Shown: in pieces, positions 1-64,000 of the stretch
Numbering within the stretch: position 1 is the stretch's first letter
Layout of the letters: each line of letters opens with the position of its first letter
Notes under the pieces: model-generated
Databases searched by the model: none
Seen by the model: only the letters and a program-made list of their open reading frames with translations
What the model was told of the DNA's origin: nothing
From: a bacterium
GTDB lineage: Bacteria > Verrucomicrobiota > Verrucomicrobiia > Verrucomicrobiales > Akkermansiaceae
Direction of reading: 5' to 3'
DNA length: 64,000 nt
NCBI GenBank assembly: GCA_018222765.1
Contig: JAAEZT010000002.1
Span: 108,111-172,110, forward strand
Translations under genes and position numbers: made by a program

Positions 1-3000
1 AAATCATTGGGAATCACAATGCCAGCTGTACCAGCCCGAAGCTGTGCACCGCGCGAATGAACGACACCAGCCCCAAGATCGTCATTGTGGTTGACCACTA
101 CGAATCCTTGTTTAACTCCAGTCTCTCCATCGAAAAAGCTGCTCGCTCCATCGCCCAACATGAATCTCCCAGTAAAGGTATTTCCTCCGGGACCAGCCAA
201 AACGAGGGTTCCATCTCCCAAGGTGCGAACCTCCCCGTCTCCACTAATCTGACCCGAGCAAGTTTGGGATTTATCAATATCGGTATTGAATTCCAAAATC
301 CCTGGGCTGTTGACTACAATCGGGCCATTTCCATCCAGACTGGATTGGAACCCAAGTGCAGTGGCGAAGCCTACTCTGAAGGCGCCATCGCTAATGGTCG
401 TCGTTCCCGTATAGGTCACGGGATTGTGAAGAATAAATTGCCCTGTTCCAACTTTCGTCAAATTGCCGCTACCCGAAATGCCACATTGCACAATGGCATC
501 ATTGTCGTCTCCAAACACCAACGTTTCCGCCCCAAGATCAATACTGGGAGTCTCCGAGGCTGCGAGGGAAGCGATCGTTATCGGACTCCCTCCGCTTCCA
601 GTGAGCTGCAGAGTAACTGCACCGGTAAGCGAGACTGCTTCGCTCGAATAATCTCCACTATTCACGATCACCGTTCCGTTGGGCTGAACCGCCGACAGCG
701 CTTCTCCAATTGTTGCGAACGCATTGTAACTCATTGTGGCCGGAGAGACCGCAGAACCGCTATCGGCATCTGCGATTGCTGAGCCCGCAGTGGTGCCCGA
801 AAAATCATCGTCCACATAAATTGGATCGGGAGCGGTTTCAGAAACGATGATCGTGCCTGCCGTGGGACCGCCGCCATCTTCGTCACCGTCCTCGACCGAC
901 ACCAAAATTACCGTCGGATCAATTGCAACAAAGCCCGGGACAAATTCAACCGCAGCGAGCGCTGCCGTCACAGTAGAAGGTTCTCCAGTCACCGTCCATT
1001 CTCCTGAGGCATTATCAAATGATTCTCCATTCCCACTCGCGGCCGTGAGCTCACCTTCGAGTCCGGTATAATTTTGAATACTCAGGGTCACCGTGACTTG
1101 ATCGGCTGCTCCAATACTTGTGAAAATACCCGCACCATCAGACTCATTCCAAAATTTCAAGCTTGATACTGCAGCGGATCCTCCGGAAAGAGCCCTGATA
1201 CTAACATCAGTAAAAGGCGACCCTGGTGTATTGGTATTTCCTCCGGTTCCGGTTGCGTTTCCCACATTGATTCCTACGTTGACGGTATGGTCACCAACCC
1301 AGTTACTGCTATCATTACTCGCCAAGTTCGCTGTCGCAGACGCCGCTCCATTGACGGAGTAGGTCACCGAGTCACTGGCATCACTCAGAATCATCGCTAG
1401 ACGAACCGGAGCTCCTGGAACCAGAGCAATAGTAGAGAGAGGAACAACAATCGTATCGTCACCCAACCAGCTCAGGTCGGTGAAGACTCCCGCAGTAGAA
1501 AGATCATCAGTCGGAACATCCGCGGGTGCACCACCCGACTTCACCAGGAGGTGCGGAATTCCATTCACCAAGAGAATAGAACTTCCATTGCTACTCCCGC
1601 CAATCTCCCAAACAAGAACAGTTCCCGTGAGATCAGCTGCTTGGACCGTAAAATCTATTTCAATCGCGTAACCTGATGCAACCGCAAGTGCGGCACCATT
1701 TGCATCGATATCAAAACTGCTATCGTCCGGGGACCGTCCATCGCTGAACGTAGAAATATTGCTCAGTCCCGCATAATAGACCAGTGGCGTTCCCAACCCG
1801 ATTAGCGAGGATCGAGTTGAGTCATCGGGATCAAATATCGTGATGTCATTCAAGGGAATGTTCCCCGCAAATGATCCAACCGCCACCTGGGCCAAGTTTG
1901 TACCGGTGGGACTGCTATTCCCATCACCAATAAGAACGATCGCACTGGAAGGAGATCCCGCAATGGGGGTGACCTGCCCACCACTCATCGCACCGATATT
2001 GGCAATGAGGGTCTCGCTTCCCTCAAACACCCCGTCGAGCAAAGCGGCGACACTCAAGGTGGCAGAGGTCGAACCAACCGGAATGTCCACCGATGCAACA
2101 GAGGTGAAATCACTGCCATCGCTGGCAACACCGGAAAAGTTAATGCCCACCGTAAGGTTCGAACCGACAGGCGCCACCGTGGAATTGAGAGTCCATTCAG
2201 CGAAATCTCCCTCCGTAACATCACCGTCGCTCATAATCGTAACCACTGAATCAACGTATTTCACAACCACGACAAAACTTCCGCTATCCGAAGCCGAACC
2301 ATCTGAAACCGTGAAGTCAAAACCTCCCGTCACAGGAGAGGCGTCTCCGGTAAACTCAATCAACTCATCATTCACCTCGAGCTGAGTGAAGGTGTCATTC
2401 AATCCGAGAGGTCCATTGACCGCATGACTGAGCGTTCCACCGCTGGGGACGGAGGTAACGGTGTAGGTCAGCGAGCTATCAGCGGTGTCACCGTCAAAAG
2501 TATCGAGTAATGAATCATCAATTGTTCCAGTCGCTCCCGGCAAAAGTGTCAGCGTCGAATTGGCAACCACAGAAGGATCGTTGTTGGGAATCAAACTGGA
2601 AATACTCAGGCCCCGAAGGGAGACCGAACTGGTCAACCCCAAGTTGCCACCACCAAGAGCTTCTGTCGTCAATTCCACTACCTGCCCGCTTGAGAGAGGT
2701 GCCAAGAGACCACCCCAGCTTCCAGACAGGCGGGCGTTGCCATTGTCTCGGTTATAAGCGGCGCCCCGACCCCGTGCAATCTGACCACCGGCTCCATCAA
2801 TCTGCCATCCCTGCCAGGGAACAACCCGAATATGGTTGTCATTCGCAGTGTCACTTGAGGTGAAAATTGATCCGAAGAACAGATAGTCGTCAGTAGCGTT
2901 AACGGTCACCTGACTCGTTCCAGAAGTATGACTGAATGCAGAACTCCCACCAATAAGTGTGTCGAAGATAATCGGAGTGGTTGCAGCATTGTTAACCTCC

Positions 3001-4079
3001 TGACTCACTCCATGAGCCAGCGAAATACTCTTCGCAGTAATGGGGAGTTTCACAATCGTCAGAGCTGTTTCATTTCCCTGAATGGTCGAGGCAGCCCCTC
3101 CGGACTCCATCTTCAATTCCACATTTAGAATTTGACCGGGAGTTGCCGAAACCAATGTCCCGATCGCTGTCACACCACTTTGGGTATCCTCACCATTTCC
3201 TTCTCCACGGAGATAAGTCGTGGTCTTTGAGCCTTCGACCTCGGCACCATCCAGCGTCAAGCGTTGCTGGTAATTTGTCCGAGTGTTGTTGGCATCCCCT
3301 TTCTCTATGCGAGTATTAGCAAAAACGAGATAAAGTCCCGCTTCATTGAGTGTGACGTCGCTGGTGCCAGCCGTGAAAGAAAAAGCCGTGCCCAACGAAC
3401 TGCTTGCGTCGATTTGATCGTAGGCCACATCAACGCCAGCCGTCCCGACGGTCCCAGCTTGATTTGAAGAGCGCTGAACACTCAGGAAATCCCAGTTATC
3501 ATCGAGTTTGAGTAATTGAATCGCCGTCCCATTCGCAAACCGGGCCGGAACTACTGTCGTCACGCTGTTATCGTCCGAACGTCGACTTTGGAGAGTCAGG
3601 ATGTCATCGTCATTCGCAACGGTGATGATCCCCCCACCTGACATCACGGTTTCATTAGCACCGGATTGCCTCCGAATATATCCTTGAGAACGCCCAATCG
3701 CCAATTCAGCACCTGCCAGAGTCAAATTTGTCAGGATTTCTGCCCGGGTAGTGCCCGCCGCAGCATCAAATCGGGCATCATACATCACCAAATGACGTCC
3801 GGCACTCAGGGCAATCTGCGTGGCATCTACTCCGGAAGGATTTAACTCGTAGGAACCTTCCACCAAAACACCTGTGTCAAAATCATGAGTCAGAGTCGGA
3901 CCGAAAAGCCCATCTCCCAATGCCCGTGTCAGCGGCTCGCCCCCACCAGCTTCGATGATAATTGCTTGGTCACCAAATGTTCCGCCAGGCGTCACCGCTC
4001 CGGGAGTGGTCGTGATGGCCATTGCCGAGGCGAGAGTGAAACTCAGCGCAAATCTTCGAGAGGTTTTATGTGTCTTCAT
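1..4079 (-). CDS. giant secreted surface protein with autotransporter-type repeats (N-terminal 1359 residues, cut by window edge)
   Basis: The frame is open from an ATG at 4079 to the window edge, so the C-terminus is missing. Residues 1 to about 28 look like a signal peptide (basic start MKTHKTSRRF, then an Ala/Thr-rich hydrophobic run). Three similar beta-sandwich-like units follow, each with a pattern such as AGLYLVFANTR and a later LTLDGAEVEG-like strand. Next come a cadherin/Calx-beta-like stretch (TVTSVPSGGTLSH, then VTEGDFAEWTLN), a LamG-like region with FTDLSW, a segment YVDDDFSGTTAG with FATIGEALSA that resembles the start of a right-handed beta helix, and two passenger-associated repeats (SGSGNLTKVGTGQFIL with TYTGTTTI; SGDGEVRTLGDGTLVLAG). 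Such repeats are typical of long surface adhesins or autotransporter passengers in Verrucomicrobiota. A surface or extracellular role is inferred; ligand unknown. The missing C-terminus would show whether it ends in a beta-barrel or PEP-CTERM. Confidence 0.85.
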   Translation of the reverse strand, partial: MKTHKTSRRFALSFTLASAMAITTTPGAVTPGGTFGDQAIIIEAGGGEPLTRALGDGLFGPTLTHDFDTGVLVEGSYELNPSGVDATQIALSAGRHLVMYDARFDAAAGTTRAEILTNLTLAGAELAIGRSQGYIRRQSGANETVMSGGGIITVANDDDILTLQSRRSDDNSVTTVVPARFANGTAIQLLKLDDNWDFLSVQRSSNQAGTVGTAGVDVAYDQIDASSSLGTAFSFTAGTSDVTLNEAGLYLVFANTRIEKGDANNTRTNYQQRLTLDGAEVEGSKTTTYLRGEGNGEDTQSGVTAIGTLVSATPGQILNVELKMESGGAASTIQGNETALTIVKLPITAKSISLAHGVSQEVNNAATTPIIFDTLIGGSSAFSHTSGTSQVTVNATDDYLFFGSIFTSSDTANDNHIRVVPWQGWQIDGAGGQIARGRGAAYNRDNGNARLSGSWGGLLAPLSSGQVVELTTEALGGGNLGLTSSVSLRGLSISSLIPNNDPSVVANSTLTLLPGATGTIDDSLLDTFDGDTADSSLTYTVTSVPSGGTLSHAVNGPLGLNDTFTQLEVNDELIEFTGDASPVTGGFDFTVSDGSASDSGSFVVVVKYVDSVVTIMSDGDVTEGDFAEWTLNSTVAPVGSNLTVGINFSGVASDGSDFTSVASVDIPVGSTSATLSVAALLDGVFEGSETLIANIGAMSGGQVTPIAGSPSSAIVLIGDGNSSPTGTNLAQVAVGSFAGNIPLNDITIFDPDDSTRSSLIGLGTPLVYYAGLSNISTFSDGRSPDDSSFDIDANGAALAVASGYAIEIDFTVQAADLTGTVLVWEIGGSSNGSSILLVNGIPHLLVKSGGAPADVPTDDLSTAGVFTDLSWLGDDTIVVPLSTIALVPGAPVRLAMILSDASDSVTYSVNGAASATANLASNDSSNWVGDHTVNVGINVGNATGTGGNTNTPGSPFTDVSIRALSGGSAAVSSLKFWNESDGAGIFTSIGAADQVTVTLSIQNYTGLEGELTAASGNGESFDNASGEWTVTGEPSTVTAALAAVEFVPGFVAIDPTVILVSVEDGDEDGGGPTAGTIIVSETAPDPIYVDDDFSGTTAGSAIADADSGSAVSPATMSYNAFATIGEALSAVQPNGTVIVNSGDYSSEAVSLTGAVTLQLTGSGGSPITIASLAASETPSIDLGAETLVFGDDNDAIVQCGISGSGNLTKVGTGQFILHNPVTYTGTTTISDGAFRVGFATALGFQSSLDGNGPIVVNSPGILEFNTDIDKSQTCSGQISGDGEVRTLGDGTLVLAGPGGNTFTGRFMLGDGASSFFDGETGVKQGFVVVNHNDDLGAGVVHSRGAQLRAGTAGIVIPND

Positions 4080-4420
4080 CGTGTAGCGGATCTATTGTCA
4101 TTCGGTCAGGAACCATCCATCCCGAAATCTTTATCACTGCATCATGAATTTTGCTCAAGTTCCGTCAATCTGATTTCACTACCCTTAAGATTTGAATAAT
4201 TCCAATCTTCCAAAACAAATTCACAAATCTGAAATATAGTGACAGTCCGCATCATCAAATCGCCGCATTTCCCTCCTCAAGAAATGAATTTCTCAGAGCT
4301 CCCGCTGAGCTGCCTCTTCATGGCAGACTCCGCACGGCCTGAAAAGATTGCCAAAATGCAGGTCTACCCTCCTCTTCCATCAGAGAGGAGGTAAGCAAAG
4401 GCTCCTCCCAATTGGAGGCT
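4080..4420. other. intergenic stretch with two hairpins, no gene seen
   Basis: This 341-base gap lies between two minus-strand secreted-protein genes and should hold the promoter and leader of the left one and the 3' end of the right one. Two stem-loops sit next to the stop of the right gene: an 8-bp perfect stem, 4368-4375 with 4384-4391, and a 5-bp stem, 4404-4408 with 4414-4418. Neither is followed by a clear T-run on the minus strand, so they are terminator-like rather than textbook intrinsic terminators. I see no convincing coding frame. Confidence 0.4.
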
Positions 4421-7400
4421 CTAATTCACGACTCTCACTCTGAAGAAGACCTTATCCGGGCTTCCAATTGTAACGAGCGGAAAGCTCCCGGAGTCCGTTT
4501 CCGTGGCCGGAGCATCGGCCGCCGAAACAGTTCCCCCCAAGGCGGACCAGGTATTCATATCGGTGGAGAACTCAAGCTGATAGGTTTTCCCGGGAACACT
4601 ACTCCAGATCAAGCTCCCCAAGGTGTCAGTCAAGGTGTAATTGGTCACTTCCAGATGCGAACTGGAATCATTAGCCGCGGTTCCTGCAAGGAACTCTGCG
4701 AGGTTTGTGCGTCCATCTCCATCAAGATCAAGATCGCGGTCGGAAGCATCAAGTGGGTTGAGGCCGTTGGCGATTTCATAATCATTGGTCATTCCATCCT
4801 CGTCGGTATCGCCAAAGTTATTCTCAGTCGAGAAAGTCACGTCACTCATCTGGAATTGCTCCCCCCCACTTACGCCGTCTCCACTGATCACGAGGGTCAC
4901 ATCGTCGACTACCGCGGGAATCACGGCTGACATGATAAACAAATTATTCAGCAAGGCTTCGACGCCCAGTCCCTCGGGATTGAATTCATCCCGATCAGCA
5001 TGAGCGGCATAATCCTCCGCTATCGTCGCATAAACGGTTACCCCGTCTGACAGATCCGTTCCTGCAGCTCCCTGATATCCATTAAGAAATCCGTTAACCG
5101 GGCCATTGGCTCCATTCAAAGTCCCTGTCGTTGAAGCTCCTCCATTTCCGATATCAAGTGAAGAAATGAGGTTCACCGCTGCGGTAGAACCATCGATGGT
5201 ATAAATCAACTGAGCACGGAAACGATCTCCCGGCTCGAAGTTCGAAGAGGTGCTGGTCTCAGTCGCCCGCAATCGGGCGCTGAAGAAGACTTCCCCCACT
5301 GTCGACAGATCGAGCGTTTCCGAGATCACCGTCCGAAGAGACGTTCCTCCGCTGGAGAGAGTAAGAGTTCTTTCCACGGGATCGTTCACCCACTGCGGAG
5401 CGGGATCAATAGCCAAATTAGTTCCCACATCTTCCAGGGTCCCTGACAAATCGCTCTGGCCAATGAGATAACGATTTGGCACCTGCACCGTCACAGTCTG
5501 TCTCGCCAAAGAGTAGCTGATATCAGCAACATCAAAGGTAATCGACCCTGGAGTCAGGGGAGCAGGAACGGTGAAAGTCACCAACCCGAAGTCTCCGGAT
5601 GCTGGGGAAATTGCTCCGTTACTCAGATCCCAACCTGGCCCACCGTTCGCCCCCGTAATTTCAAGATCAAAGGTGAGGGTGTCATCATCAAATCCCGGCC
5701 CATTTTCCACGCGGGTAACATTGGTTGGTCCGGTCACAACAATGTTGGGGAGAGCCAAATCCAAAACCACGCTGGCAGTCTTCGACGGATCAAAGGCATC
5801 CGTCACCGTCACGGTGTAGGGAGCAGTGAAAGGAAGGAAGGGTCCGAACATCACCGGCTTGGCATCGGAGTACGACCCAGCATTCGGATTGTCTGCCGAA
5901 GTCCACCCGGTGCTCGCACCCAGATTTACGCTGGTAATAAAGAGAGGTGCGGAAAATGTATCATCAGCCGGATTCGGCGTTCCTTGGTTGTTAAAAATAG
6001 CAGGGCCGTTATAGGCCTGCAATTCAGGAGCTGCCTGGGAAAGCTTAAGGTCCCTTACGGTATAGGTCTCGTTACCCGAATCATTGATTCCCTCGAAAAC
6101 CAACTGGGCGGAATTGACACTCGCTGGAATAATATAGTCTAGAATGTAGTTAAATGTGCCGGCGCTCGGTGCCAGTTCATCAGCTGAAAGAATCCCGTCG
6201 ACCTTAATAATATCGTGTCTGGAAATTAGATTAATCGGATTTCCGGTGTCACCATCAAAGATAAGATAAGCGACAAACTCATCCGTTTCCTCGGTCCCGG
6301 TCGATCCGTCATCAACTTGAAGAGTTCCCGAAAACTGCACATCCGCTTGTCCGGTAAGATCAATCAAAGCCGATGACATCACAAAACGTGATCCGTCTCC
6401 GCCAGGCCGGCTCATCACTGCAGTGCGGGCGCCATCGTCAAAAGTCCAGCCGGAAACACTGACCACTCCAGAGGTCGACACGGGCAGGTTTGTTCCCGCC
6501 AAATCATCAGAGAGAATAATTCGCTGCGGAACTACCGAAACCGCTGAAGTGCAATTCGCATCGCTCTGATCAGCGAATTCTAGGTCAAGCGTTCCACTTG
6601 CAAACTCCGCGAGGGGAATTCCCGTGAAATTTACTGGCACATCATAAGCACCGGTTTGCCCTAGGAGCGAACTCCCAACCGGTCCGGTCACGACCCAGCC
6701 TGCGCCGCCCTCCCCCTCTAAAGAAACCGTCAAATTAACTCCAAAAGTATCGTCGGAGGGATCACTCGCTGTCCCCTGGAAATCGCGGGTCGAGCTGGAA
6801 GCTCCTGCCGTAATCATGCAGTCCACAACTTCCGTCTCCAACTGAAGCGCCATGAAAAGATCCGAGCTGGTGGAACTCGAATTATGCACTGACACTGCAA
6901 GCGTGTGCGTTCCCGGAGTCAAACGCCTAATCGATTTTATCAAGGTCGCATTTCCTGCGATCGCAGGAGTAACTACCGCATTCCCACCAGTCGTTGAGCC
7001 CTCGGGAAGCGAAAGCTCTGCCCTCCGGATCTGCGACTCCGAATTGGCCGTTCCAGCCGCCCCCTGAGTATAACTATCAGCAGCTCCCGCCTCCATATTC
7101 ACCTGCATGACCAATTCGCCATCCAGATAAACGAACCCTCCGTCATCAAAAATGTAGCGAATCACCGGATTCACATAAAAATTCCCATCATCAGGCACCG
7201 TGAAGGTCGTTCGAAAATAGCCCGTCCGGCGCTGACCGCTCGGCGGCCCTCCAATGTTGGTTCCAAACGCCGTAAATTCGGGCGGTGCCGGAAGACCATC
7301 TGTAAAATAGGTAATTCCGCCGTATCCCAGCGGTCCCGCTCCCAATCCTGCATCAAAATCCGCTCCCCCGCTTGTAAATGAAGGCCCGCTATAACTGGCG

Positions 7401-7606
7401 TCAAATTCCGTCGCTCCCGCAAACCAAGGCGTCGTGTCATCCGGATGAGGAGTCGTCGTTCCCGATCCTGTTGGAAGGGCACCCGTATTAGGATGCATGT
7501 AATTCCAGTTCTGGTTCCAATCGACCAAACTGTTTTGAGCTAGTAGCGATGCGAAAAATTGGGAGCCAATTGATATGGCAAACAAGGCGGGGGCTTTGAA
7601 CTTCAT
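4421..7606 (-). CDS. large secreted protein with Ca-binding-type repeat and C-terminal module
   Basis: ATG at 7606 gives 1061 residues; a GTG one codon upstream is an alternative. A signal peptide covers residues 1-24 (MKFKAPALFAISIGSQFFAS). The first 260 residues resemble the N-terminal beta-sandwich of verrucomicrobial and planctomycete secreted proteins (FRTTFTVPDD, then FDDGGFVYLDGELV). The middle consists of repeated Ig-like or discoidin-like beta domains with related phrases (DEFVAYLIFDGDTG and RAQLIYTIDGST). Near residue 945 is a thrombospondin-3/EF-hand-like Asp-rich run (DTDEDGMTNDYEIANGLNP, then DLDGDGRTNLAEF), probably Ca-binding. The last 70 residues (SVPGKTYQLEFSTDMNTW ending FFRVRVVN) form a module also seen at the end of the CotH-type protein at 15750-20870. 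No catalytic signature was recognised. Likely exported; function unknown. Confidence 0.85.
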   Translation of the reverse strand: MKFKAPALFAISIGSQFFASLLAQNSLVDWNQNWNYMHPNTGALPTGSGTTTPHPDDTTPWFAGATEFDASYSGPSFTSGGADFDAGLGAGPLGYGGITYFTDGLPAPPEFTAFGTNIGGPPSGQRRTGYFRTTFTVPDDGNFYVNPVIRYIFDDGGFVYLDGELVMQVNMEAGAADSYTQGAAGTANSESQIRRAELSLPEGSTTGGNAVVTPAIAGNATLIKSIRRLTPGTHTLAVSVHNSSSTSSDLFMALQLETEVVDCMITAGASSSTRDFQGTASDPSDDTFGVNLTVSLEGEGGAGWVVTGPVGSSLLGQTGAYDVPVNFTGIPLAEFASGTLDLEFADQSDANCTSAVSVVPQRIILSDDLAGTNLPVSTSGVVSVSGWTFDDGARTAVMSRPGGDGSRFVMSSALIDLTGQADVQFSGTLQVDDGSTGTEETDEFVAYLIFDGDTGNPINLISRHDIIKVDGILSADELAPSAGTFNYILDYIIPASVNSAQLVFEGINDSGNETYTVRDLKLSQAAPELQAYNGPAIFNNQGTPNPADDTFSAPLFITSVNLGASTGWTSADNPNAGSYSDAKPVMFGPFLPFTAPYTVTVTDAFDPSKTASVVLDLALPNIVVTGPTNVTRVENGPGFDDDTLTFDLEITGANGGPGWDLSNGAISPASGDFGLVTFTVPAPLTPGSITFDVADISYSLARQTVTVQVPNRYLIGQSDLSGTLEDVGTNLAIDPAPQWVNDPVERTLTLSSGGTSLRTVISETLDLSTVGEVFFSARLRATETSTSSNFEPGDRFRAQLIYTIDGSTAAVNLISSLDIGNGGASTTGTLNGANGPVNGFLNGYQGAAGTDLSDGVTVYATIAEDYAAHADRDEFNPEGLGVEALLNNLFIMSAVIPAVVDDVTLVISGDGVSGGEQFQMSDVTFSTENNFGDTDEDGMTNDYEIANGLNPLDASDRDLDLDGDGRTNLAEFLAGTAANDSSSHLEVTNYTLTDTLGSLIWSSVPGKTYQLEFSTDMNTWSALGGTVSAADAPATETDSGSFPLVTIGSPDKVFFRVRVVN

Positions 7607-7985
7607 CACGTTAAGTAAGATTTGGGGCTAGGAGTCGCTTTTCGGAATAAATTCGAAAGTTCTTGAGTGTCACTTTGAACACGAATTCCCCCGTCTGGCC
7701 ATGCCAATTTAAAAAACCTGACGGGGATTTCTTCTTTTTCCGTCATAATTCTAAATTCCTGCTGAAATAATCAGATGGCGTCTGCTCTCCAGCCTGAATT
7801 CGTCCAGCACCGACTACCAATCGCCGATCGTTCCGACATCGAAATTCTCGACAACCCCGGCCTCGATCACTCTGAAAACGCAACCATCAAATCCAAACGC
7901 TCCTCCGCCATAGGACTACCGACTCTCTCTCCGCCTCAAGCTGAACTAGTGGAAGAACAACGGGCGAAATTCGTATTGGTATGCC
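7607..7985. other. divergent promoter region with terminator-like hairpin
   Basis: This 379-base region separates two divergently transcribed genes and must contain both promoters. It includes a 7-bp inverted repeat, CCCCGTC at 7689-7695 with GACGGGG at 7720-7726, followed on the plus strand by a T-rich run to about 7739. That is the form of an intrinsic terminator, yet no plus-strand gene precedes it. It could be a leader attenuator for the esterase or the end of an unannotated short transcript. The open frame from 7775 across the esterase start has no family resemblance, and I treat it as chance. Confidence 0.35.
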
Positions 7986-9038
7986 ATGTTCCGGATCCTC
8001 ATTTTTTTGACCCTCTCATTTTCTCAGCTCTCAGCCCGCACTTGGACCAAGGGCACTACCGTCAACTGGGTCATCAAAAACCCCAAGGCCGTCGCCGTTT
8101 TCAATCAATCCACCGGTGAGAAAATCGGTGACCTCTCCAAAGGCAAACTCTCCAAGGAGGTCGCAAACTTCCAGCTGCTCAACTACGCACTCCGCGACGC
8201 CTCCGGCAACGATCTCGAAACCGGATCCACCAAAGTCGAGCACTACGACTATACCCCCGACTCCCTCCCTCAGGAAGTTCCCAAAGGCAAAGTCACTCAA
8301 CACAGCTGGAACAAGAGCGCCATCTATCCCGGCACCACCCGTGACTATCTCGTCTACGTCCCGGCCCAATATGACGCCTCAAAACCCGCCGCCCTCATGG
8401 TCTTCCAAGACGGCCTCCGTCACGCCGCTCCCGACGGTCCACTCCGCGCCACCACCGTCTTCGACAACCTCATCGCCAAAGGCGACATGCCAGTCACCAT
8501 CGGTGTCTTCATCAACCCCGGTCGTCTCGCCAAACAAGAGCCCGGCGAAAAACCACGCAACCGTAGCGTGGAGTACGACTCCCTCGGCGAAGCCTACGCC
8601 CGTTTCCTCACCGAAGAAATTCTTCCCGAAGTCAAGAAGAGCTACAACATTAGCGAAGACCCCGAGATGCGCAGCATCGCCGGCGGTTCCTCCGGTGGAA
8701 TCTGTGCTTGGACCGTCTGCTGGGAGAAGCCCAACTCCTTCCGCAAGGCCCTTATCTGGGTCGGCACCTTCGTAGACATCCGCGGCGGCAATGCCTACCC
8801 CGCCCTCGTCCGCAAGACCGACAAGAAACCCATCCGCGCCTACCTCCTTGCCGGGGAAAACGACCTCGACAACAAGTTTGGCAACTGGCCCCTCGCCAAC
8901 AAACAAATGGCCTCGTCTCTAAAGTTCAAAGACTACGACCACCACTTCGAATACGGCCAATGCTTCCACGGCTCAAAAGCCGCCGGTGCCCAACTCCCCG
9001 AAATGCTCCGCTGGCTCTGGCGAGATTGGAGAAAGTAG
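7986..9038 (+). CDS. secreted esterase D / feruloyl-esterase-like alpha/beta hydrolase
   Basis: A 350-residue protein with a short signal peptide (MFRILIFLTLSFSQLSA). Residues 30-100 form a small N-terminal beta domain; residues 110-350 match the putative esterase family (PF00756). The nucleophile elbow is GGSSGG with Ser236 in the G-x-S-x-G position. The acid is probably Asp293 or Asp295 in AGENDLDN, and His328 in CFHGSKAAG completes the triad. The conserved phrase LMVFQDG is at 137-143. Family members hydrolyse carbohydrate esters such as feruloyl or acetyl groups, and verrucomicrobial members often sit in polysaccharide-degradation loci, which fits the sulfatase cluster next door. The substrate cannot be read from the sequence. 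It is convergent with the sulfatase; the 216 bases between them hold nothing I recognise. Confidence 0.85.
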   Translation: MFRILIFLTLSFSQLSARTWTKGTTVNWVIKNPKAVAVFNQSTGEKIGDLSKGKLSKEVANFQLLNYALRDASGNDLETGSTKVEHYDYTPDSLPQEVPKGKVTQHSWNKSAIYPGTTRDYLVYVPAQYDASKPAALMVFQDGLRHAAPDGPLRATTVFDNLIAKGDMPVTIGVFINPGRLAKQEPGEKPRNRSVEYDSLGEAYARFLTEEILPEVKKSYNISEDPEMRSIAGGSSGGICAWTVCWEKPNSFRKALIWVGTFVDIRGGNAYPALVRKTDKKPIRAYLLAGENDLDNKFGNWPLANKQMASSLKFKDYDHHFEYGQCFHGSKAAGAQLPEMLRWLWRDWRK

Positions 9039-9254
9039 CAGAGGCTCTTCAATCTCTGATATTTTTTCCGGTTCTCGGACTCACTCTACCGATTGAGAGC
9101 GCTAACTTCTGGATGGGACATCGCTTACAAGACCGGGAAGGTTACAAGGAAATCCATAAACTAACAATCTACCAAGCGGCGAATCGCCACGGTATCCATT
9201 AACAACTTGCGCTAATCAGGGTAATCTTCGGAAAGAAACACCTGTAATCGAGGC

Positions 9255-10850
9255 TTATTTGATCAATCCTCGCAGCTTCTTACTCAGCCTATCCACGACC
9301 TTGGCGTTTTTCTTCGCTACGTTATTCGTCTCATCCGGATCGCTCTTATGATCGTAGAGCTCCACGAAAATCGGCTTGGATTTCTTGTCACGATAATCGC
9401 GCCATTCGATGTAGCGGTAGCGATCGGTGCGGAGGGAGTATCCCATGAGGTGATTCTCAAATAGATCGCGGTCCCACTTTCCACCCATCTGCTTGATAAT
9501 GCGGGCCTCTACTTCTGTGATAAGAGGACCAAAGAAAGTCTCGCGCATTGCCGGAGCCAAGGGATTCGCCGCCCACTCCCGAAGCGCGGGATTGGGATAC
9601 TGACTGAGGGCGAAATCCTTCACGCTTGCCTTGGGATTATCGAGAATGGGCACAAGGGATTTCCCTTCGATGTGCTTGGGCGGCGGCACCCCGGCGAGGT
9701 CGCAAAGAGTGGGATACATATCAAGCAACTCAACAAGCGCCTCACTCTTCTTCCCAACCGCCTTGTCCTTGCCGGGAGCTTGGATAATGAAGGGCACCCG
9801 GGTAGAAATTTCATAGTTCGTCGCCTTCCCCCACACACCCATGTCACCGAGATGCCAACCGTGGTCACCCCAGAGCATGATGATCGTATTATCGCGCTCA
9901 CCTGACTTATCGAGTTCGTCGAGGACCAAGCCAATCTGCGCATCGACATATGACGCACAAGCCAAGTAGGCGTGCATCAGGGTGCGTGAAAGCTCCGGCC
10001 CGATATCGCCGGCCTTGGGAATACCGTGACGCACCCGTAGCTCAAAGCTGGCATGGAGCCCGGTAGCCGCTCCCCCTTCCGGTGGACTGGAATGCTTGGC
10101 GCCGGGAATCTTTTCGCGATCATAGAGATCCCAGTATTTCTTGGGCGCGATGAAATGAAGGTGTGGCTTTGAAAACCCAAGACCGACGAACAAAGGCTGG
10201 TTGGGCTTGTTTTCGAAGTGCTGTTTCATCGTGGCAACGGCAAGGCGGGCCGAGTGTCCATCGACAAAAGAATGATCCGGCACATCTGCGGCCTCATAAG
10301 CCGGACCACTGGCAGTCAGCCCGCCGATCTTGGAGGGTCCATATTTTTCAAGCAAACGCTTGCGATTATCACGCTGAATATGGCGATTTGCCTCCAGCCC
10401 ATACCCACCAGGAATAGGTTTCGTTTTGACCAACTTGTGCGCCGGTCCCCGCGACCAAGACTTCTCTTTGTCGTTAAACTTCCCATGGTAAATTTTTCCC
10501 ATGTTCACCGTTTCGTAGCCGTGCGAACGCAAGTGCTGGGGCAAAGTTGCGATGTCGGGGTTGGCATCACGGAAGTAGGTATAGTTCTCAATCACGCCAT
10601 TCGTATCAGGGCGGGTTCCCGTCATGATCGAAGCACGCGATGGCGAACAAATCGCTTGCTGACAGTAGGCCCGATTGAAGAGCAACCCCTCTGCGGCGAG
10701 CTTGTCGATATTGGGGGTAATCGCGATCGGTGAACCATAACATCCCATCTCGGGACGCATGTCATCGATGGCGATGAAAAGAATGTTGGGCTTCTTGGCA
10801 GCAAGCGAAGCAGTCCCCAAGCCGAAGATCAGAAGAGTGAGTTTTTTCAT
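9255..10850 (-). CDS. sulfatase, iduronate-2-sulfatase-like
   Basis: A 531-residue exported sulfatase with signal peptide MKKLTLLIFGLGTASLAA. The N-terminal alkaline-phosphatase-like core shows the metal ligands Asp29-Asp30 (FIAIDDMRPE). The formylglycine signature is CSPSRAS at residues 68-74, so Cys68 should be converted to formylglycine by a sulfatase-maturing enzyme not seen here. FSKPHLHFIAP, LWGDHGWHLGDMG and LRTDRYRYIEWRDY are characteristic of the iduronate-2-sulfatase-like subgroup. It hydrolyses sulfate esters in the periplasm or outside the cell, presumably on algal or animal sulfated polysaccharides (inferred). It is the last gene of a minus-strand run with the PSD1 and DUF1501 genes, and its ATG overlaps the end of a GH16 remnant. 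Confidence 0.93.
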   Translation of the reverse strand: MKKLTLLIFGLGTASLAAKKPNILFIAIDDMRPEMGCYGSPIAITPNIDKLAAEGLLFNRAYCQQAICSPSRASIMTGTRPDTNGVIENYTYFRDANPDIATLPQHLRSHGYETVNMGKIYHGKFNDKEKSWSRGPAHKLVKTKPIPGGYGLEANRHIQRDNRKRLLEKYGPSKIGGLTASGPAYEAADVPDHSFVDGHSARLAVATMKQHFENKPNQPLFVGLGFSKPHLHFIAPKKYWDLYDREKIPGAKHSSPPEGGAATGLHASFELRVRHGIPKAGDIGPELSRTLMHAYLACASYVDAQIGLVLDELDKSGERDNTIIMLWGDHGWHLGDMGVWGKATNYEISTRVPFIIQAPGKDKAVGKKSEALVELLDMYPTLCDLAGVPPPKHIEGKSLVPILDNPKASVKDFALSQYPNPALREWAANPLAPAMRETFFGPLITEVEARIIKQMGGKWDRDLFENHLMGYSLRTDRYRYIEWRDYRDKKSKPIFVELYDHKSDPDETNNVAKKNAKVVDRLSKKLRGLIK

Positions 10851-11164
10851 GAAAAGATTCTATTTTTGAGTAGGGGCGACCCCACCAATTCGAAGTGACC
10901 CACAAAGACCAGCTTTCCCTGGGACGCATTGGTGGAGAAAATATTCTCCCGATTGTATTGCGACGGAACTCTCCCCTTCCACTGACCATGGTGATCTCCG
11001 TCCTCGCAAAGATTATTCCACTTCCTGAAGTTGAGAGTTCCACCATTAAACTCATCGCTAACCGATCCCAGGAGAGTCCAATCTCCCTGATTGCCCTGAT
11101 CAAACAAGGGCAGTGTTTCTCCGACAAGGAGGCCCGGCAAAACCCGAGCGCTACGCAAGAACAT
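10847..11164 (-). pseudogene. remnant of a GH16-type glycoside hydrolase (N-terminal fragment)
   Basis: Reading from an ATG at 11164, inside the end of the DUF1501 gene, gives 105 residues ending at a TGA that overlaps the sulfatase ATG. The core WTLLGSVSDEFNGGTLNFRK followed by WNNL, then GQWKGRVPSQYNRENIF and GKLVFVG, matches the opening of GH16 beta-agarase/porphyranase-like domains (W-x-L-x-x-x-S-D-E-F-N-G, W-K-G-R-x-P, E-N). A complete GH16 domain is about 250 residues and carries an E-x-D-x-x-E active site, which is absent. The gene is therefore truncated at its 3' side directly by the sulfatase. It may still be translated through coupling to DUF1501. The GH16 assignment rests on eye-matched motifs only. 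Confidence 0.5.
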
Positions 11165-12644
11165 CTCTAATAACATGGCCATGCACATTGGTGAGACGAC
11201 GCTCAAGGCCGTTGTGATAGTATGAGAGTCGCTCGTGATCAAGACCGAGAAGATGAAGAATCGTCGCGTTGAAATCATAGACCGAGGTCGGATCCTTCTC
11301 AGCCTTGGCTCCGAAGCGATCCGATGTTCCGTAGGAATGCCCCTTCTTCACGCCAGCCCCCGCGAGGAAGCAGGTGAAGGCATCAGGGTTGTGATCACGC
11401 CCAGTGCCATTACCCTGCAGGAAAGGCATGCGTCCGAACTCGGTAGCCCAAACAACCAGAGTATCATCAAGCATGCCACGACGTTTCATATCGTGAATCA
11501 AAGCCCCCGTCGGTTGGTCCATAATCTCGGCCTGCATGGCATGCGTTTCGGAAATCTTGGAATGGGAATCCCAGTTCGTGATGCCATTTCCTCCGGCAGG
11601 GTCGGAGCCATTGAAGAGCTGCACCACGCGCACGCCTTTCTCGAGGAGTTTGCGGGCGAGAATACAATTCTTGGCATACTCACGCTTGAGTTCGGTTCCG
11701 GTATCCGTTCCGTATTCCTTGTGGATTGATTCCGGTTCGCCGGAAAGATCCATCATCTCGGGAACAGAAACCTGCATCTGTCCCGCCAGTTCATAACTAG
11801 CAATCCGCGCCGCAAGATCAGCATCGCCGGGATAGCGGTCAAGATGCTTCCCATTGAGACGCTTCAAGTATTCCGCGGTTGCCCGATCATCAGCGGCGGA
11901 ATACCCCTTGGGACGACGCAAGTTCGCCGGAGGATTCTTGGCATTAAAGTCCGTTCCCTGAAAGGCGGCTGGAAGGAAACCATTTCCAAAATTGTTCTTT
12001 CCGGATCGCGCCAAACCACGCGGATCATTGATCGCCACGAAGGCCGGGAGGTCTTGATTCTCCGAACCCAGCGCATAAGTCACCCAAGCGCCGAATGAAG
12101 GAAAACCCTCCATCGTAAACCCAGTGTTCATGAAGTTCTCGCCCTGCGGGTGTGCGCTTGTCTGCGTATGCAGTGAGTGGATAAAACAAAACTCATCGGC
12201 ATGGGAGCCGAGGTTCGGTAAAAGGTCAGAGATCATTTTACCGCACTCCCCACGCGGTTTAAAATCCCAGAACGGCTTCGCGATATTTCCCGTCGGCCCC
12301 TCGAAGGTCACCGCGGGAATTCCCGGCGGCTTCTGCCCGTGAAATTTATAGAGATCCGGTTTGTAGTCGAAGGTGTCGACGTGACTCACCGCACCTGGAC
12401 AATAGATCACAAGGACTTTCTTGGCTTGCGCCTCAAAGTGACTGGGCCTCCCCACGTAGGGATTATCGGGATCAATTTCCGGGCGAATGGGTGACTTTCC
12501 TGTGAAGTTCAGCGGATCATCTTCCGCCTCCGCTCCAAGAAGTTGCGCCAGCCCAAGGCCGCCCAAAGAAAAGGCCGTGTTGCGCATAAAGCCACGACGA
12601 TCGAGTAACTTGCGGCCGAAGGGAGAAAGATGTTCTGGATTCAT
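11151..12644 (-). CDS. DUF1501 protein, Tat-exported
   Basis: ATG at 12644 gives 497 residues; a TTG two codons upstream is less likely. The N-terminus has a twin-arginine signal, LDRRGFMRNTAFSLGGLGLA, with Arg16-Arg17. The body is the DUF1501 family, an alkaline-phosphatase-superfamily fold of unknown activity (LVIYCPGAVSHVDTFDYKP, VQLFNGSDPAGGNGITNWDS, WATEFGRMPF with GRDHNPDAFTCFLAGAG). Family members are nearly always encoded directly after a PSD1/DUF1549-DUF1553 cytochrome, as here with a 5-base spacer, and the two are thought to act together in the periplasm. The Tat signal suggests the protein folds, perhaps with a metal, before export. The exact reaction is unknown. Confidence 0.92.
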   Translation of the reverse strand: MNPEHLSPFGRKLLDRRGFMRNTAFSLGGLGLAQLLGAEAEDDPLNFTGKSPIRPEIDPDNPYVGRPSHFEAQAKKVLVIYCPGAVSHVDTFDYKPDLYKFHGQKPPGIPAVTFEGPTGNIAKPFWDFKPRGECGKMISDLLPNLGSHADEFCFIHSLHTQTSAHPQGENFMNTGFTMEGFPSFGAWVTYALGSENQDLPAFVAINDPRGLARSGKNNFGNGFLPAAFQGTDFNAKNPPANLRRPKGYSAADDRATAEYLKRLNGKHLDRYPGDADLAARIASYELAGQMQVSVPEMMDLSGEPESIHKEYGTDTGTELKREYAKNCILARKLLEKGVRVVQLFNGSDPAGGNGITNWDSHSKISETHAMQAEIMDQPTGALIHDMKRRGMLDDTLVVWATEFGRMPFLQGNGTGRDHNPDAFTCFLAGAGVKKGHSYGTSDRFGAKAEKDPTSVYDFNATILHLLGLDHERLSYYHNGLERRLTNVHGHVIRDVLA

Positions 12645-12655
12645 GGTCAAGAGAT

Positions 12656-15385
12656 CTACGGAAGGTAGGCAAATTCATTTGAGTTAATGAGACTACGACA
12701 GACAATCGCGAGGCTGTTGGATTTTGAGATTTCAAGACCAGCCTCTAGTTCGTCGGCACCAGGCTGACGGCCCAAGACCAATTCAAAAGCCCGCTGAATG
12801 GCCTTTCCGGCGTCGCCACCTGAGTCCTTGGTTGCACGCTCGGCGATAAACTCAGCCTGCTCCACAACGAAGTCGCTGTTGAGTAGATTGAGAGCTTGTA
12901 GCGGGGTGGTGGACACCGGGCGCCTGGCCCTCACCTGCCCGCAATCAGGAAAATCGAAGGCCGTAAAGATACGATCATCAACTCGCCGCATGCGTTCCTG
13001 ATAGAGTAAGCGACGCCAAGTGTCCGACCCATGGTTATCCGTAACCTCCCACTGGGCGTAGGTCTTTTTCACATTATGGATGCGGTAAGAACGGCCACCG
13101 ATGGAACGGTCAAGCTTCCCCGAAGCCTGCAAAATACTATCGCGGATCACTTCCGCTTCCACTCTCTGCGGCGGGTAGCGCCAGAGTAATGTCGCCCCCG
13201 CATCCTTCTCCATTCCCCAGCTCTCAGGGAGACTGGACCTCTTGAAGGCATCCGACATCACGAGAAGTCTGATCATCGACTTCATGGACCACTTTTCCCT
13301 CACGAATTCCGAAGCCAACCAATCAAGCAATTCGGGATTACTCGGAAGAGCTCCAGCGAGGCCGAAGTCACTTCCAGTTGGGACGATACCGGATCCAAAT
13401 AGGTGATGCCAAATCCGATTCACCATCACTCGCGAAGTGAGAGGGTTTTTTGGATCAACCAGCCACTTCGCAAAGGCCATCCGACGCTTGGAATCAGGCG
13501 TATTGGAATCAAGTCCCAGATCGCCGTCGAGAATCTTGAAGCTCGCGGGAGGGACTTCATCACGCGCGCTTTCTGGACTGCCGCGATGAAGCACTTTCGT
13601 TACTCCCGGCTTCTTAAAGCGACCAATAAAGGAATGACGCGGACCTTCTTCCGCCAGTGATTCAATATGCTTGTGCAATCTCTGTGACGCGGTTCTGGCA
13701 ACCCCATTCTTCTTCAAAACATTTCGAACCTTCATCGAGCCACCCAACTCCCGCCAACTGCCGTCTTCTTGCTTCGCCAGAATCCGGAAAGTAGGAAACT
13801 TCCCATTGGGTCCGCTGGTGAGATAATCCGTCTCGAAATAGTACTCTCGATTTGAACTGAAGCGAAAACGGTTCACTTCCTGTGCCTCCTTGAAATTAAT
13901 TTCCACCCAAGGCTTCTTCTTTCCACCCTTGGGTGCAAGGCCTTTCCAACCCATCGTGCCATACTCGCCGTCATTAGCTTTCCAGACTTTGCTTCCTTCA
14001 GTGATCAATTCAGGATCTTCAACCAGAACCGCACCTTCGGAGGCGAGCGCGAGATTCTTGCGATGATCCTGCGGACCAAAAACTTCCAGTTCATCGATAA
14101 AGACCCTGGGCCAATCAAACTCCACCCGAAGAGCCGTCGTCTCGGTTCGGGGAAAAACAAGATCGCTGTAGCCACCCCAATTCTCCTCCCAGAACCCAAG
14201 TTCCTTCCGCAAGATATTGCGTTCCGAATTCAGCTGGGGATAAAGCTCCTGCGCTTTCTTACGACGCGGATGATCCTCGGAGAACTCGGGATAGCGTCCT
14301 CCAAACTCCACTCCCTGAAAAACCGCCGTCAGTGAATAATAATCCTGAATCGAAATCGGATCAAATTTGTGATTGTGACACCGAGCGCAGCTAACCGTCA
14401 CTCCCAGCATCGATGCTCCCACTGTCTGCATAATCTCATCCATCCGATCAGCGCGGGCCTGACGAATGGCAGTGGGCTCGCGGCCCACCGTGGCTGCCGG
14501 AACATGCGGGCCGGCGACGAGAAACCCGGTGGCCTCCCCCACTCCCAGCTGATCTCCCGCCAACTGCTCGGTCACGAATTGATCATAAGGCACGTCATTG
14601 TTGAAAGCCCTCACTACATAATCCCGATAAATCCACGCACCCTTGCGATAGAGATTGGACTCCGATCCATTGGTCTCAGCCCAACGTATCACATCCAGCC
14701 AATGCTGTGCCCAGCGCTCGCCGAAATGAGGCGATGCCAGCAAACGATCCACCAGAGCCCCATACGCCTGCTGGGAATCTTGCGCTGAAGCCTTTTCGAA
14801 ATCGCTTACTTCCTCCGCAGTGGGCGGCAATCCTGTAAGGACAATACTCACCCGGCGAATCAATTCCCTCGGCGACGCCTCTTTATTCGGAGTCAGCCCA
14901 GCCTCCTTGAGCGCCTTGTTAAGAAATCCATCTACCGGATTATTCTTACCCCCCGGCACCTCGGGCCGAACCACCGGCTGGAAGGACCAATGGTCCGTGC
15001 CTTCCTCGTCCAGAACCGCATCCATCTGCCCGGGCCACTCAGCCCCCTCTTCGATCCACCTCGAAATCAAAGCCATTTGCTGCGAGCTCAGCGGGTCTCC
15101 CTTCGGCGGCATCGCCATGTCAGAATCTTGATCCGAAATGACCTCGATGAGAAAACTCTTCTTGGGATCGCCCGGCACAATTGCAGGCAGGCCGGAATCA
15201 CCGCCCTTCAGCATCACCGCCCGCTGATCCAAGCGCAGCTCGGATTTCTGCTTATCCGGTCCGTGACACTTGATGCAGCGCTCTTCGAAAATCGGTTTAA
15301 TCTCCTTTTCGAAATCCACCTTTTCTCCAAACGCCGGAGAAATGAGGAAACACGCCGCTAGAAGACTGCGATAAAATCGTTCCAT
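12656..15385 (-). CDS. PSD1 / DUF1549-DUF1553 cytochrome c-type protein
   Basis: I chose ATG 15385 (909 residues) because a signal peptide begins there (MERFYRSLLAACFLISPAFG); an upstream in-frame ATG at 15463 would add 26 non-hydrophobic residues. Domains in order: planctomycete cytochrome c (PF07635) with heme motif CIKCH and a later MPPKGDPLS, DUF1549 (DGFLNKALKEAGL, RELIRRVSIVLTGLPPT), an inserted discoidin-like beta domain in the middle (VEINFKEAQEVNRFRFSSN), and DUF1553 (TSRVMVNRIWHHLFG, RRPVSTTPLQALNLLNS). These proteins occur with DUF1501 partners in Verrucomicrobiota and Planctomycetota, frequently beside sulfatases and glycosidases. A periplasmic redox role in polysaccharide or sugar catabolism is inferred. 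Confidence 0.92.
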   Translation of the reverse strand: MERFYRSLLAACFLISPAFGEKVDFEKEIKPIFEERCIKCHGPDKQKSELRLDQRAVMLKGGDSGLPAIVPGDPKKSFLIEVISDQDSDMAMPPKGDPLSSQQMALISRWIEEGAEWPGQMDAVLDEEGTDHWSFQPVVRPEVPGGKNNPVDGFLNKALKEAGLTPNKEASPRELIRRVSIVLTGLPPTAEEVSDFEKASAQDSQQAYGALVDRLLASPHFGERWAQHWLDVIRWAETNGSESNLYRKGAWIYRDYVVRAFNNDVPYDQFVTEQLAGDQLGVGEATGFLVAGPHVPAATVGREPTAIRQARADRMDEIMQTVGASMLGVTVSCARCHNHKFDPISIQDYYSLTAVFQGVEFGGRYPEFSEDHPRRKKAQELYPQLNSERNILRKELGFWEENWGGYSDLVFPRTETTALRVEFDWPRVFIDELEVFGPQDHRKNLALASEGAVLVEDPELITEGSKVWKANDGEYGTMGWKGLAPKGGKKKPWVEINFKEAQEVNRFRFSSNREYYFETDYLTSGPNGKFPTFRILAKQEDGSWRELGGSMKVRNVLKKNGVARTASQRLHKHIESLAEEGPRHSFIGRFKKPGVTKVLHRGSPESARDEVPPASFKILDGDLGLDSNTPDSKRRMAFAKWLVDPKNPLTSRVMVNRIWHHLFGSGIVPTGSDFGLAGALPSNPELLDWLASEFVREKWSMKSMIRLLVMSDAFKRSSLPESWGMEKDAGATLLWRYPPQRVEAEVIRDSILQASGKLDRSIGGRSYRIHNVKKTYAQWEVTDNHGSDTWRRLLYQERMRRVDDRIFTAFDFPDCGQVRARRPVSTTPLQALNLLNSDFVVEQAEFIAERATKDSGGDAGKAIQRAFELVLGRQPGADELEAGLEISKSNSLAIVCRSLINSNEFAYLP

Positions 15386-15549
15386 CGTCCTAATACTACC
15401 GCCAATTCCCGTCCTAACGCAATTTTTTCCAAAAAACGGAAATTTCGCCGTCTGAATTCTCAAGACTTGGGCAGAGCGCAGATCTTCAGATCATCGATGA
15501 TCGCTTTCTTGGGAACGGCAACCCGCAAAAGACGCAATCAGCTATCGAA

Positions 15550-15699
15550 CTAAAAAAAACTCCGGATCGAATTCACACTATGCGCAAATCGCCCCACTTC
15601 GTTCACCCCATCAACGACCGGCTTCCCCGGATAATCGGAAGCGCAGGACGACAAAGAAAAAACTCCGAGGATCAACAACAAAAATCGAACTCTGTTCAT
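15550..15699 (-). CDS. small lipoprotein, 49 residues
   Basis: A short frame from ATG 15699 to TAG 15550. It starts MNRVRFLLLILGVFSL and continues to a lipobox LSSC with Cys19, then a 30-residue polar tail (CASDYPGKPVVDGVN and an Arg/Phe end RSFF). Basic n-region, hydrophobic core and lipobox are in the right order and spacing for signal peptidase II, which makes chance unlikely. Size and layout resemble entericidin-type or other tiny verrucomicrobial lipoproteins, but I recognise no family. It lies in the 365-base gap between the CotH-type gene upstream and the PSD1 gene downstream, on the same strand. The Shine-Dalgarno sequence is weak. Confidence 0.55.
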   Translation of the reverse strand: MNRVRFLLLILGVFSLSSCASDYPGKPVVDGVNEVGRFAHSVNSIRSFF

Positions 15700-15720
15700 C
15701 TCTGTGAGTAAAAACAGGAA

Positions 15721-15735
15721 TTCCAACGATTGGAA
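15721..15735 (-). terminator. possible weak terminator hairpin
   Basis: TTCCAA at 15721-15726 pairs with TTGGAA at 15730-15735 around a 3-base loop. On the minus strand it follows the stop of the CotH-type gene by 14 bases and is followed by a T-rich stretch. The stem is AT-rich and only 6 bp, so this is tentative. Confidence 0.3.
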
Positions 15736-15749
15736 ATCAAAACCCGAAT

Positions 15750-18700
15750 TTAGGGCAATCTCCTAAATCGATAAAACCGGCGGGTTTCAGAAACTACCTC
15801 GGTAAAAGGAAGTGTCGTGCTGTCAGCCAACACCGGCGGACCCAGATTCTCCCAGTTCTCCATATTCCCACTTACCTCGGCCTCGTAGAGAAATCCCGGT
15901 TCGGCAACGACTGAAAAGGTAATGAGATTCCCGTCGATTGAATAGGTGGCACTTGGATCAACCGCAACCCGACCATTGGCAGCACCCGGACTAGGGGAAG
16001 CAAGAGCGGCGATTCCACCCTCCGAGAGCCCCATCGTCTTATCCGGTGACTGACGACCAAAATCCACTCGATCAATCAACGAGCCATCGGGAGCGGAAAG
16101 CAAAATACTCTCTCCATTGACACCCAACTTGAAGGGCACATGAAGATCCGGGCGGACAGACAAATCATTTTGTGAAATTTCATCATCAGCCCAGACTCTT
16201 AAATACCCTTCACCGGGAATTTTAAAGCCGGCGGGAATCTGAAACTTAAAAGGATCAGCGGGATCATCACTCAGAAACCACCCCGAAAGATCCGCCGCTG
16301 CCGGCCCGGGGTTTGCCAACTCAATCCAGTCGTCGAACCGGCCATCCACGGGATCGGCAACCGCACTTTGATTGGAAGCCATCCATTCGTTGATCACAAG
16401 GTTCGGCCAGCTTTCCACCCCGGTGTAAGTGAGAGTCAGCACCTCACTGGCGATTTCCATCCCTTCCAAATCGAGAGCCCGAATCAGGAGCAGATTCTCT
16501 CCTGGTTGCAGCACAAAAGGAGCCGACCAATCACCCACCGAAATCCAATCCAGATTGAGCGGGATGCCATTCACGTCAATCACCACCGCTCCTACCGGAG
16601 CTCTCCCCGACAAGGTGATGGTCTGCTCGGAGACCGATGATCCATCCGTTGGCGAAACAAGCTGAAAGGGTTCATTGACCGCATTGAGCTGGGGAAAAAT
16701 GAAGGCTGCTCTCTGATCAATCCAGTCGGGAACCGAAAGACTGTAAGGTCCACTGGGAGAGAACGGAGAGGTAAACCCAAGCCCTACATCCGCGTAAGCC
16801 GCTCGCTTCTTCTCGAGAGTTGGCGTCACTCCGGCACCCGAAAAGAAATTCCCGAGCGATTCTTCCATCGTTCGCCAATAGGCCCGCACAAATGTCGGAT
16901 TGTCATACATCCGTCGTAGGTTGGTATCAACATTCGAAGGAAAAAGTCCTTGGTTCACCGGATCGTTAAAGACCCCCAAACCGACATCAAAATCCCAAGT
17001 GAACTGCACCCATTTTCCTCCGTCGGGTTTATATAAGTAGGTATTTTTCCAGTTGGGATTTCCAAAGGCATCCCAGAACGAAGCAAGATCAATCAAGGCC
17101 CAGGTCCGCATCCAGTTTTCCATGTCGATGATCTCGAGCAGATTCTTCTCATAGTCTGGTCCGGAGTCATCGGCCCGTGTCACCAAATCAATAATGCTCG
17201 TATCGTCAAGACGGGTCCGGTTCCCCCGGGCGCGGGCGCCGGTGGTCCAGCGGTAGCGCGCCGCGCGGGTTTCTCCATCTGCTTCAAAAACATTGATGAC
17301 ATTTCGCACAAAGGGACGAGCCCGCACTCCGCTGTCACTCGTTTCGTTGTCATTACTGGTCTTAAAAAGCTCTCCCTTGTCTCCGGGATAGTGGGAATTG
17401 GCCAACACTCCGTCAGGCTGCTCGGCATCGTGATAAATCGTGCGACGACGAATACCGTTCATGTAGAGATAGATGTCCCGACGATGCAAGGTAGGCAGCT
17501 TCAATCGATCCGCAAACCAATGCATCAATTGTTCCCGCTGATTCGTGACGTCCCGCACCGGGTAGTCGAGTGTCAGCTTGTCCGCCCCCAAAAATTCATC
17601 GCCCTCGGGTAGCGTCACATCATAAGAAACCGAACCGCTCGTTGGGAAACTGTGCGAGTCTTTATTGCCTCCGTAAAAAGCACCCGCATCATAAATCGCC
17701 CGCGCTCCATTGTAGACAAAAGTAATCGGAAACGGATCATTACTCCTAAATGGCTGGGCATCCCATTCACTCAGGGAAGCCTCCGTAATCCACATGCGAT
17801 AGGTTCCAAACCCTTCCCCATTGTCGGGCTCACCTACCCGAACCAAGGCCTCGCGATCCGGCGGATAAGACGTACTCGCCGAAAGTGCATCGTCGGAGAG
17901 AACCTCAAACGCCACCAGCGAGCCACTTGCCTGCCCCGGAATTGAGGCAGAATAAATACCATCTCCCGGCGTTAAATCCGCGCCCGTTCCGTCATCATTC
18001 ATCGACAAATCAGCCGTGGAGGAAGAAGGATCAATCCGGTAACGCAAAGTCACCGCTCCGATCCCATCGAAATCAGAAACCTGCGCATAAACATGAATGT
18101 CCTCACCTGCCGCAGGGAGAATTGGTCGATGACTCAGCTCCTCGATCTGTGGACCCGCATTAGTCACCGCCTGACTATTCACCGCCCCGGGCGTTCCCAG
18201 GTTAGCGGGAACATTCAGCCGACCCGCCGCCTCCAACCAATTGCCGCGAAAGCGCAGGATAAACTCAGGATGCCCCGCCAACCAACGAACCCTGGCTCGC
18301 AGAGTCGCCTTCGATCCCGATGACAAAGTCTGGGAAAGAACAGCACGCGCCCGATTCGGACCGGGGTCTCCCCGACGGCTTGCCACCAACTTCAATGAAG
18401 TCGACCCCTCAAAAGACTCTCCCGTCTCTAGCTGTGATCGCCTTTGGTTCCCTTGAAAAAACCACCCCGAGGTTCCACTCTCAAAATCTCCATTCGTCAG
18501 AATGTTGGATCCGCCGTCGGGAATCACTTCGACTTGATCCACCAGGGCCTCACCCGGCCCCAACAAAAACATCTGCACCTGATCCGCCGGCGCGGCGCTG
18601 TTGCCATGAGCCAGAGTTCCGTTGAATTCAACCGTGGTCCATCCCGCTTTGGCCGACTCATCACTATCGACCCAATTCGATGCCCCAAACGAACCCGCTC

Positions 18701-20870
18701 CGGAATCCCTTCTTTCCAGAGTTGCCCCCCGTCCGTCCGAGAATCGATGCCAGCGATCAGAGTCACGGTAGCGCACCTCATCCTCAACCACCAAAAAACC
18801 ATCTTCCCAGCGGGACAATGCCACCCTCTCACCGGCATCAGAAAGGGTTCCTTCGTAATCTCCCACCACTGAATCGGCATCCAGTCCGGGATGATTGGCC
18901 AAAGTTCGAGCCCGATCTTTCGCGATCACCAAAAATCCGCCCGCAAGAATCTGCGTTCCGTTGGGAATTACAAAATCAATCCCATCGGTAAAAGTCCATC
19001 CACTCAGATCTCTGGTCAGAAGCCCGGTATTATGAATCTCAATCCATTCATCCGCATCATCGTGAGTGGGAGGATGAAACATCAGTTCATTGATCACAAT
19101 CGATGGCTGTGACTGCGGCCGAAGGAGAGCATCGCTGCGCGGTCGCACGAATGGCACGCCGGTCGACGAAGCCGGAACGACTACCGCATCCAGGATCCTA
19201 GTCTCACTTGGGTCAGTCAGGTAAACCGCATCCCCTCCCGAACTCAGCGAAAAGCCCAACTGAGATTCCGTAAAGCGAATCGTCCCGCCCGCCTGGATCG
19301 TCGTGGCAGCAGGAATTTCAAAAAGAGCTAAAGAGTCTCGGGCATCACTCAAGCCACAGCCCGAGAGATCGACCGGGTAAGGCGCCGCATTTCGAAGCTC
19401 CACAAAATCCTCTACCGGAACCGCCGAGTTCGCCAAAACAGAAGAGACGAAGACCTGGTCCAAATCATCGCTCGGAATCGTATCGAAACTTCCCGGCGAT
19501 CCCCCAATGGCGTGGCTGGCTTCCCAGGCACGAACATCATTTTCACCGTAAGAAGCTCTCGCGAGAATCAGAGAATGCCCCGCTCCATCCGCCGCTGCGG
19601 GCCACGAAAATTCATCGTTATAATTGAGCTCCTGCACGATGGCGTCCGATGGCTTGCGCAAGCGAATTCTTCCGCCTTGATTTGAGAGATTACCCTCCCA
19701 CGGACCCGCGACTCCCGAGATTACATATTCGCTCTCCACATTTTCGGGGACCCTCGCGACCACCAAAAATCCCTCCCCGGGAACTTCCGATCCATTCGGA
19801 AAAACAAAATCCACATCCCCGCTCAACCGCCAACCCGAAACATCCTCCGCCCAGGGCTGTGAGTTGAAGAGTTCGATGAATTCCAGTTCCTTCCCGTCAC
19901 TCCGCTGAGCGGGATGATAAAGCACCTCGGAGATCGTGATTCCGGAACGCCGGGATGATGGCCCCAGCGGCTCATAGCTCAATTCTTCCCGGGTCGGAAA
20001 CTTCGGAATGTCGATCGTGATTTCCGCAGCCTCGGAATTAACGAAGCCATTAGCATTACTCACCCTCACGGTGTAGTCGCCCGCTTGATCCCAGTCTTCG
20101 GTATTAAGAGTAAGACTCTCGAGAGTCGCTCCAGGAATCGCCACTCCATCCAGATACCACTGAAAACTGAATGGCTCCGCCCCGACAACTTCCACTTCAA
20201 TCTTGATTTCATCACCACCGTCCCATGTGGCCGTTGGCTCCGCCGTAATCTCAGGCGGTGCATCAGGATTCACTTCGGAGGCTGACAATCGAAACCCATT
20301 GATTGCCGACTGCGGAAGTCCCGCGGTATTCGTCACTTGAAATACTCCGCTCGCCGTCGTCTCGATCTCGAAAACCATCGCAAAGGAATCATTATCCACC
20401 AAGGCATCCTGGAAATTCACTGAAGCCGACACCGGATCGCCCGTTCCAGCGGTCACCGTCCAGACTTTATCCGACGCATTGGACGCCCCCGGATCCCAAG
20501 CATAGAGCACGAACTGATACGAATGATTCGGAATCAAGCCACTGAAGTCCAAAGTCAGCGCGCCTGTGGGAGATGTCGCGATCAACAAATCTTCATATAA
20601 TCGCTGATAACTGTACCCCGGAGGAGAACCATCTGAACTCCCCCGGTTTCCCGGAACTCCAAATCCCGAGCTCGTCGAGATCGTGACCGTTGTCGTCCCT
20701 GAAGTCACTCCCGCATCCGTCGTAAAATCCGCCGAGGATTCCGTCCCCGAAAACGCCGAAGGCCAGAGGTCGAACTCCGCGTGATCATCCTGATTAAACT
20801 CGATCGACAGGATTTCGGCCTGAGCCGTGACCACGCAAGTGGAAGCCAGTAATCCAAGATATTTTTTCAT
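15750..20870 (-). CDS. CotH-kinase-family secreted protein with lamin-tail domains
   Basis: A 1706-residue secreted giant with signal peptide MKKYLGLLASTCVVTAQA. Rough order: beta domain 20-197; Ig-like domain 205-287; lamin-tail domains starting near 309 (ITISEVLYHPAQRSDGKELE), 470 and 588 (IVINELMFHPPTHDDADEW); a carbohydrate-binding-like domain (ILTNGDFESGTSGWFFQGN); a choice-of-anchor-like beta domain; a CotH-type domain from about 1060 (FVYNGARAIYDAGAFYGGN, DKLTLDYPVRDVTNQREQLM, FVQFTWDFD-like VQFTWDFDVGLGVF); a fourth lamin-tail domain (LVINEWMASN); and a C-terminal module ending YRFRRLP. CotH of Bacillus is a spore-coat protein kinase. This multidomain type is common in Verrucomicrobiota and Planctomycetota, and its function there is not established. 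Likely cell-surface or extracellular. Confidence 0.9.
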   Translation of the reverse strand: MKKYLGLLASTCVVTAQAEILSIEFNQDDHAEFDLWPSAFSGTESSADFTTDAGVTSGTTTVTISTSSGFGVPGNRGSSDGSPPGYSYQRLYEDLLIATSPTGALTLDFSGLIPNHSYQFVLYAWDPGASNASDKVWTVTAGTGDPVSASVNFQDALVDNDSFAMVFEIETTASGVFQVTNTAGLPQSAINGFRLSASEVNPDAPPEITAEPTATWDGGDEIKIEVEVVGAEPFSFQWYLDGVAIPGATLESLTLNTEDWDQAGDYTVRVSNANGFVNSEAAEITIDIPKFPTREELSYEPLGPSSRRSGITISEVLYHPAQRSDGKELEFIELFNSQPWAEDVSGWRLSGDVDFVFPNGSEVPGEGFLVVARVPENVESEYVISGVAGPWEGNLSNQGGRIRLRKPSDAIVQELNYNDEFSWPAAADGAGHSLILARASYGENDVRAWEASHAIGGSPGSFDTIPSDDLDQVFVSSVLANSAVPVEDFVELRNAAPYPVDLSGCGLSDARDSLALFEIPAATTIQAGGTIRFTESQLGFSLSSGGDAVYLTDPSETRILDAVVVPASSTGVPFVRPRSDALLRPQSQPSIVINELMFHPPTHDDADEWIEIHNTGLLTRDLSGWTFTDGIDFVIPNGTQILAGGFLVIAKDRARTLANHPGLDADSVVGDYEGTLSDAGERVALSRWEDGFLVVEDEVRYRDSDRWHRFSDGRGATLERRDSGAGSFGASNWVDSDESAKAGWTTVEFNGTLAHGNSAAPADQVQMFLLGPGEALVDQVEVIPDGGSNILTNGDFESGTSGWFFQGNQRRSQLETGESFEGSTSLKLVASRRGDPGPNRARAVLSQTLSSGSKATLRARVRWLAGHPEFILRFRGNWLEAAGRLNVPANLGTPGAVNSQAVTNAGPQIEELSHRPILPAAGEDIHVYAQVSDFDGIGAVTLRYRIDPSSSTADLSMNDDGTGADLTPGDGIYSASIPGQASGSLVAFEVLSDDALSASTSYPPDREALVRVGEPDNGEGFGTYRMWITEASLSEWDAQPFRSNDPFPITFVYNGARAIYDAGAFYGGNKDSHSFPTSGSVSYDVTLPEGDEFLGADKLTLDYPVRDVTNQREQLMHWFADRLKLPTLHRRDIYLYMNGIRRRTIYHDAEQPDGVLANSHYPGDKGELFKTSNDNETSDSGVRARPFVRNVINVFEADGETRAARYRWTTGARARGNRTRLDDTSIIDLVTRADDSGPDYEKNLLEIIDMENWMRTWALIDLASFWDAFGNPNWKNTYLYKPDGGKWVQFTWDFDVGLGVFNDPVNQGLFPSNVDTNLRRMYDNPTFVRAYWRTMEESLGNFFSGAGVTPTLEKKRAAYADVGLGFTSPFSPSGPYSLSVPDWIDQRAAFIFPQLNAVNEPFQLVSPTDGSSVSEQTITLSGRAPVGAVVIDVNGIPLNLDWISVGDWSAPFVLQPGENLLLIRALDLEGMEIASEVLTLTYTGVESWPNLVINEWMASNQSAVADPVDGRFDDWIELANPGPAAADLSGWFLSDDPADPFKFQIPAGFKIPGEGYLRVWADDEISQNDLSVRPDLHVPFKLGVNGESILLSAPDGSLIDRVDFGRQSPDKTMGLSEGGIAALASPSPGAANGRVAVDPSATYSIDGNLITFSVVAEPGFLYEAEVSGNMENWENLGPPVLADSTTLPFTEVVSETRRFYRFRRLP

Positions 20871-20946
20871 CCCTCGGTTCGAGTCTGTTCAATTCGCCGC
20901 ATGGTTCCAATGACAAAAACTCTTCCCTTCCTCCCCCGGTAATCTC

Positions 20947-21480
20947 ATGGTTCCGCCGATGGCAATTTCCCGACAACTTCATTCCGTCGCCGACGCCTTT
21001 GGGCAGCAAGGCTGGCATTGCGAGCCCGTGGAAGGCCGTGAGGTCCTCACCATGGCCTTCGAGGCTCACCACACCAGAGTTCATCTACACGCCCAGGCCT
21101 TTCCCAATCTCAACGCCCTGGCCATCGTCGCGGAGAGCCCCATGGTCTTCGATGATCTTCGACAAAGCTACGCCCTTGAACTCATCATGCGGGCAAACAA
21201 ACAACTTACGCTCGGCAACTTCGAATACGATCTGGACCGCCAACTTATCATTTTCCGCATCACCAACCTCTTCGACAAGGAGGTCTACGATTCCGACATC
21301 ATCTCGTCGATGGTCCACTGCGCCATCGCCGAGCTCGACCGAATCGTTCCACTGGCCAGCGTGATCAACCGCACGGGCGACGATCTCCTCGATGATCTCT
21401 CAATTCCTCTCTTGTTGGAACGAGAAGATCTTCTCCCTCCCGTGCCGGATTACGACGGCTCCGAGGAAGAGGAGCTCTAG
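20947..21480 (+). CDS. YbjN-like domain protein
   Basis: A 177-residue soluble protein with no signal peptide. The central part (ELIMRANKQLTLGNFEYD, DRQLIIFRITNLF, MVHCAIAELDRIVPLAS) has the alternating strand/helix pattern of the YbjN or type-III-chaperone-like fold, and it ends in a very acidic tail (DYDGSEEEEL). A second ATG at 20959 (MAISRQLHSV) is an alternative start. YbjN-family proteins are small cytoplasmic proteins linked in other bacteria to stress tolerance or protein interaction; no enzyme activity is known. It is encoded 111 bases upstream of rpsU and divergently from the CotH-type gene. The assignment is from pattern recognition; the family could also be an unassigned verrucomicrobial one. 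Confidence 0.65.
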   Translation: MVPPMAISRQLHSVADAFGQQGWHCEPVEGREVLTMAFEAHHTRVHLHAQAFPNLNALAIVAESPMVFDDLRQSYALELIMRANKQLTLGNFEYDLDRQLIIFRITNLFDKEVYDSDIISSMVHCAIAELDRIVPLASVINRTGDDLLDDLSIPLLLEREDLLPPVPDYDGSEEEEL

Positions 21481-21528
21481 AAATGTGAGATTGTTTGGAA
21501 ATACGATGTTTTTTGGGTAAATGCAGGC

Positions 21529-21557
21529 TTGACGGGCCGCTCCACTACTCCTAGCGT
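21529..21557 (+). promoter_or_regulatory. putative sigma-70 promoter of rpsU
   Basis: TTGACG at 21529-21534 and TAGCGT at 21552-21557 are separated by 17 bases, 35 bases upstream of the rpsU start codon. The -35 element is good and the -10 element is weak. Confidence 0.4.
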
Positions 21558-21591
21558 CCCGCCCCCAACCGAACCCAGGGGATATTTCCAT

Positions 21592-21834
21592 ATGTCGAAA
21601 CAAATTCGTGGCGTAGACGTCAAAAACGGGGAGACCGTAGATCGCGCTCTCAAAAGACTTAAGACCAAGCTCGATAGCGAAGGTATTCTTGAAGAAATCC
21701 GCCGTCGCCGCTCACACGAGAGCACGATTGATCGTAAGATCCGTAAGGCCCGCACGGCTCCAAAGCGCAATAAAGCCCGTTGGAAATTCCAGAGCGAATC
21801 GCAGACCAAGGCTGCTGAGGCGGCCGCCGAGTAA
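21592..21834 (+). CDS. rpsU: 30S ribosomal protein S21
   Basis: An 80-residue basic protein, starting at ATG 21592 (MSKQIRGVDVKNGETVDRAL), of normal S21 length. The conserved ALKRLKTKLDSEGILEEIRR and RKARTAPKRNKARWKFQ segments are typical of S21, a small-subunit protein that assists initiation by stabilising mRNA contact with the 16S 3' end. The frame extends upstream to 21529, but that part carries the promoter and is not conserved, so the internal ATG is the true start; an AGGGGA lies 12 bases before it. A strong terminator follows. The tail is Ala/Glu-rich (TKAAEAAAE). Confidence 0.95.
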   Translation: MSKQIRGVDVKNGETVDRALKRLKTKLDSEGILEEIRRRRSHESTIDRKIRKARTAPKRNKARWKFQSESQTKAAEAAAE

Positions 21835-21868
21835 AGCGACTGAGAAACTTTTAAAGGGTTCACGATGA

Positions 21869-21907
21869 ACGCTCCGGGATCAATTTCCGGGGCGTTTTTC
21901 ATTTTTT
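21869..21907 (+). terminator. intrinsic terminator after rpsU
   Basis: A 9-bp stem (ACGCTCCGG at 21869-21877 with CCGGGGCGT at 21887-21895, one G-T pair) with a 9-base loop is followed by two T-runs to 21907. It lies 34 bases after the rpsU stop and so separates rpsU from the selenoprotein gene. Confidence 0.85.
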
Positions 21908-21944
21908 ACGGCAAACTTAAGTAAAATAGAGGTATTTTTATCAC

Positions 21945-21972
21945 TTGCACCCTCGCAAAATGCCTCTAGCTT
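21945..21972 (+). promoter_or_regulatory. putative promoter of the selenoprotein gene
   Basis: TTGCAC at 21945-21950 and TAGCTT at 21967-21972 have a 16-base spacer, and the -10 box resembles that of the rpsU promoter. The start codon at 21982 is only 9 bases after the -10 box, which would give an almost leaderless transcript. Tentative. Confidence 0.3.
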
Positions 21973-21981
21973 ACCGCTGTT

Positions 21982-22536
21982 ATGAAACCTACCATCTTAT
22001 TTGGAATGATGTGTGCTTTCGGGGCGTGCGCCGCGCCCGCCCTAGCCGCACCTGCTGAAGCTGCTGACGCGTCTTCAATCTCTGGCTTCTCGGTTTCCTT
22101 CTCAGGAGGGGGATGAGGCGCTGCTGCCAAGGCCAGTTCGGCCTTAAAATCGATTGAAGGTGTAGACAAAGTTCTCCTCTCCGGCACGACTGCGTTCGTC
22201 ACAGTCAAAGGGGAGGCTGCGCTCTCCCGCACTGCCGTCCGAAAAGCATTCGACCCCAAAGGCCTTAAGGTTAAGGGGCTGAAGAAGGCATCAGTTGCAA
22301 AACCCAAGGAAGCTTACCAGCTGGCAATCACTGGAGGCACATGAGCCCAGACCAATGAAAGAGTGCGTGGCACTCTCGAAAAGTTGGACGGTGTCGGTGC
22401 AGCCTTCGTCAACCGCGGTCAAGTCATGTTGCTCATGACCACCGAGGAGACCTTCAACGAAGAAGAGGTTGCCAAGATTTTGAAACGCTATAAATCGACA
22501 GTTAAGTCATCCTCTAAGGTAGCTTCTCCGCTTTAA
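21982..22536 (+). CDS. selenoprotein: exported tandem HMA-like protein with two selenocysteines (in-frame TGA)
   Basis: Reading through two TGA codons (22114-22116 and 22342-22344) gives 184 residues ending at TAA 22534-22536. Residues 1-22 are a signal peptide (MKPTILFGMMCAFGACAAPA). Two homologous beta-alpha-beta-beta-alpha-beta units follow. Unit 1 has strand FSVSFSG, then GGG-U45-GAAAKASSALKSI, EGVDKVLLSG, VTVKGEAALSRTAVRKAF. Unit 2 has YQLAITG, then GGT-U121-AQTNERVRGTLEKL, DGVGAAFVNRG, NEEEVAKILKRY. This is the heavy-metal-associated (HMA) pattern. The TGA sits where the first Cys of the G-M-x-C-x-x-C site lies, and the second Cys is Ala or Thr. Each TGA has its own SECIS-type hairpin downstream. 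TGA is an ordinary stop in neighbours (leuD, aroA), so general code change is excluded. Role inferred: periplasmic metal, metalloid or redox chemistry. SelA, SelB, SelD and tRNA-Sec are not in this window. Alternative: a twice-interrupted pseudogene, less likely. Confidence 0.85.
22129..22145 (+). promoter_or_regulatory. bacterial SECIS element for Sec45
   Basis: AAGGCC (22129-22134) and GGCCTT (22140-22145) form a perfect 6-bp stem with loop AGTTC. The loop G (22136) lies 20 bases after the TGA, inside the 16-37 base range known for bacterial SECIS elements, and is within the first two loop positions as SelB recognition requires. Confidence 0.75.
22360..22376 (+). promoter_or_regulatory. bacterial SECIS element for Sec121
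   Basis: AGAGTGC (22360-22366) and GCACTCT (22370-22376) form a perfect 7-bp stem with loop GTG. The first loop base is G at 22367, 23 bases after the second TGA. The stem sequence is unrelated to that of the first element, so the structure rather than the sequence is conserved. Confidence 0.75.
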
Positions 22537-22560
22537 GCATTTAACAGTATATTTAACCGG

Positions 22561-22600
22561 AAACCCCGATGTGCCCAGCACCTCGGGGTTTTTTGTTTTT
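22561..22600 (+). terminator. intrinsic terminator after the selenoprotein gene
   Basis: AACCCCGA (22562-22569) pairs with TCGGGGTT (22583-22590), with further GTG/CAC pairing inside, and is followed by a T-rich run. It starts 25 bases after the TAA, supporting the idea that the complete frame through both TGA codons is one functional transcription unit. Confidence 0.88.
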
Positions 22601-23360
22601 AACGCAATGCCAGAAAAAGAGTGTGGGTATACCGTTTTGCCTTGGGGTATGCCTTGGCCGGAATTGCCTCCACCTTCGAAAAAACCTGCTTCAGTGATTT
22701 GACGAAGCTTGGATCAGAATGGGCCGACCAATAGACGACCCGCCCTCTGGCGCGAAGAGCCGCTCGGGCGATTTCCAATCCCCGACGTTGATATAGCCGG
22801 GCATTTCCCTTCTGCACCAGCGGATCCGGGCTGTTATCAACGTCGAGCAGGATGACATCATAACGCTCGCCCCCCTGCATAATTTTGAAAACATCCTTCA
22901 ACTGAATGGAAACCCGGGGATCGTCCAACAAGCGTCCGTTGACTTCACCAAGATAGTCACGGTTCCAGTCAATCAACTCCTGCAACAACTCCGCAACCAC
23001 AACCTCGGAATCCTCCGAAACCAGCTCCAAGACCTTTCGGAGCGTGAATCCGAAGCCCAATCCTCCGATGAGGACTCGCTGAGCCTTTTCCGATGACTCG
23101 CAAGCCAGCTCTGCCATGGTCTGCTCGGAAGACGCCGCCGTGGTGCTCATCAAGGGCACTCCACCAATTTTGAGAAAATGGTGACCGTCATGCTCCTGTA
23201 AAACAATGGTTTCACCATCTGGCGAAGTGCTGGTAGCAAGAGTAGTCGTCGGCTTCACGTTCACGAGCAAGCCACGGGTGGCGCGAAAGAAAAAGGACAA
23301 TTCGGAACGATAAAACGGGTTCGACAAATGAAAGGCATTTGTCAGGCTGTCGGTAAGCAT
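22599..23360 (-). CDS. spermidine-synthase-like methyltransferase-fold protein
   Basis: From ATG 23360 the protein has 253 residues. A GTG at 23258 would give 219 residues, and that start lines up with the start of its paralogue at 59795-60487, so the true start is uncertain. The Rossmann glycine loop is RVLIGGLGFGFTLRKVLEL, followed by VVVAELLQELIDWNRDYL and the acidic segment DVILLDVDNSPDPLVQKG, then GRVVYWSAHSDPSF. These are the signatures of the spermine/spermidine synthase superfamily, with an AdoMet- or decarboxylated-AdoMet-binding fold. The N-terminal tetramerisation domain of true SpeE is missing, and the gatekeeper-loop acids differ, so polyamine synthesis is not assured. The start is nearly head to head with the DUF3311 gene. 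Confidence 0.8.
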   Translation of the reverse strand: MLTDSLTNAFHLSNPFYRSELSFFFRATRGLLVNVKPTTTLATSTSPDGETIVLQEHDGHHFLKIGGVPLMSTTAASSEQTMAELACESSEKAQRVLIGGLGFGFTLRKVLELVSEDSEVVVAELLQELIDWNRDYLGEVNGRLLDDPRVSIQLKDVFKIMQGGERYDVILLDVDNSPDPLVQKGNARLYQRRGLEIARAALRARGRVVYWSAHSDPSFVKSLKQVFSKVEAIPAKAYPKAKRYTHTLFLALR

Positions 23361-23369
23361 TTTCACGTA

Positions 23370-23606
23370 ATGAACAAACCTGTCATTCTCATCATCTTTC
23401 TGGTGCTCGTTGTGCTGCATCAGGATTTCTGGAACTGGGACAACGCCAGTCTCGTCTTCGGCTTCATGCCCGTTGGTCTTTTTTATCACGCCTGCTACTC
23501 GCTAGTCGCCGCCCTCTTCTGGGGGCTCGTGATGAAATTCGCCTGGCCCACCGAACTTGAGCAATGGGCCGAAGGAAAATCCAACGATAAGGAGGGCGCA
23601 GAATGA
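23370..23606 (+). CDS. DUF3311 small membrane protein
   Basis: ATG 23370 gives 78 residues with two predicted membrane helices (ILIIFLVLVVLHQDFWNW and GLFYHACYSLVAALFWGLVM) and a polar C-terminal tail. The family (DUF3311-like) is a short partner typically encoded directly upstream of a sodium:solute symporter, as here, where its stop overlaps the symporter ATG by four bases. It is probably an accessory subunit of the transporter in the inner membrane, which is an inference from this constant pairing. The frame extends further upstream, but that part overlaps the divergent gene. Confidence 0.8.
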   Translation: MNKPVILIIFLVLVVLHQDFWNWDNASLVFGFMPVGLFYHACYSLVAALFWGLVMKFAWPTELEQWAEGKSNDKEGAE

Positions 23607-25114
23607 CTACTGTCATCGTCATTGCGATCTACCTCGGACTGCTCCTCGGACTGGCCCTGTTTTCCAAAACTCTCTTTCGGGGAACTTCGAAGGACTACTT
23701 TGTCGCCAGTCATTCCATTGGCCCCTTTATGCTCCTGATGTCGGTCTTTGGAACAACCATGACTGCATTTGCCCTCGTCGGCTCAACAGGGAAAGCGTTT
23801 AGCACCGGCATTGGAACCTACGGTCTCATGGCCTCCTCCTCCGGACTCATCCACGCCGCCTGCTTTTTACTTATTGGGATCAAACTCTGGGCCATCGGCA
23901 AACGCTATGGCTACGTCACCCAAATCCAGTATTTCCGGGCCCGTTTCGAATCCTCCAAATTCGGCTACCTGCTCTTCCCCATCCTAGTCCTTCTTGTCGT
24001 CCCGTATCTCCTGATCGGTGTCGTCGGCGCAGCAAAAACCATCGAAGGAGTCACCAAAGCCAAAGGGCCCAATCCCGGGGTATTCCCGGAATGGACCGCA
24101 AATGGCGCCATCCCGCCCTGGTTCACTGGACTCGTCATTTGTATCGTCGTCCTCACTTATATTTTTGCAGGAGGCTCCCGGGCCGCAGCCTGGGCCAACA
24201 CCTTTCAGACCATCGTATTCATGGTGATGGGGGTTCTCGCCTTCTATTTAATCTCGGATAAACTCGGCGGAGTCGGAGCCGCCATTGAACAAGCCAAAGA
24301 CACTCACAAAGTCCGAACGGTCGATGGACATGTCGGAGTTCCCCCGATGACCTTTCTAACCTACATGTTCATCCCTTTGAGTGTGGGAATGTTTCCCCAC
24401 CTTTTTCAACACTGGCTTACCGCCAAAAGCGCCAAGAGTTTCAAGCTCACCGTGGTCGCACATCCCGTCTGTATCGCCATTGTTTGGGTCCCCTGTGTTC
24501 TCATTGGCATCTGGGCTACCGGGCAGCTGCCCGCAGGGACAAATCCCGCCATCGTTCTCTCAGTCACGGTGAGCAAACTCATCTCCGACCCAATCATTGT
24601 CGGCCTGGTAATGGCGGGTATTCTGGCAGCCATCATGTCTTCACTGGACTCCCAGTTCCTCTGTCTGGGCACGATGTTTACCAACGATATCGTTTTGCAT
24701 AATTCGAAAAAGAAATTCACCGATCGTCAAATCATCTTAATGGCTCGTGGTTTCATCGTTCTCATCGTACTCCTCATTTATCTCATCGCCCTCTACGAAC
24801 TCTCGAAAGAAAAGCAGTATATTTTCTCTTTGGCAGTTTGGAGCTTCTCGGGATTTGCGGCTCTCACACCACTGGTCATCGCTGCACTATACTGGAAACG
24901 CGCCACTCTGACTGGAGCATACGCTTGTGTCATCTCAGTGTTTGTGAGTTGGATCACCTTCTTTGCCATGTCAGGATTTGGTGGGGAATATCTACTGCCG
25001 GGAAAAATCGTCCCCGCAGCTGCGATGTGGTTTATCGGAGCCACCGCGATGATCGTTGGCTCATTGCTCTCGCCTCCGCCAAGCGAGAAAACCCTCAACA
25101 AGTTCTTCGGCTAG
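23603..25114 (+). CDS. sodium:solute symporter (SSS family)
   Basis: A 503-residue inner-membrane protein with about 13 hydrophobic segments. Family hallmarks are the N-terminal KDYFVASHSIGPF with GTTMTAFALVGSTGKAF, VVTYIFAGGSRAA-like VVLTYIFAGGSRAAAWANTF in the middle, and AIMSSLDSQFLCLGTMFTND, which carries the Ser residues of the Na2 site. It should use the sodium gradient to import a small organic solute. The substrate is not readable, but SSS proteins with a DUF3311 partner are often carboxylate or amino-acid carriers. It is translationally coupled to the DUF3311 gene and followed by a terminator hairpin. Confidence 0.92.
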   Translation: MTTVIVIAIYLGLLLGLALFSKTLFRGTSKDYFVASHSIGPFMLLMSVFGTTMTAFALVGSTGKAFSTGIGTYGLMASSSGLIHAACFLLIGIKLWAIGKRYGYVTQIQYFRARFESSKFGYLLFPILVLLVVPYLLIGVVGAAKTIEGVTKAKGPNPGVFPEWTANGAIPPWFTGLVICIVVLTYIFAGGSRAAAWANTFQTIVFMVMGVLAFYLISDKLGGVGAAIEQAKDTHKVRTVDGHVGVPPMTFLTYMFIPLSVGMFPHLFQHWLTAKSAKSFKLTVVAHPVCIAIVWVPCVLIGIWATGQLPAGTNPAIVLSVTVSKLISDPIIVGLVMAGILAAIMSSLDSQFLCLGTMFTNDIVLHNSKKKFTDRQIILMARGFIVLIVLLIYLIALYELSKEKQYIFSLAVWSFSGFAALTPLVIAALYWKRATLTGAYACVISVFVSWITFFAMSGFGGEYLLPGKIVPAAAMWFIGATAMIVGSLLSPPPSEKTLNKFFG

Positions 25115-25138
25115 GCACCACGAATCACTGTAAACTCC

Positions 25139-25173
25139 AAAGGCCGTCTTCCTCAGGGGAGCCGGCCTTTCTT
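25139..25173 (+). terminator. terminator after the symporter gene
   Basis: AAAGGCCG (25139-25146) pairs with CGGCCTTT (25163-25170) in an 8-bp perfect stem followed by CTT. The plus-strand T-run is short. The A-rich side lies so that the hairpin could serve both converging genes. Confidence 0.65.
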
Positions 25174-26794
25174 ACTTGCGGGACTCGATGGCTGAGATCG
25201 CACGCGTCGCAAGGATCTTAATCTCGTCATCTTGATGATCCGTGTATTTTTCTATAACCGGGAGACTCTTTCTGGTGCCAATTTTCCGCAGAATCCCCAA
25301 GGCTGCCTTTTTCAATTCATCCGGAGATGTCTCAAGGTGATTGGTCAAGCGAGCTTCGATCACAGGGCCCAATTTCGCGTAGTATTCCGACCAACGCTCC
25401 GGGCTCTTCCCCCACAAGCTGTCAATCACCGACGCACTATCTTCCGAGCCATTCTCAAGAAGAAACACCACCAAGGATGTCGGAATAAAACGACCGATCT
25501 TACTCCAGCTGACAACGATACGTCCGACCGTGGCAACTGTCTCCTTATCATCCTTAGCCCAAATTTGCAGAGCATGGCCAACGTCATCAACTAACTCAGC
25601 ATCACTTTCCTCACGAAGTAGTCGAATCAACTCCTCTACCATTCTGGGCATCTTACGAATCTCAACCCCTTCGGGAGGAGGGCTGGCGAAACGTCCTACC
25701 GCCAGCTTTACGCGCCTCAAATTGACGTGATTCAGCTGATTCAGATTCAGCAGAAAATAGGACGGCTTGGTAGGATCGGTCATTTGGCGGTGAACCTCCC
25801 GACTGGGCTCTGCGAAGATGCTCTTGTCCAATTCCACCTCGATCACTCTAATTTCAGGATGCGTTTTCACCTTCCCGAGAGCCTCGCAGTGTTTCACAAA
25901 AGACTCAAATCGCTGTACGAGCCCCGAGAACACGATAAAGCGATCTTTCCCGCCGTTCCGTTGATAGGCGGCAGGGGCCTCGTTGCTCGGGAGGGATAAT
26001 TTACGTTTAAGATACTCCTGAACAACCTGCACATTGTTCTCCTTTATATCCCCAATATAGATGCCGGTCACCATAGACAACCCATCTTCCCCCTCCTCCT
26101 CATTGGTATGTTTTTCGATTTCCCGTTGCATCGGACGATAATCGACCCGGTTCTTTACCGTCGATACCTCATCCTCTCCTTGCTCGGGCAAGACTTCGCC
26201 GCTTCCGGGCAGCTCACTCTGAATACCATCATCAGCCCATTCTCCGGTAGAAGGTATTTTATGAATGGGCATTACAAAGACGAGAGCAATCAGACAAGCG
26301 GTCAGAAATGACGAAAACAGAAAGGCCCGGCCCCTCCAGCCCTTGGCTCCAAAAATAATGAGCACAGATGAGCAAAATGCCACAAAGCCCCCTAAAATAA
26401 GGCGCTTCGTCATATCGACATCCTGAAAAACACTTCCCTTCCCAGATCCCAATGCGAAAACCAAGGTATAGAGAAGAAAAACCATAATCCCAACCATGAC
26501 CGCGATTTTTTGCCCCGCAGTCGCGGGCAATACGGCCTCAGCCTCGGGATCCGGAGAATATTCGGCTTGAGCAAAACTAACCTTCTGCACCTTGCGGTGT
26601 GGCTTTTTACCCAAGCGGTCAAGCAGAGCATCGTGGTGCTCGCCTGGATAAAATTTGTCCTTATTCTCGATCACCGTTTCCGGCGAAACCTTAAAGCGCT
26701 GGTCGCAAGCACCACACTCGACGGTTTTGCCCGTTAAATCTTCATGAACGTGAAATCGGCGACTGCATGCGGGGCACTGAATTTGAAGATCCAT
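25172..26794 (-). CDS. zinc-ribbon membrane protein with HEAT-like C-terminus
   Basis: ATG 26794 (MDLQIQCPACSRRF) gives 540 residues; a longer frame to 26857 lacks conserved sequence. Residues 7-30 form a CX2C-X16-CX2C zinc ribbon (Cys7, Cys10, Cys27, Cys30) of the kind seen in MJ0042-type proteins. Three hydrophobic segments follow (KIAVMVGIMVFLLYTLVFAL, ILGGFVAFCSSVLIIFGA, FLFSSFLTACLIALVFVMP). Then comes a large soluble part that ends in helical HEAT-like repeats (KAALGILRKIGTRKSLPVIE, DDEIKILATRAISAIESRK). Probably an inner-membrane scaffold or sensor of unknown role. Similar zinc-ribbon plus membrane proteins are common, uncharacterised genes in Verrucomicrobiota and Planctomycetota. It lies downstream of the tyrA-plsC cluster on the same strand. 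Confidence 0.75.
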   Translation of the reverse strand: MDLQIQCPACSRRFHVHEDLTGKTVECGACDQRFKVSPETVIENKDKFYPGEHHDALLDRLGKKPHRKVQKVSFAQAEYSPDPEAEAVLPATAGQKIAVMVGIMVFLLYTLVFALGSGKGSVFQDVDMTKRLILGGFVAFCSSVLIIFGAKGWRGRAFLFSSFLTACLIALVFVMPIHKIPSTGEWADDGIQSELPGSGEVLPEQGEDEVSTVKNRVDYRPMQREIEKHTNEEEGEDGLSMVTGIYIGDIKENNVQVVQEYLKRKLSLPSNEAPAAYQRNGGKDRFIVFSGLVQRFESFVKHCEALGKVKTHPEIRVIEVELDKSIFAEPSREVHRQMTDPTKPSYFLLNLNQLNHVNLRRVKLAVGRFASPPPEGVEIRKMPRMVEELIRLLREESDAELVDDVGHALQIWAKDDKETVATVGRIVVSWSKIGRFIPTSLVVFLLENGSEDSASVIDSLWGKSPERWSEYYAKLGPVIEARLTNHLETSPDELKKAALGILRKIGTRKSLPVIEKYTDHQDDEIKILATRAISAIESRK

Positions 26795-26866
26795 TGATAG
26801 GTAGGTCGATTCGGTTCGAGACAGATGAATTGTTTTCTTTTCGGACTCACAAGACAATCATTCCGT

Positions 26867-27502
26867 TCACTTTTTCCTGATCTTATTTTCGGAGGGATGC
26901 TTGATCGCTGCGATCTCGTTCATGATGCGATCTGAAATCGCCTGATAGCCATCGCGCCCCTTGGCCGATAATTCTTCGGCAGTGAACTCAATCGGATCGC
27001 CAACCACAATGGTGATAGGATGAAATTTCAAGCGGCCACTTCCCCTAGGAAGCGCCTCGCGGGCTCCAAAAATTCTCACCGGCTGCACCCTTGCTTTGCT
27101 CTTAACCGCAATTAATCCCACTCCGGCCTCGCCGGGCTGTAAGTTGCCATCAAGCGTCCTCGACCCTTCCGGGAAGACCACCACTTGTTCACCACCACGA
27201 AGAATTTTAATAATGCGCTTCAAGCTGCTCATGTCCGGCTGGTCCTGATCAATCGGCACCGCATTCCAGCGGGGATAAATCCAAGAACAAGGACCGCGAA
27301 AGAGAGTCTTGCGCGCCAAATAAAAAACCGACTGATCATAGGCGATACCCACCAACGGAGGATCCAAAAAGCTCTCGTGATTCGAGGCAATGAGAACCGG
27401 CCCTTCGGTGATGAGCTTCTCCCGCCCCACCACCTGATAACGAAAGAATGCCTTCGCTGCAGCGCGAAAGATCGTATGGCCAACCCAATATATCGTCTTC
27501 AT
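26867..27502 (-). CDS. plsC: 1-acyl-sn-glycerol-3-phosphate acyltransferase
   Basis: ATG 27502 (MKTIYWVGHTIFRAAAKA) gives 211 residues; a TTG at 27523 would overlap cmk. Block I of the acyltransferase family is NHESFLDP (the HX4D catalytic pair), and FPEGSRT is block III, which binds the glycerol phosphate. PRWNAVPIDQ lies between them. It esterifies lysophosphatidate with a second acyl chain at the inner membrane; the N-terminal helix probably anchors it. An AGGA precedes the ATG. The gene follows cmk by 11 bases, an order (aroA, cmk, plsC) seen in many bacteria. A paralogous lysophospholipid acyltransferase role cannot be ruled out. Confidence 0.88.
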   Translation of the reverse strand: MKTIYWVGHTIFRAAAKAFFRYQVVGREKLITEGPVLIASNHESFLDPPLVGIAYDQSVFYLARKTLFRGPCSWIYPRWNAVPIDQDQPDMSSLKRIIKILRGGEQVVVFPEGSRTLDGNLQPGEAGVGLIAVKSKARVQPVRIFGAREALPRGSGRLKFHPITIVVGDPIEFTAEELSAKGRDGYQAISDRIMNEIAAIKHPSENKIRKK

Positions 27503-27513
27503 CAAACCCAATC

Positions 27514-28161
27514 CTACTCCCAACCCAGCGAAATCAAAGCCCGATGCGCAGCCTCGACCACTTCATCGATTCCCATCTCGGAAGAATCAATGACGATCGC
27601 ACCCTCGGAAATCTTCAATGGCGCGGTCTTTCGCTGGCTATCCTGGGCATCACGCGCCGCAACCGCATCCGCTTCACCATCTCCGGCACGACGAGCCCGT
27701 CGAACCTCCTCGGACGCATCGATGTAGAGCTTGAATGGAGTCTCGGGGAAAACCACCGAACCAATATCCCTTCCTTCCATCACAACATCATTGCTGGCGC
27801 GATACGCCCGCTGCATTGCCACCAGACGATTCCTTACTTCAGGAATCGCTGCGACCTTGGAAACACTGTTATTCACCTCCTCCGATCGCAACTCCTCAGT
27901 CAGAAGCCTCCCGTTAATGCGAATGTCTGAAAAACCATCGTCGACTCCGCACACGATTTCCATTTTTCGTAGGGCCGCAATGACAGCCTCCGAATCCGCT
28001 GGCTCAACACCCTCTTGCAGTATCTGCCAGGTCACCGCGCGATACATCGCCCCAGAGTTCACCATGACCATCCCAAGAGACTTGGACAAGCGTTTGGCCA
28101 CGGTACTTTTTCCTGAGGCAGCCGGTCCGTCGATCGCTACGGCACGATGTTGATCACTCAT
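27514..28161 (-). CDS. cmk: (d)CMP kinase
   Basis: A 215-residue cytidylate kinase of standard bacterial length. The P-loop GPAASGKST is at residues 12-20, MVNSGAMYRAVTW is the CMP-binding region and VVMEGRDIGSVVFP and the lid (ASEEVRRARR) follow in order. It phosphorylates CMP and dCMP in pyrimidine salvage. The ATG overlaps the aroA stop (ATGA), and the aroA-cmk coupling is a widespread arrangement. Confidence 0.96.
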   Translation of the reverse strand: MSDQHRAVAIDGPAASGKSTVAKRLSKSLGMVMVNSGAMYRAVTWQILQEGVEPADSEAVIAALRKMEIVCGVDDGFSDIRINGRLLTEELRSEEVNNSVSKVAAIPEVRNRLVAMQRAYRASNDVVMEGRDIGSVVFPETPFKLYIDASEEVRRARRAGDGEADAVAARDAQDSQRKTAPLKISEGAIVIDSSEMGIDEVVEAAHRALISLGWE

Positions 28162-29468
28162 GATGAAATTTTTTTAAGGTGTTGTGAAAAGGTCGGATAG
28201 GAGGTGTTGACACACGCGGTGTTCACGATGGTCGTTTCTCCTGATTCAGCCAACAAACCAGCAATGGCAAAAGCCATCGCGATGCGATGATCTCCGTAGC
28301 TATCGAGCTGCGCCCCTTTTAATTTCTGTCCGCCGGGAATGATCATCCCGTCGTCGAACTCTTCGACCTCTCCACCCATCGCGCGAAGATTCTTAACCAC
28401 CGTATCAATCCGATCGGTTTCCTTCACTCGCAGTTCGTGGGCATTGCGAATCGTCATTGTTCCCTCGGACAAGATTCCGGCCACCGCAAGAATAGGCACT
28501 TCGTCAATCAGGTTGGGCACTTCTTCAGGCAGTATTTCCGTTCCGGTCAACGTCCCACCCTCAATCTCAATTACGCCGCGAGGCTCTCCACCATCTTGAT
28601 GCTCAATCGTATCGGTGATCCGGGCACCCATCCGTTTTAACACCGTGATAATCGCAGTGCGGGTCGGATTCAGACCGACATTGGTGAGTGTGAGTTTCGA
28701 CCCCGGCGTCACGGCTGCCGCGACAATCCAAAATGCCGCGCTCGAGACATCGCCAGGCACAACCAAATCACGCGCGGTCACTTTCTGGCCTCCCTCTGTG
28801 GAAATCCGATTCCCCTCGGTCACCACTTTCACTCCAAAGTAATTTAACAAACGCTCACTATGATCCCGGGTCGTCGCAGGTTGATAGACCACCGTGGTGT
28901 CCGACGCAAAAAGACCCGCGAGTAAAACCGCGCTCTTCACCTGCGCACTTGCAACCGGCATGTCATACTCGATAGCCTTCAAGCTTCCTCCGCTGATGTG
29001 CAGTGGTGCACATCCTTCCTTTTCTCCACGCGCATCAATCTGCGCTCCCATCTCACCGAGTGGAATCATGACCCGCCCCATCGGGCGACCCGAAAGCGAC
29101 TCATCGCCAACCAAAACGCTATCAAACTTTTGCGACGCCAAAACTCCCGCCAGCAAGCGCATGCCCGTTCCCGAATTTCCACAATCCAGTTCCTGATCCG
29201 GCGCTTTTAACTCATTGCCACATCCATGAATGAGTAAATCCTCCGGCTGCTCTTCCGTTCCCTTCACCACTTCATAACGCACCCCCAGTTGCCCCATCGC
29301 CCGCAGCGTGTTCACACAATCTTCGCTGGAGAGGAAATTCTCCACGCGGCAAGTGCCATCGGAAAGACCGGCCAGAATGGCAGCTCGATGCGAAATACTC
29401 TTGTCCCCTGGCACTGCCAATTCGCCCGATATCGTCCTCTGCGGGCTGACTTGAATCGTATTACTCAT
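28158..29468 (-). CDS. aroA: 3-phosphoshikimate 1-carboxyvinyltransferase (EPSP synthase)
   Basis: A 436-residue enzyme of the shikimate pathway that joins phosphoenolpyruvate to shikimate-3-phosphate. PGDKSISHRAAIL near residue 20 (Lys/Ser substrate-binding), DCGNSGTGMRLLAGVL, LSGRPMGRVMIPL, and RVKETDRI with YGDHRIAMAFAIAG are all present in family order. It overlaps tyrA upstream and cmk downstream by four bases each, so the three are one translation-coupled unit making aromatic amino-acid precursors and nucleotides. Confidence 0.97.
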   Translation of the reverse strand: MSNTIQVSPQRTISGELAVPGDKSISHRAAILAGLSDGTCRVENFLSSEDCVNTLRAMGQLGVRYEVVKGTEEQPEDLLIHGCGNELKAPDQELDCGNSGTGMRLLAGVLASQKFDSVLVGDESLSGRPMGRVMIPLGEMGAQIDARGEKEGCAPLHISGGSLKAIEYDMPVASAQVKSAVLLAGLFASDTTVVYQPATTRDHSERLLNYFGVKVVTEGNRISTEGGQKVTARDLVVPGDVSSAAFWIVAAAVTPGSKLTLTNVGLNPTRTAIITVLKRMGARITDTIEHQDGGEPRGVIEIEGGTLTGTEILPEEVPNLIDEVPILAVAGILSEGTMTIRNAHELRVKETDRIDTVVKNLRAMGGEVEEFDDGMIIPGGQKLKGAQLDSYGDHRIAMAFAIAGLLAESGETTIVNTACVNTSYPTFSQHLKKISS

Positions 29469-30304
29469 GATAAATCGGTGAGATCTTTGCGAGCCTTCAC
29501 CTCGGCGAGATAAGCCTGCAGGCCTTCTTGGTCCGAATTCGCAAGCTGATCAAGCATCTTGCCAATCTGCTCCCGCACTTCCTCTAGGGAGTCCTGTAAG
29601 GCTCCCCGGTTTTCAATCATAATTTCCGCCCACATCGCCGGATCTCCTGCCGCCACGCGCGTAGTATCACGAAACCCTCCACCCGCCAATTCCGCATAAC
29701 TCACATCCTTTAAAGAAACCCCAGCTGTTAGCGACGACATCGCGTGGGGGAAATGACTGATCCGCGCCACCGCCTCATCATGGTCGGCCGCCGTCATCGT
29801 TCTGAGATGGCCACAACCGAGCGCCTCCCAAAAATCAGAGAGACCTTGCACTTCCTGGACCGGAATCCCGCCATCGTTCGTGAGGACACACGCCGCACCA
29901 TGAAAAAGATCAGCCCGCGCCGCTTTCACTCCTGTTTGCTCCGATCCCGCCATGGGATGACTTCCAATAAATCTCAGGCGCCGGGCCGCCGCCACTTCAT
30001 GCGGCAGCGATTTCACGCTTCCCACATCAGTCACCAAAGCACGCGGCGTCAGCAAATCCACAATCTTTTCCGCTAAAAAATCCATCACGCCGACGGGCAC
30101 TGCAAAGACCACCAAATCCGCCCCATGCACCGCCTCTGCCAAATTCGTCGTGGCCTCCAAGCCCAGCGACGATGCCAGGGCAACCCGCTCGGGATTCCGC
30201 CCCCACAAAACGGCCTCAGACCCGATTTCACGGGACGCCAGCGCTACCGAGCCTCCCAGTAACCCTGGGCCCAGAATTGCGATTTTTTGAAAAGAATTTG
30301 GCAT
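29465..30304 (-). CDS. tyrA: prephenate dehydrogenase
   Basis: A 279-residue NAD(P)-dependent dehydrogenase with Rossmann loop GPGLLGGSVA (residues 12-21). VTDVGSVKSLPHE, FIGSHPMAGSEQTGVKAA and the helical dimerisation domain with ISHFPHAMSSLTAG and GGGFRDTTRVAAGDPAMW are diagnostic of TyrA. It converts prephenate (or arogenate) to the tyrosine precursor. No C-terminal ACT domain is present. It is the first gene of the tyrA-aroA-cmk cluster and is preceded within 12 bases by a terminator-like hairpin. Confidence 0.95.
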   Translation of the reverse strand: MPNSFQKIAILGPGLLGGSVALASREIGSEAVLWGRNPERVALASSLGLEATTNLAEAVHGADLVVFAVPVGVMDFLAEKIVDLLTPRALVTDVGSVKSLPHEVAAARRLRFIGSHPMAGSEQTGVKAARADLFHGAACVLTNDGGIPVQEVQGLSDFWEALGCGHLRTMTAADHDEAVARISHFPHAMSSLTAGVSLKDVSYAELAGGGFRDTTRVAAGDPAMWAEIMIENRGALQDSLEEVREQIGKMLDQLANSDQEGLQAYLAEVKARKDLTDLS

Positions 30305-30305
30305 G

Positions 30306-30343
30306 GAATAAAAGAGCCGGAATCCCTTAGGGAAATCCGGCCC
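30306..30343 (-). terminator. terminator or attenuator directly before tyrA
   Basis: On the minus strand, GGGCCGGA pairs with TCCGGCTC (plus coordinates 30336-30343 and 30314-30321, one G-T pair), with an inner TCCC/GGGA stem. It is followed by CTTTTATTCC running straight into the tyrA ATG at 30304. It can end the upstream lipoprotein transcript, but its position also allows attenuation of tyrA. Confidence 0.7.
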
Positions 30344-30365
30344 GAAGCTATCTCAATTCCTGTCT

Positions 30366-30851
30366 TCAGGGAACTCGGAATCGGTGAATTGATTTGTTAG
30401 GATCATTCGGGTCCTGCACCAAGGACCCACTGGGAATTCCGCGGACATCCACCGGCTCCATGGTCCATGGGTTAAATACATAGCCCGCCTTACCCGGAAT
30501 CTTGCGTGCAGTCTGGTAGGTCTTTTTGCGATTCGGGTTGAGCTCCACCAAAGAAGTCTCATCAGAATTCGTCGTCGGATTAGTTCCCGGGGGAGTGTCC
30601 CGACCAGCAAGATCCTGTCCTGCCTCTTCGATTGAGCGCTCACGGGCTTCGATACGACGTTTTTCCTCGGCTTTTCGCTCGGCAAGCTCTCTTTCAAGCT
30701 GCTCAATCGTCTTTTCATAAGGCTGATTTGGCCCCAATACAAGATTCCCAGTTGGCATGTTTGGATTGTGACCCGGAGGATAGGCAGGAGTACAACTAAT
30801 AAGCAGTGCGCCGCTCAAGAGCAGGCCGGCCAGGTTTTTGAGAGAAATCAT
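30366..30851 (-). CDS. lipoprotein with charged coiled segment
   Basis: ATG 30851 gives 161 residues; a TTG three codons upstream is less likely. Residues 1-20 are a lipoprotein signal with lipobox LISC (MISLKNLAGLLLSGALLISC). A Pro/Asn-rich linker follows (YPPGHNPNMPTG). Then comes a highly charged helical stretch (YEKTIEQLERELAERKAEEK) and a C-terminal beta-like end (GYVFNPWTMEPVDVRGIPSG). Similar short lipoproteins with a C-terminal phrase GYVFNPWT and VDVRGIPSG occur in Verrucomicrobiota, as far as I recall; function unknown. It is likely anchored to the outer membrane or periplasmic face. Confidence 0.75.
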   Translation of the reverse strand: MISLKNLAGLLLSGALLISCTPAYPPGHNPNMPTGNLVLGPNQPYEKTIEQLERELAERKAEEKRRIEARERSIEEAGQDLAGRDTPPGTNPTTNSDETSLVELNPNRKKTYQTARKIPGKAGYVFNPWTMEPVDVRGIPSGSLVQDPNDPNKSIHRFRVP

Positions 30852-30949
30852 GACTTTCAATATCGGTAGGAGTTCAGAATATGGGTGGGCGCCAGCGAGC
30901 TGACCAAGTCTTCATCACGGGCGAAAGCCAATTTGTCAAGCCACCACCC

Positions 30950-31990
30950 ATGTCTGAGAGTTCTAACAATTCCCGCGACCGCGAGGATCTCCTGATTCAA
31001 CAAGTGCGGGAATTTGTCATCTTCCCAGAAGAAGAAAACTTTGGGAGACTAGCACAAGATCTCTACAAACACCAATTTTCGGTCAATTTACCCTTCCAGC
31101 GCTACTGTCAGACCATCGGACGAAGCCCGGATTCCATCGCAAGCTGGCGCGAAATCCCCGCCGTCCCCACCAGCGCCTTCAAACTTCCCAAATTCCCCCT
31201 CGTTGGCGTATATCCCGCCACCAAGCGATTTCTAACATCAGGAACCACCACCGAAATTCGGGGCACCCACCATTTCCCCGACACCTCCCTCTACGAGCAT
31301 TCCGTGATAGAAACCTGGAAAAAACAGAATTTCCCAACACTCACCCACCTCTATCTCACGCCCTCACCCGACGAGCTCCCCGAATCGTCCCTCAGCCACA
31401 TGTTCGAAACTCTGGGATCCAATCTGCCCGATCCGTTTCTTATCAAAAACGACCGCTTCCACCTTCAGCCCCTATTTGATCAAATCCGAACCGAGGCCCC
31501 CCTTTTCCTGATGGGAACCGCCCTGGCCCTCTTTCATCTCATGAAAACTCTCGGGCCGCTCCCACTCCCCCACGGATCACAAATTCTCGAGACCGGGGGC
31601 TACAAGGGAACCCGCCGCCAACTCTCGAAAGCCGACTTCTATTCCCAGCTCGCAGAATTCTTCGCTGTCTCGGACCATTCCATTCACAACGAATACGGCA
31701 TGACCGAGCTCTCAACCCAAGCTTATGCCACCGGATCAGGGGGAGCCCACCGCTTCCCCGCCTGGTGCCGTCACCAAATTCTGGATCCCGAAAGCGGATC
31801 CGAACTTCCACCTGGAGAAATCGGCTACCTCCAAATATTCGACCTCGCCAACGTCCATAGTGTTGCGGCCATCCGAACCCAGGATTTTGCCATTGGACAC
31901 GAAGACGGCTCATTTACCCTTATTGGACGCGACCCCGGAGCCCTTCCCCGCGGTTGTTCCCGCAGCATCGACCACTCCCTTTCCTCATGA
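30950..31990 (+). CDS. LuxE-like acyl-protein synthetase
   Basis: ATG 30950 gives 346 residues; an upstream ATG at 30881 adds an unconserved stretch. The protein matches the LuxE family (PF04443), an adenylate-forming enzyme that activates a fatty acid. The ATP-loop is FLTSGTTTEIRGTHHF, PFLIKNDRFHL and ILETGGYKGTRRQLSKADFY follow, and the adenylation motif NEYGMTELSTQAYA leads to a C-terminal GRDPGALPRGCSRS. In luminous bacteria LuxE hands the acyl group to LuxC for reduction to aldehyde; here the next gene is LuxC-like and overlaps by four bases, but no luciferase or LuxD-like gene is present. A fatty-acid reductase pair of unknown purpose is the best reading. Confidence 0.85.
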   Translation: MSESSNNSRDREDLLIQQVREFVIFPEEENFGRLAQDLYKHQFSVNLPFQRYCQTIGRSPDSIASWREIPAVPTSAFKLPKFPLVGVYPATKRFLTSGTTTEIRGTHHFPDTSLYEHSVIETWKKQNFPTLTHLYLTPSPDELPESSLSHMFETLGSNLPDPFLIKNDRFHLQPLFDQIRTEAPLFLMGTALALFHLMKTLGPLPLPHGSQILETGGYKGTRRQLSKADFYSQLAEFFAVSDHSIHNEYGMTELSTQAYATGSGGAHRFPAWCRHQILDPESGSELPPGEIGYLQIFDLANVHSVAAIRTQDFAIGHEDGSFTLIGRDPGALPRGCSRSIDHSLSS

Positions 31991-32964
31991 ACCACGCCGC
32001 ACGACTGGACCTCATCGCCCGCTCGGCATCCTTCTTCGAACCCTACACTGGGCCCTTCGACTACGACCTTCTCCAAGCCACCTGGGATCGCGAACTTTCC
32101 TCACCCACCGTCCGCCTGCCCAAATCCATCGTTCACATCATCAGCGGCAACACCCCGCACGCCGCATACCAATCACTCCTCAACGGACTCATCCTCGGAG
32201 CAAAAAATCGCCTCAAGCTTCCCACGAATGCTCTCCCCAATTTTGAAATCCCTCCCGGCTTCGAACAATTCGTGGAAATCTCCCGTGATCTCCCCGACCA
32301 CTGGATCCCCAAAGCGGATGCGCTCGTCGTCTTTGGTTCCGATGACACCCTGCGTCACTTCCAACAACTCTGCCCCCTCGAAACTCCCTTCATCGGTCAC
32401 GGCCACCGGGTCGGTATCGCCATCATCAAAGACCCCACTCTTGAAGCTGCCCAACTCGCCGCCCGAGACATCGGCCAATTTGATCAACAAGGCTGCCTCT
32501 CCCTGCAAACAATCTATCTCGAAGACCCACGCGCCTTTGCTCCTCTCCTGGCAGACGCCATGGCTGAATTTGAAAAAAGCCACCCGCGCGCTCCTCTGGG
32601 CCCCTCCGAAGCCGGTGCCATCACCAACTTCCGCGAAGAAATCCGCTACCTCGCCGCTCAAACTCCCAACGACGTCGCCCTCTGGGAAAGCCCCGACTCC
32701 ACCGCTTGGACCATCGTCTCTCGAAACTCCTCCGAACTCTCCCTCTCCCCCGGCAACCGCACCGTCTTCCTGTGCCCCATGCCCGAAGACTTCTCAAATC
32801 TCACCCACCTTTCCGGCATCGGACTCCATCCCTTCACCAAACGAACCGATCTGCCCTCACCTCGAATCTTCCCTCTCGGCCAGACTCAATCGCCACCCGC
32901 CCTCTGGGCCCACGACGGAATCCTTCCCCTCGCCTCTTTGGTGAAACACCAAACGCTTCAGTAA
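31987..32964 (+). CDS. LuxC-like acyl-CoA / acyl-protein reductase
   Basis: ATG 31987 overlaps the LuxE-like stop (ATGA). The 325-residue protein belongs to the LuxC family (PF05893), an aldehyde-dehydrogenase-like fold reducing activated fatty acyl groups with NADPH. HIISGNTPHAAYQSLLNGL is the nucleotide-binding start. GQFDQQGCLSLQTIYLED carries the catalytic Cys in the LuxC context Q-x-x-C-S-like, and VVFGSDDTLRHFQ and GHGHRVGIAII are also typical. It is shorter than luminous-bacterium LuxC (about 480), lacking part of the N-terminal region. Together with the upstream gene it should make a fatty aldehyde. Confidence 0.82.
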   Translation: MNHAARLDLIARSASFFEPYTGPFDYDLLQATWDRELSSPTVRLPKSIVHIISGNTPHAAYQSLLNGLILGAKNRLKLPTNALPNFEIPPGFEQFVEISRDLPDHWIPKADALVVFGSDDTLRHFQQLCPLETPFIGHGHRVGIAIIKDPTLEAAQLAARDIGQFDQQGCLSLQTIYLEDPRAFAPLLADAMAEFEKSHPRAPLGPSEAGAITNFREEIRYLAAQTPNDVALWESPDSTAWTIVSRNSSELSLSPGNRTVFLCPMPEDFSNLTHLSGIGLHPFTKRTDLPSPRIFPLGQTQSPPALWAHDGILPLASLVKHQTLQ

Positions 32965-33398
32965 GAGAGCGTCAACTTCAGAACCCCGTTCGGATTCCTC
33001 ACCGCCGCCTTCTCAAAACTTGGCAATCGCAACTTGGGATAGTTCGACACCGCAACGCCTTCCTTGGGTATTCCCAGGAAATTTTTCTTCAACTTCCGGT
33101 TGCGATCTTCGTCGTGCAAAACCACGAAGGCAAAATTCCCTTTCTTTAAATCAGGCACTTTGATCCTCACCGCGCCACCCTTCGCCTTGTTCGCCGGAAC
33201 AAAAAACTTCATGAGAGCCTTTTCAGGGTCATCCGGAAAACCTGCCTTTTCGGAAAATACCATGACACAAATATCGCCCCGCTGATTAGCAATCCCGGTC
33301 ACTTCAATTTCCACTCCGGCAAACGAAGTTGCAACTAAGAGAAAGAAGCCAAACAATATTCTGAGCACTTGGAGAAGATTCCATAATCCAGAAATCAT
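32958..33398 (-). CDS. DUF2141 secreted protein
   Basis: A 146-residue protein whose N-terminal hydrophobic stretch (LLQVLRILFGFFLLVATSFA) is a signal peptide. The mature part is a beta-rich DUF2141 domain (IEVTGIANQRGDICVMVFSE, then YAFVVLHDE-like FAFVVLHDEDRNRKLKKNF and GIPKEGVAVSN). The hallmark HDEDxNxKLDxNxxGxPxEG is recognisable. Function unknown; family members are secreted or outer-membrane associated. It converges with the LuxC-like gene, their ends overlapping by seven bases. Confidence 0.9.
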   Translation of the reverse strand: MISGLWNLLQVLRILFGFFLLVATSFAGVEIEVTGIANQRGDICVMVFSEKAGFPDDPEKALMKFFVPANKAKGGAVRIKVPDLKKGNFAFVVLHDEDRNRKLKKNFLGIPKEGVAVSNYPKLRLPSFEKAAVRNPNGVLKLTLSY

Positions 33399-33583
33399 TC
33401 AAGACTCCTTTCTCTCCGTCCGAACGATTTAAAATTAGCACCGTCCCCCTTGAGGCCACCCTCGCCCTTCCCGATCTAGAGCTCCTTCAAAAACGCCTCA
33501 ACAACTTCCACGGTGATGGGAATTCACTCTTTCGAAAATGCTTCCGTCTTGAACTTTCCAGCGATTTTCCCTTCACTTGATCA

Positions 33584-33814
33584 GTGAAAGTTTGCGCAAC
33601 GCCTCTGCTCGCGCCCGTTTTATTAACCATGGCCGCCTCGCTCCTGATCGGGCGGGAAGCCACGCCCCAAAAAAAAGAGGAAAGCGTCCGGCCAAGCATC
33701 AATGAAAAGTATCTCGATCCCGAACTCAGAGTCGACGATCGGCTCACCTTCATTGAAGAAGTGAAAGCCAGCCTCAAAGAAAATTACTTCCTGCGCTTCC
33801 GCAAAGACTCATGA
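33584..33814 (+). CDS. small hypothetical membrane-anchored protein
   Basis: A 76-residue frame from GTG 33584, with an ATG at 33629 as alternative. A hydrophobic N-terminus (PLLAPVLLTMAASLLIG) is followed by a charged part with KYLDPELRVDDRLTFIEEVK. The stop overlaps the permease ATG by four bases (ATGA), which suggests translation coupling and supports its reality. I recognise no family. The antisense frame across it has no better claim. Confidence 0.5.
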   Translation: MKVCATPLLAPVLLTMAASLLIGREATPQKKEESVRPSINEKYLDPELRVDDRLTFIEEVKASLKENYFLRFRKDS

Positions 33815-35076
33815 CGAGCGCCAACGAAAAGGGACTCGGTTTTTGGACGCTCACCTTTCTGGTCGTCGCTAACATGATCGGGGCTGGAGTCTTCACCACA
33901 TCCGGATACACTCTGGAATCCCTGCGCGATCCCAAGCTCGTCCTTTTCGCTTGGTTTGCCGCCGGGCTCCTCGCTCTCTGCGGCGCCCATAGCTACAGCT
34001 TACTCGTCCAACGTATGCCTGTGTCGGGTGGCGAGTATGCCTTCCTCTCCCGGGCCGCCCACCCCCTCGCCGGATTCATCGCGGGCTGGGTTTCTCTCCT
34101 CGCCGGATTCAGCGGAGCCATCGCCTTCGCCGCGATTGCCATGGAAAGCTATCTTCCCGGAATCTTCCCCCCAAAAGTCCTCGCCGCCTTCGTCGTCATT
34201 CTCGGCGCTCTCATTCACGGGGCAAAACGCATCATCGGAACCAGCACCCAAAACATCGCCGTCATTTTCAAACTCATCCTACTTGCCATCTTTTTTTCCT
34301 TCAGCACTTGGAGCGCTACCCAGGGAAAGTGGCAGGGCAACTCGCTTCCCTTCACGGGAGAGAGCATCGGCCTCCTCGCCTTTGCCCAAGCCATGGTCTG
34401 GATCTCACTCAGCTACTCCGGATTCAACGCCGGAGTCTACGTCGCCGGTGAAGCCACTAGCCCACGCGTCGTCAGCCGATCCCTGATCACAGGTACCGCT
34501 ATTGTCACCCTTCTTTACCTCCTTCTCAATGCCGTCTTCGTCCTCGCCCCCCATCCATCGGAGATCTCCGGCCAAGCCGACATCGCCGCCCACGCTGCGA
34601 TATGGATCGGCGGCAAATCCTTCGCAACCTTCACCCGATTGGTGATCTCGCTCGCGCTCTTCACCTCCGTTCTAAGCATGATGATGGCCGGCCCGCGCGT
34701 TTACGGGAAAATGGCTGAAGACGGAATTCTCCCCAAAGTATTCATCCTCCGACCTGACTGCACCTGGCCTGCCGTCACCTTGCAAATGAGCCTCGCCCTT
34801 CTCCTCATTTTCATCACCAACCTACAAGACCTCCTCGCCTTTCTCGGCCTCACGCTCTCACTGAGCGCCTCGGCCTCCGTCCTCTGTCTCTTCCTCGGAG
34901 ACCCCACAAAACGTCCTCGTGGCCTCACCGCCCTTCCCCCGCTCACCTTCATCATTGCTACCTTGATCACGGCCGTCCTCCTCGTTGTTCACGACCCCTG
35001 GCAAGCTCTCGGCACTATCCTCACTATCACCATCGCCGCCGGCGCGTATCAATTAATGAAACCACGACCAAGCTGA
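33811..35076 (+). CDS. amino-acid permease (APC superfamily)
   Basis: A 421-residue integral membrane protein with about 12 hydrophobic helices. The first helix carries the substrate-binding loop VVANMIGAGVFTTSGYTL (G-x-G motif of APC carriers). RMPVSGGEYAFLSRAAHPLAGFIAGW is the second helix pair, and AMVWISLSYSGFNAGVYVAGE is helix 6, where APC members have their broken helix. It should exchange or import an amino acid or polyamine; the substrate is unknown. It is coupled to the small upstream gene and has no close partner downstream. Confidence 0.88.
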   Translation: MTSANEKGLGFWTLTFLVVANMIGAGVFTTSGYTLESLRDPKLVLFAWFAAGLLALCGAHSYSLLVQRMPVSGGEYAFLSRAAHPLAGFIAGWVSLLAGFSGAIAFAAIAMESYLPGIFPPKVLAAFVVILGALIHGAKRIIGTSTQNIAVIFKLILLAIFFSFSTWSATQGKWQGNSLPFTGESIGLLAFAQAMVWISLSYSGFNAGVYVAGEATSPRVVSRSLITGTAIVTLLYLLLNAVFVLAPHPSEISGQADIAAHAAIWIGGKSFATFTRLVISLALFTSVLSMMMAGPRVYGKMAEDGILPKVFILRPDCTWPAVTLQMSLALLLIFITNLQDLLAFLGLTLSLSASASVLCLFLGDPTKRPRGLTALPPLTFIIATLITAVLLVVHDPWQALGTILTITIAAGAYQLMKPRPS

Positions 35077-35178
35077 GAGCAATTAATTCCAGGGGGAGAT
35101 GCTTTTTCTCACGAAACTCTTGGCGAATTCAAAAAAGGCCTCGTGGAAGTTTGCCTGCTGAAGCCCCAGCCAAGGAGG

Positions 35179-35226
35179 GCTCTCGCCACTTGGACGCTCA
35201 AACCTGCGAATCCAAACGGCGAGAGC
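35179..35226 (+). promoter_or_regulatory. long imperfect hairpin in the leader of the DUF3472 gene
   Basis: GCTCTCGCC (35179-35187) pairs perfectly with GGCGAGAGC (35218-35226). After a symmetrical 2-base internal loop, TTGGA (35190-35194) pairs with TCCAA (35211-35215). It lies 31 bases before the start codon at 35258. No T-run follows, so a leader structure is more likely than a terminator. Confidence 0.45.
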
Positions 35227-35257
35227 ACCTCAGCTCATCTCCCCAGAATTCAGGTTT

Positions 35258-36553
35258 ATGAAGTTGAAAGGTCTTTTCCTAGCTGCGGTATTCATCCCCA
35301 TGCTTCATCTGCGGGCAATTCTCACTTCCCTCTTCCTCATCCTCCCCGGATTTTCCGAATCCATCACCGTCCCGGCTGCGACAGCCTACCTCGACCCCGA
35401 TAGCCGTGGAGCCCAGGTCCGGCCGGAAGGCATCACTCATTGGAAGAGCCTGGAAAACAGTATCAATTGGTTCGGAAAATTCGCGACGACCGGCAAGTTC
35501 ACCGCAAAGGTCGAACTAATTCTCACCAAAGGCGACACCATCACGCTTACCCTCTCCAGCGGTAACAAGAAATCCAAGGCCACCGTCACGGGAAAAGGAG
35601 ACACTCCGGTCATCGCTGATTTTGGGGTCTTTCATAGCACGAAGCCCGGCTTCCAACAACTCTCCCTCACCGCATCCAAACCTCCCAAGACAATCAAATC
35701 GCTCATCCTCAATGGCCCGGCCACCAAGGACATTCACTTCAACATGAAGCCCCGACGCAATGCCGCTTCGGTGCACCTTTCCTACCCCATCGAGAGAGGG
35801 ACCAAGGTCTCCGCTTTCTACTGCGAAATGACCGGAGTGGAAGATCCGCTCTGGACCTACTACATGGCCTGCGGCTGGCATCGTGGATATTTTGGAATGC
35901 AGGTCAACAGCCCCACCGAACGCCGTATCATCTTCAGCGTCTGGGACAGCGGCGGTGAAGCCATCGATCGCAAGAAGGTTGGACAAGAAGACCGTGTCAC
36001 TCTCGTCGCCAAAGGCGAAGGCGTTTACAGCGGCGACTTTGGTAATGAAGGCACCGGCGGGCACAGTCACCTGAAGTATCTTTGGAAGACCGGCGAGAAA
36101 CAAAAGTTCCTCGTCACCGCCGAGCCAATCGATGAAACCCACACTATCTTCGCGGGTTACTATTTCCATCCCGACAAAAAAGACTGGATGCTCATCTCAA
36201 GCTGGAAGGCTCCCAAGGAAGGAAAGCGACTCCGCGGACTCTATAGTTTCAGCGAAAACTTCGCCGGCCAAAACGGCCACGTCCTACGAAAAGCCATCTA
36301 CGGAAACCAATGGATCCGCACCGCCAACGGCAAGTGGCACGAGATCACCAAAACCACCTTCAGCCACGACGGCACCGGAAAGAAGGACCGCCTCGACCGC
36401 TCCATGGGACTGGGCAAGGACAACCAATTCTTCCTCTCCCATGGAGGTTTCCTCAACAACTACACCAAATACGGCGAACCCTTCACCCGCAAACCCAGCG
36501 GGAATTCCCCGGAGGACATGAAACTGCCTCCACTTCCACCAGTGGAGAAATAG
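35258..36553 (+). CDS. secreted DUF3472 / DUF5077 protein
   Basis: A 431-residue exported protein. Signal peptide: MKLKGLFLAAVFIPMLHLRAILTSLFLILPGFS, with an internal ATG at 35300 as a possible start giving a shorter signal. Residues 36-150 form a beta-sandwich with ITVPAATAYLDPDSRGAQVR and GLITWKS-like GITHWKSLENSINWF, the DUF5077 type. The rest is DUF3472 (GCGWHRGYFGMQVNSPTERR, FSVWDSG, FGNEGTGGHSHLKYLW, YFHPDKKDWMLISSWKAP). DUF3472 proteins are extracellular, often beside carbohydrate genes, and of unknown activity. A paralogue is encoded at 57725-59524. Confidence 0.88.
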   Translation: MKLKGLFLAAVFIPMLHLRAILTSLFLILPGFSESITVPAATAYLDPDSRGAQVRPEGITHWKSLENSINWFGKFATTGKFTAKVELILTKGDTITLTLSSGNKKSKATVTGKGDTPVIADFGVFHSTKPGFQQLSLTASKPPKTIKSLILNGPATKDIHFNMKPRRNAASVHLSYPIERGTKVSAFYCEMTGVEDPLWTYYMACGWHRGYFGMQVNSPTERRIIFSVWDSGGEAIDRKKVGQEDRVTLVAKGEGVYSGDFGNEGTGGHSHLKYLWKTGEKQKFLVTAEPIDETHTIFAGYYFHPDKKDWMLISSWKAPKEGKRLRGLYSFSENFAGQNGHVLRKAIYGNQWIRTANGKWHEITKTTFSHDGTGKKDRLDRSMGLGKDNQFFLSHGGFLNNYTKYGEPFTRKPSGNSPEDMKLPPLPPVEK

Positions 36554-36835
36554 GATCCAACACCTCCTTTCCCCTGCCACCAACCACAGTGAACCTTCCG
36601 TAAGACTCTTATTCCTGGGAACGAATACAATAAAGCTTGCGCATATAATCCCAAAGTGATGGTCAGCAGGGTATGGCCTACAACCTGAATTTACCCGCGG
36701 ACCATGGCCGAAAGCCTCCATATTTCATCTTCTGATAAGGCCCACCTCGCAATGAACATGCGGTTGTTTTCAATCTCTTCAAAACGGAAAGGTTAATCCA
36801 GAGAGGCTGAAACCCTACCGTTTCCTTGAAGGGTT

Positions 36836-37900
36836 CTAAATTGCCCCCTGCTCTTTCTTCAGCCTGAGCTGACCGCAGGCCGCATCAATATCGTGGCCTT
36901 TCTCAAGCCGTAAGGTCGCTGAGACGCCCGCATTGGTCAGGACTTTTTTAAAACGCAAACAGTCCTGATCATTCGGACGCATCCAAGGTAATCCCTCCAC
37001 CGTATTATACGGAATGAGGTTCACCTTCGCCCGGATTGATCGAGCCCGCTTGGCGAGTATCCCAGCCTGTTCAGACGACGCGTTAATCCCATCGATGAGA
37101 ATATACTCCAGCGTGATTTTCTGATTCTTCTTAGAATTCCAAATTCGCAGCGCATCAAAGAGCTCGGCAACAGGATACTTCTTGTTCACCGGCATAATCT
37201 TTTCACGTGTTACGTCGTCCGGTCCATGCAGGGAAATCGCCAAACGAATCTGCTGCGGCAATTCAGCCAACTTTTTGATTTGCGGCACCAGGCCCGAAGT
37301 CGACACCGTGATCCGGCGCGCTCCGATATTCAGCCCCCAATCAGAAGTGATCATCTGAAGGGCATTGCTCAGGTTTGTGAAGTTAGCGAGCGGCTCCCCC
37401 ATTCCCATGAAAACCAAGTTGTTAACCTTCTCTCCCGACAACTCCTCCGCCAAAATGATCTGCGAGACAATCTCAGCAGCAGTGAGGTTTCGGGAAAAGC
37501 CATCGAGTCCCGAAGCACAAAACTTACAACCATACGCGCAACCCACTTGGGATGACACACAGAGCGTATGCCGATCCGACTTTTCCCCATAGAGGGCAGG
37601 TGAAGCCGGAATGAGAACCGTCTCGATGTATCGTTGGTCCGGAAGCTGCAGGAGAAACTTCCGCGTGGTGTCTTCCGAACCCTTGGTCAGCGTGTGGGTC
37701 AGCGGGCGTAGCGGGTAATGCTCCGCCAGGGCCGACCTCAGCGCCGGAGGCAAATTGCTCATCTCTTCCCACGATCGGGCTCGCTTTTTATAAATCCAAT
37801 CCAGGATTTGCGCTCCCCGGTAGGAGGGCTGGCCTTGTTCTTCAAGAAGTTCGGCGAGTTGTGATTGAGTCAGCATCGGACGGGGAAACCGTGCGCCCAT
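36836..37900 (-). CDS. rlmN: dual-specificity RNA methyltransferase RlmN
   Basis: A 354-residue radical-SAM enzyme that methylates C2 of A2503 in 23S rRNA and A37 in some tRNAs. The cluster motif is GCAYGCKFC (Cys121, Cys125, Cys128), NLVFMGMGEPLANFTNL contains the conserved MGMGEP, RRITVSTSGLVPQI and LAISLHGPDDVTREKIMPVN follow, and the C-terminal HDIDAACGQL carries the catalytic Cys. An internal ATG at 37876 is an alternative start. The gene stands alone between DUF3472 and the UDP-sugar gene; the 282 bases after its stop hold no gene that I can see. Confidence 0.96.
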   Translation of the reverse strand: MGARFPRPMLTQSQLAELLEEQGQPSYRGAQILDWIYKKRARSWEEMSNLPPALRSALAEHYPLRPLTHTLTKGSEDTTRKFLLQLPDQRYIETVLIPASPALYGEKSDRHTLCVSSQVGCAYGCKFCASGLDGFSRNLTAAEIVSQIILAEELSGEKVNNLVFMGMGEPLANFTNLSNALQMITSDWGLNIGARRITVSTSGLVPQIKKLAELPQQIRLAISLHGPDDVTREKIMPVNKKYPVAELFDALRIWNSKKNQKITLEYILIDGINASSEQAGILAKRARSIRAKVNLIPYNTVEGLPWMRPNDQDCLRFKKVLTNAGVSATLRLEKGHDIDAACGQLRLKKEQGAI

Positions 37901-38050
37901 CAGGGATCAGGAGCAAGCATTGAGATCACACAAAAAAGCGCACACACCCAGCTATCCGGTCCTCCAATGTCATACAACCGGACGAATTTCCCGTTTCAAA
38001 TCTTGTCCCCTTGTCCTTGAGCGATAGAACCCAACTAACAACTAATCTCT

Positions 38051-38989
<939 letters not shown>

Positions 38990-39003
38990 AAGTATCCCAC
39001 CCT

Positions 39004-41235
39004 CTAATCTTCCCTCGGCACAACCACCACACGGTTTTTCTTCACCATCCCGGTCAGGTCACGAAGAATTTGCAAACCCTCGCGCTTCACGGAATCAATC
39101 CCGCTCGGCCAGTCCAGCGAGTCTTCGAGGTCATCGAACTTATCTTTCAACATGCGGAAGTGCCGTTCTTCCGCCTCCTTGCGATCAAGGAGAGGTAGCT
39201 TTTCAGCCTTCAAATCATCCAGAGTGAGACGATAGACCTTGAAGGTCTTCTTATCCGCTTCTTCAACTTTCGCAAAGCGTTCACGGCGTTCTTGATTGCG
39301 GGCCTCGCGACGTTCCTCGCGCTCCTTTGCCTCAGCACGGCGCGTTTCGATATTCACCGAGACTTTGTTCTCTTCGTTGCGCTTTTTTGTCCGCGCAATG
39401 TCCTCGGCAAGGTATTTGAAATCCTGATCCTCGGCCCTGCGGCCTTCACTCAGCTTGATCAGTTCAGCAAAAGGAAGAAGATCACGATTCATTGGGACGA
39501 AGTCTTCCGCTTCGCGAATAATGTCATGCGGCAGGACATTACGCGCATAGGCTTCGCCCCGTTCTTCCACGTCGCTATAACTCGGCAAAACAATATCAGG
39601 CACCACCCCGAGCTTCTGGACCGAGCTGCCAGATGGACGATAGTATTTCTGAATCGTGAGCTTGATGCGTCCGGCCCGCTCATGATTGGAGAAGACCGGC
39701 ATGTAGTTGGAAATTTCGACGAACTTCTGCACGCTCCCTTTTCCAAAAGTCGAGGACTCCCCCACGACAACCGCACGGTTATAATCCTGTAGTGCGCCCG
39801 CCAGAATCTCGGTAGCCGAGGCACTCCCCTTACTGGTGAGCACCACGAGTGGACCAGTATAAATAGGACGACGAATCTTGGAAATCAGCGACTCAACTCG
39901 ACCATTGGTCGACTTCACCTGCACTATTGGCCCCCGCCCGGTAAAGAATCCCGTCAAACGACGAACCTCATCCAACGACCCTCCGCCATTGCCACGAACA
40001 TCAATAGCAATACCATCAACTTTCTCTTCAAGCAATCGCTTGAGGATTTTTTCAAGATCCACCGAAACCCGGTTCCCGCGGTTTTCAAAGTCAAAATAAA
40101 AGGACGGCATCTCGATGACGGCATACTTCTGCAGTTCATTGCCCTCCCCAAATTCATACACCTCTGCTGAAAGTAAATCCTCCTTCAAGCTCACTCGCTC
40201 GCGATCGATCTTAATGGTGACAAGCTCATCCTTGTTGCCATTCATCGGCCTTACTTTAAGCCCTACTGTGGTCCTGGTCTCCCCGAGGATCTGTTCGATT
40301 ACCTTACTTAAGGGCATGAACATTACATCGACCCACTCTCCATTCCCCAGTGGATCCACCGCCACCACGCGGTCACCTGGTTGCAGCTGTCCCTGACGAT
40401 CCGCCGGACCGCCTGTCATGATGCCGGTGATCTTTGAGGTGCCGTCATCTTCGGAAATCAGTCGCGCTCCAATTCCAACCAACTCGTTGCTGATACCGAT
40501 GCGAAATTGTTCGAACTCACGCATACTGTAGTAATCACTGTGCGGATCGTGGGAACGGGCGACCGCGCTGTAAAAGTAGTTCGCGACATCTTCTAAATCA
40601 GAATCCGTGATTTGCTTGAGCACGCGGTCATAATTCGACTTCACCTTGAAGACGGCTGAGGGCGCCTCGAGAAAGGGACTTTCCTTACCTTGCGCTTTGG
40701 CTCGCTGGTCGATTCCCTCACGACGCATCAACTCCGAGAGGAGCGCCTGCTCAACGCGAAGTTCCCACAAAGCCCTGGCCTTTTCCTCGTCTGCCGGCCA
40801 AGGCTCTTCCGAGCGATCACGAATCACGGTGCGATCACCATCGAATTTGAATTCGTTCTTCTCTAACAAAGCACGGGCTTCCCCGATGCGAGCTTTGACC
40901 CGGGTCCGGTAGACCTCGAAAATCTCCGCACCCGCAGAGAGAGCATCACTCGTCATGATAAGCTCGTGAAGGCGGTGTGCGTATTGCTTCCGGAATTTCT
41001 TAATGTCGCTCTGCAAAAAATAAACATGGCTGGGATCTAAAGTCTCCAGATACTCGTCAAAAAACTTTTGGCTCAGCTCAACATCAAAAGCGGGACGCGA
41101 GTAATGCCCATTCTGTAAAATACGCCCCATCGCTCGACCCACCAAATCGAAATCGGTTTGGGCGGCAACCGGCGTGGAAAAACAAGTGAGGGAGAGCAGC
41201 AATGAAGCCGCGGCTAGACAAAGTCGTTGAAGCAT
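39004..41235 (-). CDS. prc: carboxy-terminal processing (tail-specific) protease
   Basis: ATG 41235 (MLQRLCLAAASLLLSLTCFS) gives 743 residues with a signal peptide; a longer frame to 41328 lacks one. Domains: N-terminal Prc helical region with TLDPSHVYFLQSD, PDZ (ISNELVGIGARLISED, GGPADRQGQLQPGDRVVAVD), S41 protease (VRGNGGGSLDEVRRLTGFF, LTSKGSASATEILAGALQDY with Ser nucleophile, GKGSVQK with the Lys base), and a C-terminal DUF3340 helical part rich in Arg/Glu. It degrades or processes periplasmic proteins by their C-termini. It is divergent from leuC with a 204-base gap holding the promoters. Confidence 0.94.
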   Translation of the reverse strand: MLQRLCLAAASLLLSLTCFSTPVAAQTDFDLVGRAMGRILQNGHYSRPAFDVELSQKFFDEYLETLDPSHVYFLQSDIKKFRKQYAHRLHELIMTSDALSAGAEIFEVYRTRVKARIGEARALLEKNEFKFDGDRTVIRDRSEEPWPADEEKARALWELRVEQALLSELMRREGIDQRAKAQGKESPFLEAPSAVFKVKSNYDRVLKQITDSDLEDVANYFYSAVARSHDPHSDYYSMREFEQFRIGISNELVGIGARLISEDDGTSKITGIMTGGPADRQGQLQPGDRVVAVDPLGNGEWVDVMFMPLSKVIEQILGETRTTVGLKVRPMNGNKDELVTIKIDRERVSLKEDLLSAEVYEFGEGNELQKYAVIEMPSFYFDFENRGNRVSVDLEKILKRLLEEKVDGIAIDVRGNGGGSLDEVRRLTGFFTGRGPIVQVKSTNGRVESLISKIRRPIYTGPLVVLTSKGSASATEILAGALQDYNRAVVVGESSTFGKGSVQKFVEISNYMPVFSNHERAGRIKLTIQKYYRPSGSSVQKLGVVPDIVLPSYSDVEERGEAYARNVLPHDIIREAEDFVPMNRDLLPFAELIKLSEGRRAEDQDFKYLAEDIARTKKRNEENKVSVNIETRRAEAKEREERREARNQERRERFAKVEEADKKTFKVYRLTLDDLKAEKLPLLDRKEAEERHFRMLKDKFDDLEDSLDWPSGIDSVKREGLQILRDLTGMVKKNRVVVVPRED

Positions 41236-41439
41236 AGGAAAGACGAGAGATGATTCGAGCCTGTGGAGGCGGTTCACACAAGCCCGGAAAACCAGACCGC
41301 GATATATAAACGCCACAAAAGAGGTCATTTATCCCTAAATCTCCCTGCTCTGGCGCGGGAATCCTACTCGCCACGGGCTTGATCTCTTCCAGAAATCCGC
41401 TAAAAGCCACTCCCTCGCATCAATCAGCGGGATACAGAC

Positions 41440-42849
41440 ATGGGAAAGACACTTTATCAGAAGGTATGGGATGCACACACAGTGGGCACCCTCAGCGACG
41501 GACGCACCCAACTTTTCATCGGAACCCACCTCATCCATGAGGTGACCAGCCCGCAGGCCTTCGGAATGCTCCGCGAACTCGACCTAAAAGTAAAATATCC
41601 CAAGCGCACCTTTGCCACCATCGATCACATCGTTCCCACCGAAAATCAGGACCAACCAGCCGACCCGCTTGCCGCTGAGATGATCGATGCCATTCGCTCG
41701 AACTGCGACGACTTTGGCGTGACCTACTTCGACCTCAAGTCGGGCAAGCAGGGCATCGTGCACGTTGTTGGCCCCGAGCAAGGCATCACCCAGCCCGGAT
41801 CAACCATCGCCTGTGGAGATTCCCACACCGCGACCCACGGAGCCTTCGGCGCTATCGCATTCGGCATCGGGACAACTCAGGTGCGCGACGTTCTCGCTAC
41901 CCAGACCATGGCCATGGAGAGTCTCAAAGTGCGCCGCATCGAAGTCACCGGCAAACTTCGTCCCGGCGTCTACGCCAAGGACCTCACGCTACACATCATC
42001 CGCCTCCTCGGGGCCAAAGGCGGCATCGGCTACGCCTACGAATACGCTGGCGACACCTTTGACAATTTCACCATGGAAGAACGCATGACGGTCTGCAACA
42101 TGGCCATCGAAGGCGGTGCCCGCTGCGGATACGTCAACCCCGACGAAACCACTTTCGAATTTCTCAAAGGCCGCCCTTACTCTCCAACCGGAGCGGAATG
42201 GGACGAAGCCGTCGCGCGCTGGAAATCCTTCGCCTCAGACGCCGACGCTGAATTCGACGACATTGTCAAAATCAACGCCGAAGACATTGAACCCACCGTG
42301 ACCTGGGGCATCTCCCCCGACCACGGCATCTCCATTTCCGAGGACATTCCCGATTCCGCCACCACCGAAGACCTCGAAGAAAAAGCCGTCATCGACGAAG
42401 CACTCTCTTACATGAAGCTTCCCGCCGGGACTCCGATCAAAGGCATCCCCATCGATGTTGCCTTCATTGGATCCTGTACGAACGGACGCCTTTCCGACTT
42501 CCGCGAGACCGCGAAATTCCTCAAAGGCAAGAAAGTCGCCGACGGTATCAAGGCCATCGCCGTTCCTGGATCACAGATTACCGCAATCCAGTGTGAGGAA
42601 GAAGGCATCGACAAAGTCTTCTCCGAGGCAGGCTTCGAATGGCGCGCCGCCGGTTGCTCAATGTGTCTCGCGATGAATCCCGACAAACTTATCGGCAATC
42701 AAATCTGCGCTTCTTCTTCCAACCGCAACTTCAAAGGCCGCCAAGGCTCACCCATCGGACGCACCGTCCTGATGTCACCCGTCATGGTCGCCGCTGCCGC
42801 TGTCGAAGGAAAAATCGCCGACGCCCGCGAAGTCTTCGAAGTCGCTTAA
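41440..42849 (+). CDS. leuC: 3-isopropylmalate dehydratase large subunit
   Basis: A 469-residue aconitase-family enzyme, normal length. [13 protein letters not shown] at the N-terminus, [31 protein letters not shown] (Cys ligand) and [13 protein letters not shown] (two further Cys ligands of the [4Fe-4S] cluster) are all present. With LeuD it isomerises 2- to 3-isopropylmalate in leucine synthesis. leuD follows, but is separated by a TraB/GumN-type gene. The upstream gap does not show an obvious leu leader peptide or T-box. Confidence 0.97.
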
Positions 42850-42858
42850 ATTTATCCA

Positions 42859-43797
42859 ATGAAATTTTTACTGGCAGCCTTTCTCTTTGTCGCACCCTTT
42901 CTGGCCCTGGCTAAGGAACCGGCGGCGATTGATGCCAGAAATCTCAAGCATCCGGTCAAACCAGCGCTTTGGAAAATTGAAGGCAAGGACCTGACCAAGC
43001 CCTCTTATCTCTTTGGCACGATACATCTCGGCGATCCCCGCGTTACCACTCTTCACCCCAAGGCGGAAAAAGCATTTCAAATGTCCAATCGCTTCTACGC
43101 AGAAATCGATATGGACCCTGCCAAGCAAGTAGCAATCGCACCACTCCTCATGCGCACCGATGGCAAGATTCTCAGCAAATCCATTGGGCCTAAATTGACA
43201 AAAAGGCTCAATAAAGCACTCAAGGCCATCAATCCCGATCTCGACAGCAAAGCTTTTGAACCCATGAAAACCTGGGTTGTCACAATGGCGCTCCCCACGC
43301 TCAAATTAGACCTCTCCGGAGAAAAAGCCCTCGATGCCGTGCTCTACGAGCGGGCGATAAGCGATGAGAAAAAAGTAGGTGGGATCGAAACCGTCGAAAG
43401 CCAGCTGAAGATCTTCGACGACCTCACTGAAAAAGAACAAACCAGTCTGCTCTCGGACTCTCTCAAAGCCATGAAAAAGGAACAGGCCGAGGGCAAAGAC
43501 TCGGTGAAGGAACTTCTCAACCTCTACCTGACAAGTGACGTCAGAAAAATTGGCGGAATGATCAAAGAGCATATGGAAAACGACATGGGCAAGAATGAAG
43601 AGCTTGGCCGTCGCCTCATGAAAACTCTTCTCGACGATCGGAACATCACCATGAGCGACACGATCGCCAAAAAGCTCTCTGAACACCCGGGCAGCTCCCA
43701 GTTTTTCGCCGTTGGCGCAGCCCACTACACTGGCAAATCCGCCATCCAAGACCTACTTACCAAAAAGGGCTACACTATCACGCCCGCTTTCAAATAA
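42859..43797 (+). CDS. TraB/GumN-family protein, probable secreted metallo-protein
   Basis: A 312-residue protein with signal peptide MKFLLAAFLFVAPFLALA. The family (PF01963, TraB/PrgY/GumN) is recognised by YLFGTIHLGD near the N-terminus and FFAVGAAHYTGK near the C-terminus, which hold the conserved Gly-x-x-His motifs (GTIH, GAAH). These are the putative metal or catalytic residues of the TIKI/TraB superfamily, whose animal members are metalloproteases. Function in bacteria is mostly unknown. The gene is inserted between leuC (9 bases) and leuD (20 bases) in the same operon, an unusual neighbour for leucine synthesis. Confidence 0.88.
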   Translation: MKFLLAAFLFVAPFLALAKEPAAIDARNLKHPVKPALWKIEGKDLTKPSYLFGTIHLGDPRVTTLHPKAEKAFQMSNRFYAEIDMDPAKQVAIAPLLMRTDGKILSKSIGPKLTKRLNKALKAINPDLDSKAFEPMKTWVVTMALPTLKLDLSGEKALDAVLYERAISDEKKVGGIETVESQLKIFDDLTEKEQTSLLSDSLKAMKKEQAEGKDSVKELLNLYLTSDVRKIGGMIKEHMENDMGKNEELGRRLMKTLLDDRNITMSDTIAKKLSEHPGSSQFFAVGAAHYTGKSAIQDLLTKKGYTITPAFK

Positions 43798-43817
43798 TCA
43801 TTTCCAAATCCAATACC

Positions 43818-44420
43818 ATGGCCATTGCACCCATCACTCACGTTTCCGGACCAGCCGTCCCTATCCCCGGCGCTGACATCGATACTGATCGTATCATCCC
43901 GGCTCGCTTCATGAAGTGCGTCACCTTCGACGGACTCGGCGAATACGCCTTCTACGACGTCCGCTTCGACCCCGTCTCCGGCGAGAAGACTGATCACCCG
44001 CTCAATGACGAACGCTTCAAAGATGCCACCATCCTCGTGGCAGGAATCAACTTCGGCTGCGGCTCCTCCCGCGAGCATGCCCCGCAGTCTCTCGCCAAGT
44101 ATGGCTTCAAGGGAATCGTCGCCGAATCCTTCGCCGAGATCTTCTATGGCAATTCCACCACCCTCGGCCTGCCTTGCGTCACCTCGTCAAAGGCGAACAT
44201 CGACGCGCTCAAGGAAGCCACCGCTGCCGATCACACCCTCGAAGTGAAGATCGACCTTGAAGCGATGACCGTCACTGCCGGCGACCTCAGCTTCGCCGTG
44301 GAAATGCCTGCACCGGCACGACATGCACTCCTCTCCGGGAGGTATGACCCCATCAAGGAGCTCCTCGACAACAAGGACCAAATCGAAGCCACCGCCGCCT
44401 CGCTAGCTTACGTCGACTGA
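43818..44420 (+). CDS. leuD: 3-isopropylmalate dehydratase small subunit
   Basis: A 200-residue small subunit of isopropylmalate isomerase. DIDTDRIIPARFMKC near the N-terminus and INFGCGSSREHAPQSL with SFAEIFYGNSTTLGLP are the classic LeuD signatures. Its swivel domain completes the LeuC active site. It is third in the leuC-TraB/GumN-leuD operon, stops with TGA at 44418-44420 and is followed by a terminator. Confidence 0.97.
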   Translation: MAIAPITHVSGPAVPIPGADIDTDRIIPARFMKCVTFDGLGEYAFYDVRFDPVSGEKTDHPLNDERFKDATILVAGINFGCGSSREHAPQSLAKYGFKGIVAESFAEIFYGNSTTLGLPCVTSSKANIDALKEATAADHTLEVKIDLEAMTVTAGDLSFAVEMPAPARHALLSGRYDPIKELLDNKDQIEATAASLAYVD

Positions 44421-44423
44421 GCC

Positions 44424-44459
44424 AACTCCCCATCCTCACACGGATCGCGGAGTTTTTTT
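44424..44459 (+). terminator. intrinsic terminator of the leu operon
   Basis: AACTCC (44424-44429) pairs with GGAGTT (44449-44454), and seven T residues follow to 44459. It begins four bases after the leuD stop. Confidence 0.75.
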
Positions 44460-44467
44460 GCCCTCTT

Positions 44468-45160
44468 TCAACGACGGCGTCGGATTAGCCCGGCGCATCC
44501 TATAAGAATCAAGGCCGCACCGGACGGCTCCGGAATCGCCGCGCCAGCTTTGATATTGTCCAGCCCCAAAGTGGCCACTATTGTGTCGCCCCTCAGGCCA
44601 GCATTTCCGCCAATATCAAAGGTGTCCTCCTCCAAAGAAATAATCTGCAGTCGGTTCACCGCAGACATTGTCGAATCATAAACGGCATTTCCCTGTCCGG
44701 CATGAACAAGTCCTGAAGAAGATAGATCGAAGAGCAAAGACTGCCAACCGGTCTCCGGAAGCAAAACCTGTGGCTCAGTGACAAACCAACCGCCCGGGCC
44801 ATTCAATGCCACCCTTAAATTAATCGTCTCGCCTCCCGGCCCGCTCAAATTATTGGCATCCAAAGATAGCGAAAAAATCGATTGCCCCAAATAATCGCCG
44901 GTCCATTGAGCCGTATTCCAGAGCTGCATATTCTTACCTGGAGAAGACCCCGAGGACGAATCACGCAAAAATCCACTCCCGTCTGGCCCGCCGGTGGGCT
45001 GCTGAAAGGGCTGCGACGGAGATCCATTTCCCTCACGCCAACTCTCCTGGGGATTCAAGGCGCCATTCGGCGCATTAAAATCATCCAGCTCGGTAATGGT
45101 CACCGCATAAATCATCGGAGCAGACAAAACAGAAGAGACTAGAATACCTAAAAGCTTCAT
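44468..45160 (-). CDS. PEP-CTERM exported protein
   Basis: A 230-residue protein with signal peptide (MKLLGILVSSVLSAPMIYA). The middle is a beta-rich domain of unknown function. The end, IPEPSGAALILIGCAGLIRR, is a PEP-CTERM sorting signal: Pro-Glu-Pro, hydrophobic helix, Arg cluster. Exosortase should cleave it and release or anchor the protein at the outer surface; exosortase is not in this window. Converges with leuD. Confidence 0.88.
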   Translation of the reverse strand: MKLLGILVSSVLSAPMIYAVTITELDDFNAPNGALNPQESWREGNGSPSQPFQQPTGGPDGSGFLRDSSSGSSPGKNMQLWNTAQWTGDYLGQSIFSLSLDANNLSGPGGETINLRVALNGPGGWFVTEPQVLLPETGWQSLLFDLSSSGLVHAGQGNAVYDSTMSAVNRLQIISLEEDTFDIGGNAGLRGDTIVATLGLDNIKAGAAIPEPSGAALILIGCAGLIRRRR

Positions 45161-45213
45161 AACAAAGATAAGCTTCCCCCAGACCTAATGATTCTCAAGC
45201 TATTTCGACGGAC

Positions 45214-45242
45214 AAAAAAAACGGAGCGGTCACCCACTCCGT
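45214..45242 (-). terminator. intrinsic terminator of the coiled-coil gene
   Basis: On the minus strand ACGGAG pairs with CTCCGT (plus coordinates 45237-45242 and 45221-45226) over a 10-base loop, followed by seven T residues. It lies 27 bases after the stop of the coiled-coil gene. Confidence 0.85.
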
Positions 45243-45269
45243 CGATAGTTCACCGTTTTCGTAAATCAC

Positions 45270-45833
45270 TTACCTCTCGGATTTAGCCTCTTTTAAAAGC
45301 TTCTCGAGGTTCTTAATCAATTGCTCTTTTTGCTTTCTGGCATCGTCAACAGCCTTGCCTGTGGTTGCTACCGAAGTCTCTTTTTTCACACTCGCCAACT
45401 CAGCTGCCTTTTTGGAAAAGTTGGACTTCAGCTTGGTCAGCTCCGCCTCCTTGGCCTCCAGTGCCACTTTTGCCTCCTTCAATGCTCTCACATTGGGATC
45501 ACCTGTCTCTTTGTCCTTTTTCATCTCAAGAGCAATCTCGTTCTTCCGCACCTGGGCTTCCAAAGTCGCATTTTCCATTCGCGCCCTCTCCAATTCAGCC
45601 TGAATCGCCGCCATTTTCTCAATCATCGCAGATTTTCCCTCTTTCATGTCGGCCGGAGCCTTTCGGTCCTCTTCTTTTTCAACACTTTGATTTCCCACAA
45701 CCTCCTCATTATCAGAGGATGGCTTGTCTTCTCCACGTGGGCCCAATGCCATCATTCCAATCGCCAGAACCCCTGCAGTTCCCAACAAGGCTTTATCAAA
45801 AATCGAGTTCTTCTTCGAAGACGTTTCGCTCAT
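45270..45833 (-). CDS. hypothetical membrane-anchored coiled-coil protein
   Basis: A 187-residue protein. A single hydrophobic segment (ALLGTAGVLAIGMMALG, about 15-31) is followed by an acidic linker and a long heptad-like helix rich in Ala, Glu, Lys and Leu (MIEKMAAIQAELERARMENA, then LKEAKVALEAKEAELTKLKS and QKEQLIKNLEKLLKEAKSER). It lacks a lipobox. Likely an inner-membrane tethered coiled coil projecting to one side; no family recognised. It is divergent from the metal-uptake operon with 152 bases between. Confidence 0.75.
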   Translation of the reverse strand: MSETSSKKNSIFDKALLGTAGVLAIGMMALGPRGEDKPSSDNEEVVGNQSVEKEEDRKAPADMKEGKSAMIEKMAAIQAELERARMENATLEAQVRKNEIALEMKKDKETGDPNVRALKEAKVALEAKEAELTKLKSNFSKKAAELASVKKETSVATTGKAVDDARKQKEQLIKNLEKLLKEAKSER

Positions 45834-45947
45834 GCGCTTTTAACAACGATTTTACGGACAGAAGTCACGCGTATTTTTTTCAAAACGACATTTCCCTCCA
45901 TTGAAAACACTTTCCCTAGGCCGTCTTAATTAGTAGTCAAATTTCAA

Positions 45948-45965
45948 ATCTTGACTAGTCAAGAT
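45948..45965. promoter_or_regulatory. perfect 18-bp palindromic operator
   Basis: ATCTTGACTAGTCAAGAT is a perfect palindrome covering the -35 box of the metal-uptake promoter. A third half-site TAGTCAA is at 45934-45940. Size, symmetry and placement fit a DtxR/MntR- or Fur/Zur-type metalloregulator site; which one is not readable from sequence. Confidence 0.65.
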
Positions 45966-45979
45966 AGAGCGTTTAGAAT
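45951..45979 (+). promoter_or_regulatory. sigma-70 promoter of the metal-uptake operon
   Basis: TTGACT (45951-45956) and TAGAAT (45974-45979) have an ideal 17-base spacer. The start codon is only 7 bases after the -10 box, so transcription should begin at or next to the ATG. Confidence 0.7.
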
Positions 45980-45985
45980 CTCCCC

Positions 45986-46930
45986 ATGGCTCGACACTTC
46001 CTTCTGCTTCTCGCCTTCCTTGCTGTGAGCTGCACCAGAAAGAAAGATTCCGCCACTGGTCCGGAGGAATACCCTTATCCCATCGCCACCACCGTTGGCA
46101 TGATTGGCGATGTCACCCGTGAGATCGTAGGCGACAAAGCCGAAGTCACCAACATCATCGGCGAAGGCGTTGACCCCCACGTTTACAAACCCACCAAAGG
46201 CGACATCGACACCCTTCAATCCGCCTCCCTGATTCTCTATAATGGCGTTCAACTCGAAGGGAAAATGGGCGAAGTTCTCGAAAACAGAACCAACGCCGGA
46301 ACTCACGTCACCGCCGTCGCCGAAGGGCTCTCAAATTATCAATATCTCGAAAACGACCCCCACCTCTGGATGGACGTCTCCGCCTGGTCACTCGTCGCAA
46401 AAAATATCCAAACCAGCCTCGCCGACTTCGACCCAAACAACAAAGCTTACTATGAAGAACGGCTCACGACCTACGAGGACACTCTTGTTGAGCTCGGCGC
46501 CTACGCTCAGAAATCCCTCGCCTCCATCCCCGAATCCCAACGCGTTTTAGTCACCGCGCACGATGCCTTCTCATACCTCGGTCGCGCCTACGATCTCGAA
46601 GTCCGTGGTATCCAGGGAATTTCCACCGAATCCGAAGCCGGCATTCAAGAAATCAATAAACTTGTCAGCTACCTCGTCGACAAAAAAATTCCCGCTGTCT
46701 TCGTCGAAAGCTCGGTCTCCGAAAAAAGTGTCAAAGCCCTCATCGAAGGCGCCGCCGCCCGCGGCCACGAGGTCGTCATCGGCGGCGAACTCTTCTCCGA
46801 TGCCATGGGCGAAGCCGGCACCTACGAAGGAACTTATCTCGGCATGATCGACCACAACGTCACCCTCATCACCCGCGCCCTCGGCGGCAACGCTCCCAAG
46901 GAAGGATTTCAAGGAAAGTTGAGCCACTAA
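45986..46930 (+). CDS. metal ABC transporter substrate-binding lipoprotein (Zn/Mn type)
   Basis: A 314-residue lipoprotein with lipobox LAVSC (Cys16). The cluster A-I metal-binding fold shows ligands His65 (VDPHVYKP), His126 (NDPHLWMD), His192 (TAHDAFSYL) and Asp273 (FSDAMGEAG). Three His plus Asp is the TroA-like set, which fits Zn(II) or Mn(II); strict Mn proteins such as PsaA have Glu at the third position. The His-rich loop of ZnuA is absent. It delivers metal to the permeases encoded downstream. First gene of a five-gene operon; promoter geometry suggests a leaderless mRNA. Confidence 0.93.
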   Translation: MARHFLLLLAFLAVSCTRKKDSATGPEEYPYPIATTVGMIGDVTREIVGDKAEVTNIIGEGVDPHVYKPTKGDIDTLQSASLILYNGVQLEGKMGEVLENRTNAGTHVTAVAEGLSNYQYLENDPHLWMDVSAWSLVAKNIQTSLADFDPNNKAYYEERLTTYEDTLVELGAYAQKSLASIPESQRVLVTAHDAFSYLGRAYDLEVRGIQGISTESEAGIQEINKLVSYLVDKKIPAVFVESSVSEKSVKALIEGAAARGHEVVIGGELFSDAMGEAGTYEGTYLGMIDHNVTLITRALGGNAPKEGFQGKLSH

Positions 46931-46934
46931 GCCC

Positions 46935-47711
46935 ATGCGCCCCGAACACCCACCGGAATTTCCCCTCGCAATCCACGACCTCACCGTGGCATATCACCGC
47001 AAGCCGGTATTGTGGGATATTGAACTCAACGTCCCACAAGGAACACTCGCAGGGATTGTCGGCCCCAACGGCGCAGGAAAATCCACCCTGCTCAAAGCCT
47101 GCCTCGATCTCATTCCAAAGACTTCGGGCGAGGTCCTCATCTACGGCAAGCCTTACGAAGACCAACGCGACCTCATCGCCTACGTCCCGCAACGCGAAAG
47201 CGTCGACTGGGATTTTCCGGTAAGCGCCCTCGATGTCGTCGTCATGGGCACCTACCGCAAACTCGGTTGGTTCAAGCGTGTCGGCAAAGCACAACGCCAA
47301 CAAGCGCGCGAAGCCCTCGAGCAAGTCGGCATCGGCCACCTCGCCGACCGCCAAATTTCTCAACTCTCCGGCGGCCAACAACAACGTGTTTTCCTTGCGC
47401 GTGCCCTCGTGCAAGACGCCGAGATCTATTTCATGGACGAGCCCTTCGCCGCAGTCGATGCCGCGACCGAGCAAGCGGTCATCGAACTTTTGCAAAACCT
47501 CAACGCCAAGGGAAAAACCGTCCTCTGCGTCCACCACGACCTCGCCACGGTCTCCCGCTACTTCGATCACCTTGTCCTCCTGAACATGCGCATCGTCGCC
47601 AGCGGGTCGACTTCGGAAACCTTCACCCGAGAAAACCTCCACAAAACCTACGGCGGAAAACTCAACCTTCTCGACGACGTCGCCGAGGCCCTCAAGAATG
47701 TCGGACGTTAG
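46935..47711 (+). CDS. metal ABC transporter ATP-binding protein
   Basis: A 258-residue ABC ATPase. Walker A GPNGAGKST (43-51), signature LSGGQQQR (144-151), Walker B IYFMDEP (164-170) and switch His (VHHDLATVSRYFDH) are intact. YVPQRESVDWDFPVSALDVV is typical of the ZnuC/MntB/TroB subfamily. It powers the two permeases downstream. It starts four bases after the binding protein and overlaps the next gene by 14 bases. Confidence 0.95.
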   Translation: MRPEHPPEFPLAIHDLTVAYHRKPVLWDIELNVPQGTLAGIVGPNGAGKSTLLKACLDLIPKTSGEVLIYGKPYEDQRDLIAYVPQRESVDWDFPVSALDVVVMGTYRKLGWFKRVGKAQRQQAREALEQVGIGHLADRQISQLSGGQQQRVFLARALVQDAEIYFMDEPFAAVDAATEQAVIELLQNLNAKGKTVLCVHHDLATVSRYFDHLVLLNMRIVASGSTSETFTRENLHKTYGGKLNLLDDVAEALKNVGR

Positions 47712-49080
47712 TGTCATCGCCTCCTTCGATTTCGAGTTACTTTGGGAAACGCTCTTTCTCAAGACCTACAACACGCGTCTCGTCGTCGTCAGTGTGACAC
47801 TTCTCGGAGCAGCCGCCGGACTGATTGGGAGTTTCCTGCTCCTCCGCAAGCAATCACTCCTTGGCGACGCCCTCTCACACGCCACCCTTCCCGGAATCGG
47901 CATTGCCTTTGCCCTAATGTCCGCTCTCGGCATGAATGCCAAAAGCCTCCCCGGCCTCCTTGCTGGAGCCACCATCACCGGACTCCTCGGTGTCCTCCTC
48001 GTCCTCGCGATCAAACGCACCACCCGCCTCAAGGAAGACGCTGCGATGGGGATCGTCCTCTCGGTCTTCTTCGGACTCGGCGTAGCCATTCTCCGCATGG
48101 TCCAAAAAATTCCCGGCCAAAGTTCCGCCGGACTCGAGTCCTTCATCTACGGCAAACCCGCCTCCATGATCGCCAGCGACCGACTCTTCATCATTGTCGT
48201 CCTCGTTATCACCACCTTCGCCTGCCTTCTTCTGTTAAAGGAATTCACCCTCCTCTGTTTCGATACCAATTTCGCCTCTACCGAAGGCTGGCCTACCCTC
48301 ACCCTAGACATCCTCCTCATGGCTCTCGTCACCGCAGTGACGGTCATCGGACTGCAAGCCGTGGGACTAATCCTCATCATCGCCTTCCTCATCACTCCAG
48401 CCACTGCCGCCCGCTTTTGGACCAACAATCTCCGGCATATGCTCTGGCTCGCTGCTATCATCGGAGCCGTTTCCGGATGGCTCGGAGCCTCGGTCTCGGC
48501 CCTCCTTCCGAAGCTTCCCGCTGGCGCCATTATCGTCATCGCCGCCGCAGTCATCTTTCTCATCAGCATGATCTTCGGCCGCGCCCGCGGCGTCCTGCCC
48601 CGCTTTCTCCGGCACCTCGATCTCCAGCGCAAAGTCGGACGCCAGCACATCCTCCGCTCAACTTACGAAATTCTCGAAAACACTCAGGAGTCACACCCTA
48701 TCCAAAACCTCCCGATCTCCATGGATCTCCTTCGCAAGCACCGATACTGGTCCAAGGGCGAACTTGCCAAAGTTATCCGCCAGGCCCGCTCCGAAGATCA
48801 TATCGAGCGACGCCCCACTGGAGAGATCTGCCTCTCCGAATCCGGCTTTGGTGAAGCCTCCCGCATCACCCGCAACCACCGCCTCTGGGAACTCTACCTC
48901 ATCAAACACGCCGACATCGCCCCGTCTCACGTCGACCGCGACGCCGATATGGTTGAGCACCTCTTAGGTGCCGAAATCGTCCGTCAACTCGAAGCCGAAC
49001 TCGACCTCGAAAAACCCATCGTCGAATCACCACACGTTATCAATACGGAGCTTGGACTTCAATCCGAGCCCACAAGCTAA
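47698..49080 (+). CDS. metal ABC permease fused to a DtxR/MntR-like regulator domain
   Basis: A 460-residue fusion. Residues 1 to about 290 are an ABC-3 family membrane domain with eight or nine helices (LLRKQSLLGDALSHATLPGI, AVGLILIIAFLITPATAARF). From about 310 a cytoplasmic domain follows: a winged-helix-like part (HRYWSKGELAKVIRQARSED) and a DtxR/MntR dimerisation part with SESGFGEASRITRNHRLWEL and DADMVEHLLGAEIVRQL. His in NHRLWE and the Asp-x-x-Glu-His cluster (DMVEH) align with MntR metal ligands H77, E99 (here Asp), E102 and H103. The domain may sense cytosolic metal and gate the carrier, or bind DNA from the membrane. This architecture is known from annotations in related phyla, but I know of no functional study. 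Confidence 0.9.
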   Translation: MSDVSVIASFDFELLWETLFLKTYNTRLVVVSVTLLGAAAGLIGSFLLLRKQSLLGDALSHATLPGIGIAFALMSALGMNAKSLPGLLAGATITGLLGVLLVLAIKRTTRLKEDAAMGIVLSVFFGLGVAILRMVQKIPGQSSAGLESFIYGKPASMIASDRLFIIVVLVITTFACLLLLKEFTLLCFDTNFASTEGWPTLTLDILLMALVTAVTVIGLQAVGLILIIAFLITPATAARFWTNNLRHMLWLAAIIGAVSGWLGASVSALLPKLPAGAIIVIAAAVIFLISMIFGRARGVLPRFLRHLDLQRKVGRQHILRSTYEILENTQESHPIQNLPISMDLLRKHRYWSKGELAKVIRQARSEDHIERRPTGEICLSESGFGEASRITRNHRLWELYLIKHADIAPSHVDRDADMVEHLLGAEIVRQLEAELDLEKPIVESPHVINTELGLQSEPTS

Positions 49081-49130
49081 GGCCCTCAACCCAATCATCT
49101 TAATCTTCAGATAGAGCTCCAACTGTCCAA

Positions 49131-49146
49131 GCGGCGGGGGCGCCGC
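49131..49146 (+). terminator. GC-rich hairpin between permease fusion and barrel gene
   Basis: GCGGCG (49131-49136) and CGCCGC (49141-49146) form a 6-bp all-GC stem with loop GGGG, followed by a short CCTTTTC. It may cause partial termination or mRNA processing inside the operon. Confidence 0.35.
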
Positions 49147-49162
49147 CACTCCTTTTCAAAAC

Positions 49163-49948
49163 ATGAAAAACACAATAATCCTTATCCTCAGTGCAAGCAC
49201 TTCCATCATCCTCGCCGAAAGCCCAGAAAAACGCAGTTTCAATTTTTTCAACCCCACCCCAAACCACCTTCTCCGCGAGCTTTCTCCCGACCGACCCGAT
49301 GCCACGGAATCGCCCCTCACCATCGATGCCGGACGCTTCGCTCTTGAAGCCTCCCTCTTCGACTACCGCCGAGACAACGGCGCGGAAACCTACACCTATG
49401 GCCAGCTTAATTTCAAAGCCGGTCTAACCCACGACATCGACCTCCAAACAATCGTCGACCTCTCCTCCGACTCCCCCGACGGCGACGGCTTCGGCGATGT
49501 CACCTTACGTCTTAAATACAACGTTTACGGCAACGACGGCGGCGATTCCGCACTCGCCCTCATGCCCTTCGTGAAAGTTCCCACTAACACCGAACTCAGC
49601 AATGAGGAATGGGAAGGCGGACTCATCATTCCATGGGGTATTAGTCTCACCGACACCATCGGGCTCGGACTCATGGCGGAGTTCGACTACGTCTTCAACG
49701 AAGACACCGGCGACCACGAATTCGAATTCCTCCACACCGCCGTTCTCGGTGTTGATCTCATCGAAAATGCCGGTGCTTATATTGAATACATCGGCATCGC
49801 CGGAGAACACGACTACCAGGCCTACCTCGCCGGCGGCATGAACTACGCCGTCAACGACGACCTCATCCTCGACTTCGGCGTGCAATCCGGCCTCAACTCA
49901 GCTGCCGAAGACTTCGGCTTCTTCACCGGCTTCACCAAGCGATTCTAG
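49163..49948 (+). CDS. outer-membrane beta-barrel, MetA-pathway-of-phenol-degradation type
   Basis: A 261-residue protein with signal peptide (MKNTIILILSASTSIILA) and alternating amphipathic strands. It ends in the barrel-type Phe (GFFTGFTKRF), as insertion by the Bam complex requires. LSPDRPDATESPLTIDAGRF and GVFTLRLKYNV-like FGDVTLRLKYNV are the opening of the PF13557 family (putative MetA-pathway outer-membrane protein). The name comes from a phenol operon, but the family is a general transporter barrel. Its place between the two metal-permease genes suggests an outer-membrane metal or metallophore channel, an inference. Confidence 0.8.
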   Translation: MKNTIILILSASTSIILAESPEKRSFNFFNPTPNHLLRELSPDRPDATESPLTIDAGRFALEASLFDYRRDNGAETYTYGQLNFKAGLTHDIDLQTIVDLSSDSPDGDGFGDVTLRLKYNVYGNDGGDSALALMPFVKVPTNTELSNEEWEGGLIIPWGISLTDTIGLGLMAEFDYVFNEDTGDHEFEFLHTAVLGVDLIENAGAYIEYIGIAGEHDYQAYLAGGMNYAVNDDLILDFGVQSGLNSAAEDFGFFTGFTKRF

Positions 49949-49957
49949 CACCTCTCC

Positions 49958-50881
49958 ATGAACTGGACCGTCAACGACCTTCACATCATTCTCGTCGGAG
50001 TTCTCTGTGCAATGGCTTGCGCCTTGCCCGGAGTCTTTCTCCTGCTGCGGCGGATGAGCATGATGGGAGACGCGATCAGTCATGCGGTTCTCCCCGGCCT
50101 GGCCGTGGCCTTCCTTGTTTCAGGAAGCCGCGCCAGTTGGTGGATGTTCTTCGGGGCCGCTCTCGCCGGAGTCCTCACCGCGCTCTTCACCCAGTGGATC
50201 ACCAAGTTCGGTAAAGTCGAACGTGGAGCCGCTATGGGCATCGTTTTCACCACCCTGTTTGCGATCGGACTTCTCCTGATCGAGCAAGGTGCCGGCAATG
50301 TCGATCTCGATGCCGGTTGCGTCCTCTATGGAGCTTTGGAATACACTCCTCTCAATCTCGTCACGCTCTTCGAGACGGAAGAATTCCTCATTCAAATGCC
50401 CCACGCAGCACTCGTTACGGGAAGCGCCCTACTCCTCAACATCCTCATCATTGGGATCTTTTACAAGGAACTCACCCTCGCCTCCTTCGACGCTGGCCTC
50501 GCCGAAACGCAAGGCTTCCGACCGAAAGTCATCCACTACCTCCTGATGACCATGGTCGCGGTCACTACCGTTGCCGCCTTCGAAGCCGTCGGCTCCATCA
50601 TCGTCATTGCGATGCTCATCGTTCCTCCCGCGACGGCCTTCCTCATCACCCGACGCCTCCCCCTCCTCATCGGCCTCTCCCTCGCTCTCGCCGCCACCTC
50701 GGCCATTCTCGGTCACCTTTCCTCCCAAGCCCTCCCAGCCCTCCTTGGGCTCCCTGAAACAATGAGTTCCGGTATGATGGCCACCATGTCGGGATTCCTC
50801 TTCCTCCTTGTCTGGCTCTTCGGCCCACAGGGGCTCCTCAAAAAGCAATCACGTGAGCTTGTCGCTCCTCCCACGCTGTAA
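49958..50881 (+). CDS. metal ABC transporter permease (second subunit)
   Basis: A 307-residue ABC-3 membrane protein with about eight or nine helices (LLLRRMSMMGDAISHAVLPG, AVGSIIVIAMLIVPPATAF). It has no regulator extension, so it would pair with the fused permease as a heterodimer, as in TroC/TroD-type systems. It follows the barrel gene by nine bases and ends the operon. The 184 bases to the next gene hold nothing recognisable. Confidence 0.93.
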   Translation: MNWTVNDLHIILVGVLCAMACALPGVFLLLRRMSMMGDAISHAVLPGLAVAFLVSGSRASWWMFFGAALAGVLTALFTQWITKFGKVERGAAMGIVFTTLFAIGLLLIEQGAGNVDLDAGCVLYGALEYTPLNLVTLFETEEFLIQMPHAALVTGSALLLNILIIGIFYKELTLASFDAGLAETQGFRPKVIHYLLMTMVAVTTVAAFEAVGSIIVIAMLIVPPATAFLITRRLPLLIGLSLALAATSAILGHLSSQALPALLGLPETMSSGMMATMSGFLFLLVWLFGPQGLLKKQSRELVAPPTL

Positions 50882-51065
50882 GCTTGGTTTTTACTGAGGG
50901 AAAAGCGACAGCTTCTTCGTCAATTCCACTCCGAACACCAACGGCAACACTCCCAAAGTGTGGCGCAGCTTGCAGCCTCAGTCAGTTCGGGATGACAACT
51001 ACGCTCGCTTAAAAATAAGCCAATTCCTCTAGTCAGCCGTCCAGTCCCCGCTAGTCTCTGAAGCA

Positions 51066-52442
51066 GTGTCCGACTTCGAGTTTCAATCTCTCAACCTACG
51101 CGCCGAAATTGGCGGGAATTCCTACGTTCTGAATCTCAAGGGAGAGACCCTCCTCCTCGATGCCGGAATGCATCCCAAGGAAGAGGGAGCCGACGCCCTG
51201 CCACGCTACCAGAACATTCCCTTCGATAGCGTCGATGGCATCGTAGTCTCACACTCCCATCTCGATCACATCGGGACCCTCCCCGTCGCCCAGCGCGACC
51301 AACCCTCTGCCCCGGTCTACCTCACTCCGGGCACCGCGGCTCTTGGTGAAAACCTTCTCCACAATTCGGTAAACGTCATGTCCAGCCAAGCTACCGAACT
51401 GGGAATCAGGGAATACCCGCTCTTTCATCATCGAGAAATCGAATATCTCCAGGAGCGCTGGATGCCCCGCGAATACGAGCGTCCCTTTCACCTCAACTTG
51501 GGAGAAATCGATAGCGCCTCGATCACCTTCTTTGACGCCGGCCATATCATGGGCTCCGCCGGAGTTCTCATAGAGAAGGAAGACAAAACCGTCTTCTACA
51601 CCGGCGATGTTCACTTCAGGGATCACACCTTGATCAAAGGCGCTCGCTTCCCCGATCTCGACGAGCCCGATCTTCTCATCATGGAAACCACCCGTGGTGC
51701 CGACGAACGCCCCACCGACTACACCCGGGCCGACGAGGAAGAACGTCTCGCCCAATGCATCAATAACGCCCTCGATGCCGGAGGCTCCGCGCTCATTCCC
51801 GTCTTCGCCATCGGCAAAACCCAGGAGGTCCTCACCATGCTCGACAACTTTAAGAACGAAGGACGCATTCCCGAGCACACGCCGATCTACATCGGTGGCC
51901 TGAGCACCAAGATGACGGTGGCCTACGATAAATTCTCCCGCTCGACACGCCGCTCACGCCCCGGCTTCGAAATCCTTCGCGACATGGATGTCGTCACCGG
52001 AAAGCGCAGCCGCAAGCGCACCCCCATCGAATACAAACCCGGTGCCATCTTCTGTCTCTCCAGCGGCATGATGAGCGAGAAGACAGTCTCCAATGTTTTC
52101 GCCCGCGGCTTTCTCCCCAACGAAAAAAACTCCCTTCTCTTCGTCGGCTACTCCGCACCCGACACTCCCGGCGGCGTGATCCGCACCTCAAATAGCGGCG
52201 ATCTCGTCCGCCTCGACGGAACCCACAAAGTCCCCCTCAACTGCGAGGTCCACGAATTCGATTTCTCCGGCCATGCCCGTCGCGAAGAGCTCCTCGACTT
52301 CGCGATAAAGGCACGCCCCAAAAAAATTCTCCTCGTCCACGGCGACCCACCCGCCGCCGCCTGGTTCGAAACCCGCCTCAAAAAACAACTCCCCGACACC
52401 GAAGTCATCATCCCCCAACCCGGCATCAAGATTTCCTTCTAG
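51066..52442 (+). CDS. beta-CASP metallo-beta-lactamase-fold hydrolase
   Basis: GTG start at 51066 gives 458 residues. The zinc motif is SHSHLDHIG, with further ligands in DAGHIMGSAG, YTGDVHF and FSGHARREEL and a final LVHGDPPAA. The inserted beta-CASP domain (LIPVFAIGKTQEVLTML, YIGGLSTKMT, FCLSSGMMSE) assigns it to the CPSF-73/YSH1-like RNA-processing group. It probably cleaves RNA; activity on other esters cannot be excluded. It stands alone and converges on the DUF1552 gene. Confidence 0.9.
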   Translation: MSDFEFQSLNLRAEIGGNSYVLNLKGETLLLDAGMHPKEEGADALPRYQNIPFDSVDGIVVSHSHLDHIGTLPVAQRDQPSAPVYLTPGTAALGENLLHNSVNVMSSQATELGIREYPLFHHREIEYLQERWMPREYERPFHLNLGEIDSASITFFDAGHIMGSAGVLIEKEDKTVFYTGDVHFRDHTLIKGARFPDLDEPDLLIMETTRGADERPTDYTRADEEERLAQCINNALDAGGSALIPVFAIGKTQEVLTMLDNFKNEGRIPEHTPIYIGGLSTKMTVAYDKFSRSTRRSRPGFEILRDMDVVTGKRSRKRTPIEYKPGAIFCLSSGMMSEKTVSNVFARGFLPNEKNSLLFVGYSAPDTPGGVIRTSNSGDLVRLDGTHKVPLNCEVHEFDFSGHARREELLDFAIKARPKKILLVHGDPPAAAWFETRLKKQLPDTEVIIPQPGIKISF

Positions 52443-52496
52443 GCCGTGGCGAAGACCCGAGAGCCCAGGGAGCCTCTTCTGCATCTGGCGCAGCCC

Positions 52497-53744
52497 CTAA
52501 ACCAAGCCCTTCATCGTCGAAGTCGAGGTCGCGAAGCGCCCATGTTCCAGGCCGAGGTTTTGCAACATCGAAAGGTAAAGATTCGGCAGCGGATAGTTGT
52601 TGGTCTGACTGAAGGCCAAATGCTGGCCATGCTGGTATCCGCCTCCACCAAAGAGAACCGGCATGTTCCGGTTGTCGTGCGAGGAAGCGTTTCCAAGATT
52701 CGAGGTCAGCAGGACCATGGTATCATCGAGCAACTCCGCTCCTTGCAGTTGACGGAGGAAATTCGCCCAGTGATCAATGACTGCTTGTTCGACTATCGCA
52801 AGCTGATCCAGCTTTTCCTCGCTTCGTCCGTGGTGAGACAGCGAGTGATAGGATTCGTCCACTCCGTCGAGTCCTCGCACCGCATTGTGAGAACAATGCA
52901 GCGTCACAAATCGCGTCGAGTCAGTTTGCAGCGCCAAAAAAACAGTATCGAGAAAAGCCCGCGTGATGTCCGGCGCACTATTTCGGTCTGGTGATTGCGG
53001 TGCTTTTTTAACCTTGGGTTTGGGTTTGTTAATCCACGCCTCGTTGGCCTCCAGTCGCTTCTCAAGTTCCCGCACCGAAGTATACCACTCGTCGAGTTTC
53101 TCGCGATCTCCGGGGCCCACCTGACGTTCGAGCGCCTTGGCTTCGGAGCGAACAATATCCATAATCGATTGTCCGCCTTGCGCAATTTCGGCCTGACGCG
53201 TTTTAGCCTGAGGGCTGTCGTCGACGAAAAGCGAAGCGAAGAGCTTTCGCGAATCACTGACAGCAGGAATCATTGAACCATTTTCGGTATAGGAAGGAGA
53301 ACGCTCACCACTATTATTAAGGACCAGAGAAGGGAATCGTGTCTCGTGCCCGAGATGCTTCGCCATCAACTGGTCCAGGGAAATCGTATTCTTGCTCACC
53401 TTGCCCCGACCCATTGGACAAGCCGAATAAATCGATCCTTCCGCGGTATGCCCACCCGTTACACCGGGGTGCGAGGTGCCGGAAATAACGGTGAATTTGT
53501 CGCGAATATCCTGCAGCGACTTGAGGTAAGGAGAGGGAGTGTAGCTGGCACCTTTGTCTTTCGGGACCAAAAAGGGATTATGCAATCCCAGCGCCAGCGA
53601 GACGCCCACGAAACGTTTTGGCTTCACCGGACTCGAAGCCCCGAAGGCTGGACACATTGCGTCAAGAAACGGCAGGCTCAACGCGACTCCCGCTTGCTTC
53701 AAAACGGTGCGGCGCGGGAGGGATTTTTGAGTGGAGATATACAT
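52497..53744 (-). CDS. DUF1552 protein, Tat-exported
   Basis: A 415-residue protein with twin-arginine signal SLPRRTVLKQAGVALSLPFL (Arg11-Arg12). The DUF1552 family is recognised by GLHNPFLVPKDKG, VISGTSHPGVTGGHTAEGS, ESYHSLSHHGRSEEKLDQLA and LLTSNLGNASSHDNRNMPVL. Its fold is related to alkaline phosphatases like that of DUF1501, and its activity is unknown. It is coupled to a DUF1592-type cytochrome gene, 12 bases upstream, the usual partnership in Verrucomicrobiota and Planctomycetota. Confidence 0.92.
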   Translation of the reverse strand: MYISTQKSLPRRTVLKQAGVALSLPFLDAMCPAFGASSPVKPKRFVGVSLALGLHNPFLVPKDKGASYTPSPYLKSLQDIRDKFTVISGTSHPGVTGGHTAEGSIYSACPMGRGKVSKNTISLDQLMAKHLGHETRFPSLVLNNSGERSPSYTENGSMIPAVSDSRKLFASLFVDDSPQAKTRQAEIAQGGQSIMDIVRSEAKALERQVGPGDREKLDEWYTSVRELEKRLEANEAWINKPKPKVKKAPQSPDRNSAPDITRAFLDTVFLALQTDSTRFVTLHCSHNAVRGLDGVDESYHSLSHHGRSEEKLDQLAIVEQAVIDHWANFLRQLQGAELLDDTMVLLTSNLGNASSHDNRNMPVLFGGGGYQHGQHLAFSQTNNYPLPNLYLSMLQNLGLEHGRFATSTSTMKGLV

Positions 53745-53756
53745 GGGAGCAAACGA

Positions 53757-56150
53757 TTACTTTTTGAGGAAAATTGGACTGTTGAGCGAAGCGTGAATGA
53801 GTGTTTTCATTCCATAGTCCTTGACGCCTGACTTTTCAACAATCTCATCCAAATACCCTCGGTCGCTGAAATAAATCTCACCACCGGTGGCATATTGCAA
53901 GAACTGAGAAGCAAAGGAACGGGCTAGCATCTTGGGCTTCTTCAGATAAATCCCGCGCCAGGCCTGAAAGCCCGGAAAGGGAAGTCCATCAGGAGTGACG
54001 CCCGAGGGATCCACTTTGGCGGATGTCTTCTTTGTTCCATATTTCGTGCGAAACTGCCCGATGGGATCGAAGGTTTCCAAAGCAAATCCCGCCGGATCGA
54101 TCTTGGCGTGACAGCCGATACAGGAAGCCTCCTTGCTGTGCTTGGCGAGCTGGTCCCGGATGGAGACCGCACCACGAATATCAGGTTCCACCGCCGGAAC
54201 ATTCGGTGGAGGTGGCGGAATGTGACGACCAAGAATCCGCTCATTAACCCAAACCCCCCGCACGATGGGCGAGGTCACCGAGCCATCTGCAGTAATCTTC
54301 AAGATGGCCCCCTGGGTGAGCAAACCCGATCGGGCAAAGGGATCGACCTTCACCTTCTGCAAACCCTTGCCGGCTTTCACCGTCGTATTCTTGAGCTGAT
54401 ATTGCCGCTTGAGTCGGGAGTTCAAAAAAGCAAAGTCCGAGCGCAGCAGCTTTTGCACTGAGTGGTTACCGTGAATCAACTCCCTGACGTAGGCCCGTGT
54501 CTCCGCCAGCATCGACTGCTGAAGCGGGTAATCAAAAAAGGGAAACCTCCTCGGATCCGGCTGGGTAAAATCAATCTTCCGTAAATCGAGCCATTGGTCA
54601 GTGAAGGAATTGATAAAGCGCTCGGATTTCTTATTAGCCAACATCCGCTCAATCTGGGCCGAGAGCACCTTGGGGTCATGCAACTTCTTCCCCGCTGCCA
54701 GCTTGAGTAATTGATCATCCGGCAAGGACTTCCACAATAAATAGCTCAGACGAGAGGCCAAAGCCTGACCGTTTAAATCCCCCGGCTTCTCGACAAAGGT
54801 CAGGAAATACGGTGAACACAGAATCGCATGATAGGCGGACCGCAAGGCCTGAACGAAATCCTTCTTTTCCGCGAATGTCCGCCTAGCAAGCGTCAGATAG
54901 GGTTTGATCCTTTCTTCATTGCTTTGCCCACGGAAGGCTCGCCAAGCGAAGTTTGATATCAAGCGTTTGAACGCCGCCTCGTGATCGAATCCGGGAGCCT
55001 TAAGCTCCTTGTAGTTCAGCCCCGGAAAGAGCTTGTTCCGGAGCTCCCATCGAGTCGCATGAGGGTAAATTCGCTCAACCGTGATCTCACCAAAACGAAT
55101 CCCCTGAAATCCCTTCTTCTCCAAATCCTGCCCATTGTAGACCAGATTTCCGCCTCTGGAAATTCGAGCATTTTTCGCTCCGCCGATATCCGGTTTTAAA
55201 ATAAGACAATGCCCTTTTCGAATCCATGCCTCGTATGTCCTGGTCGTTGGATTCTTGGTTGCCTCAATCAATCCCACCGGATAAAGCAAGGGTTCCGCGG
55301 ATGAGCCCGAGCTCGATTGCAAGACACCCCAGACCGTCCCATCCGCCCCTGGATTCACCGCATCGACATCCGCAATCGTCACCCGATACCAACCATCAGC
55401 CGGCACGCGGGTGGGATACATCCTCCCCACAAACTGCAAAGTCATCGTCCAGGATATTGCCTTGCCGTTACGAAATTCGGGTCCGCGATAATTCCCGTCT
55501 CCCCTTCTCCTGGTCGTCAGGATCTTCGGTGTATAACCCTTCTTGTAAGTCGCATCCCCGTTCACGGCTCTTTTGAAGGCTTCACCCAGCGCCACATCAG
55601 CAGCACGCAAATAACTGTTCAAATGGAAATGCGACATCTGCTGATGAGATGAGGTGTTTTCAAATCCCTCTTCTTGATCCGCGGTCAAATGATCCCTGAG
55701 GGGCACGTCGATTCCCAATAGGTCATGCAGCGAGTTTTCATACTCCTCCCGGGTCAGTCGACGCCCATGCACCCGTCCCTGCTGGTCCAGATCACGTCGC
55801 GCCGCGTCAGTCAGCGGTTTTTCCAGAGAATGGAGAAACCTCTTCATCTCCCCCGCTTCAGGACGATCCTTCTTCTTGGGCGGCATTTCGCCCAATTCAA
55901 CCCGATGAAAGATCTCCTCCCACGTCTTGAGATTTTGAGGACTTGATGGATCAAATTTAAGATCCAGGAGATTCAGATCGCCCTCGGCATCTATGTCATC
56001 GTGACAATCGTAACAATGACTCTCCAAAAACAACTCAAGATCACTCCGGAGATCTCCGACGGCAGAACCGAAAAGCAGCGGGATAAAAATCAGCGATCTG
56101 TGGAACATAAAAGCGGCAGCGATACGCCCAATATTACCCTGAGATTTCAT
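53757..56150 (-). CDS. DUF1592-type cytochrome (DUF1587/1595/1592/1588/1585)
   Basis: ATG 56150, preceded by GGAAAAG, gives 797 residues; starts at 56165 and 56108 are alternatives. Signal peptide with MFHRSLIFIPLLFGSAVG. Domain order: cytochrome c with heme motif CYDCH, DUF1587 (RLTREEYENSLHDLLGIDVP), a beta domain (DGWYRVTIADVDAVNPG), DUF1595 and DUF1592 (ARRTFAEKKDFVQALRSAYH, SYLLWKSLPDDQLLKLA), DUF1588 (LTQGAILKITADGSVTSPIV, RGVWVNERILG), and DUF1585 with a second CxxCH (CIGCHAKIDPAGFALETFD). It is likely a periplasmic multiheme redox partner of the DUF1552 protein; substrate unknown. Confidence 0.92.
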   Translation of the reverse strand: MKSQGNIGRIAAAFMFHRSLIFIPLLFGSAVGDLRSDLELFLESHCYDCHDDIDAEGDLNLLDLKFDPSSPQNLKTWEEIFHRVELGEMPPKKKDRPEAGEMKRFLHSLEKPLTDAARRDLDQQGRVHGRRLTREEYENSLHDLLGIDVPLRDHLTADQEEGFENTSSHQQMSHFHLNSYLRAADVALGEAFKRAVNGDATYKKGYTPKILTTRRRGDGNYRGPEFRNGKAISWTMTLQFVGRMYPTRVPADGWYRVTIADVDAVNPGADGTVWGVLQSSSGSSAEPLLYPVGLIEATKNPTTRTYEAWIRKGHCLILKPDIGGAKNARISRGGNLVYNGQDLEKKGFQGIRFGEITVERIYPHATRWELRNKLFPGLNYKELKAPGFDHEAAFKRLISNFAWRAFRGQSNEERIKPYLTLARRTFAEKKDFVQALRSAYHAILCSPYFLTFVEKPGDLNGQALASRLSYLLWKSLPDDQLLKLAAGKKLHDPKVLSAQIERMLANKKSERFINSFTDQWLDLRKIDFTQPDPRRFPFFDYPLQQSMLAETRAYVRELIHGNHSVQKLLRSDFAFLNSRLKRQYQLKNTTVKAGKGLQKVKVDPFARSGLLTQGAILKITADGSVTSPIVRGVWVNERILGRHIPPPPPNVPAVEPDIRGAVSIRDQLAKHSKEASCIGCHAKIDPAGFALETFDPIGQFRTKYGTKKTSAKVDPSGVTPDGLPFPGFQAWRGIYLKKPKMLARSFASQFLQYATGGEIYFSDRGYLDEIVEKSGVKDYGMKTLIHASLNSPIFLKK

Positions 56151-56297
56151 CTTTTCCACTCTCATTGATCCCGTCTTCTTTGCCGACCCACTCTCGGCAG
56201 GCAGACAAATTTACCGAAATTCAGGATTTACCGGACTAATCACTCCGGAAAACCCACAGATATTCCAGTTAGTGAAAAACGCAAAGGCGGCCCCACC

Positions 56298-56546
56298 TTA
56301 CTCCCCACACGGCCGCCGCGTCCCGGTCTCAAGATAGAGAAGAGCCTTTTGATAACTGGCTCCGGTGAGGAAGTGATCCAGGTTCCCATCGATCTCGCTC
56401 CGATGTCCTTCGTGCCAGGACACGATCGCTTCGCTCACACTCTTGAGGGCTTCAAGGTGAGCACCAGGATCCCGATCGCGGAATTCATGATCGGCAATCA
56501 CGGTAATTCGGGCTTCAAGGAGCTTGGCTAAGTCAGGGAAGTTCAT
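56298..56546 (-). CDS. small conserved-looking hypothetical protein
   Basis: ATG 56546 gives 82 residues. The sequence is soluble and helix-rich (MNFPDLAKLLEARITVIADH, DPGAHLEALKSVSEAIVSWH, HFLTGASYQKALLYLETG). Its composition, with regular hydrophobic spacing, is that of a real protein, and I recall similar short proteins in related Verrucomicrobiota without a function. It stands alone; no promoter or neighbour explains it. Confidence 0.65.
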   Translation of the reverse strand: MNFPDLAKLLEARITVIADHEFRDRDPGAHLEALKSVSEAIVSWHEGHRSEIDGNLDHFLTGASYQKALLYLETGTRRPCGE

Positions 56547-56716
56547 CAAAAAGTAGGCTTAAAGTTTCTTCTAAAAATAATCATCCGACAACTGAATTCA
56601 AAACGAGCTAAAATCCTGTCAAGGTCTACCCCCTGCTTTAAATCCGTTCACCCCCGCTGAAGAGCCGCGGGTCTTGGCAAGGCGGGACCACGAGCCAACA
56701 GCACCGGCCCACCCGG

Positions 56717-57571
56717 TCAGAGGGCCAACTCTTCATCCCAGATCTTTTGGATGTCCTTACCCAAGGCGACCGTGTCCTCCCAAATGTTCGGGAAGCAGCT
56801 CAATTTGTATTCATGAGAGGTACCAATCTCCGGCATGACCCAAAGCTCGTTCGTTGGGCGGGGACCCTGCAACCAATACCTGAGCGCTCGCCTGACAAAG
56901 GGCCGGCACGCCAGATACTCAGGAGAAAAATTGCCCTGCCCATCGGTGATCGGCACCTGACAGTGCTGAGCGTTGAAGGGACGGATATGCCAAAGTGTGG
57001 CTTTCTGAAAAACGGGCACAATCTCGGGTGTGAGAAGCCGCGGGATGTAATCTTTCGCCATCATGTGTTTCACCACGGCGGGGTGGGAGAAGTCGAAATT
57101 CATCAAAGGATCCTCTCCGGTGTTGGCTTTGAAGCCTTCGATGATCGCGGCAGTTTTTTCAGGCGTCTCGGTGCAGGTGTCACGGTGGACCTCAAGATGG
57201 ACTGAGGCATTTTGTTTCGCAGCCTCCGCCATCAGCTTGAGGGAGAGCTCAATGGCCTCTTCGACTGGCGTGTCATCGTCGCCCAACTGACAATTGATCG
57301 GACCATGATCAATGGCCATACAAGCGGCAATTGCCGGGGAAAATTGCTCCGCCCTGGCTGCGTCAAAAGCACCGCCGAAACGCAATTCATACTCCTGGAG
57401 TAATTCTTTCAGCTTCGGGTTGTCGGGACTCCAGCAATAGCTCTGGAATCCGGCTTCCTTGATGGCCGAGAGCTGCATGCGCAGGCCCGACTCAGTCGCG
57501 GGATCGGCCTCATCGAGAAGCGACCAACCATTGATGTGTATTTTTAACGAAGGAGGGGGTGTTTGAGCCAT
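56717..57571 (-). CDS. TIM-barrel sugar isomerase/epimerase-like protein
   Basis: ATG 57571 (MAQTPPPSLKIHINGWSLLD) gives 284 residues. The sequence has the spacing of the xylose-isomerase-like TIM barrel: VHLEVHRDTCTETPEKTAAI carries the Glu/His of strand 5, LMNFDFSHPAVV the Asp-x-Ser-His of strand 6, TLWHIRPFNAQHCQVP strand 7 and ELWVMPEIG the last Glu. Such residues bind a divalent metal and catalyse keto-aldose or epimerase reactions. The N-terminal half is divergent and the substrate is unknown. It is not in an operon with a kinase or dehydrogenase. Confidence 0.7.
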   Translation of the reverse strand: MAQTPPPSLKIHINGWSLLDEADPATESGLRMQLSAIKEAGFQSYCWSPDNPKLKELLQEYELRFGGAFDAARAEQFSPAIAACMAIDHGPINCQLGDDDTPVEEAIELSLKLMAEAAKQNASVHLEVHRDTCTETPEKTAAIIEGFKANTGEDPLMNFDFSHPAVVKHMMAKDYIPRLLTPEIVPVFQKATLWHIRPFNAQHCQVPITDGQGNFSPEYLACRPFVRRALRYWLQGPRPTNELWVMPEIGTSHEYKLSCFPNIWEDTVALGKDIQKIWDEELAL

Positions 57572-57724
57572 GGCTTTTAAATTGAATTTCGACAACTCCG
57601 ATTTATTTAGGAAAGACACCAAGTCTGGCGAACCCTTTCATGAAGGCTTTAGTCTTCATAAGCGGGCCCGCAAAGATAAAATTCCGGGGATTTGAAGTTA
57701 GGGCGCTCTGTAGCCGAAATTGGT

Positions 57725-59524
57725 CTACTTCAGCGTCTCAAAGGTCAGCGTCTTATCATTCCAAATCCGACTAGCGCTATTTTCCATCAGGACGCGATAG
57801 TAGTATACCGTTCCAGGTTTGAGTTTCGTGATCTCGACCCGATTGATCCCTGAACGGAGCTTTGAAACTTTCGCGACTTCCCTCCAAACCAAGCTGTTCA
57901 CGGCCTTGCTGAGATCTGAGTTTTTCTCGGTACCATGCAGCTTCCGGGGAGCAAAGGTCAAGGCATCAGAAGTTCCGTAATAAACCGCGCCCGCTTTTAG
58001 ATCTCCACCCTTTGGAATATTAATTTCAATCACGGCACTGTTCGAGGTCTCCTTGCTTGCTTGGATCTTTCCGTATTGAATGGGCATCTTGAAGATATTG
58101 TCAATCGAGGCACTTGCCAAAAAATAGGGCAATTCTCGCGCACCACCTCCCGCGGAAACTTGTGAGGCTCTGTGCCGGTAGAGTCGAATTCCTCCGCACC
58201 CCATGGCATACTCCCCCTCCTTGGTCGTATACCAACTTTTGTTCGCCGGTATCTTTCCGGAACTTCCTTTCCCGCCCGGTTGATAGCGCTCCAGAAACAC
58301 CCAATTCCCCTCATCAAACGCCCACAGCCGCCGCCTCACCTCACGGTAAACATCTCCGGTCCGCTCAACCTGCGGAGGACCGGGAACCTCGCAAAACGAA
58401 CCAAGCTTCAAATGTTGTTTGGGCTTCCCTCCATGCCATTTGTTTCCCGCTCCAAAGAACTTCCAGACCTTCGTCGGATGATCGAAATAATATCCGTAGT
58501 AGCTATCGTAATTCTTGCCCGGGACAACTCTCAGCGCCTGAACCACCAACTCCGGCCGGTCCGGCATGGGGACCCAACCCCGCGGCTTCACGCCGGATCC
58601 CTCGTGCCCAAATCCACTAAACTCACCTTCCGGCGACCCCACACCCAGAAGGTGAGGCATCAATTTCAAATCCGTTGACGCCCCTTTCTTCCCCCACATC
58701 GAGAAGTTAAAACTCCCCCCACTTTTTCGGTCATTTCCAAAGGTCGTTCCGTAGTAACCGAAGGGAGTAGTAATCGGAGAGTAACTGGAAACATCAGCGA
58801 TACTGCGAGTGGTAAAGACGAGAAGCTTTGCATCGCGCACTTTTACAGTATCGTATGAGCCGTGAACGGCGGCCGGACGCCAACGCACCCGGAGAAGATT
58901 GGCACCCTCCATGGCCGGACCAAAAGCATCTACACGATGGAGATGACCCACCCCCTTTGCCTGTCCCAACTGAGTCGCCTTGAGCGAAAAAAGATACTCG
59001 CCCGGCCTCTTCACATCGAAGATCAAATTCCAGGGTTGCGCTTGAGCCGAATCCGACCGGGAAGTTTTCACTTTCTTCGTTTGACCTGCAAAATTCACTT
59101 CTAGGTCAACCCCTTCTGCCACGACCTGCAAGTGCGCATTGAAAGACACCTTTCCCGGATTCCGCACCAAAATGTGCCAACGCAAAGACCCTTCGGTTCG
59201 CTTCCAATCCAAGTAGTCGTAGTTAGGTTTAATAAGCTGCTCGTCCCCAACTTTCGGCAGGTCTGACTCTCCTTTGGCAACACACACGCCCTTGGAAAAG
59301 AAGCCATTGCTCGCAGTCAGAATCAATTTTCGATCGCTTGCCACTTGCCCAAAATAGGAATACTCCCGACCCATCTCATCAGTCCCTCCGTCAATAAGCT
59401 TGGGCTCACTCTCTAGTTGCCCAAACCCTTCCGGCACCTCCAGAGCCTGGAGTCCAATGCTTCCTGCTACCAACACACCACAGATTCTGAGCGCGACTTT
59501 CAGTTGAGATAAATAGGAGGTCAT
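57725..59524 (-). CDS. secreted DUF3472 protein with fibronectin-like end
   Basis: ATG 59524, preceded by GGAAGAAG, gives 599 residues; the frame runs to 59566, but a signal peptide starts at this ATG (SQLKVALRICGVLVAGSIGL). The N-terminal half is a DUF5077-like beta-sandwich. DUF3472 follows (FGYYGTTFGNDRKSGGSFNF, FGHEGSGVKPRGW, YYGYYFDHPTKVWKFFGAG, KSWYTTKEGEYAMGCGGIRL). The last 120 residues look like a fibronectin-III-type module (VYYYRVLMENSASRIW). Extracellular and of unknown activity. It is the longer paralogue of the gene at 35258-36553. Confidence 0.87.
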   Translation of the reverse strand: MTSYLSQLKVALRICGVLVAGSIGLQALEVPEGFGQLESEPKLIDGGTDEMGREYSYFGQVASDRKLILTASNGFFSKGVCVAKGESDLPKVGDEQLIKPNYDYLDWKRTEGSLRWHILVRNPGKVSFNAHLQVVAEGVDLEVNFAGQTKKVKTSRSDSAQAQPWNLIFDVKRPGEYLFSLKATQLGQAKGVGHLHRVDAFGPAMEGANLLRVRWRPAAVHGSYDTVKVRDAKLLVFTTRSIADVSSYSPITTPFGYYGTTFGNDRKSGGSFNFSMWGKKGASTDLKLMPHLLGVGSPEGEFSGFGHEGSGVKPRGWVPMPDRPELVVQALRVVPGKNYDSYYGYYFDHPTKVWKFFGAGNKWHGGKPKQHLKLGSFCEVPGPPQVERTGDVYREVRRRLWAFDEGNWVFLERYQPGGKGSSGKIPANKSWYTTKEGEYAMGCGGIRLYRHRASQVSAGGGARELPYFLASASIDNIFKMPIQYGKIQASKETSNSAVIEINIPKGGDLKAGAVYYGTSDALTFAPRKLHGTEKNSDLSKAVNSLVWREVAKVSKLRSGINRVEITKLKPGTVYYYRVLMENSASRIWNDKTLTFETLK

Positions 59525-59748
59525 TTCTTCTTCCGTTGATCTGTTCCAGTAATGACACCACTCCAACTCACGTCAACACTGGGAAACTATCTGGGTATTC
59601 GTCAGAGGATGATGGCCATCCCTTGATGCCTTTGGAGCACCGAGAAGTTCAGCAGACCTATTTGCATGACCCCCGAGATGAACACGATGACATTCGAGGA
59701 ATCCTCCTAAAAAGAAAATTCCTGCTATAAGGTCAGGCAAATTTGGGT

Positions 59749-59786
59749 TTGATGAAATCACTTCGGCAGCCGGAGGATTTCATCAA
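59749..59786 (-). terminator. strong hairpin after the spermidine-synthase-like gene
   Basis: TTGATGAAATC (59749-59759) pairs perfectly with GATTTCATCAA (59776-59786), and a bulged inner stem (CTTCGG with CCGGAG) extends it to about 17 bp. It lies 8 bases beyond the stop. There is no T-run, so it may stabilise the 3' end or act as a factor-assisted terminator. Confidence 0.5.
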
Positions 59787-59794
59787 CGATCTTC

Positions 59795-60487
59795 TTACGA
59801 TGTCGAATTCAGACGGGCCACGTAAATCCGGTGTGGCATCTCTTCATCATCCTTGTGAGATGGCATCGGATGCTCTTCCAAATTGAAGCCGGCTTTCTTC
59901 AGCGCCATTTCAAGTCTCGGCGATGGGATCGCCATCCAATAAGCCAGACAGCCGCCCGGATTCAGAGATTCCCGCAGCAGTACCATAAAAGCTGGAGTAT
60001 AGAGGTTAACATTATCCTCGGTAATCACCGCATCGGGCGTGTCGTCGATATCGATCAGGATCGCATCGTAGGTATCACCATCTCCGAGACAGTCGAAGAG
60101 ATCGGCCAGAATGACATTCGTTCGCGGGTCATCGAGCAAGGCACCATTGTGCTCAACCAAGTAGGTGCGGTTCCATTCGATGACCCGATTCATCAATTCC
60201 GCAACATCGACGGTGGCCGGCGAGCCCACCAGCTCCAGTACCCGCTTGAGGGTGAATCCCATCCCCAAGCCTCCGATCAGAACACGCGGATGCTCAGGCC
60301 GGGTTGTCGCCCCTTCCACCAGATCGATACAGCCCAAATCTGCGAGCATCTGTTCGGACCATGTCAGGCTCGTGCTCATCAGCACCAAGTCGTTGTATTC
60401 CAGGATTAAATCCTCGCCCTGCTGATACAGGGCGAGCAAGTTTCCATCGGGGAGACTGGTTTGGTCCAGTTGGATATAGTCCTTCAC
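59795..60487 (-). CDS. spermidine-synthase-like methyltransferase-fold protein (paralogue 2)
   Basis: A 230-residue protein that aligns by eye over its full length with the gene at 22599-23360. VLIGGLGMGFTLKRVLELVG is the glycine loop, DVAELMNRVIEWNRTYLVEH follows, and DAILIDIDDTPDAVITEDN is the acidic motif. A typical SpeE motif is GGGDG; here GGLGMG. The N-terminal beta domain is short (YIQLDQTSLPDGNLLALYQQ). Annotation as spermidine synthase would be formal; the substrate could be any small molecule accepting an aminopropyl or methyl group. It stands alone, with a strong hairpin just after its stop. Confidence 0.82.
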   Translation of the reverse strand: MKDYIQLDQTSLPDGNLLALYQQGEDLILEYNDLVLMSTSLTWSEQMLADLGCIDLVEGATTRPEHPRVLIGGLGMGFTLKRVLELVGSPATVDVAELMNRVIEWNRTYLVEHNGALLDDPRTNVILADLFDCLGDGDTYDAILIDIDDTPDAVITEDNVNLYTPAFMVLLRESLNPGGCLAYWMAIPSPRLEMALKKAGFNLEEHPMPSHKDDEEMPHRIYVARLNSTS

Positions 60488-60566
60488 GAGGCAAAGTATT
60501 GTCAGATCCGCCTCCCCGACAAGGGCATTGCCTTTCCCCTCCTAATCCGGACCAAGGCGCCCCTTG

Positions 60567-60800
60567 TTAGCAGCTATCCCGCTCCAGCACGTGCCAATGA
60601 CCCTCGTCACAAATCCCCACTTCGGGCGACTCTGAATATTTCAAGGATTCCGCACCAAAATTACAAATTTCGGCCACAATCTGACCTGTCGAGGTTTTTG
60701 CCGGATCAGGGAGTAGGCGGCAGGTGGTGATGGTGGAGTTGCTGCTTTTCAAAGAGAGTTTTTCTTCCTCCGAGAGAGTCGTAGGACTTCCGACCTGCAC
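60567..60800 (-). CDS. possible small hypothetical protein
   Basis: A 77-residue frame starting with GTG 60800 (MQVGSPTTLSEEEKLSLKSS) and ending GICDEGHWHVLERDSC. Composition is protein-like with three Cys and no membrane segment, and it fills part of the 394-base gap between the spermidine-synthase-like gene and the right-edge gene. No family recognised, and the GTG start is poorly supported. The rest of the gap shows nothing. Confidence 0.4.
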   Translation of the reverse strand: MQVGSPTTLSEEEKLSLKSSNSTITTCRLLPDPAKTSTGQIVAEICNFGAESLKYSESPEVGICDEGHWHVLERDSC

Positions 60801-60881
60801 CTCTAATTACAGGTGGGGCGTCGTATTTTTGACTGTCACCAGACCGGCGATCCCTGATCTAATCGGAAGTCACCCCCTCAA

Positions 60882-63800
60882 ATGAAACGCTTTCCTGTGA
60901 AACTCCTCATTGCCGGTTGGGTCTACCCGTGGATGATCCAGCATTCGCTTGCGGGTGTCGTCTCCACGACCCTGAACCTAGTCGACGAGCCAAACGTGAA
61001 CACACTGGCGATCTCGCTGGCGATTCCGGAGTTCGAGACCGGTAATGACACGACTGATCTTAACGGTACGGTGGAGGCGACGCTGCAGATCGATCCTGTG
61101 AACGGAGTGGTCTCGCAATTGACCTTCACCGGCGGTGCCATATCGGGCACCCCGATCACTCTCGCCGGCAACAGCACCCTCTTAATTAATCCTGGCAGCT
61201 ACTCTTTTAATTCGAACGTTCTCTCGGGGAGAGTCAATACAATCGCGCCTCCCGGGTCAGTCGACAATGTCCCGGGCGCCGGGGATTTCTCCGCCGCGCG
61301 CCACGAACTCGCCATCAATGGCGGCGTTCTCAGCGGCCTGTTGAGTAGCACTTTCGTCAACGAGAATGTGAACCAGGATTTCGCGGCAAACCCGGTCTAT
61401 GCAAAAGGATCAGGAATCGGCAACGTGGCTTCCAACTATCGCGCCGATCTCTCCAACGAGCAAAATTCGGTCTACGACATTGTGGTATTCCTCGGCGTGG
61501 GATCCACGACAGAGGTGCAGGCTGGAGCTGCGACCGTCACCTTTGGGGCCTCGGGAACAATCAAACTAGCAGGTCAGGTCAGCGTCCCCTACCTTCCACT
61601 CATTTTCAATTTCTCACCCAATCCGCAGATTGTGGTCAATGGCGACACGGCCGGACTCGATTACAATGTGCAGAATGCCGATTCGTCCTCAATCGATCAG
61701 GGCGTTGGAGGCTTGAACCCGACAAATCTTGGCGCCAGAATCATATCGCCGCCAGTCGGCAGCGACACGACCTATACTTTCACCGCGGGCAACGAGAACG
61801 GCACGGTGACGCGGTCCACCACCGTGCGTTCTGTCGCGCAAGGATCGGCAACCTTTCGCTACGTGCGCTTCACGCCTGTGCGCCTGAAGGGGGACCTTCC
61901 TGAAATCGCATCCGCCGACAGCATCCAGATCGCTGACTTCCAATTTTTCGAAGGTTCGACCGAGCGGGTTCCAATTGAAGCGAGTAATCCCGGCGGCGCC
62001 AATCCGGGCGGAGAAGGACCGGAAAAATTGATCGACGGTGACGCCGACACCAAGTGGCTCGACTTCAACAAGGGCTGCGTGATCTTCGACTTCGGATCAG
62101 CAGTCACCATCGACCGTTATCGCTTCAGGACGGCGAATGATTTTCCAGAACGCGATCCGGTGGCCTGGATTTTAGAGGGCAGCGACGGCCAAACGGCCTG
62201 GTCGATCATTGAGGCCATCACGGTGCGGCAGGATGACTACCGAGAAAACTTCAACCATTTCACCCCCTCTGCACGCAAGGCTTACACCCAGAGCATCCCA
62301 ATCCCGGCAATGCCAGCGATCCCGCCGCCGGTCATTACCCAATTCTCTTCCTCTCCCCAGATTCTTGTGAATGGAGAAACGACAAACCTTGGCTGGGACA
62401 CCACTGCGGCGACCTCCCTCGAGATCGCCAACTTCGGTTCTATTTCCGGAGACAGCGGCAGTATCACGATCTCTCCCGCGGCCGACACCGATTCGAAATA
62501 TACCCTGACCGCCGCCAATGGCGCGGGACGGGAAGTCGATGTGACTCTGGTTGTCCGCACCGTGGCCCAGGGCTCAGCGAATTTCCGTTTCCTGCGCTTC
62601 ACGCCTGCGCGGCTCGCCGAGGAGCTCCCCGCATTTAATGATGCCAATAGCATCCAACTCGCGGAGTTTGAATTTTTCAACGGCGTGATCCAGATCGCAC
62701 CAGTGACCGTGAGCAATCCGGGCGGGAACAGCCCGGCCGGCGAGGGTGTCAGCAAGGTTATCGACGGCGATCCCGGAACAAAGTGGCTCGACTTCAACAA
62801 GGAGGGGCTGGTGTTCGATTTCGGCAGTCAGACCAACATCACCGCCTATCGCTGGACGACGGCGAACGACGAACCGTCGCGCGACCCCGTCTCCTGGTCG
62901 TTGGAGGGCAGCAACGATGGCACGAACTGGAGCCTGGTCGACAACGTCACCAAGAACCGCGCCAACCCTGGCGAAAATGTCGCTGTTTATGCGGGTCTGC
63001 CCCGCGGCGCGACAACGCCCCCGATCCCGGTGCCGGATGCCAGTTCGCTGCTGCCGGTGATTTCGCAGTTCATTGGCGACGCTCCATTTCTCGTCTCCGA
63101 CGAACCGCTCGTCCTGACTTGGGCAACCAGCGGGGCGGCGAGCGTCTCCATTGATCAGGGGATCGGGCCGGTAACGACAAACGGATCGATAAGCGTAATG
63201 CCAACCTTCGATACGACCTACACCATGACCGCCACCAGCCCGGCGGGTAGTATCACCGAGCAATTTACCACAACTGTCGTGACACCGACCATCGGGCGAA
63301 TCTGCTACGAGGACTTTGACCTCGCAGGGTATGAACTCGGTCTGCTTGGCGATGCTAGGATCGTGAATGATTTTGCGGATATTCCCCTGCCCGGCGACGT
63401 CAACCGCCTGCGTCTCACGCCGGATTCGGACGGCAAGTATGGCTCGGCCTGGTTTCGCAAACGGGTCGATCTCTCGCAGGGATTTCAAACCTGGTTCGAC
63501 CTGCAATTTATGGCCGCCAACAATAGCGGTGCAGACAAGCTCACCTTCACCATCCAGAACAGACCGGAAGGGACCGGCGCGGAGGGGAACCTGCGCTCCG
63601 AGGCTTTCAAAATCATCTTCGATTCCTACCTCAACAGCGGTGACCCGAGCGCTGGATTCATCGAACTGGTCGACGGAAACCAAGTGTTGGCTACAATCGA
63701 TCTCACCGTCATTGACGGAATCGACCTGCCGGGGAGCGTTCCCAATGACCTCTCCAGCGACGACTTCGAGGTCGCGCCTTACCCGGTGCGAGTCGCCTAT

Positions 63801-64000
63801 GCCCCTGGCGACCTTGACCTTTTCTTTCAGGGGGTGCAGGTCATCGACAGCCTTGATGTCGATCTAGGGGCGACCGACGCACTCGACGAGGAAGGCAAAG
63901 CCTACGTCGGATTTTCAGCCTGCACCGGAGTGTTCTCCGAATACCATGATATCACGCGCTGGATCCTGGTCGAGGGCCCGCCCGCACCGCCGCTAAAGAT
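60882..64000 (+). CDS. secreted protein with discoidin-like repeats and lectin-like domain (cut by window edge)
   Basis: ATG 60882 opens a frame of 1039 codons to the window edge. A signal-like N-terminus (MKRFPVKLLIAGWVYPWM) leads to a beta-rich region of about 200 residues. Two similar units follow, each with an Ig-like linker (SPQILVNGETTNLGWDTTAA) and a discoidin/F5-8C-like part (EKLIDGDADTKWLDFNKG and SKVIDGDPGTKWLDFNKEG, with YRFRTANDFPERDP and YRWTTANDEPSRDP). A third linker leads into a legume-lectin or LamG-like domain (ICYEDFDLAGYELGLLGDA, VDLSQGFQTWFDLQFMAANN, ADKLTFTIQNRPEG). Likely a surface or secreted carbohydrate-binding protein; C-terminus not visible. Confidence 0.85.
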   Translation, partial: MKRFPVKLLIAGWVYPWMIQHSLAGVVSTTLNLVDEPNVNTLAISLAIPEFETGNDTTDLNGTVEATLQIDPVNGVVSQLTFTGGAISGTPITLAGNSTLLINPGSYSFNSNVLSGRVNTIAPPGSVDNVPGAGDFSAARHELAINGGVLSGLLSSTFVNENVNQDFAANPVYAKGSGIGNVASNYRADLSNEQNSVYDIVVFLGVGSTTEVQAGAATVTFGASGTIKLAGQVSVPYLPLIFNFSPNPQIVVNGDTAGLDYNVQNADSSSIDQGVGGLNPTNLGARIISPPVGSDTTYTFTAGNENGTVTRSTTVRSVAQGSATFRYVRFTPVRLKGDLPEIASADSIQIADFQFFEGSTERVPIEASNPGGANPGGEGPEKLIDGDADTKWLDFNKGCVIFDFGSAVTIDRYRFRTANDFPERDPVAWILEGSDGQTAWSIIEAITVRQDDYRENFNHFTPSARKAYTQSIPIPAMPAIPPPVITQFSSSPQILVNGETTNLGWDTTAATSLEIANFGSISGDSGSITISPAADTDSKYTLTAANGAGREVDVTLVVRTVAQGSANFRFLRFTPARLAEELPAFNDANSIQLAEFEFFNGVIQIAPVTVSNPGGNSPAGEGVSKVIDGDPGTKWLDFNKEGLVFDFGSQTNITAYRWTTANDEPSRDPVSWSLEGSNDGTNWSLVDNVTKNRANPGENVAVYAGLPRGATTPPIPVPDASSLLPVISQFIGDAPFLVSDEPLVLTWATSGAASVSIDQGIGPVTTNGSISVMPTFDTTYTMTATSPAGSITEQFTTTVVTPTIGRICYEDFDLAGYELGLLGDARIVNDFADIPLPGDVNRLRLTPDSDGKYGSAWFRKRVDLSQGFQTWFDLQFMAANNSGADKLTFTIQNRPEGTGAEGNLRSEAFKIIFDSYLNSGDPSAGFIELVDGNQVLATIDLTVIDGIDLPGSVPNDLSSDDFEVAPYPVRVAYAPGDLDLFFQGVQVIDSLDVDLGATDALDEEGKAYVGFSACTGVFSEYHDITRWILVEGPPAPPLK

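Follow-up and report, generated by a model that had tools for sequence, protein, structure and literature searches.

Introduction

How should a bacterial reading frame be read that is broken only by two TGA codons, each lying at the same place in one of two homologous units? Such a frame may be the remnant of a decayed gene, or it may encode a protein with two selenocysteine (Sec) residues, in which case it is of interest what such a protein would do. The frame considered here lies in a 64-kb stretch of DNA, which was analysed as a whole and is referred to below as the window. We describe the frame and its conservation, the decoding signals and machinery, the predicted fold and its relatives, and then weigh the functions that have been considered.

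The reading frame and its two TGA codons

The sequence-only reading had proposed one frame of 184 codons with TGA at codons 45 and 121, and had expected ordinary gene callers to miss or split it. Re-reading the frame bears out both points: it holds exactly two in-frame TGA codons, within the motifs GGG-U-GAA and GGT-U-AQT, it closes with a TAA stop codon (22534-22536), and the list of open reading frames made by a gene caller has no entry for it. A bSECIS-like scan was also run over both strands of the 64 kb, combining a TGA, an open frame on both of its sides and a published-type hairpin with an energy of -8 kcal/mol or below; the sole TGAs that passed were codons 45 and 121. The features of the locus are collected in Table 1. 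At the C-terminus (22516-22533 in the window) most members of the family carry a basic stretch followed by a short hydrophobic ending, SPL, LPF or LPL.

Table 1. Features of the selenoprotein locus, in window coordinates
Feature	Coordinates	Strand	Remarks
Terminator-like site of the preceding rpsU	21867..21897	+	upstream of the selenoprotein gene
Selenoprotein CDS	21982..22536	+	184 aa, Sec at 45 and 121, homologues in relatives
Signal peptide (MKPTILFGMMCAFGACAAPALA)	21982..22047	+	cleavage site inferred by eye
HMA-like domain 1	22075..22299	+	residues 32-106, b-a-b-b-a-b, AlphaFold2; Pfam HMA 23.8 bits
Sec 1 (UGA codon 45)	22114..22116	+	aligns with the first Cys of the HMA CxxC motif
SECIS 1	22129..22145	+	stem AAGGCC/GGCCUU, loop AGUUC, 18 nt after UGA
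HMA-like domain 2	22309..22521	+	residues 110-180, b-a-b-b-a-b, AlphaFold2; structure comparison
Sec 2 (UGA codon 121)	22342..22344	+	aligns with the first Cys of the HMA CxxC motif
SECIS 2	22360..22376	+	stem AGAGUGC/GCACUCU, loop GUG, 22 nt after UGA
Terminator-like hairpin of the selenoprotein gene	22559..22593	+	T run, -23.1 kcal/mol, z -5.8

Distribution and conservation of the TGA codons

Verrucomicrobiota, the phylum in which the sequence-only reading had proposed to look, is indeed that of the window, which comes from the family Akkermansiaceae of the order Verrucomicrobiales. The double-TGA gene is present in at least 52 genomes of Verrucomicrobiales, mostly Akkermansiaceae. Among 116 relatives, 39 genomes carry the full gene and one carries a fragment, and sampling 387 genomes of the order Verrucomicrobiales added 13 further carriers. 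The carriers include Roseibacillus persicicus KCTC 12988, Rubritalea profundi SAORIC-165 and Rubritalea marina DSM 17716, as well as a number of MAGs from Akkermansiaceae and Verrucomicrobiales. Outside the Verrucomicrobiales no two-TGA homologue was found in 388 genomes across the phylum, and a scan of about 85,000 species with two short peptide patterns, whose reach extends to moderately close relatives, returned Verrucomicrobiales only. Marine relatives of Akkermansia are, by this distribution, the predicted makers of an exported double-Sec protein.

In a codon-level alignment TGA stands at both columns in all 39 sequences, with protein identity falling to about 23%, and the distance between the two Sec residues is 75-77 residues in all 45 members. 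No version of the gene with Cys, TAA or TAG at either Sec column was found, so that the check on homologues suggested earlier, whether TGA or other stop codons occupy these positions, turned out entirely in favour of TGA. Of the stop-free matches considered as candidate Cys versions, the three that were inspected (L092, L096 and L047) are separate HMA proteins with CxxC, and several more are about 750-830 aa long, a length that suggests ATPases. The same reading had named non-synonymous drift as the mark of a pseudogene. Purifying selection is seen instead, with a median dN/dS between close pairs of 0.107 before, 0.109 between and 0.072 after the two TGAs; a value of about 0.1 past the second TGA indicates that this segment too is selected as protein.

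Selenocysteine machinery and SECIS hairpins

The assembly to which the window belongs (4.33 Mb, 97.8% complete) encodes the whole set of Sec genes that had been proposed as a check, namely selA (488 bits), selB (272 bits, with a product of 647 aa), selD (374 bits) and a tRNA-Sec with the anticodon tca. The selD gene (C60:58831-59760, L052) is itself a selenoprotein gene, with one in-frame TGA in the context CGG-U-ASKLG. Over the 116 genomes, selA is found in 38 of 40 family-positive and 22 of 76 family-negative genomes (Fisher p 1.7e-12, a guide only, the genomes being related), and the two carriers that lack it are incomplete assemblies (72% and 83%).

The published bSECIS model places a hairpin 16-37 nt after the UGA, with a stem of 4-16 bp, a loop of 3-9 nt, a G within the first two loop positions and a minimum free energy of at most -7.5 kcal/mol (PMC13188914). 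Both hairpins of the window agree with this model in every respect, at -8.3 and -8.4 kcal/mol, and the family as a whole preserves the loop, the spacing and the stem: the loops are mostly CGUG(C/U) or AGUUC, and the distance from the UGA to the loop is 18 nt at the first hairpin and 21-22 nt at the second, most relatives having 21 nt and a loop of 5 nt there. Counted without bulges, 29 of the 39 first stems reach the energy limit, and 17 of the 39 second stems do. Compensatory changes are found in the stems after the first UGA (AAGGCC/GGCCUU, CAAAGCC/GGCUUUG, GAGAGCC/GGCUCUC) as well as after the second (GAGAUUG/CGAUCUC, AAGAGCG/CGCUCUU, CAAGGCC/GGCCUUG). Pairing was observed in 243 of 266 cells for SECIS 1 and 241 of 252 for SECIS 2, the maxima of 2000 column shuffles being 228 and 192, and it far exceeds the pairing in slid registers. 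Resampling of synonymous codons gives z values of 13.4 for the first and 16.6 for the second hairpin, which are inflated by the kinship of the sequences, while several types of compensatory pair are independent of it. Folding of single sequences, in stretches of 61 and 91 nt, yielded no significant z-score, the significance coming from the comparative test alone; Rfam reported no RNA family at threshold, and no SECIS family even at E<=10. Judged on these comparisons, the predicted SECIS stems are kept far beyond the demands of the protein sequence.

The interpretation of the frame as a selenoprotein gene has thus gained support from the machinery, the universal TGA, purifying selection and SECIS covariation. 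From these genomic comparisons we regard it as almost certain that the frame represents a family of dual selenoproteins, with tandem HMA-type domains holding one Sec each and no second Cys, a separate SECIS for each UGA, and the machinery encoded alongside.

Fold and metal site

A signal peptide is predicted at the N-terminus, and five relatives (L042, L091, L095, L100 and L101) have a lipoprotein-type lipobox instead, therefore export from the cytoplasm is predicted. The AlphaFold2 model, computed from 16 sequences with Sec read as Cys, has a mean pLDDT of 82 and a pTM of 0.72, residues 1-28 being of low confidence, and displays the beta-alpha-beta-beta-alpha-beta order twice, as the sequence-only reading had proposed for two homologous units. 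Structure comparison with VIA places domains of HMA7, CCC2A and ATP7A/B together with CopZ at the top (Z 10.7-10.2; rmsd 1.6-2.3 over 65-73 residues), with Z values for domain 2 of 10.7 to HMA7 and 10.3 to CopZ (2qif), and Foldseek likewise finds HMA folds. At the level of sequence, Pfam HMA (PF00403) scores the window protein just below its gathering cut-off (23.8 against 24.8 bits) and matches 12 of 27 members at E<=0.01, the best at 1.2e-7. The family profile matches the tandem domains of CopA (1p6t) at 2.4e-9, with Sec falling on the first Cys of GMTCAAC, and also matches the N-terminal domain of MerA, MerP and CopZ. In a domain tree, which is unrooted and built on too few columns to bear on a single duplication as the origin of the two domains, domain 2 forms one side of a branch.

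The GMxCxxC site with two Cys is absent: Sec takes the place of the first Cys and there is no second ligand, the residue at that position being Ala or Gly in most first domains and Thr in most second domains. Cys occurs anywhere in the domains in only 3 of 45 members, and never at a common position. Since Sec stands at the first Cys and the second is gone, the protein is HMA-derived and does not have a canonical HMA metal site. The earlier proposal of a tandem HMA protein with Sec for the first Cys and loss of the second is supported by the profile, the AlphaFold2 model and the comparisons with PDB structures.

Other HMA-type proteins of the group

Several other HMA-type proteins were observed in these bacteria. 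The genome of the window encodes a second HMA-type selenoprotein (L097, C31:17873-18190), of a single domain with a signal peptide and the motif TGLR-U-ASGC (UxxxC), whose UGA is followed by a strong hairpin, AAGUGC-AGGCU-GCACUU; it scores 36 bits against NF041115 (cut-off 95) and has relatives in L046, L048 and L049. Together with L098 these make up a set of single-domain U-x-x-x-C selenoproteins, with their own hairpin after each UGA. Another two-Sec architecture is seen in L093 (G645:C47:5529-6035), where two near-identical HMA domains stand in tandem, each with U-x-x-x-C, and an identical SECIS-like sequence follows both TGAs (78.9 bits against NF041115, cut-off 95). In L092 (G645:C48) and L094 (G680:C202), whose genomes also hold the double-U protein, an exported tandem HMA protein has CxxC in each domain, and its N-terminus is rich in Cys. 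The predicted HMA-type proteins of the group range from CxxC through UxxxC to the lone U.

Comparison with known families

HMA-type selenoproteins as such are already known, through NF041115, NF045683 and a 'MerP' of the GOS metagenome. A review of 2026 catalogues 119 families and subfamilies of prokaryotic selenoproteins, and none of them is a protein of two HMA domains that each hold a single Sec (PMC13188914). No model of NCBIfam release 20 reaches its cut-off for the members scored, and the part of the papers and sequence databases that was covered holds no description of such a family. The double-Sec HMA family therefore appears to be uncatalogued, and no cysteine version of it appears to be known.

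Of the known types, the closest in kind is the metal-binding (seleno)protein NF041115 (UxxU_metal_bind), likewise of HMA type with Sec at the CxxC site; at E<=1 its model picks up 26 of 27 family members. It is, however, a single domain of 74 positions in which both Cys are replaced (UxxU), whereas the present protein has two domains with a lone Sec each; three members scored singly reach 17.2-28.5 bits against the cut-off of 95 and have no UxxU. Copper ATPases also carry two HMA folds in series (Bacillus subtilis CopA, 1p6t and 2rml; human ATP7B domains 3-4 and 5-6). Unlike them, the double-Sec protein is free and exported, with no ATPase and no CxxC and with Sec for Cys, and a whole-chain TM of about 0.3 to their tandem HMA shows that the arrangement of the domains differs.

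MerP and MerT/CopZ_Se (NF045683) are likewise of HMA type and bear mercury-family annotation, and the 'MerP' selenoprotein of the GOS metagenome contains Sec in some marine bacteria (PMC2398784). The double-Sec protein differs from these mercury types in its double domain and in having no MerT part and no mer operon found, the GOS protein being set apart by its description; against MerP (TIGR02052) it scores 19.5 bits, the cut-off being 92.55. MbdU (NF045648), a metal-binding double selenoprotein, shares the possession of two Sec and, by its name, a suggested metal binding, but it is distinguished by a CU motif, and its model gives no match to the window protein at E<=10.

Genomic context

The gene is preceded by rpsU and followed by a convergent spermidine-synthase-like gene. 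The terminator-like site of rpsU makes it probable that the selenoprotein gene is a transcription unit of its own, and together with the strong hairpin behind the gene this makes a single-gene unit most likely. Neighbours vary between genera: beyond the group of close relatives there are no conserved operon partners, and no metal-resistance or mer genes are found among the conserved neighbours.

In its own genome no HMA domain above the Pfam cut-off was found that could be a delivery partner. The nearest is a weak exported tandem protein (C87:76404; L118:1366-1854), whose first domain is without Cys and whose second has GLVCSSC; it lies a few kb from selB, possibly by chance. MerA above its cut-off is likewise absent from the genome, the best matches (310 and 292 bits) having been set aside as they look like ordinary flavin disulphide reductases, and a search for MerT found no match in this genome, nor in any of the control genomes, so that this absence carries no weight.

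Possible functions

The explanation we place first is that the protein, exported by its signal peptide, or by a lipoprotein signal in some relatives, would bind a soft metal. The two selenolates would work as a pair, because the domains have no other conserved thiol or selenol, and they would capture the ion of a soft metal or organometal (Hg(II), methylmercury, Ag(I) or Cu(I)) in a two-coordinate Se-M-Se clamp, linking either the two domains of one chain or one molecule to another. The role would be one of sequestration in the periplasm and not of delivery to a classical HMA-containing ATPase. We give the whole explanation, from the exported dual-Sec HMA protein to sequestration by a clamp of paired selenolates, a probability of roughly one half, the final step being the one that keeps it low. 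It is ranked first on account of the HMA ancestry and of the named HMA-type selenoproteins, since NF041115 and MerT/CopZ_Se carry names of metal binding or heavy-metal transport. The lack of metal-resistance neighbours, and of an HMA protein or MerA over cut-off in the genome, speaks against a plain delivery role like that of CopZ or MerP; the missing neighbours, delivery partner and MerA count against the clamp as well, and so does the loss of the second ligand, which would weaken a classical HMA site.

A close second, somewhat less probable though a serious competitor, is a redox protein without metal, in which Sec45 and Sec121 would be joined in an intramolecular diselenide, or one would enter a mixed selenenyl-sulphide with a partner, and which would serve in the periplasm to reduce peroxides, disulphides or oxidised metalloids. 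Against this reading, the HMA fold is not known as a scaffold of oxidoreductases, and no reductase partner is linked to the gene. On the other hand, no chalcogen side chain besides the two Sec is conserved in the domains, and neither Sec occurs without the other, as fits a bonding pair; the absence of Cys forms suggests a chemistry beyond sulphur, and the genomic context is without a metal-handling partner. Moreover, a redox role is assumed for most selenoproteins (PMC13188914).

The handling of selenium itself, with selenium or tellurium stored or carried in the periplasm as selenol adducts, would agree with a Sec-only family so strongly tied to genomes with selA, but two Sec per chain make a poor store and no neighbours are conserved beyond close relatives, and we consider it improbable. 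A pseudogene, a sequencing error or a genome-wide reassignment of TGA in place of Sec, which the breaking of the frame for an ordinary gene caller might suggest, is already refuted by the comparative data, namely identical TGA positions in 52 genomes, dN/dS of about 0.1 with SECIS covariation, and full Sec machinery with no other TGA in the window that combines an open frame with a SECIS.

Significance

Methods for finding selenoproteins mostly seek a Cys homologue of the Sec column, and no Cys homologue was found in any genome searched, therefore this is a family of the kind that such methods miss. With it the known selenoproteome gains a conserved Sec-only protein, in which a metal-binding fold that is well understood bears two selenolates and no other conserved chalcogen. 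The chances seem to us about even that an HMA metallochaperone fold has here been turned into a selenium-only periplasmic device of two domains, with Sec45 and Sec121 serving as a switchable diselenide or as a Se-metal-Se clamp, and with no cysteine counterpart in the family. What selenium is capable of as compared with sulphur thereby becomes testable on a small soluble protein of cultured bacteria.

Follow-up and report, generated by a model that had tools for sequence, protein, structure and literature searches.

Both in-frame UGA codons of the gene at 21982-22536 are, with high probability, recoded as selenocysteine (Sec) via two SECIS elements, as judged from sequence comparisons between the window (the whole 64,000-nucleotide stretch of DNA analysed) and its relatives. 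Both would thereby be translated as Sec in a probably exported protein of 184 residues. The features on which the argument turns all lie on the forward strand:

21982..22536, forward strand: putative selenoprotein gene, 184 aa with TGA read as Sec and a TAA stop; the frame is open with TGA=U
21982..22065, forward strand: signal-peptide-like N-terminus, residues 1-28, suggested by the sequence and by a low-confidence AlphaFold2 segment at 1-29
22075..22299, forward strand: HMA-like domain 1, about residues 32-106 (AlphaFold2 secondary structure, Pfam HMA at E 6e-5, Foldseek match to tandem HMA domains)
22309..22521, forward strand: HMA-like domain 2, about residues 110-180, a duplicate of domain 1 (AlphaFold2, Foldseek, profile alignment)
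22114..22116, forward strand: UGA codon for Sec45, first Cys of the HMA CxxC site (position kept in all full-length homologues; profile alignment to HMA domains)
22342..22344, forward strand: UGA codon for Sec121, first Cys of the second HMA site (position kept in all full-length homologues; profile alignment)
22129..22145, forward strand: SECIS hairpin 1, AAGGCC-AGTTC-GGCCTT (sequence, covariation)
22360..22376, forward strand: SECIS hairpin 2, AGAGTG-CGTGG-CACTCT; 7 bp with loop GTG when the C-G closing pair is counted
21867..21897, forward strand: terminator-like hairpin of an upstream small S21-like gene, a consensus match that separates this gene from the selenoprotein gene
22562..22594, forward strand: probable terminator-like inverted repeat AACCCCGA...TCGGGGTT then a T run, seen in the sequence 3' of the selenoprotein gene

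The gene is a solitary one, flanked by terminator-like hairpins, although the 13-nt loop of the inverted repeat at 22562..22594 exceeds the limit of the terminator scan. Rfam gave no match on 21500-22800.

In hairpin 1 the stem AAGGCC (22129-22134) pairs with GGCCTT (22140-22145) around the loop AGTTC (22135-22139), whose G at 22136 lies 20 bases past TGA 22114-22116. In hairpin 2 the stem AGAGTGC (22360-22366) pairs with GCACTCT (22370-22376) around the loop GTG (22367-22369), whose G at 22367 lies 23 bases past TGA 22342-22344. These positions, stems, loops and loop-G distances are exactly those claimed by an earlier, sequence-only reading of the window. Read as a 5-nt loop, CGTGG, on a 6-bp stem, hairpin 2 has the architecture of hairpin 1. 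The bacterial SECIS (bSECIS) model describes a stem-loop within the coding sequence, 3' of the UGA, with a loop of 3-9 nt, a stem of 4-16 bp and a spacing of 16-37 nt (PMC13188914). The loop has G in its first two positions, mostly followed by G or U, and the minimum free energy (MFE) is -7.5 kcal/mol or lower (PMC13188914). Both hairpins agree with this model in stem and loop (6 bp with 5 nt, 7 bp with 3 nt) and in the spacing between UGA and loop (18 nt and 21-22 nt). Folding of the 48 nt after each window UGA, which the earlier reading had proposed as a check, gives -13.6 and -14.1 kcal/mol, with weaker values in a few homologues, down to -4.6. The SECIS elements here are ordinary members of the known kind, alike in all essentials and differing only in being present as two copies per gene at homologous sites of duplicated domains.

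Geometry alone is only suggestive, since hairpins of this sort also arise by chance. Among all TGAs in the window, a perfect stem of at least 6 bp within the bSECIS spacing and loop rules follows about 2.0% on the forward strand and 2.3% on the reverse strand, and a perfect stem of at least 7 bp follows 0.2-0.4%. Both hairpins arising by chance is unlikely (about 1e-4), yet not impossible, and it is conservation among homologues that settles the question. The chance rate of about 2% is also what might be said for a pseudogene or a sequencing error in which the hairpins are chance inverted repeats. However, the same two TGAs and hairpins recur in 54 distinct proteins drawn from numerous assemblies, and dN/dS stays at 0.10-0.17 along the whole gene; this extremely improbable explanation was rejected as refuted by the homologues.

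Of 195 genomes searched in the host's taxonomic family, 53 gave a match; exactly two in-frame TGAs are present in 50 copies, and one more copy is cut by a contig end. The 54 distinct proteins comprise 50 from the taxonomic family (window copy included) and four from other families of the order, all with both TGAs at corresponding places, 76-77 codons apart in the 50 and 75-76 codons apart in the four. Around the TGAs, the 50 family proteins read SGGGU and GGTU, with some variation. Before, between and after the TGAs, dN/dS is 0.17, 0.13 and 0.10, indicating purifying selection in all three segments, so that the coding sequence is conserved beyond each in-frame UGA as in a selenoprotein gene. 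No Cys or other sense codon was found at either TGA site at family, order, class or phylum level, and a plasmid tblastn gave no match. The usual support from a Cys homologue at the Sec position was therefore not found for this family, although HMA proteins at large have Cys there; such a homologue is customary support for a selenoprotein gene, not an absolute requirement.

Two variations on the family were seen near the Sec sites and the N-terminus. In one homologue (L067; G050:C8:24927-26027) a Cys precedes the second Sec by two residues (VAGCGUSD, giving a CxU motif); no other Cys lies near a Sec in the family. In some members (L067, L071, L074 and L075; G050, G066, G103 and G087) a lipobox-like Cys ends the signal segment, as in LTATSC or VSLFVSC, which suggests that these may be lipoprotein forms.

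The hairpins are conserved too. Counting the first TGA base as 0, the loop starts at +21 at the first TGA and at +24 at the second, in an ungapped register throughout the 50 family proteins. It is 5 nt long with G in second position, NGUNN or in a few NGGNN, at both sites in all 50. The six stem pairs are kept in 285 of 300 cells (95%) for hairpin 1 and 295 of 300 (98%) for hairpin 2, against synonymous-codon nulls of 194 (65%) and 186 (62%). Within-column synonymous-codon shuffles never reached the observed pairing in 2000 trials, and the signal was lost when the partner was slid by one column. Covariation, another check that had been proposed, is present in both stems, with compensatory changes far above the synonymous-codon nulls: pairs are changed on both sides in 47 cells of hairpin 1 and 89 of hairpin 2, counts that are inflated by relatedness and do not represent independent events. 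Several pairs in each stem vary in this way, for example one that is GC in 25 sequences and AU in 21, and one that is CG in 20, GC in 19 and UA in 5. The stronger evidence comes from the synonymous nulls and from families outside the sample: the four other-family homologues, which had no part in defining the stems, pair at 7/7 in both stems. Across the homologues the seventh pair of each stem is weak and only loosely kept, and thus the shared stem core is six pairs. Furthermore, RNAalifold, unaided, proposes the same two helices.

The loops tell a similar story. At site 1 the loop codon for Ser is AGT in 23 of 23 cases, against 11% elsewhere in these genes, and at site 2 it is CGT (Arg) in 47 of 50, against 26% elsewhere, a codon bias by which the loop codon is evidently held at the RNA level. 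Comparison of the homologues, so far as sequences can, shows the TGAs to be kept as coding codons and the hairpins to be under selection as RNA. A covariance model of both hairpins, run against the whole host genome, ranked the two window hairpins first and found no further credible site there, its five weaker hits having no TGA in a plausible reading frame. The model is too specific to find the hairpin of the host's SelD, and thus provides no census of selenoproteins.

Might the stems be kept for some other reason, such as mRNA stability or a regulated termination that gives short forms, with Sec insertion partial or absent? When selenium is scarce, any Sec gene can give chains that stop at a UGA, here at either one. 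Nevertheless, the fixed distance from the UGA, the loop G as in bSECIS, the purifying selection after both UGAs and the co-occurrence with SelB argue against this explanation, which I consider very improbable.

The host genome encodes tRNA-Sec (anticodon tca), SelA, SelB and a SelD with its own in-frame TGA, the machinery expected in the host of a selenoprotein gene. A SelB match was found in 45 of 51 carriers of the double-TGA gene vs 24 of 144 non-carriers. All six carriers without a SelB match have SelA, and four have tRNA-Sec over the cut-off, so these are probably incomplete assemblies. The earlier suggestion that the hairpins strengthen the Sec reading is thus borne out by the conserved register, the covariation beyond codon constraint and the complete Sec machinery. 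An open frame through two TGAs is also what would be seen if UGA were read as an ordinary amino acid, through a code change or a suppressor tRNA, with the hairpins incidental. But TGA is still an ordinary stop, ending 11 of 38 long ORFs in the window, and no sense codon replaces it in any homologue. With tRNA-Sec, SelA, SelB and SelD present and stem covariation exceeding codon constraint, such reassignment was rejected as refuted in effect, and its probability is negligible.

Two other genes of the host, one for a selenoprotein and one for a selenoprotein candidate, deserve mention. SelD (L157 from 362; G000:C60, gene from 58831) is itself a selenoprotein, with the motif SCGG-U-ASK and a hairpin CACGCA-GGTCC-TGCGTG whose loop lies at +35. 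A second HMA-type candidate (L112 1501-1845; G000:C31, from 17873) is 114 aa long and has a single TGA, within GLR-U-ASGC (a UxxxC motif), with the hairpin AAGTGC-AGGCT-GCACTT after it. It has 30 matches in the 195 family genomes, with exactly one TGA in every match, and its best NCBIfam match is NF041115, at 36 bits vs a cut-off of 95.

How did one gene come to have two such hairpins? The earlier reading held that they were independent, with a geometry hard to explain by duplication. The two TGA domains are, however, tandem duplicates (hhalign profile-profile probability 98.4%, E 8.6e-15), their loop codons fall in one alignment position and are homologous, and in many relatives the two hairpins share, exactly or nearly, the sequence AAGGCC-CGUGC-GGCCUU. 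Thus, the shared geometry is largely inherited, with each stem maintained by its own compensatory changes, and an independent origin was rejected on the domain duplication. That the stem sequences are unrelated is correct for the window's clade, but fails in many relatives, where they are nearly identical; the unrelated stems presumably arose in this clade via later compensatory drift. Nor did the idea that the small loops could define a local SelB specificity survive, since they fit the bacterial consensus (PMC13188914) and the host SelD mRNA carries a loop of the same type, GGUCC. An unusual SelB loop specificity was rejected on these grounds.

AlphaFold2 models (8 sequences, mean pLDDT 80) place two beta-alpha-beta-beta-alpha-beta domains, the HMA fold, after a low-confidence signal-like segment. 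Supporting this, Foldseek finds its best matches in ATP7B and B. subtilis CopA, in their tandem HMA domains, and single domains match CopZ with a target-normalised TM of about 0.8. The Pfam HMA profile (PF00403) scores 23.8 bits (E 6e-5), just below its gathering score of 24.8 bits. In place of the HMA metal site GMxCxxC the protein has GGxU: in profile alignments both Secs line up with the first Cys of that motif. At the second Cys position domain 2 usually has Thr, and domain 1 lacks the residue, being shorter by one at that point. Of 50 proteins, 47 are free of Cys throughout the mature core. The protein is thus modelled as a tandem of HMA-like domains of the CopZ/MerP/CopA fold, in which Sec takes the first Cys position of each CxxC and the second Cys is gone, and its N-terminus indicates that it is probably exported.

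Several known proteins resemble it in part. The UxxU metal-binding (seleno)protein NF041115 is also HMA-like with up to two Sec, but it consists of a single 74-position domain in which one UxxU motif holds both Secs, whereas the 184-aa protein has one Sec per domain, 76 residues apart, no UxxU, and a score of 17.2 bits vs a cut-off of 95. The metal-binding double selenoprotein MbdU (NF045648) likewise has two Secs in a putative metal-binding protein (PMC13188914), but has a CU motif, and the 184-aa protein had no match to NF045648 in the NCBIfam scan. MerP, which is periplasmic, CopZ and the N-terminal HMA domains of CopA and ATP7B share the predicted fold, with Sec aligned to the first Cys of their GMxCxxC. 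In contrast to these, the 184-aa protein has two Secs, no CxxC and no core Cys, and it scores only 19.5 bits for MerP (TIGR02052) and 28.3 bits for CopZ (NF047957), vs cut-offs of 92.55 and 85. Sec has been reported in HMA-type metal proteins, namely a cation-transporting ATPase (UxxC) and MerP-type selenoproteins of environmental data (PMC2398784, PMC13188914). These have a single Sec in another architecture, and the ATPase keeps its Cys partner (UxxC). In another family of the phylum, an 830-aa frame with one in-frame TGA (L109; G462:C13:40958-41398) matches the tandem HMA profile weakly and is perhaps a Sec-containing metal-transporting ATPase.

A double-Sec tandem-HMA family is absent from the 119-family selenoprotein table of the 2026 catalogue (PMC13188914). 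The NCBIfam scan found no family for the 184-aa protein, its best scores being far under the cut-offs, and the open-access literature searched contained no family of such description. The protein appears to represent a selenoprotein family, not yet catalogued, among the relatives of Akkermansia.

In the proposed mechanism, SelB with Sec-tRNA would bind a canonical bacterial SECIS hairpin about 18-22 nt past each UGA. Duplication would have given the two tandem ferredoxin-like HMA domains; in each of them one Sec would replace the leading Cys of CxxC and its partner Cys would be missing, with no Cys in the mature core. What, then, might the two Secs do? I infer that their most likely role, held with about even confidence, is to bind soft metal ions in the periplasm as selenolates, either each alone or together as a Se-metal-Se pair, with Hg(II), Cu(I) or Ag(I) as examples of the metal. 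A less likely possibility is that the same selenoprotein, with the same SECIS elements, uses its Secs not as metal ligands but as a redox pair, either an interdomain diselenide or two selenol sites of reductase or peroxidase type. Most known selenoproteins are redox proteins (PMC13188914), and two Secs kept together in every member, over a Cys-free mature core in 47 of 50, would suit such a pair. On the other hand, there is no resolving Cys, and the predicted fold and Sec position match a metal site rather than a thioredoxin-like active site. The gene neighbourhood (about 18 loci) shows no partner common across genera and nothing that favours the metal role. More tentatively, the family, in which all members seen have both Secs and no Cys form occurs, might be a periplasmic tandem HMA protein in which facing Secs form a Se-metal-Se or diselenide centre irreplaceable by sulfur.

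Automated annotation would normally cut the reading frame short at the first TGA, and the family would escape searches for Sec/Cys pairs because no Cys homologue was found. Its recognition adds a double selenoprotein family to the catalogue and would show Sec replacing CxxC in a metallochaperone fold. It also provides a duplicated SECIS that can be traced during divergence under joint RNA and codon constraint. Finally, a role of Sec in metal handling would be directly testable with this small soluble protein.
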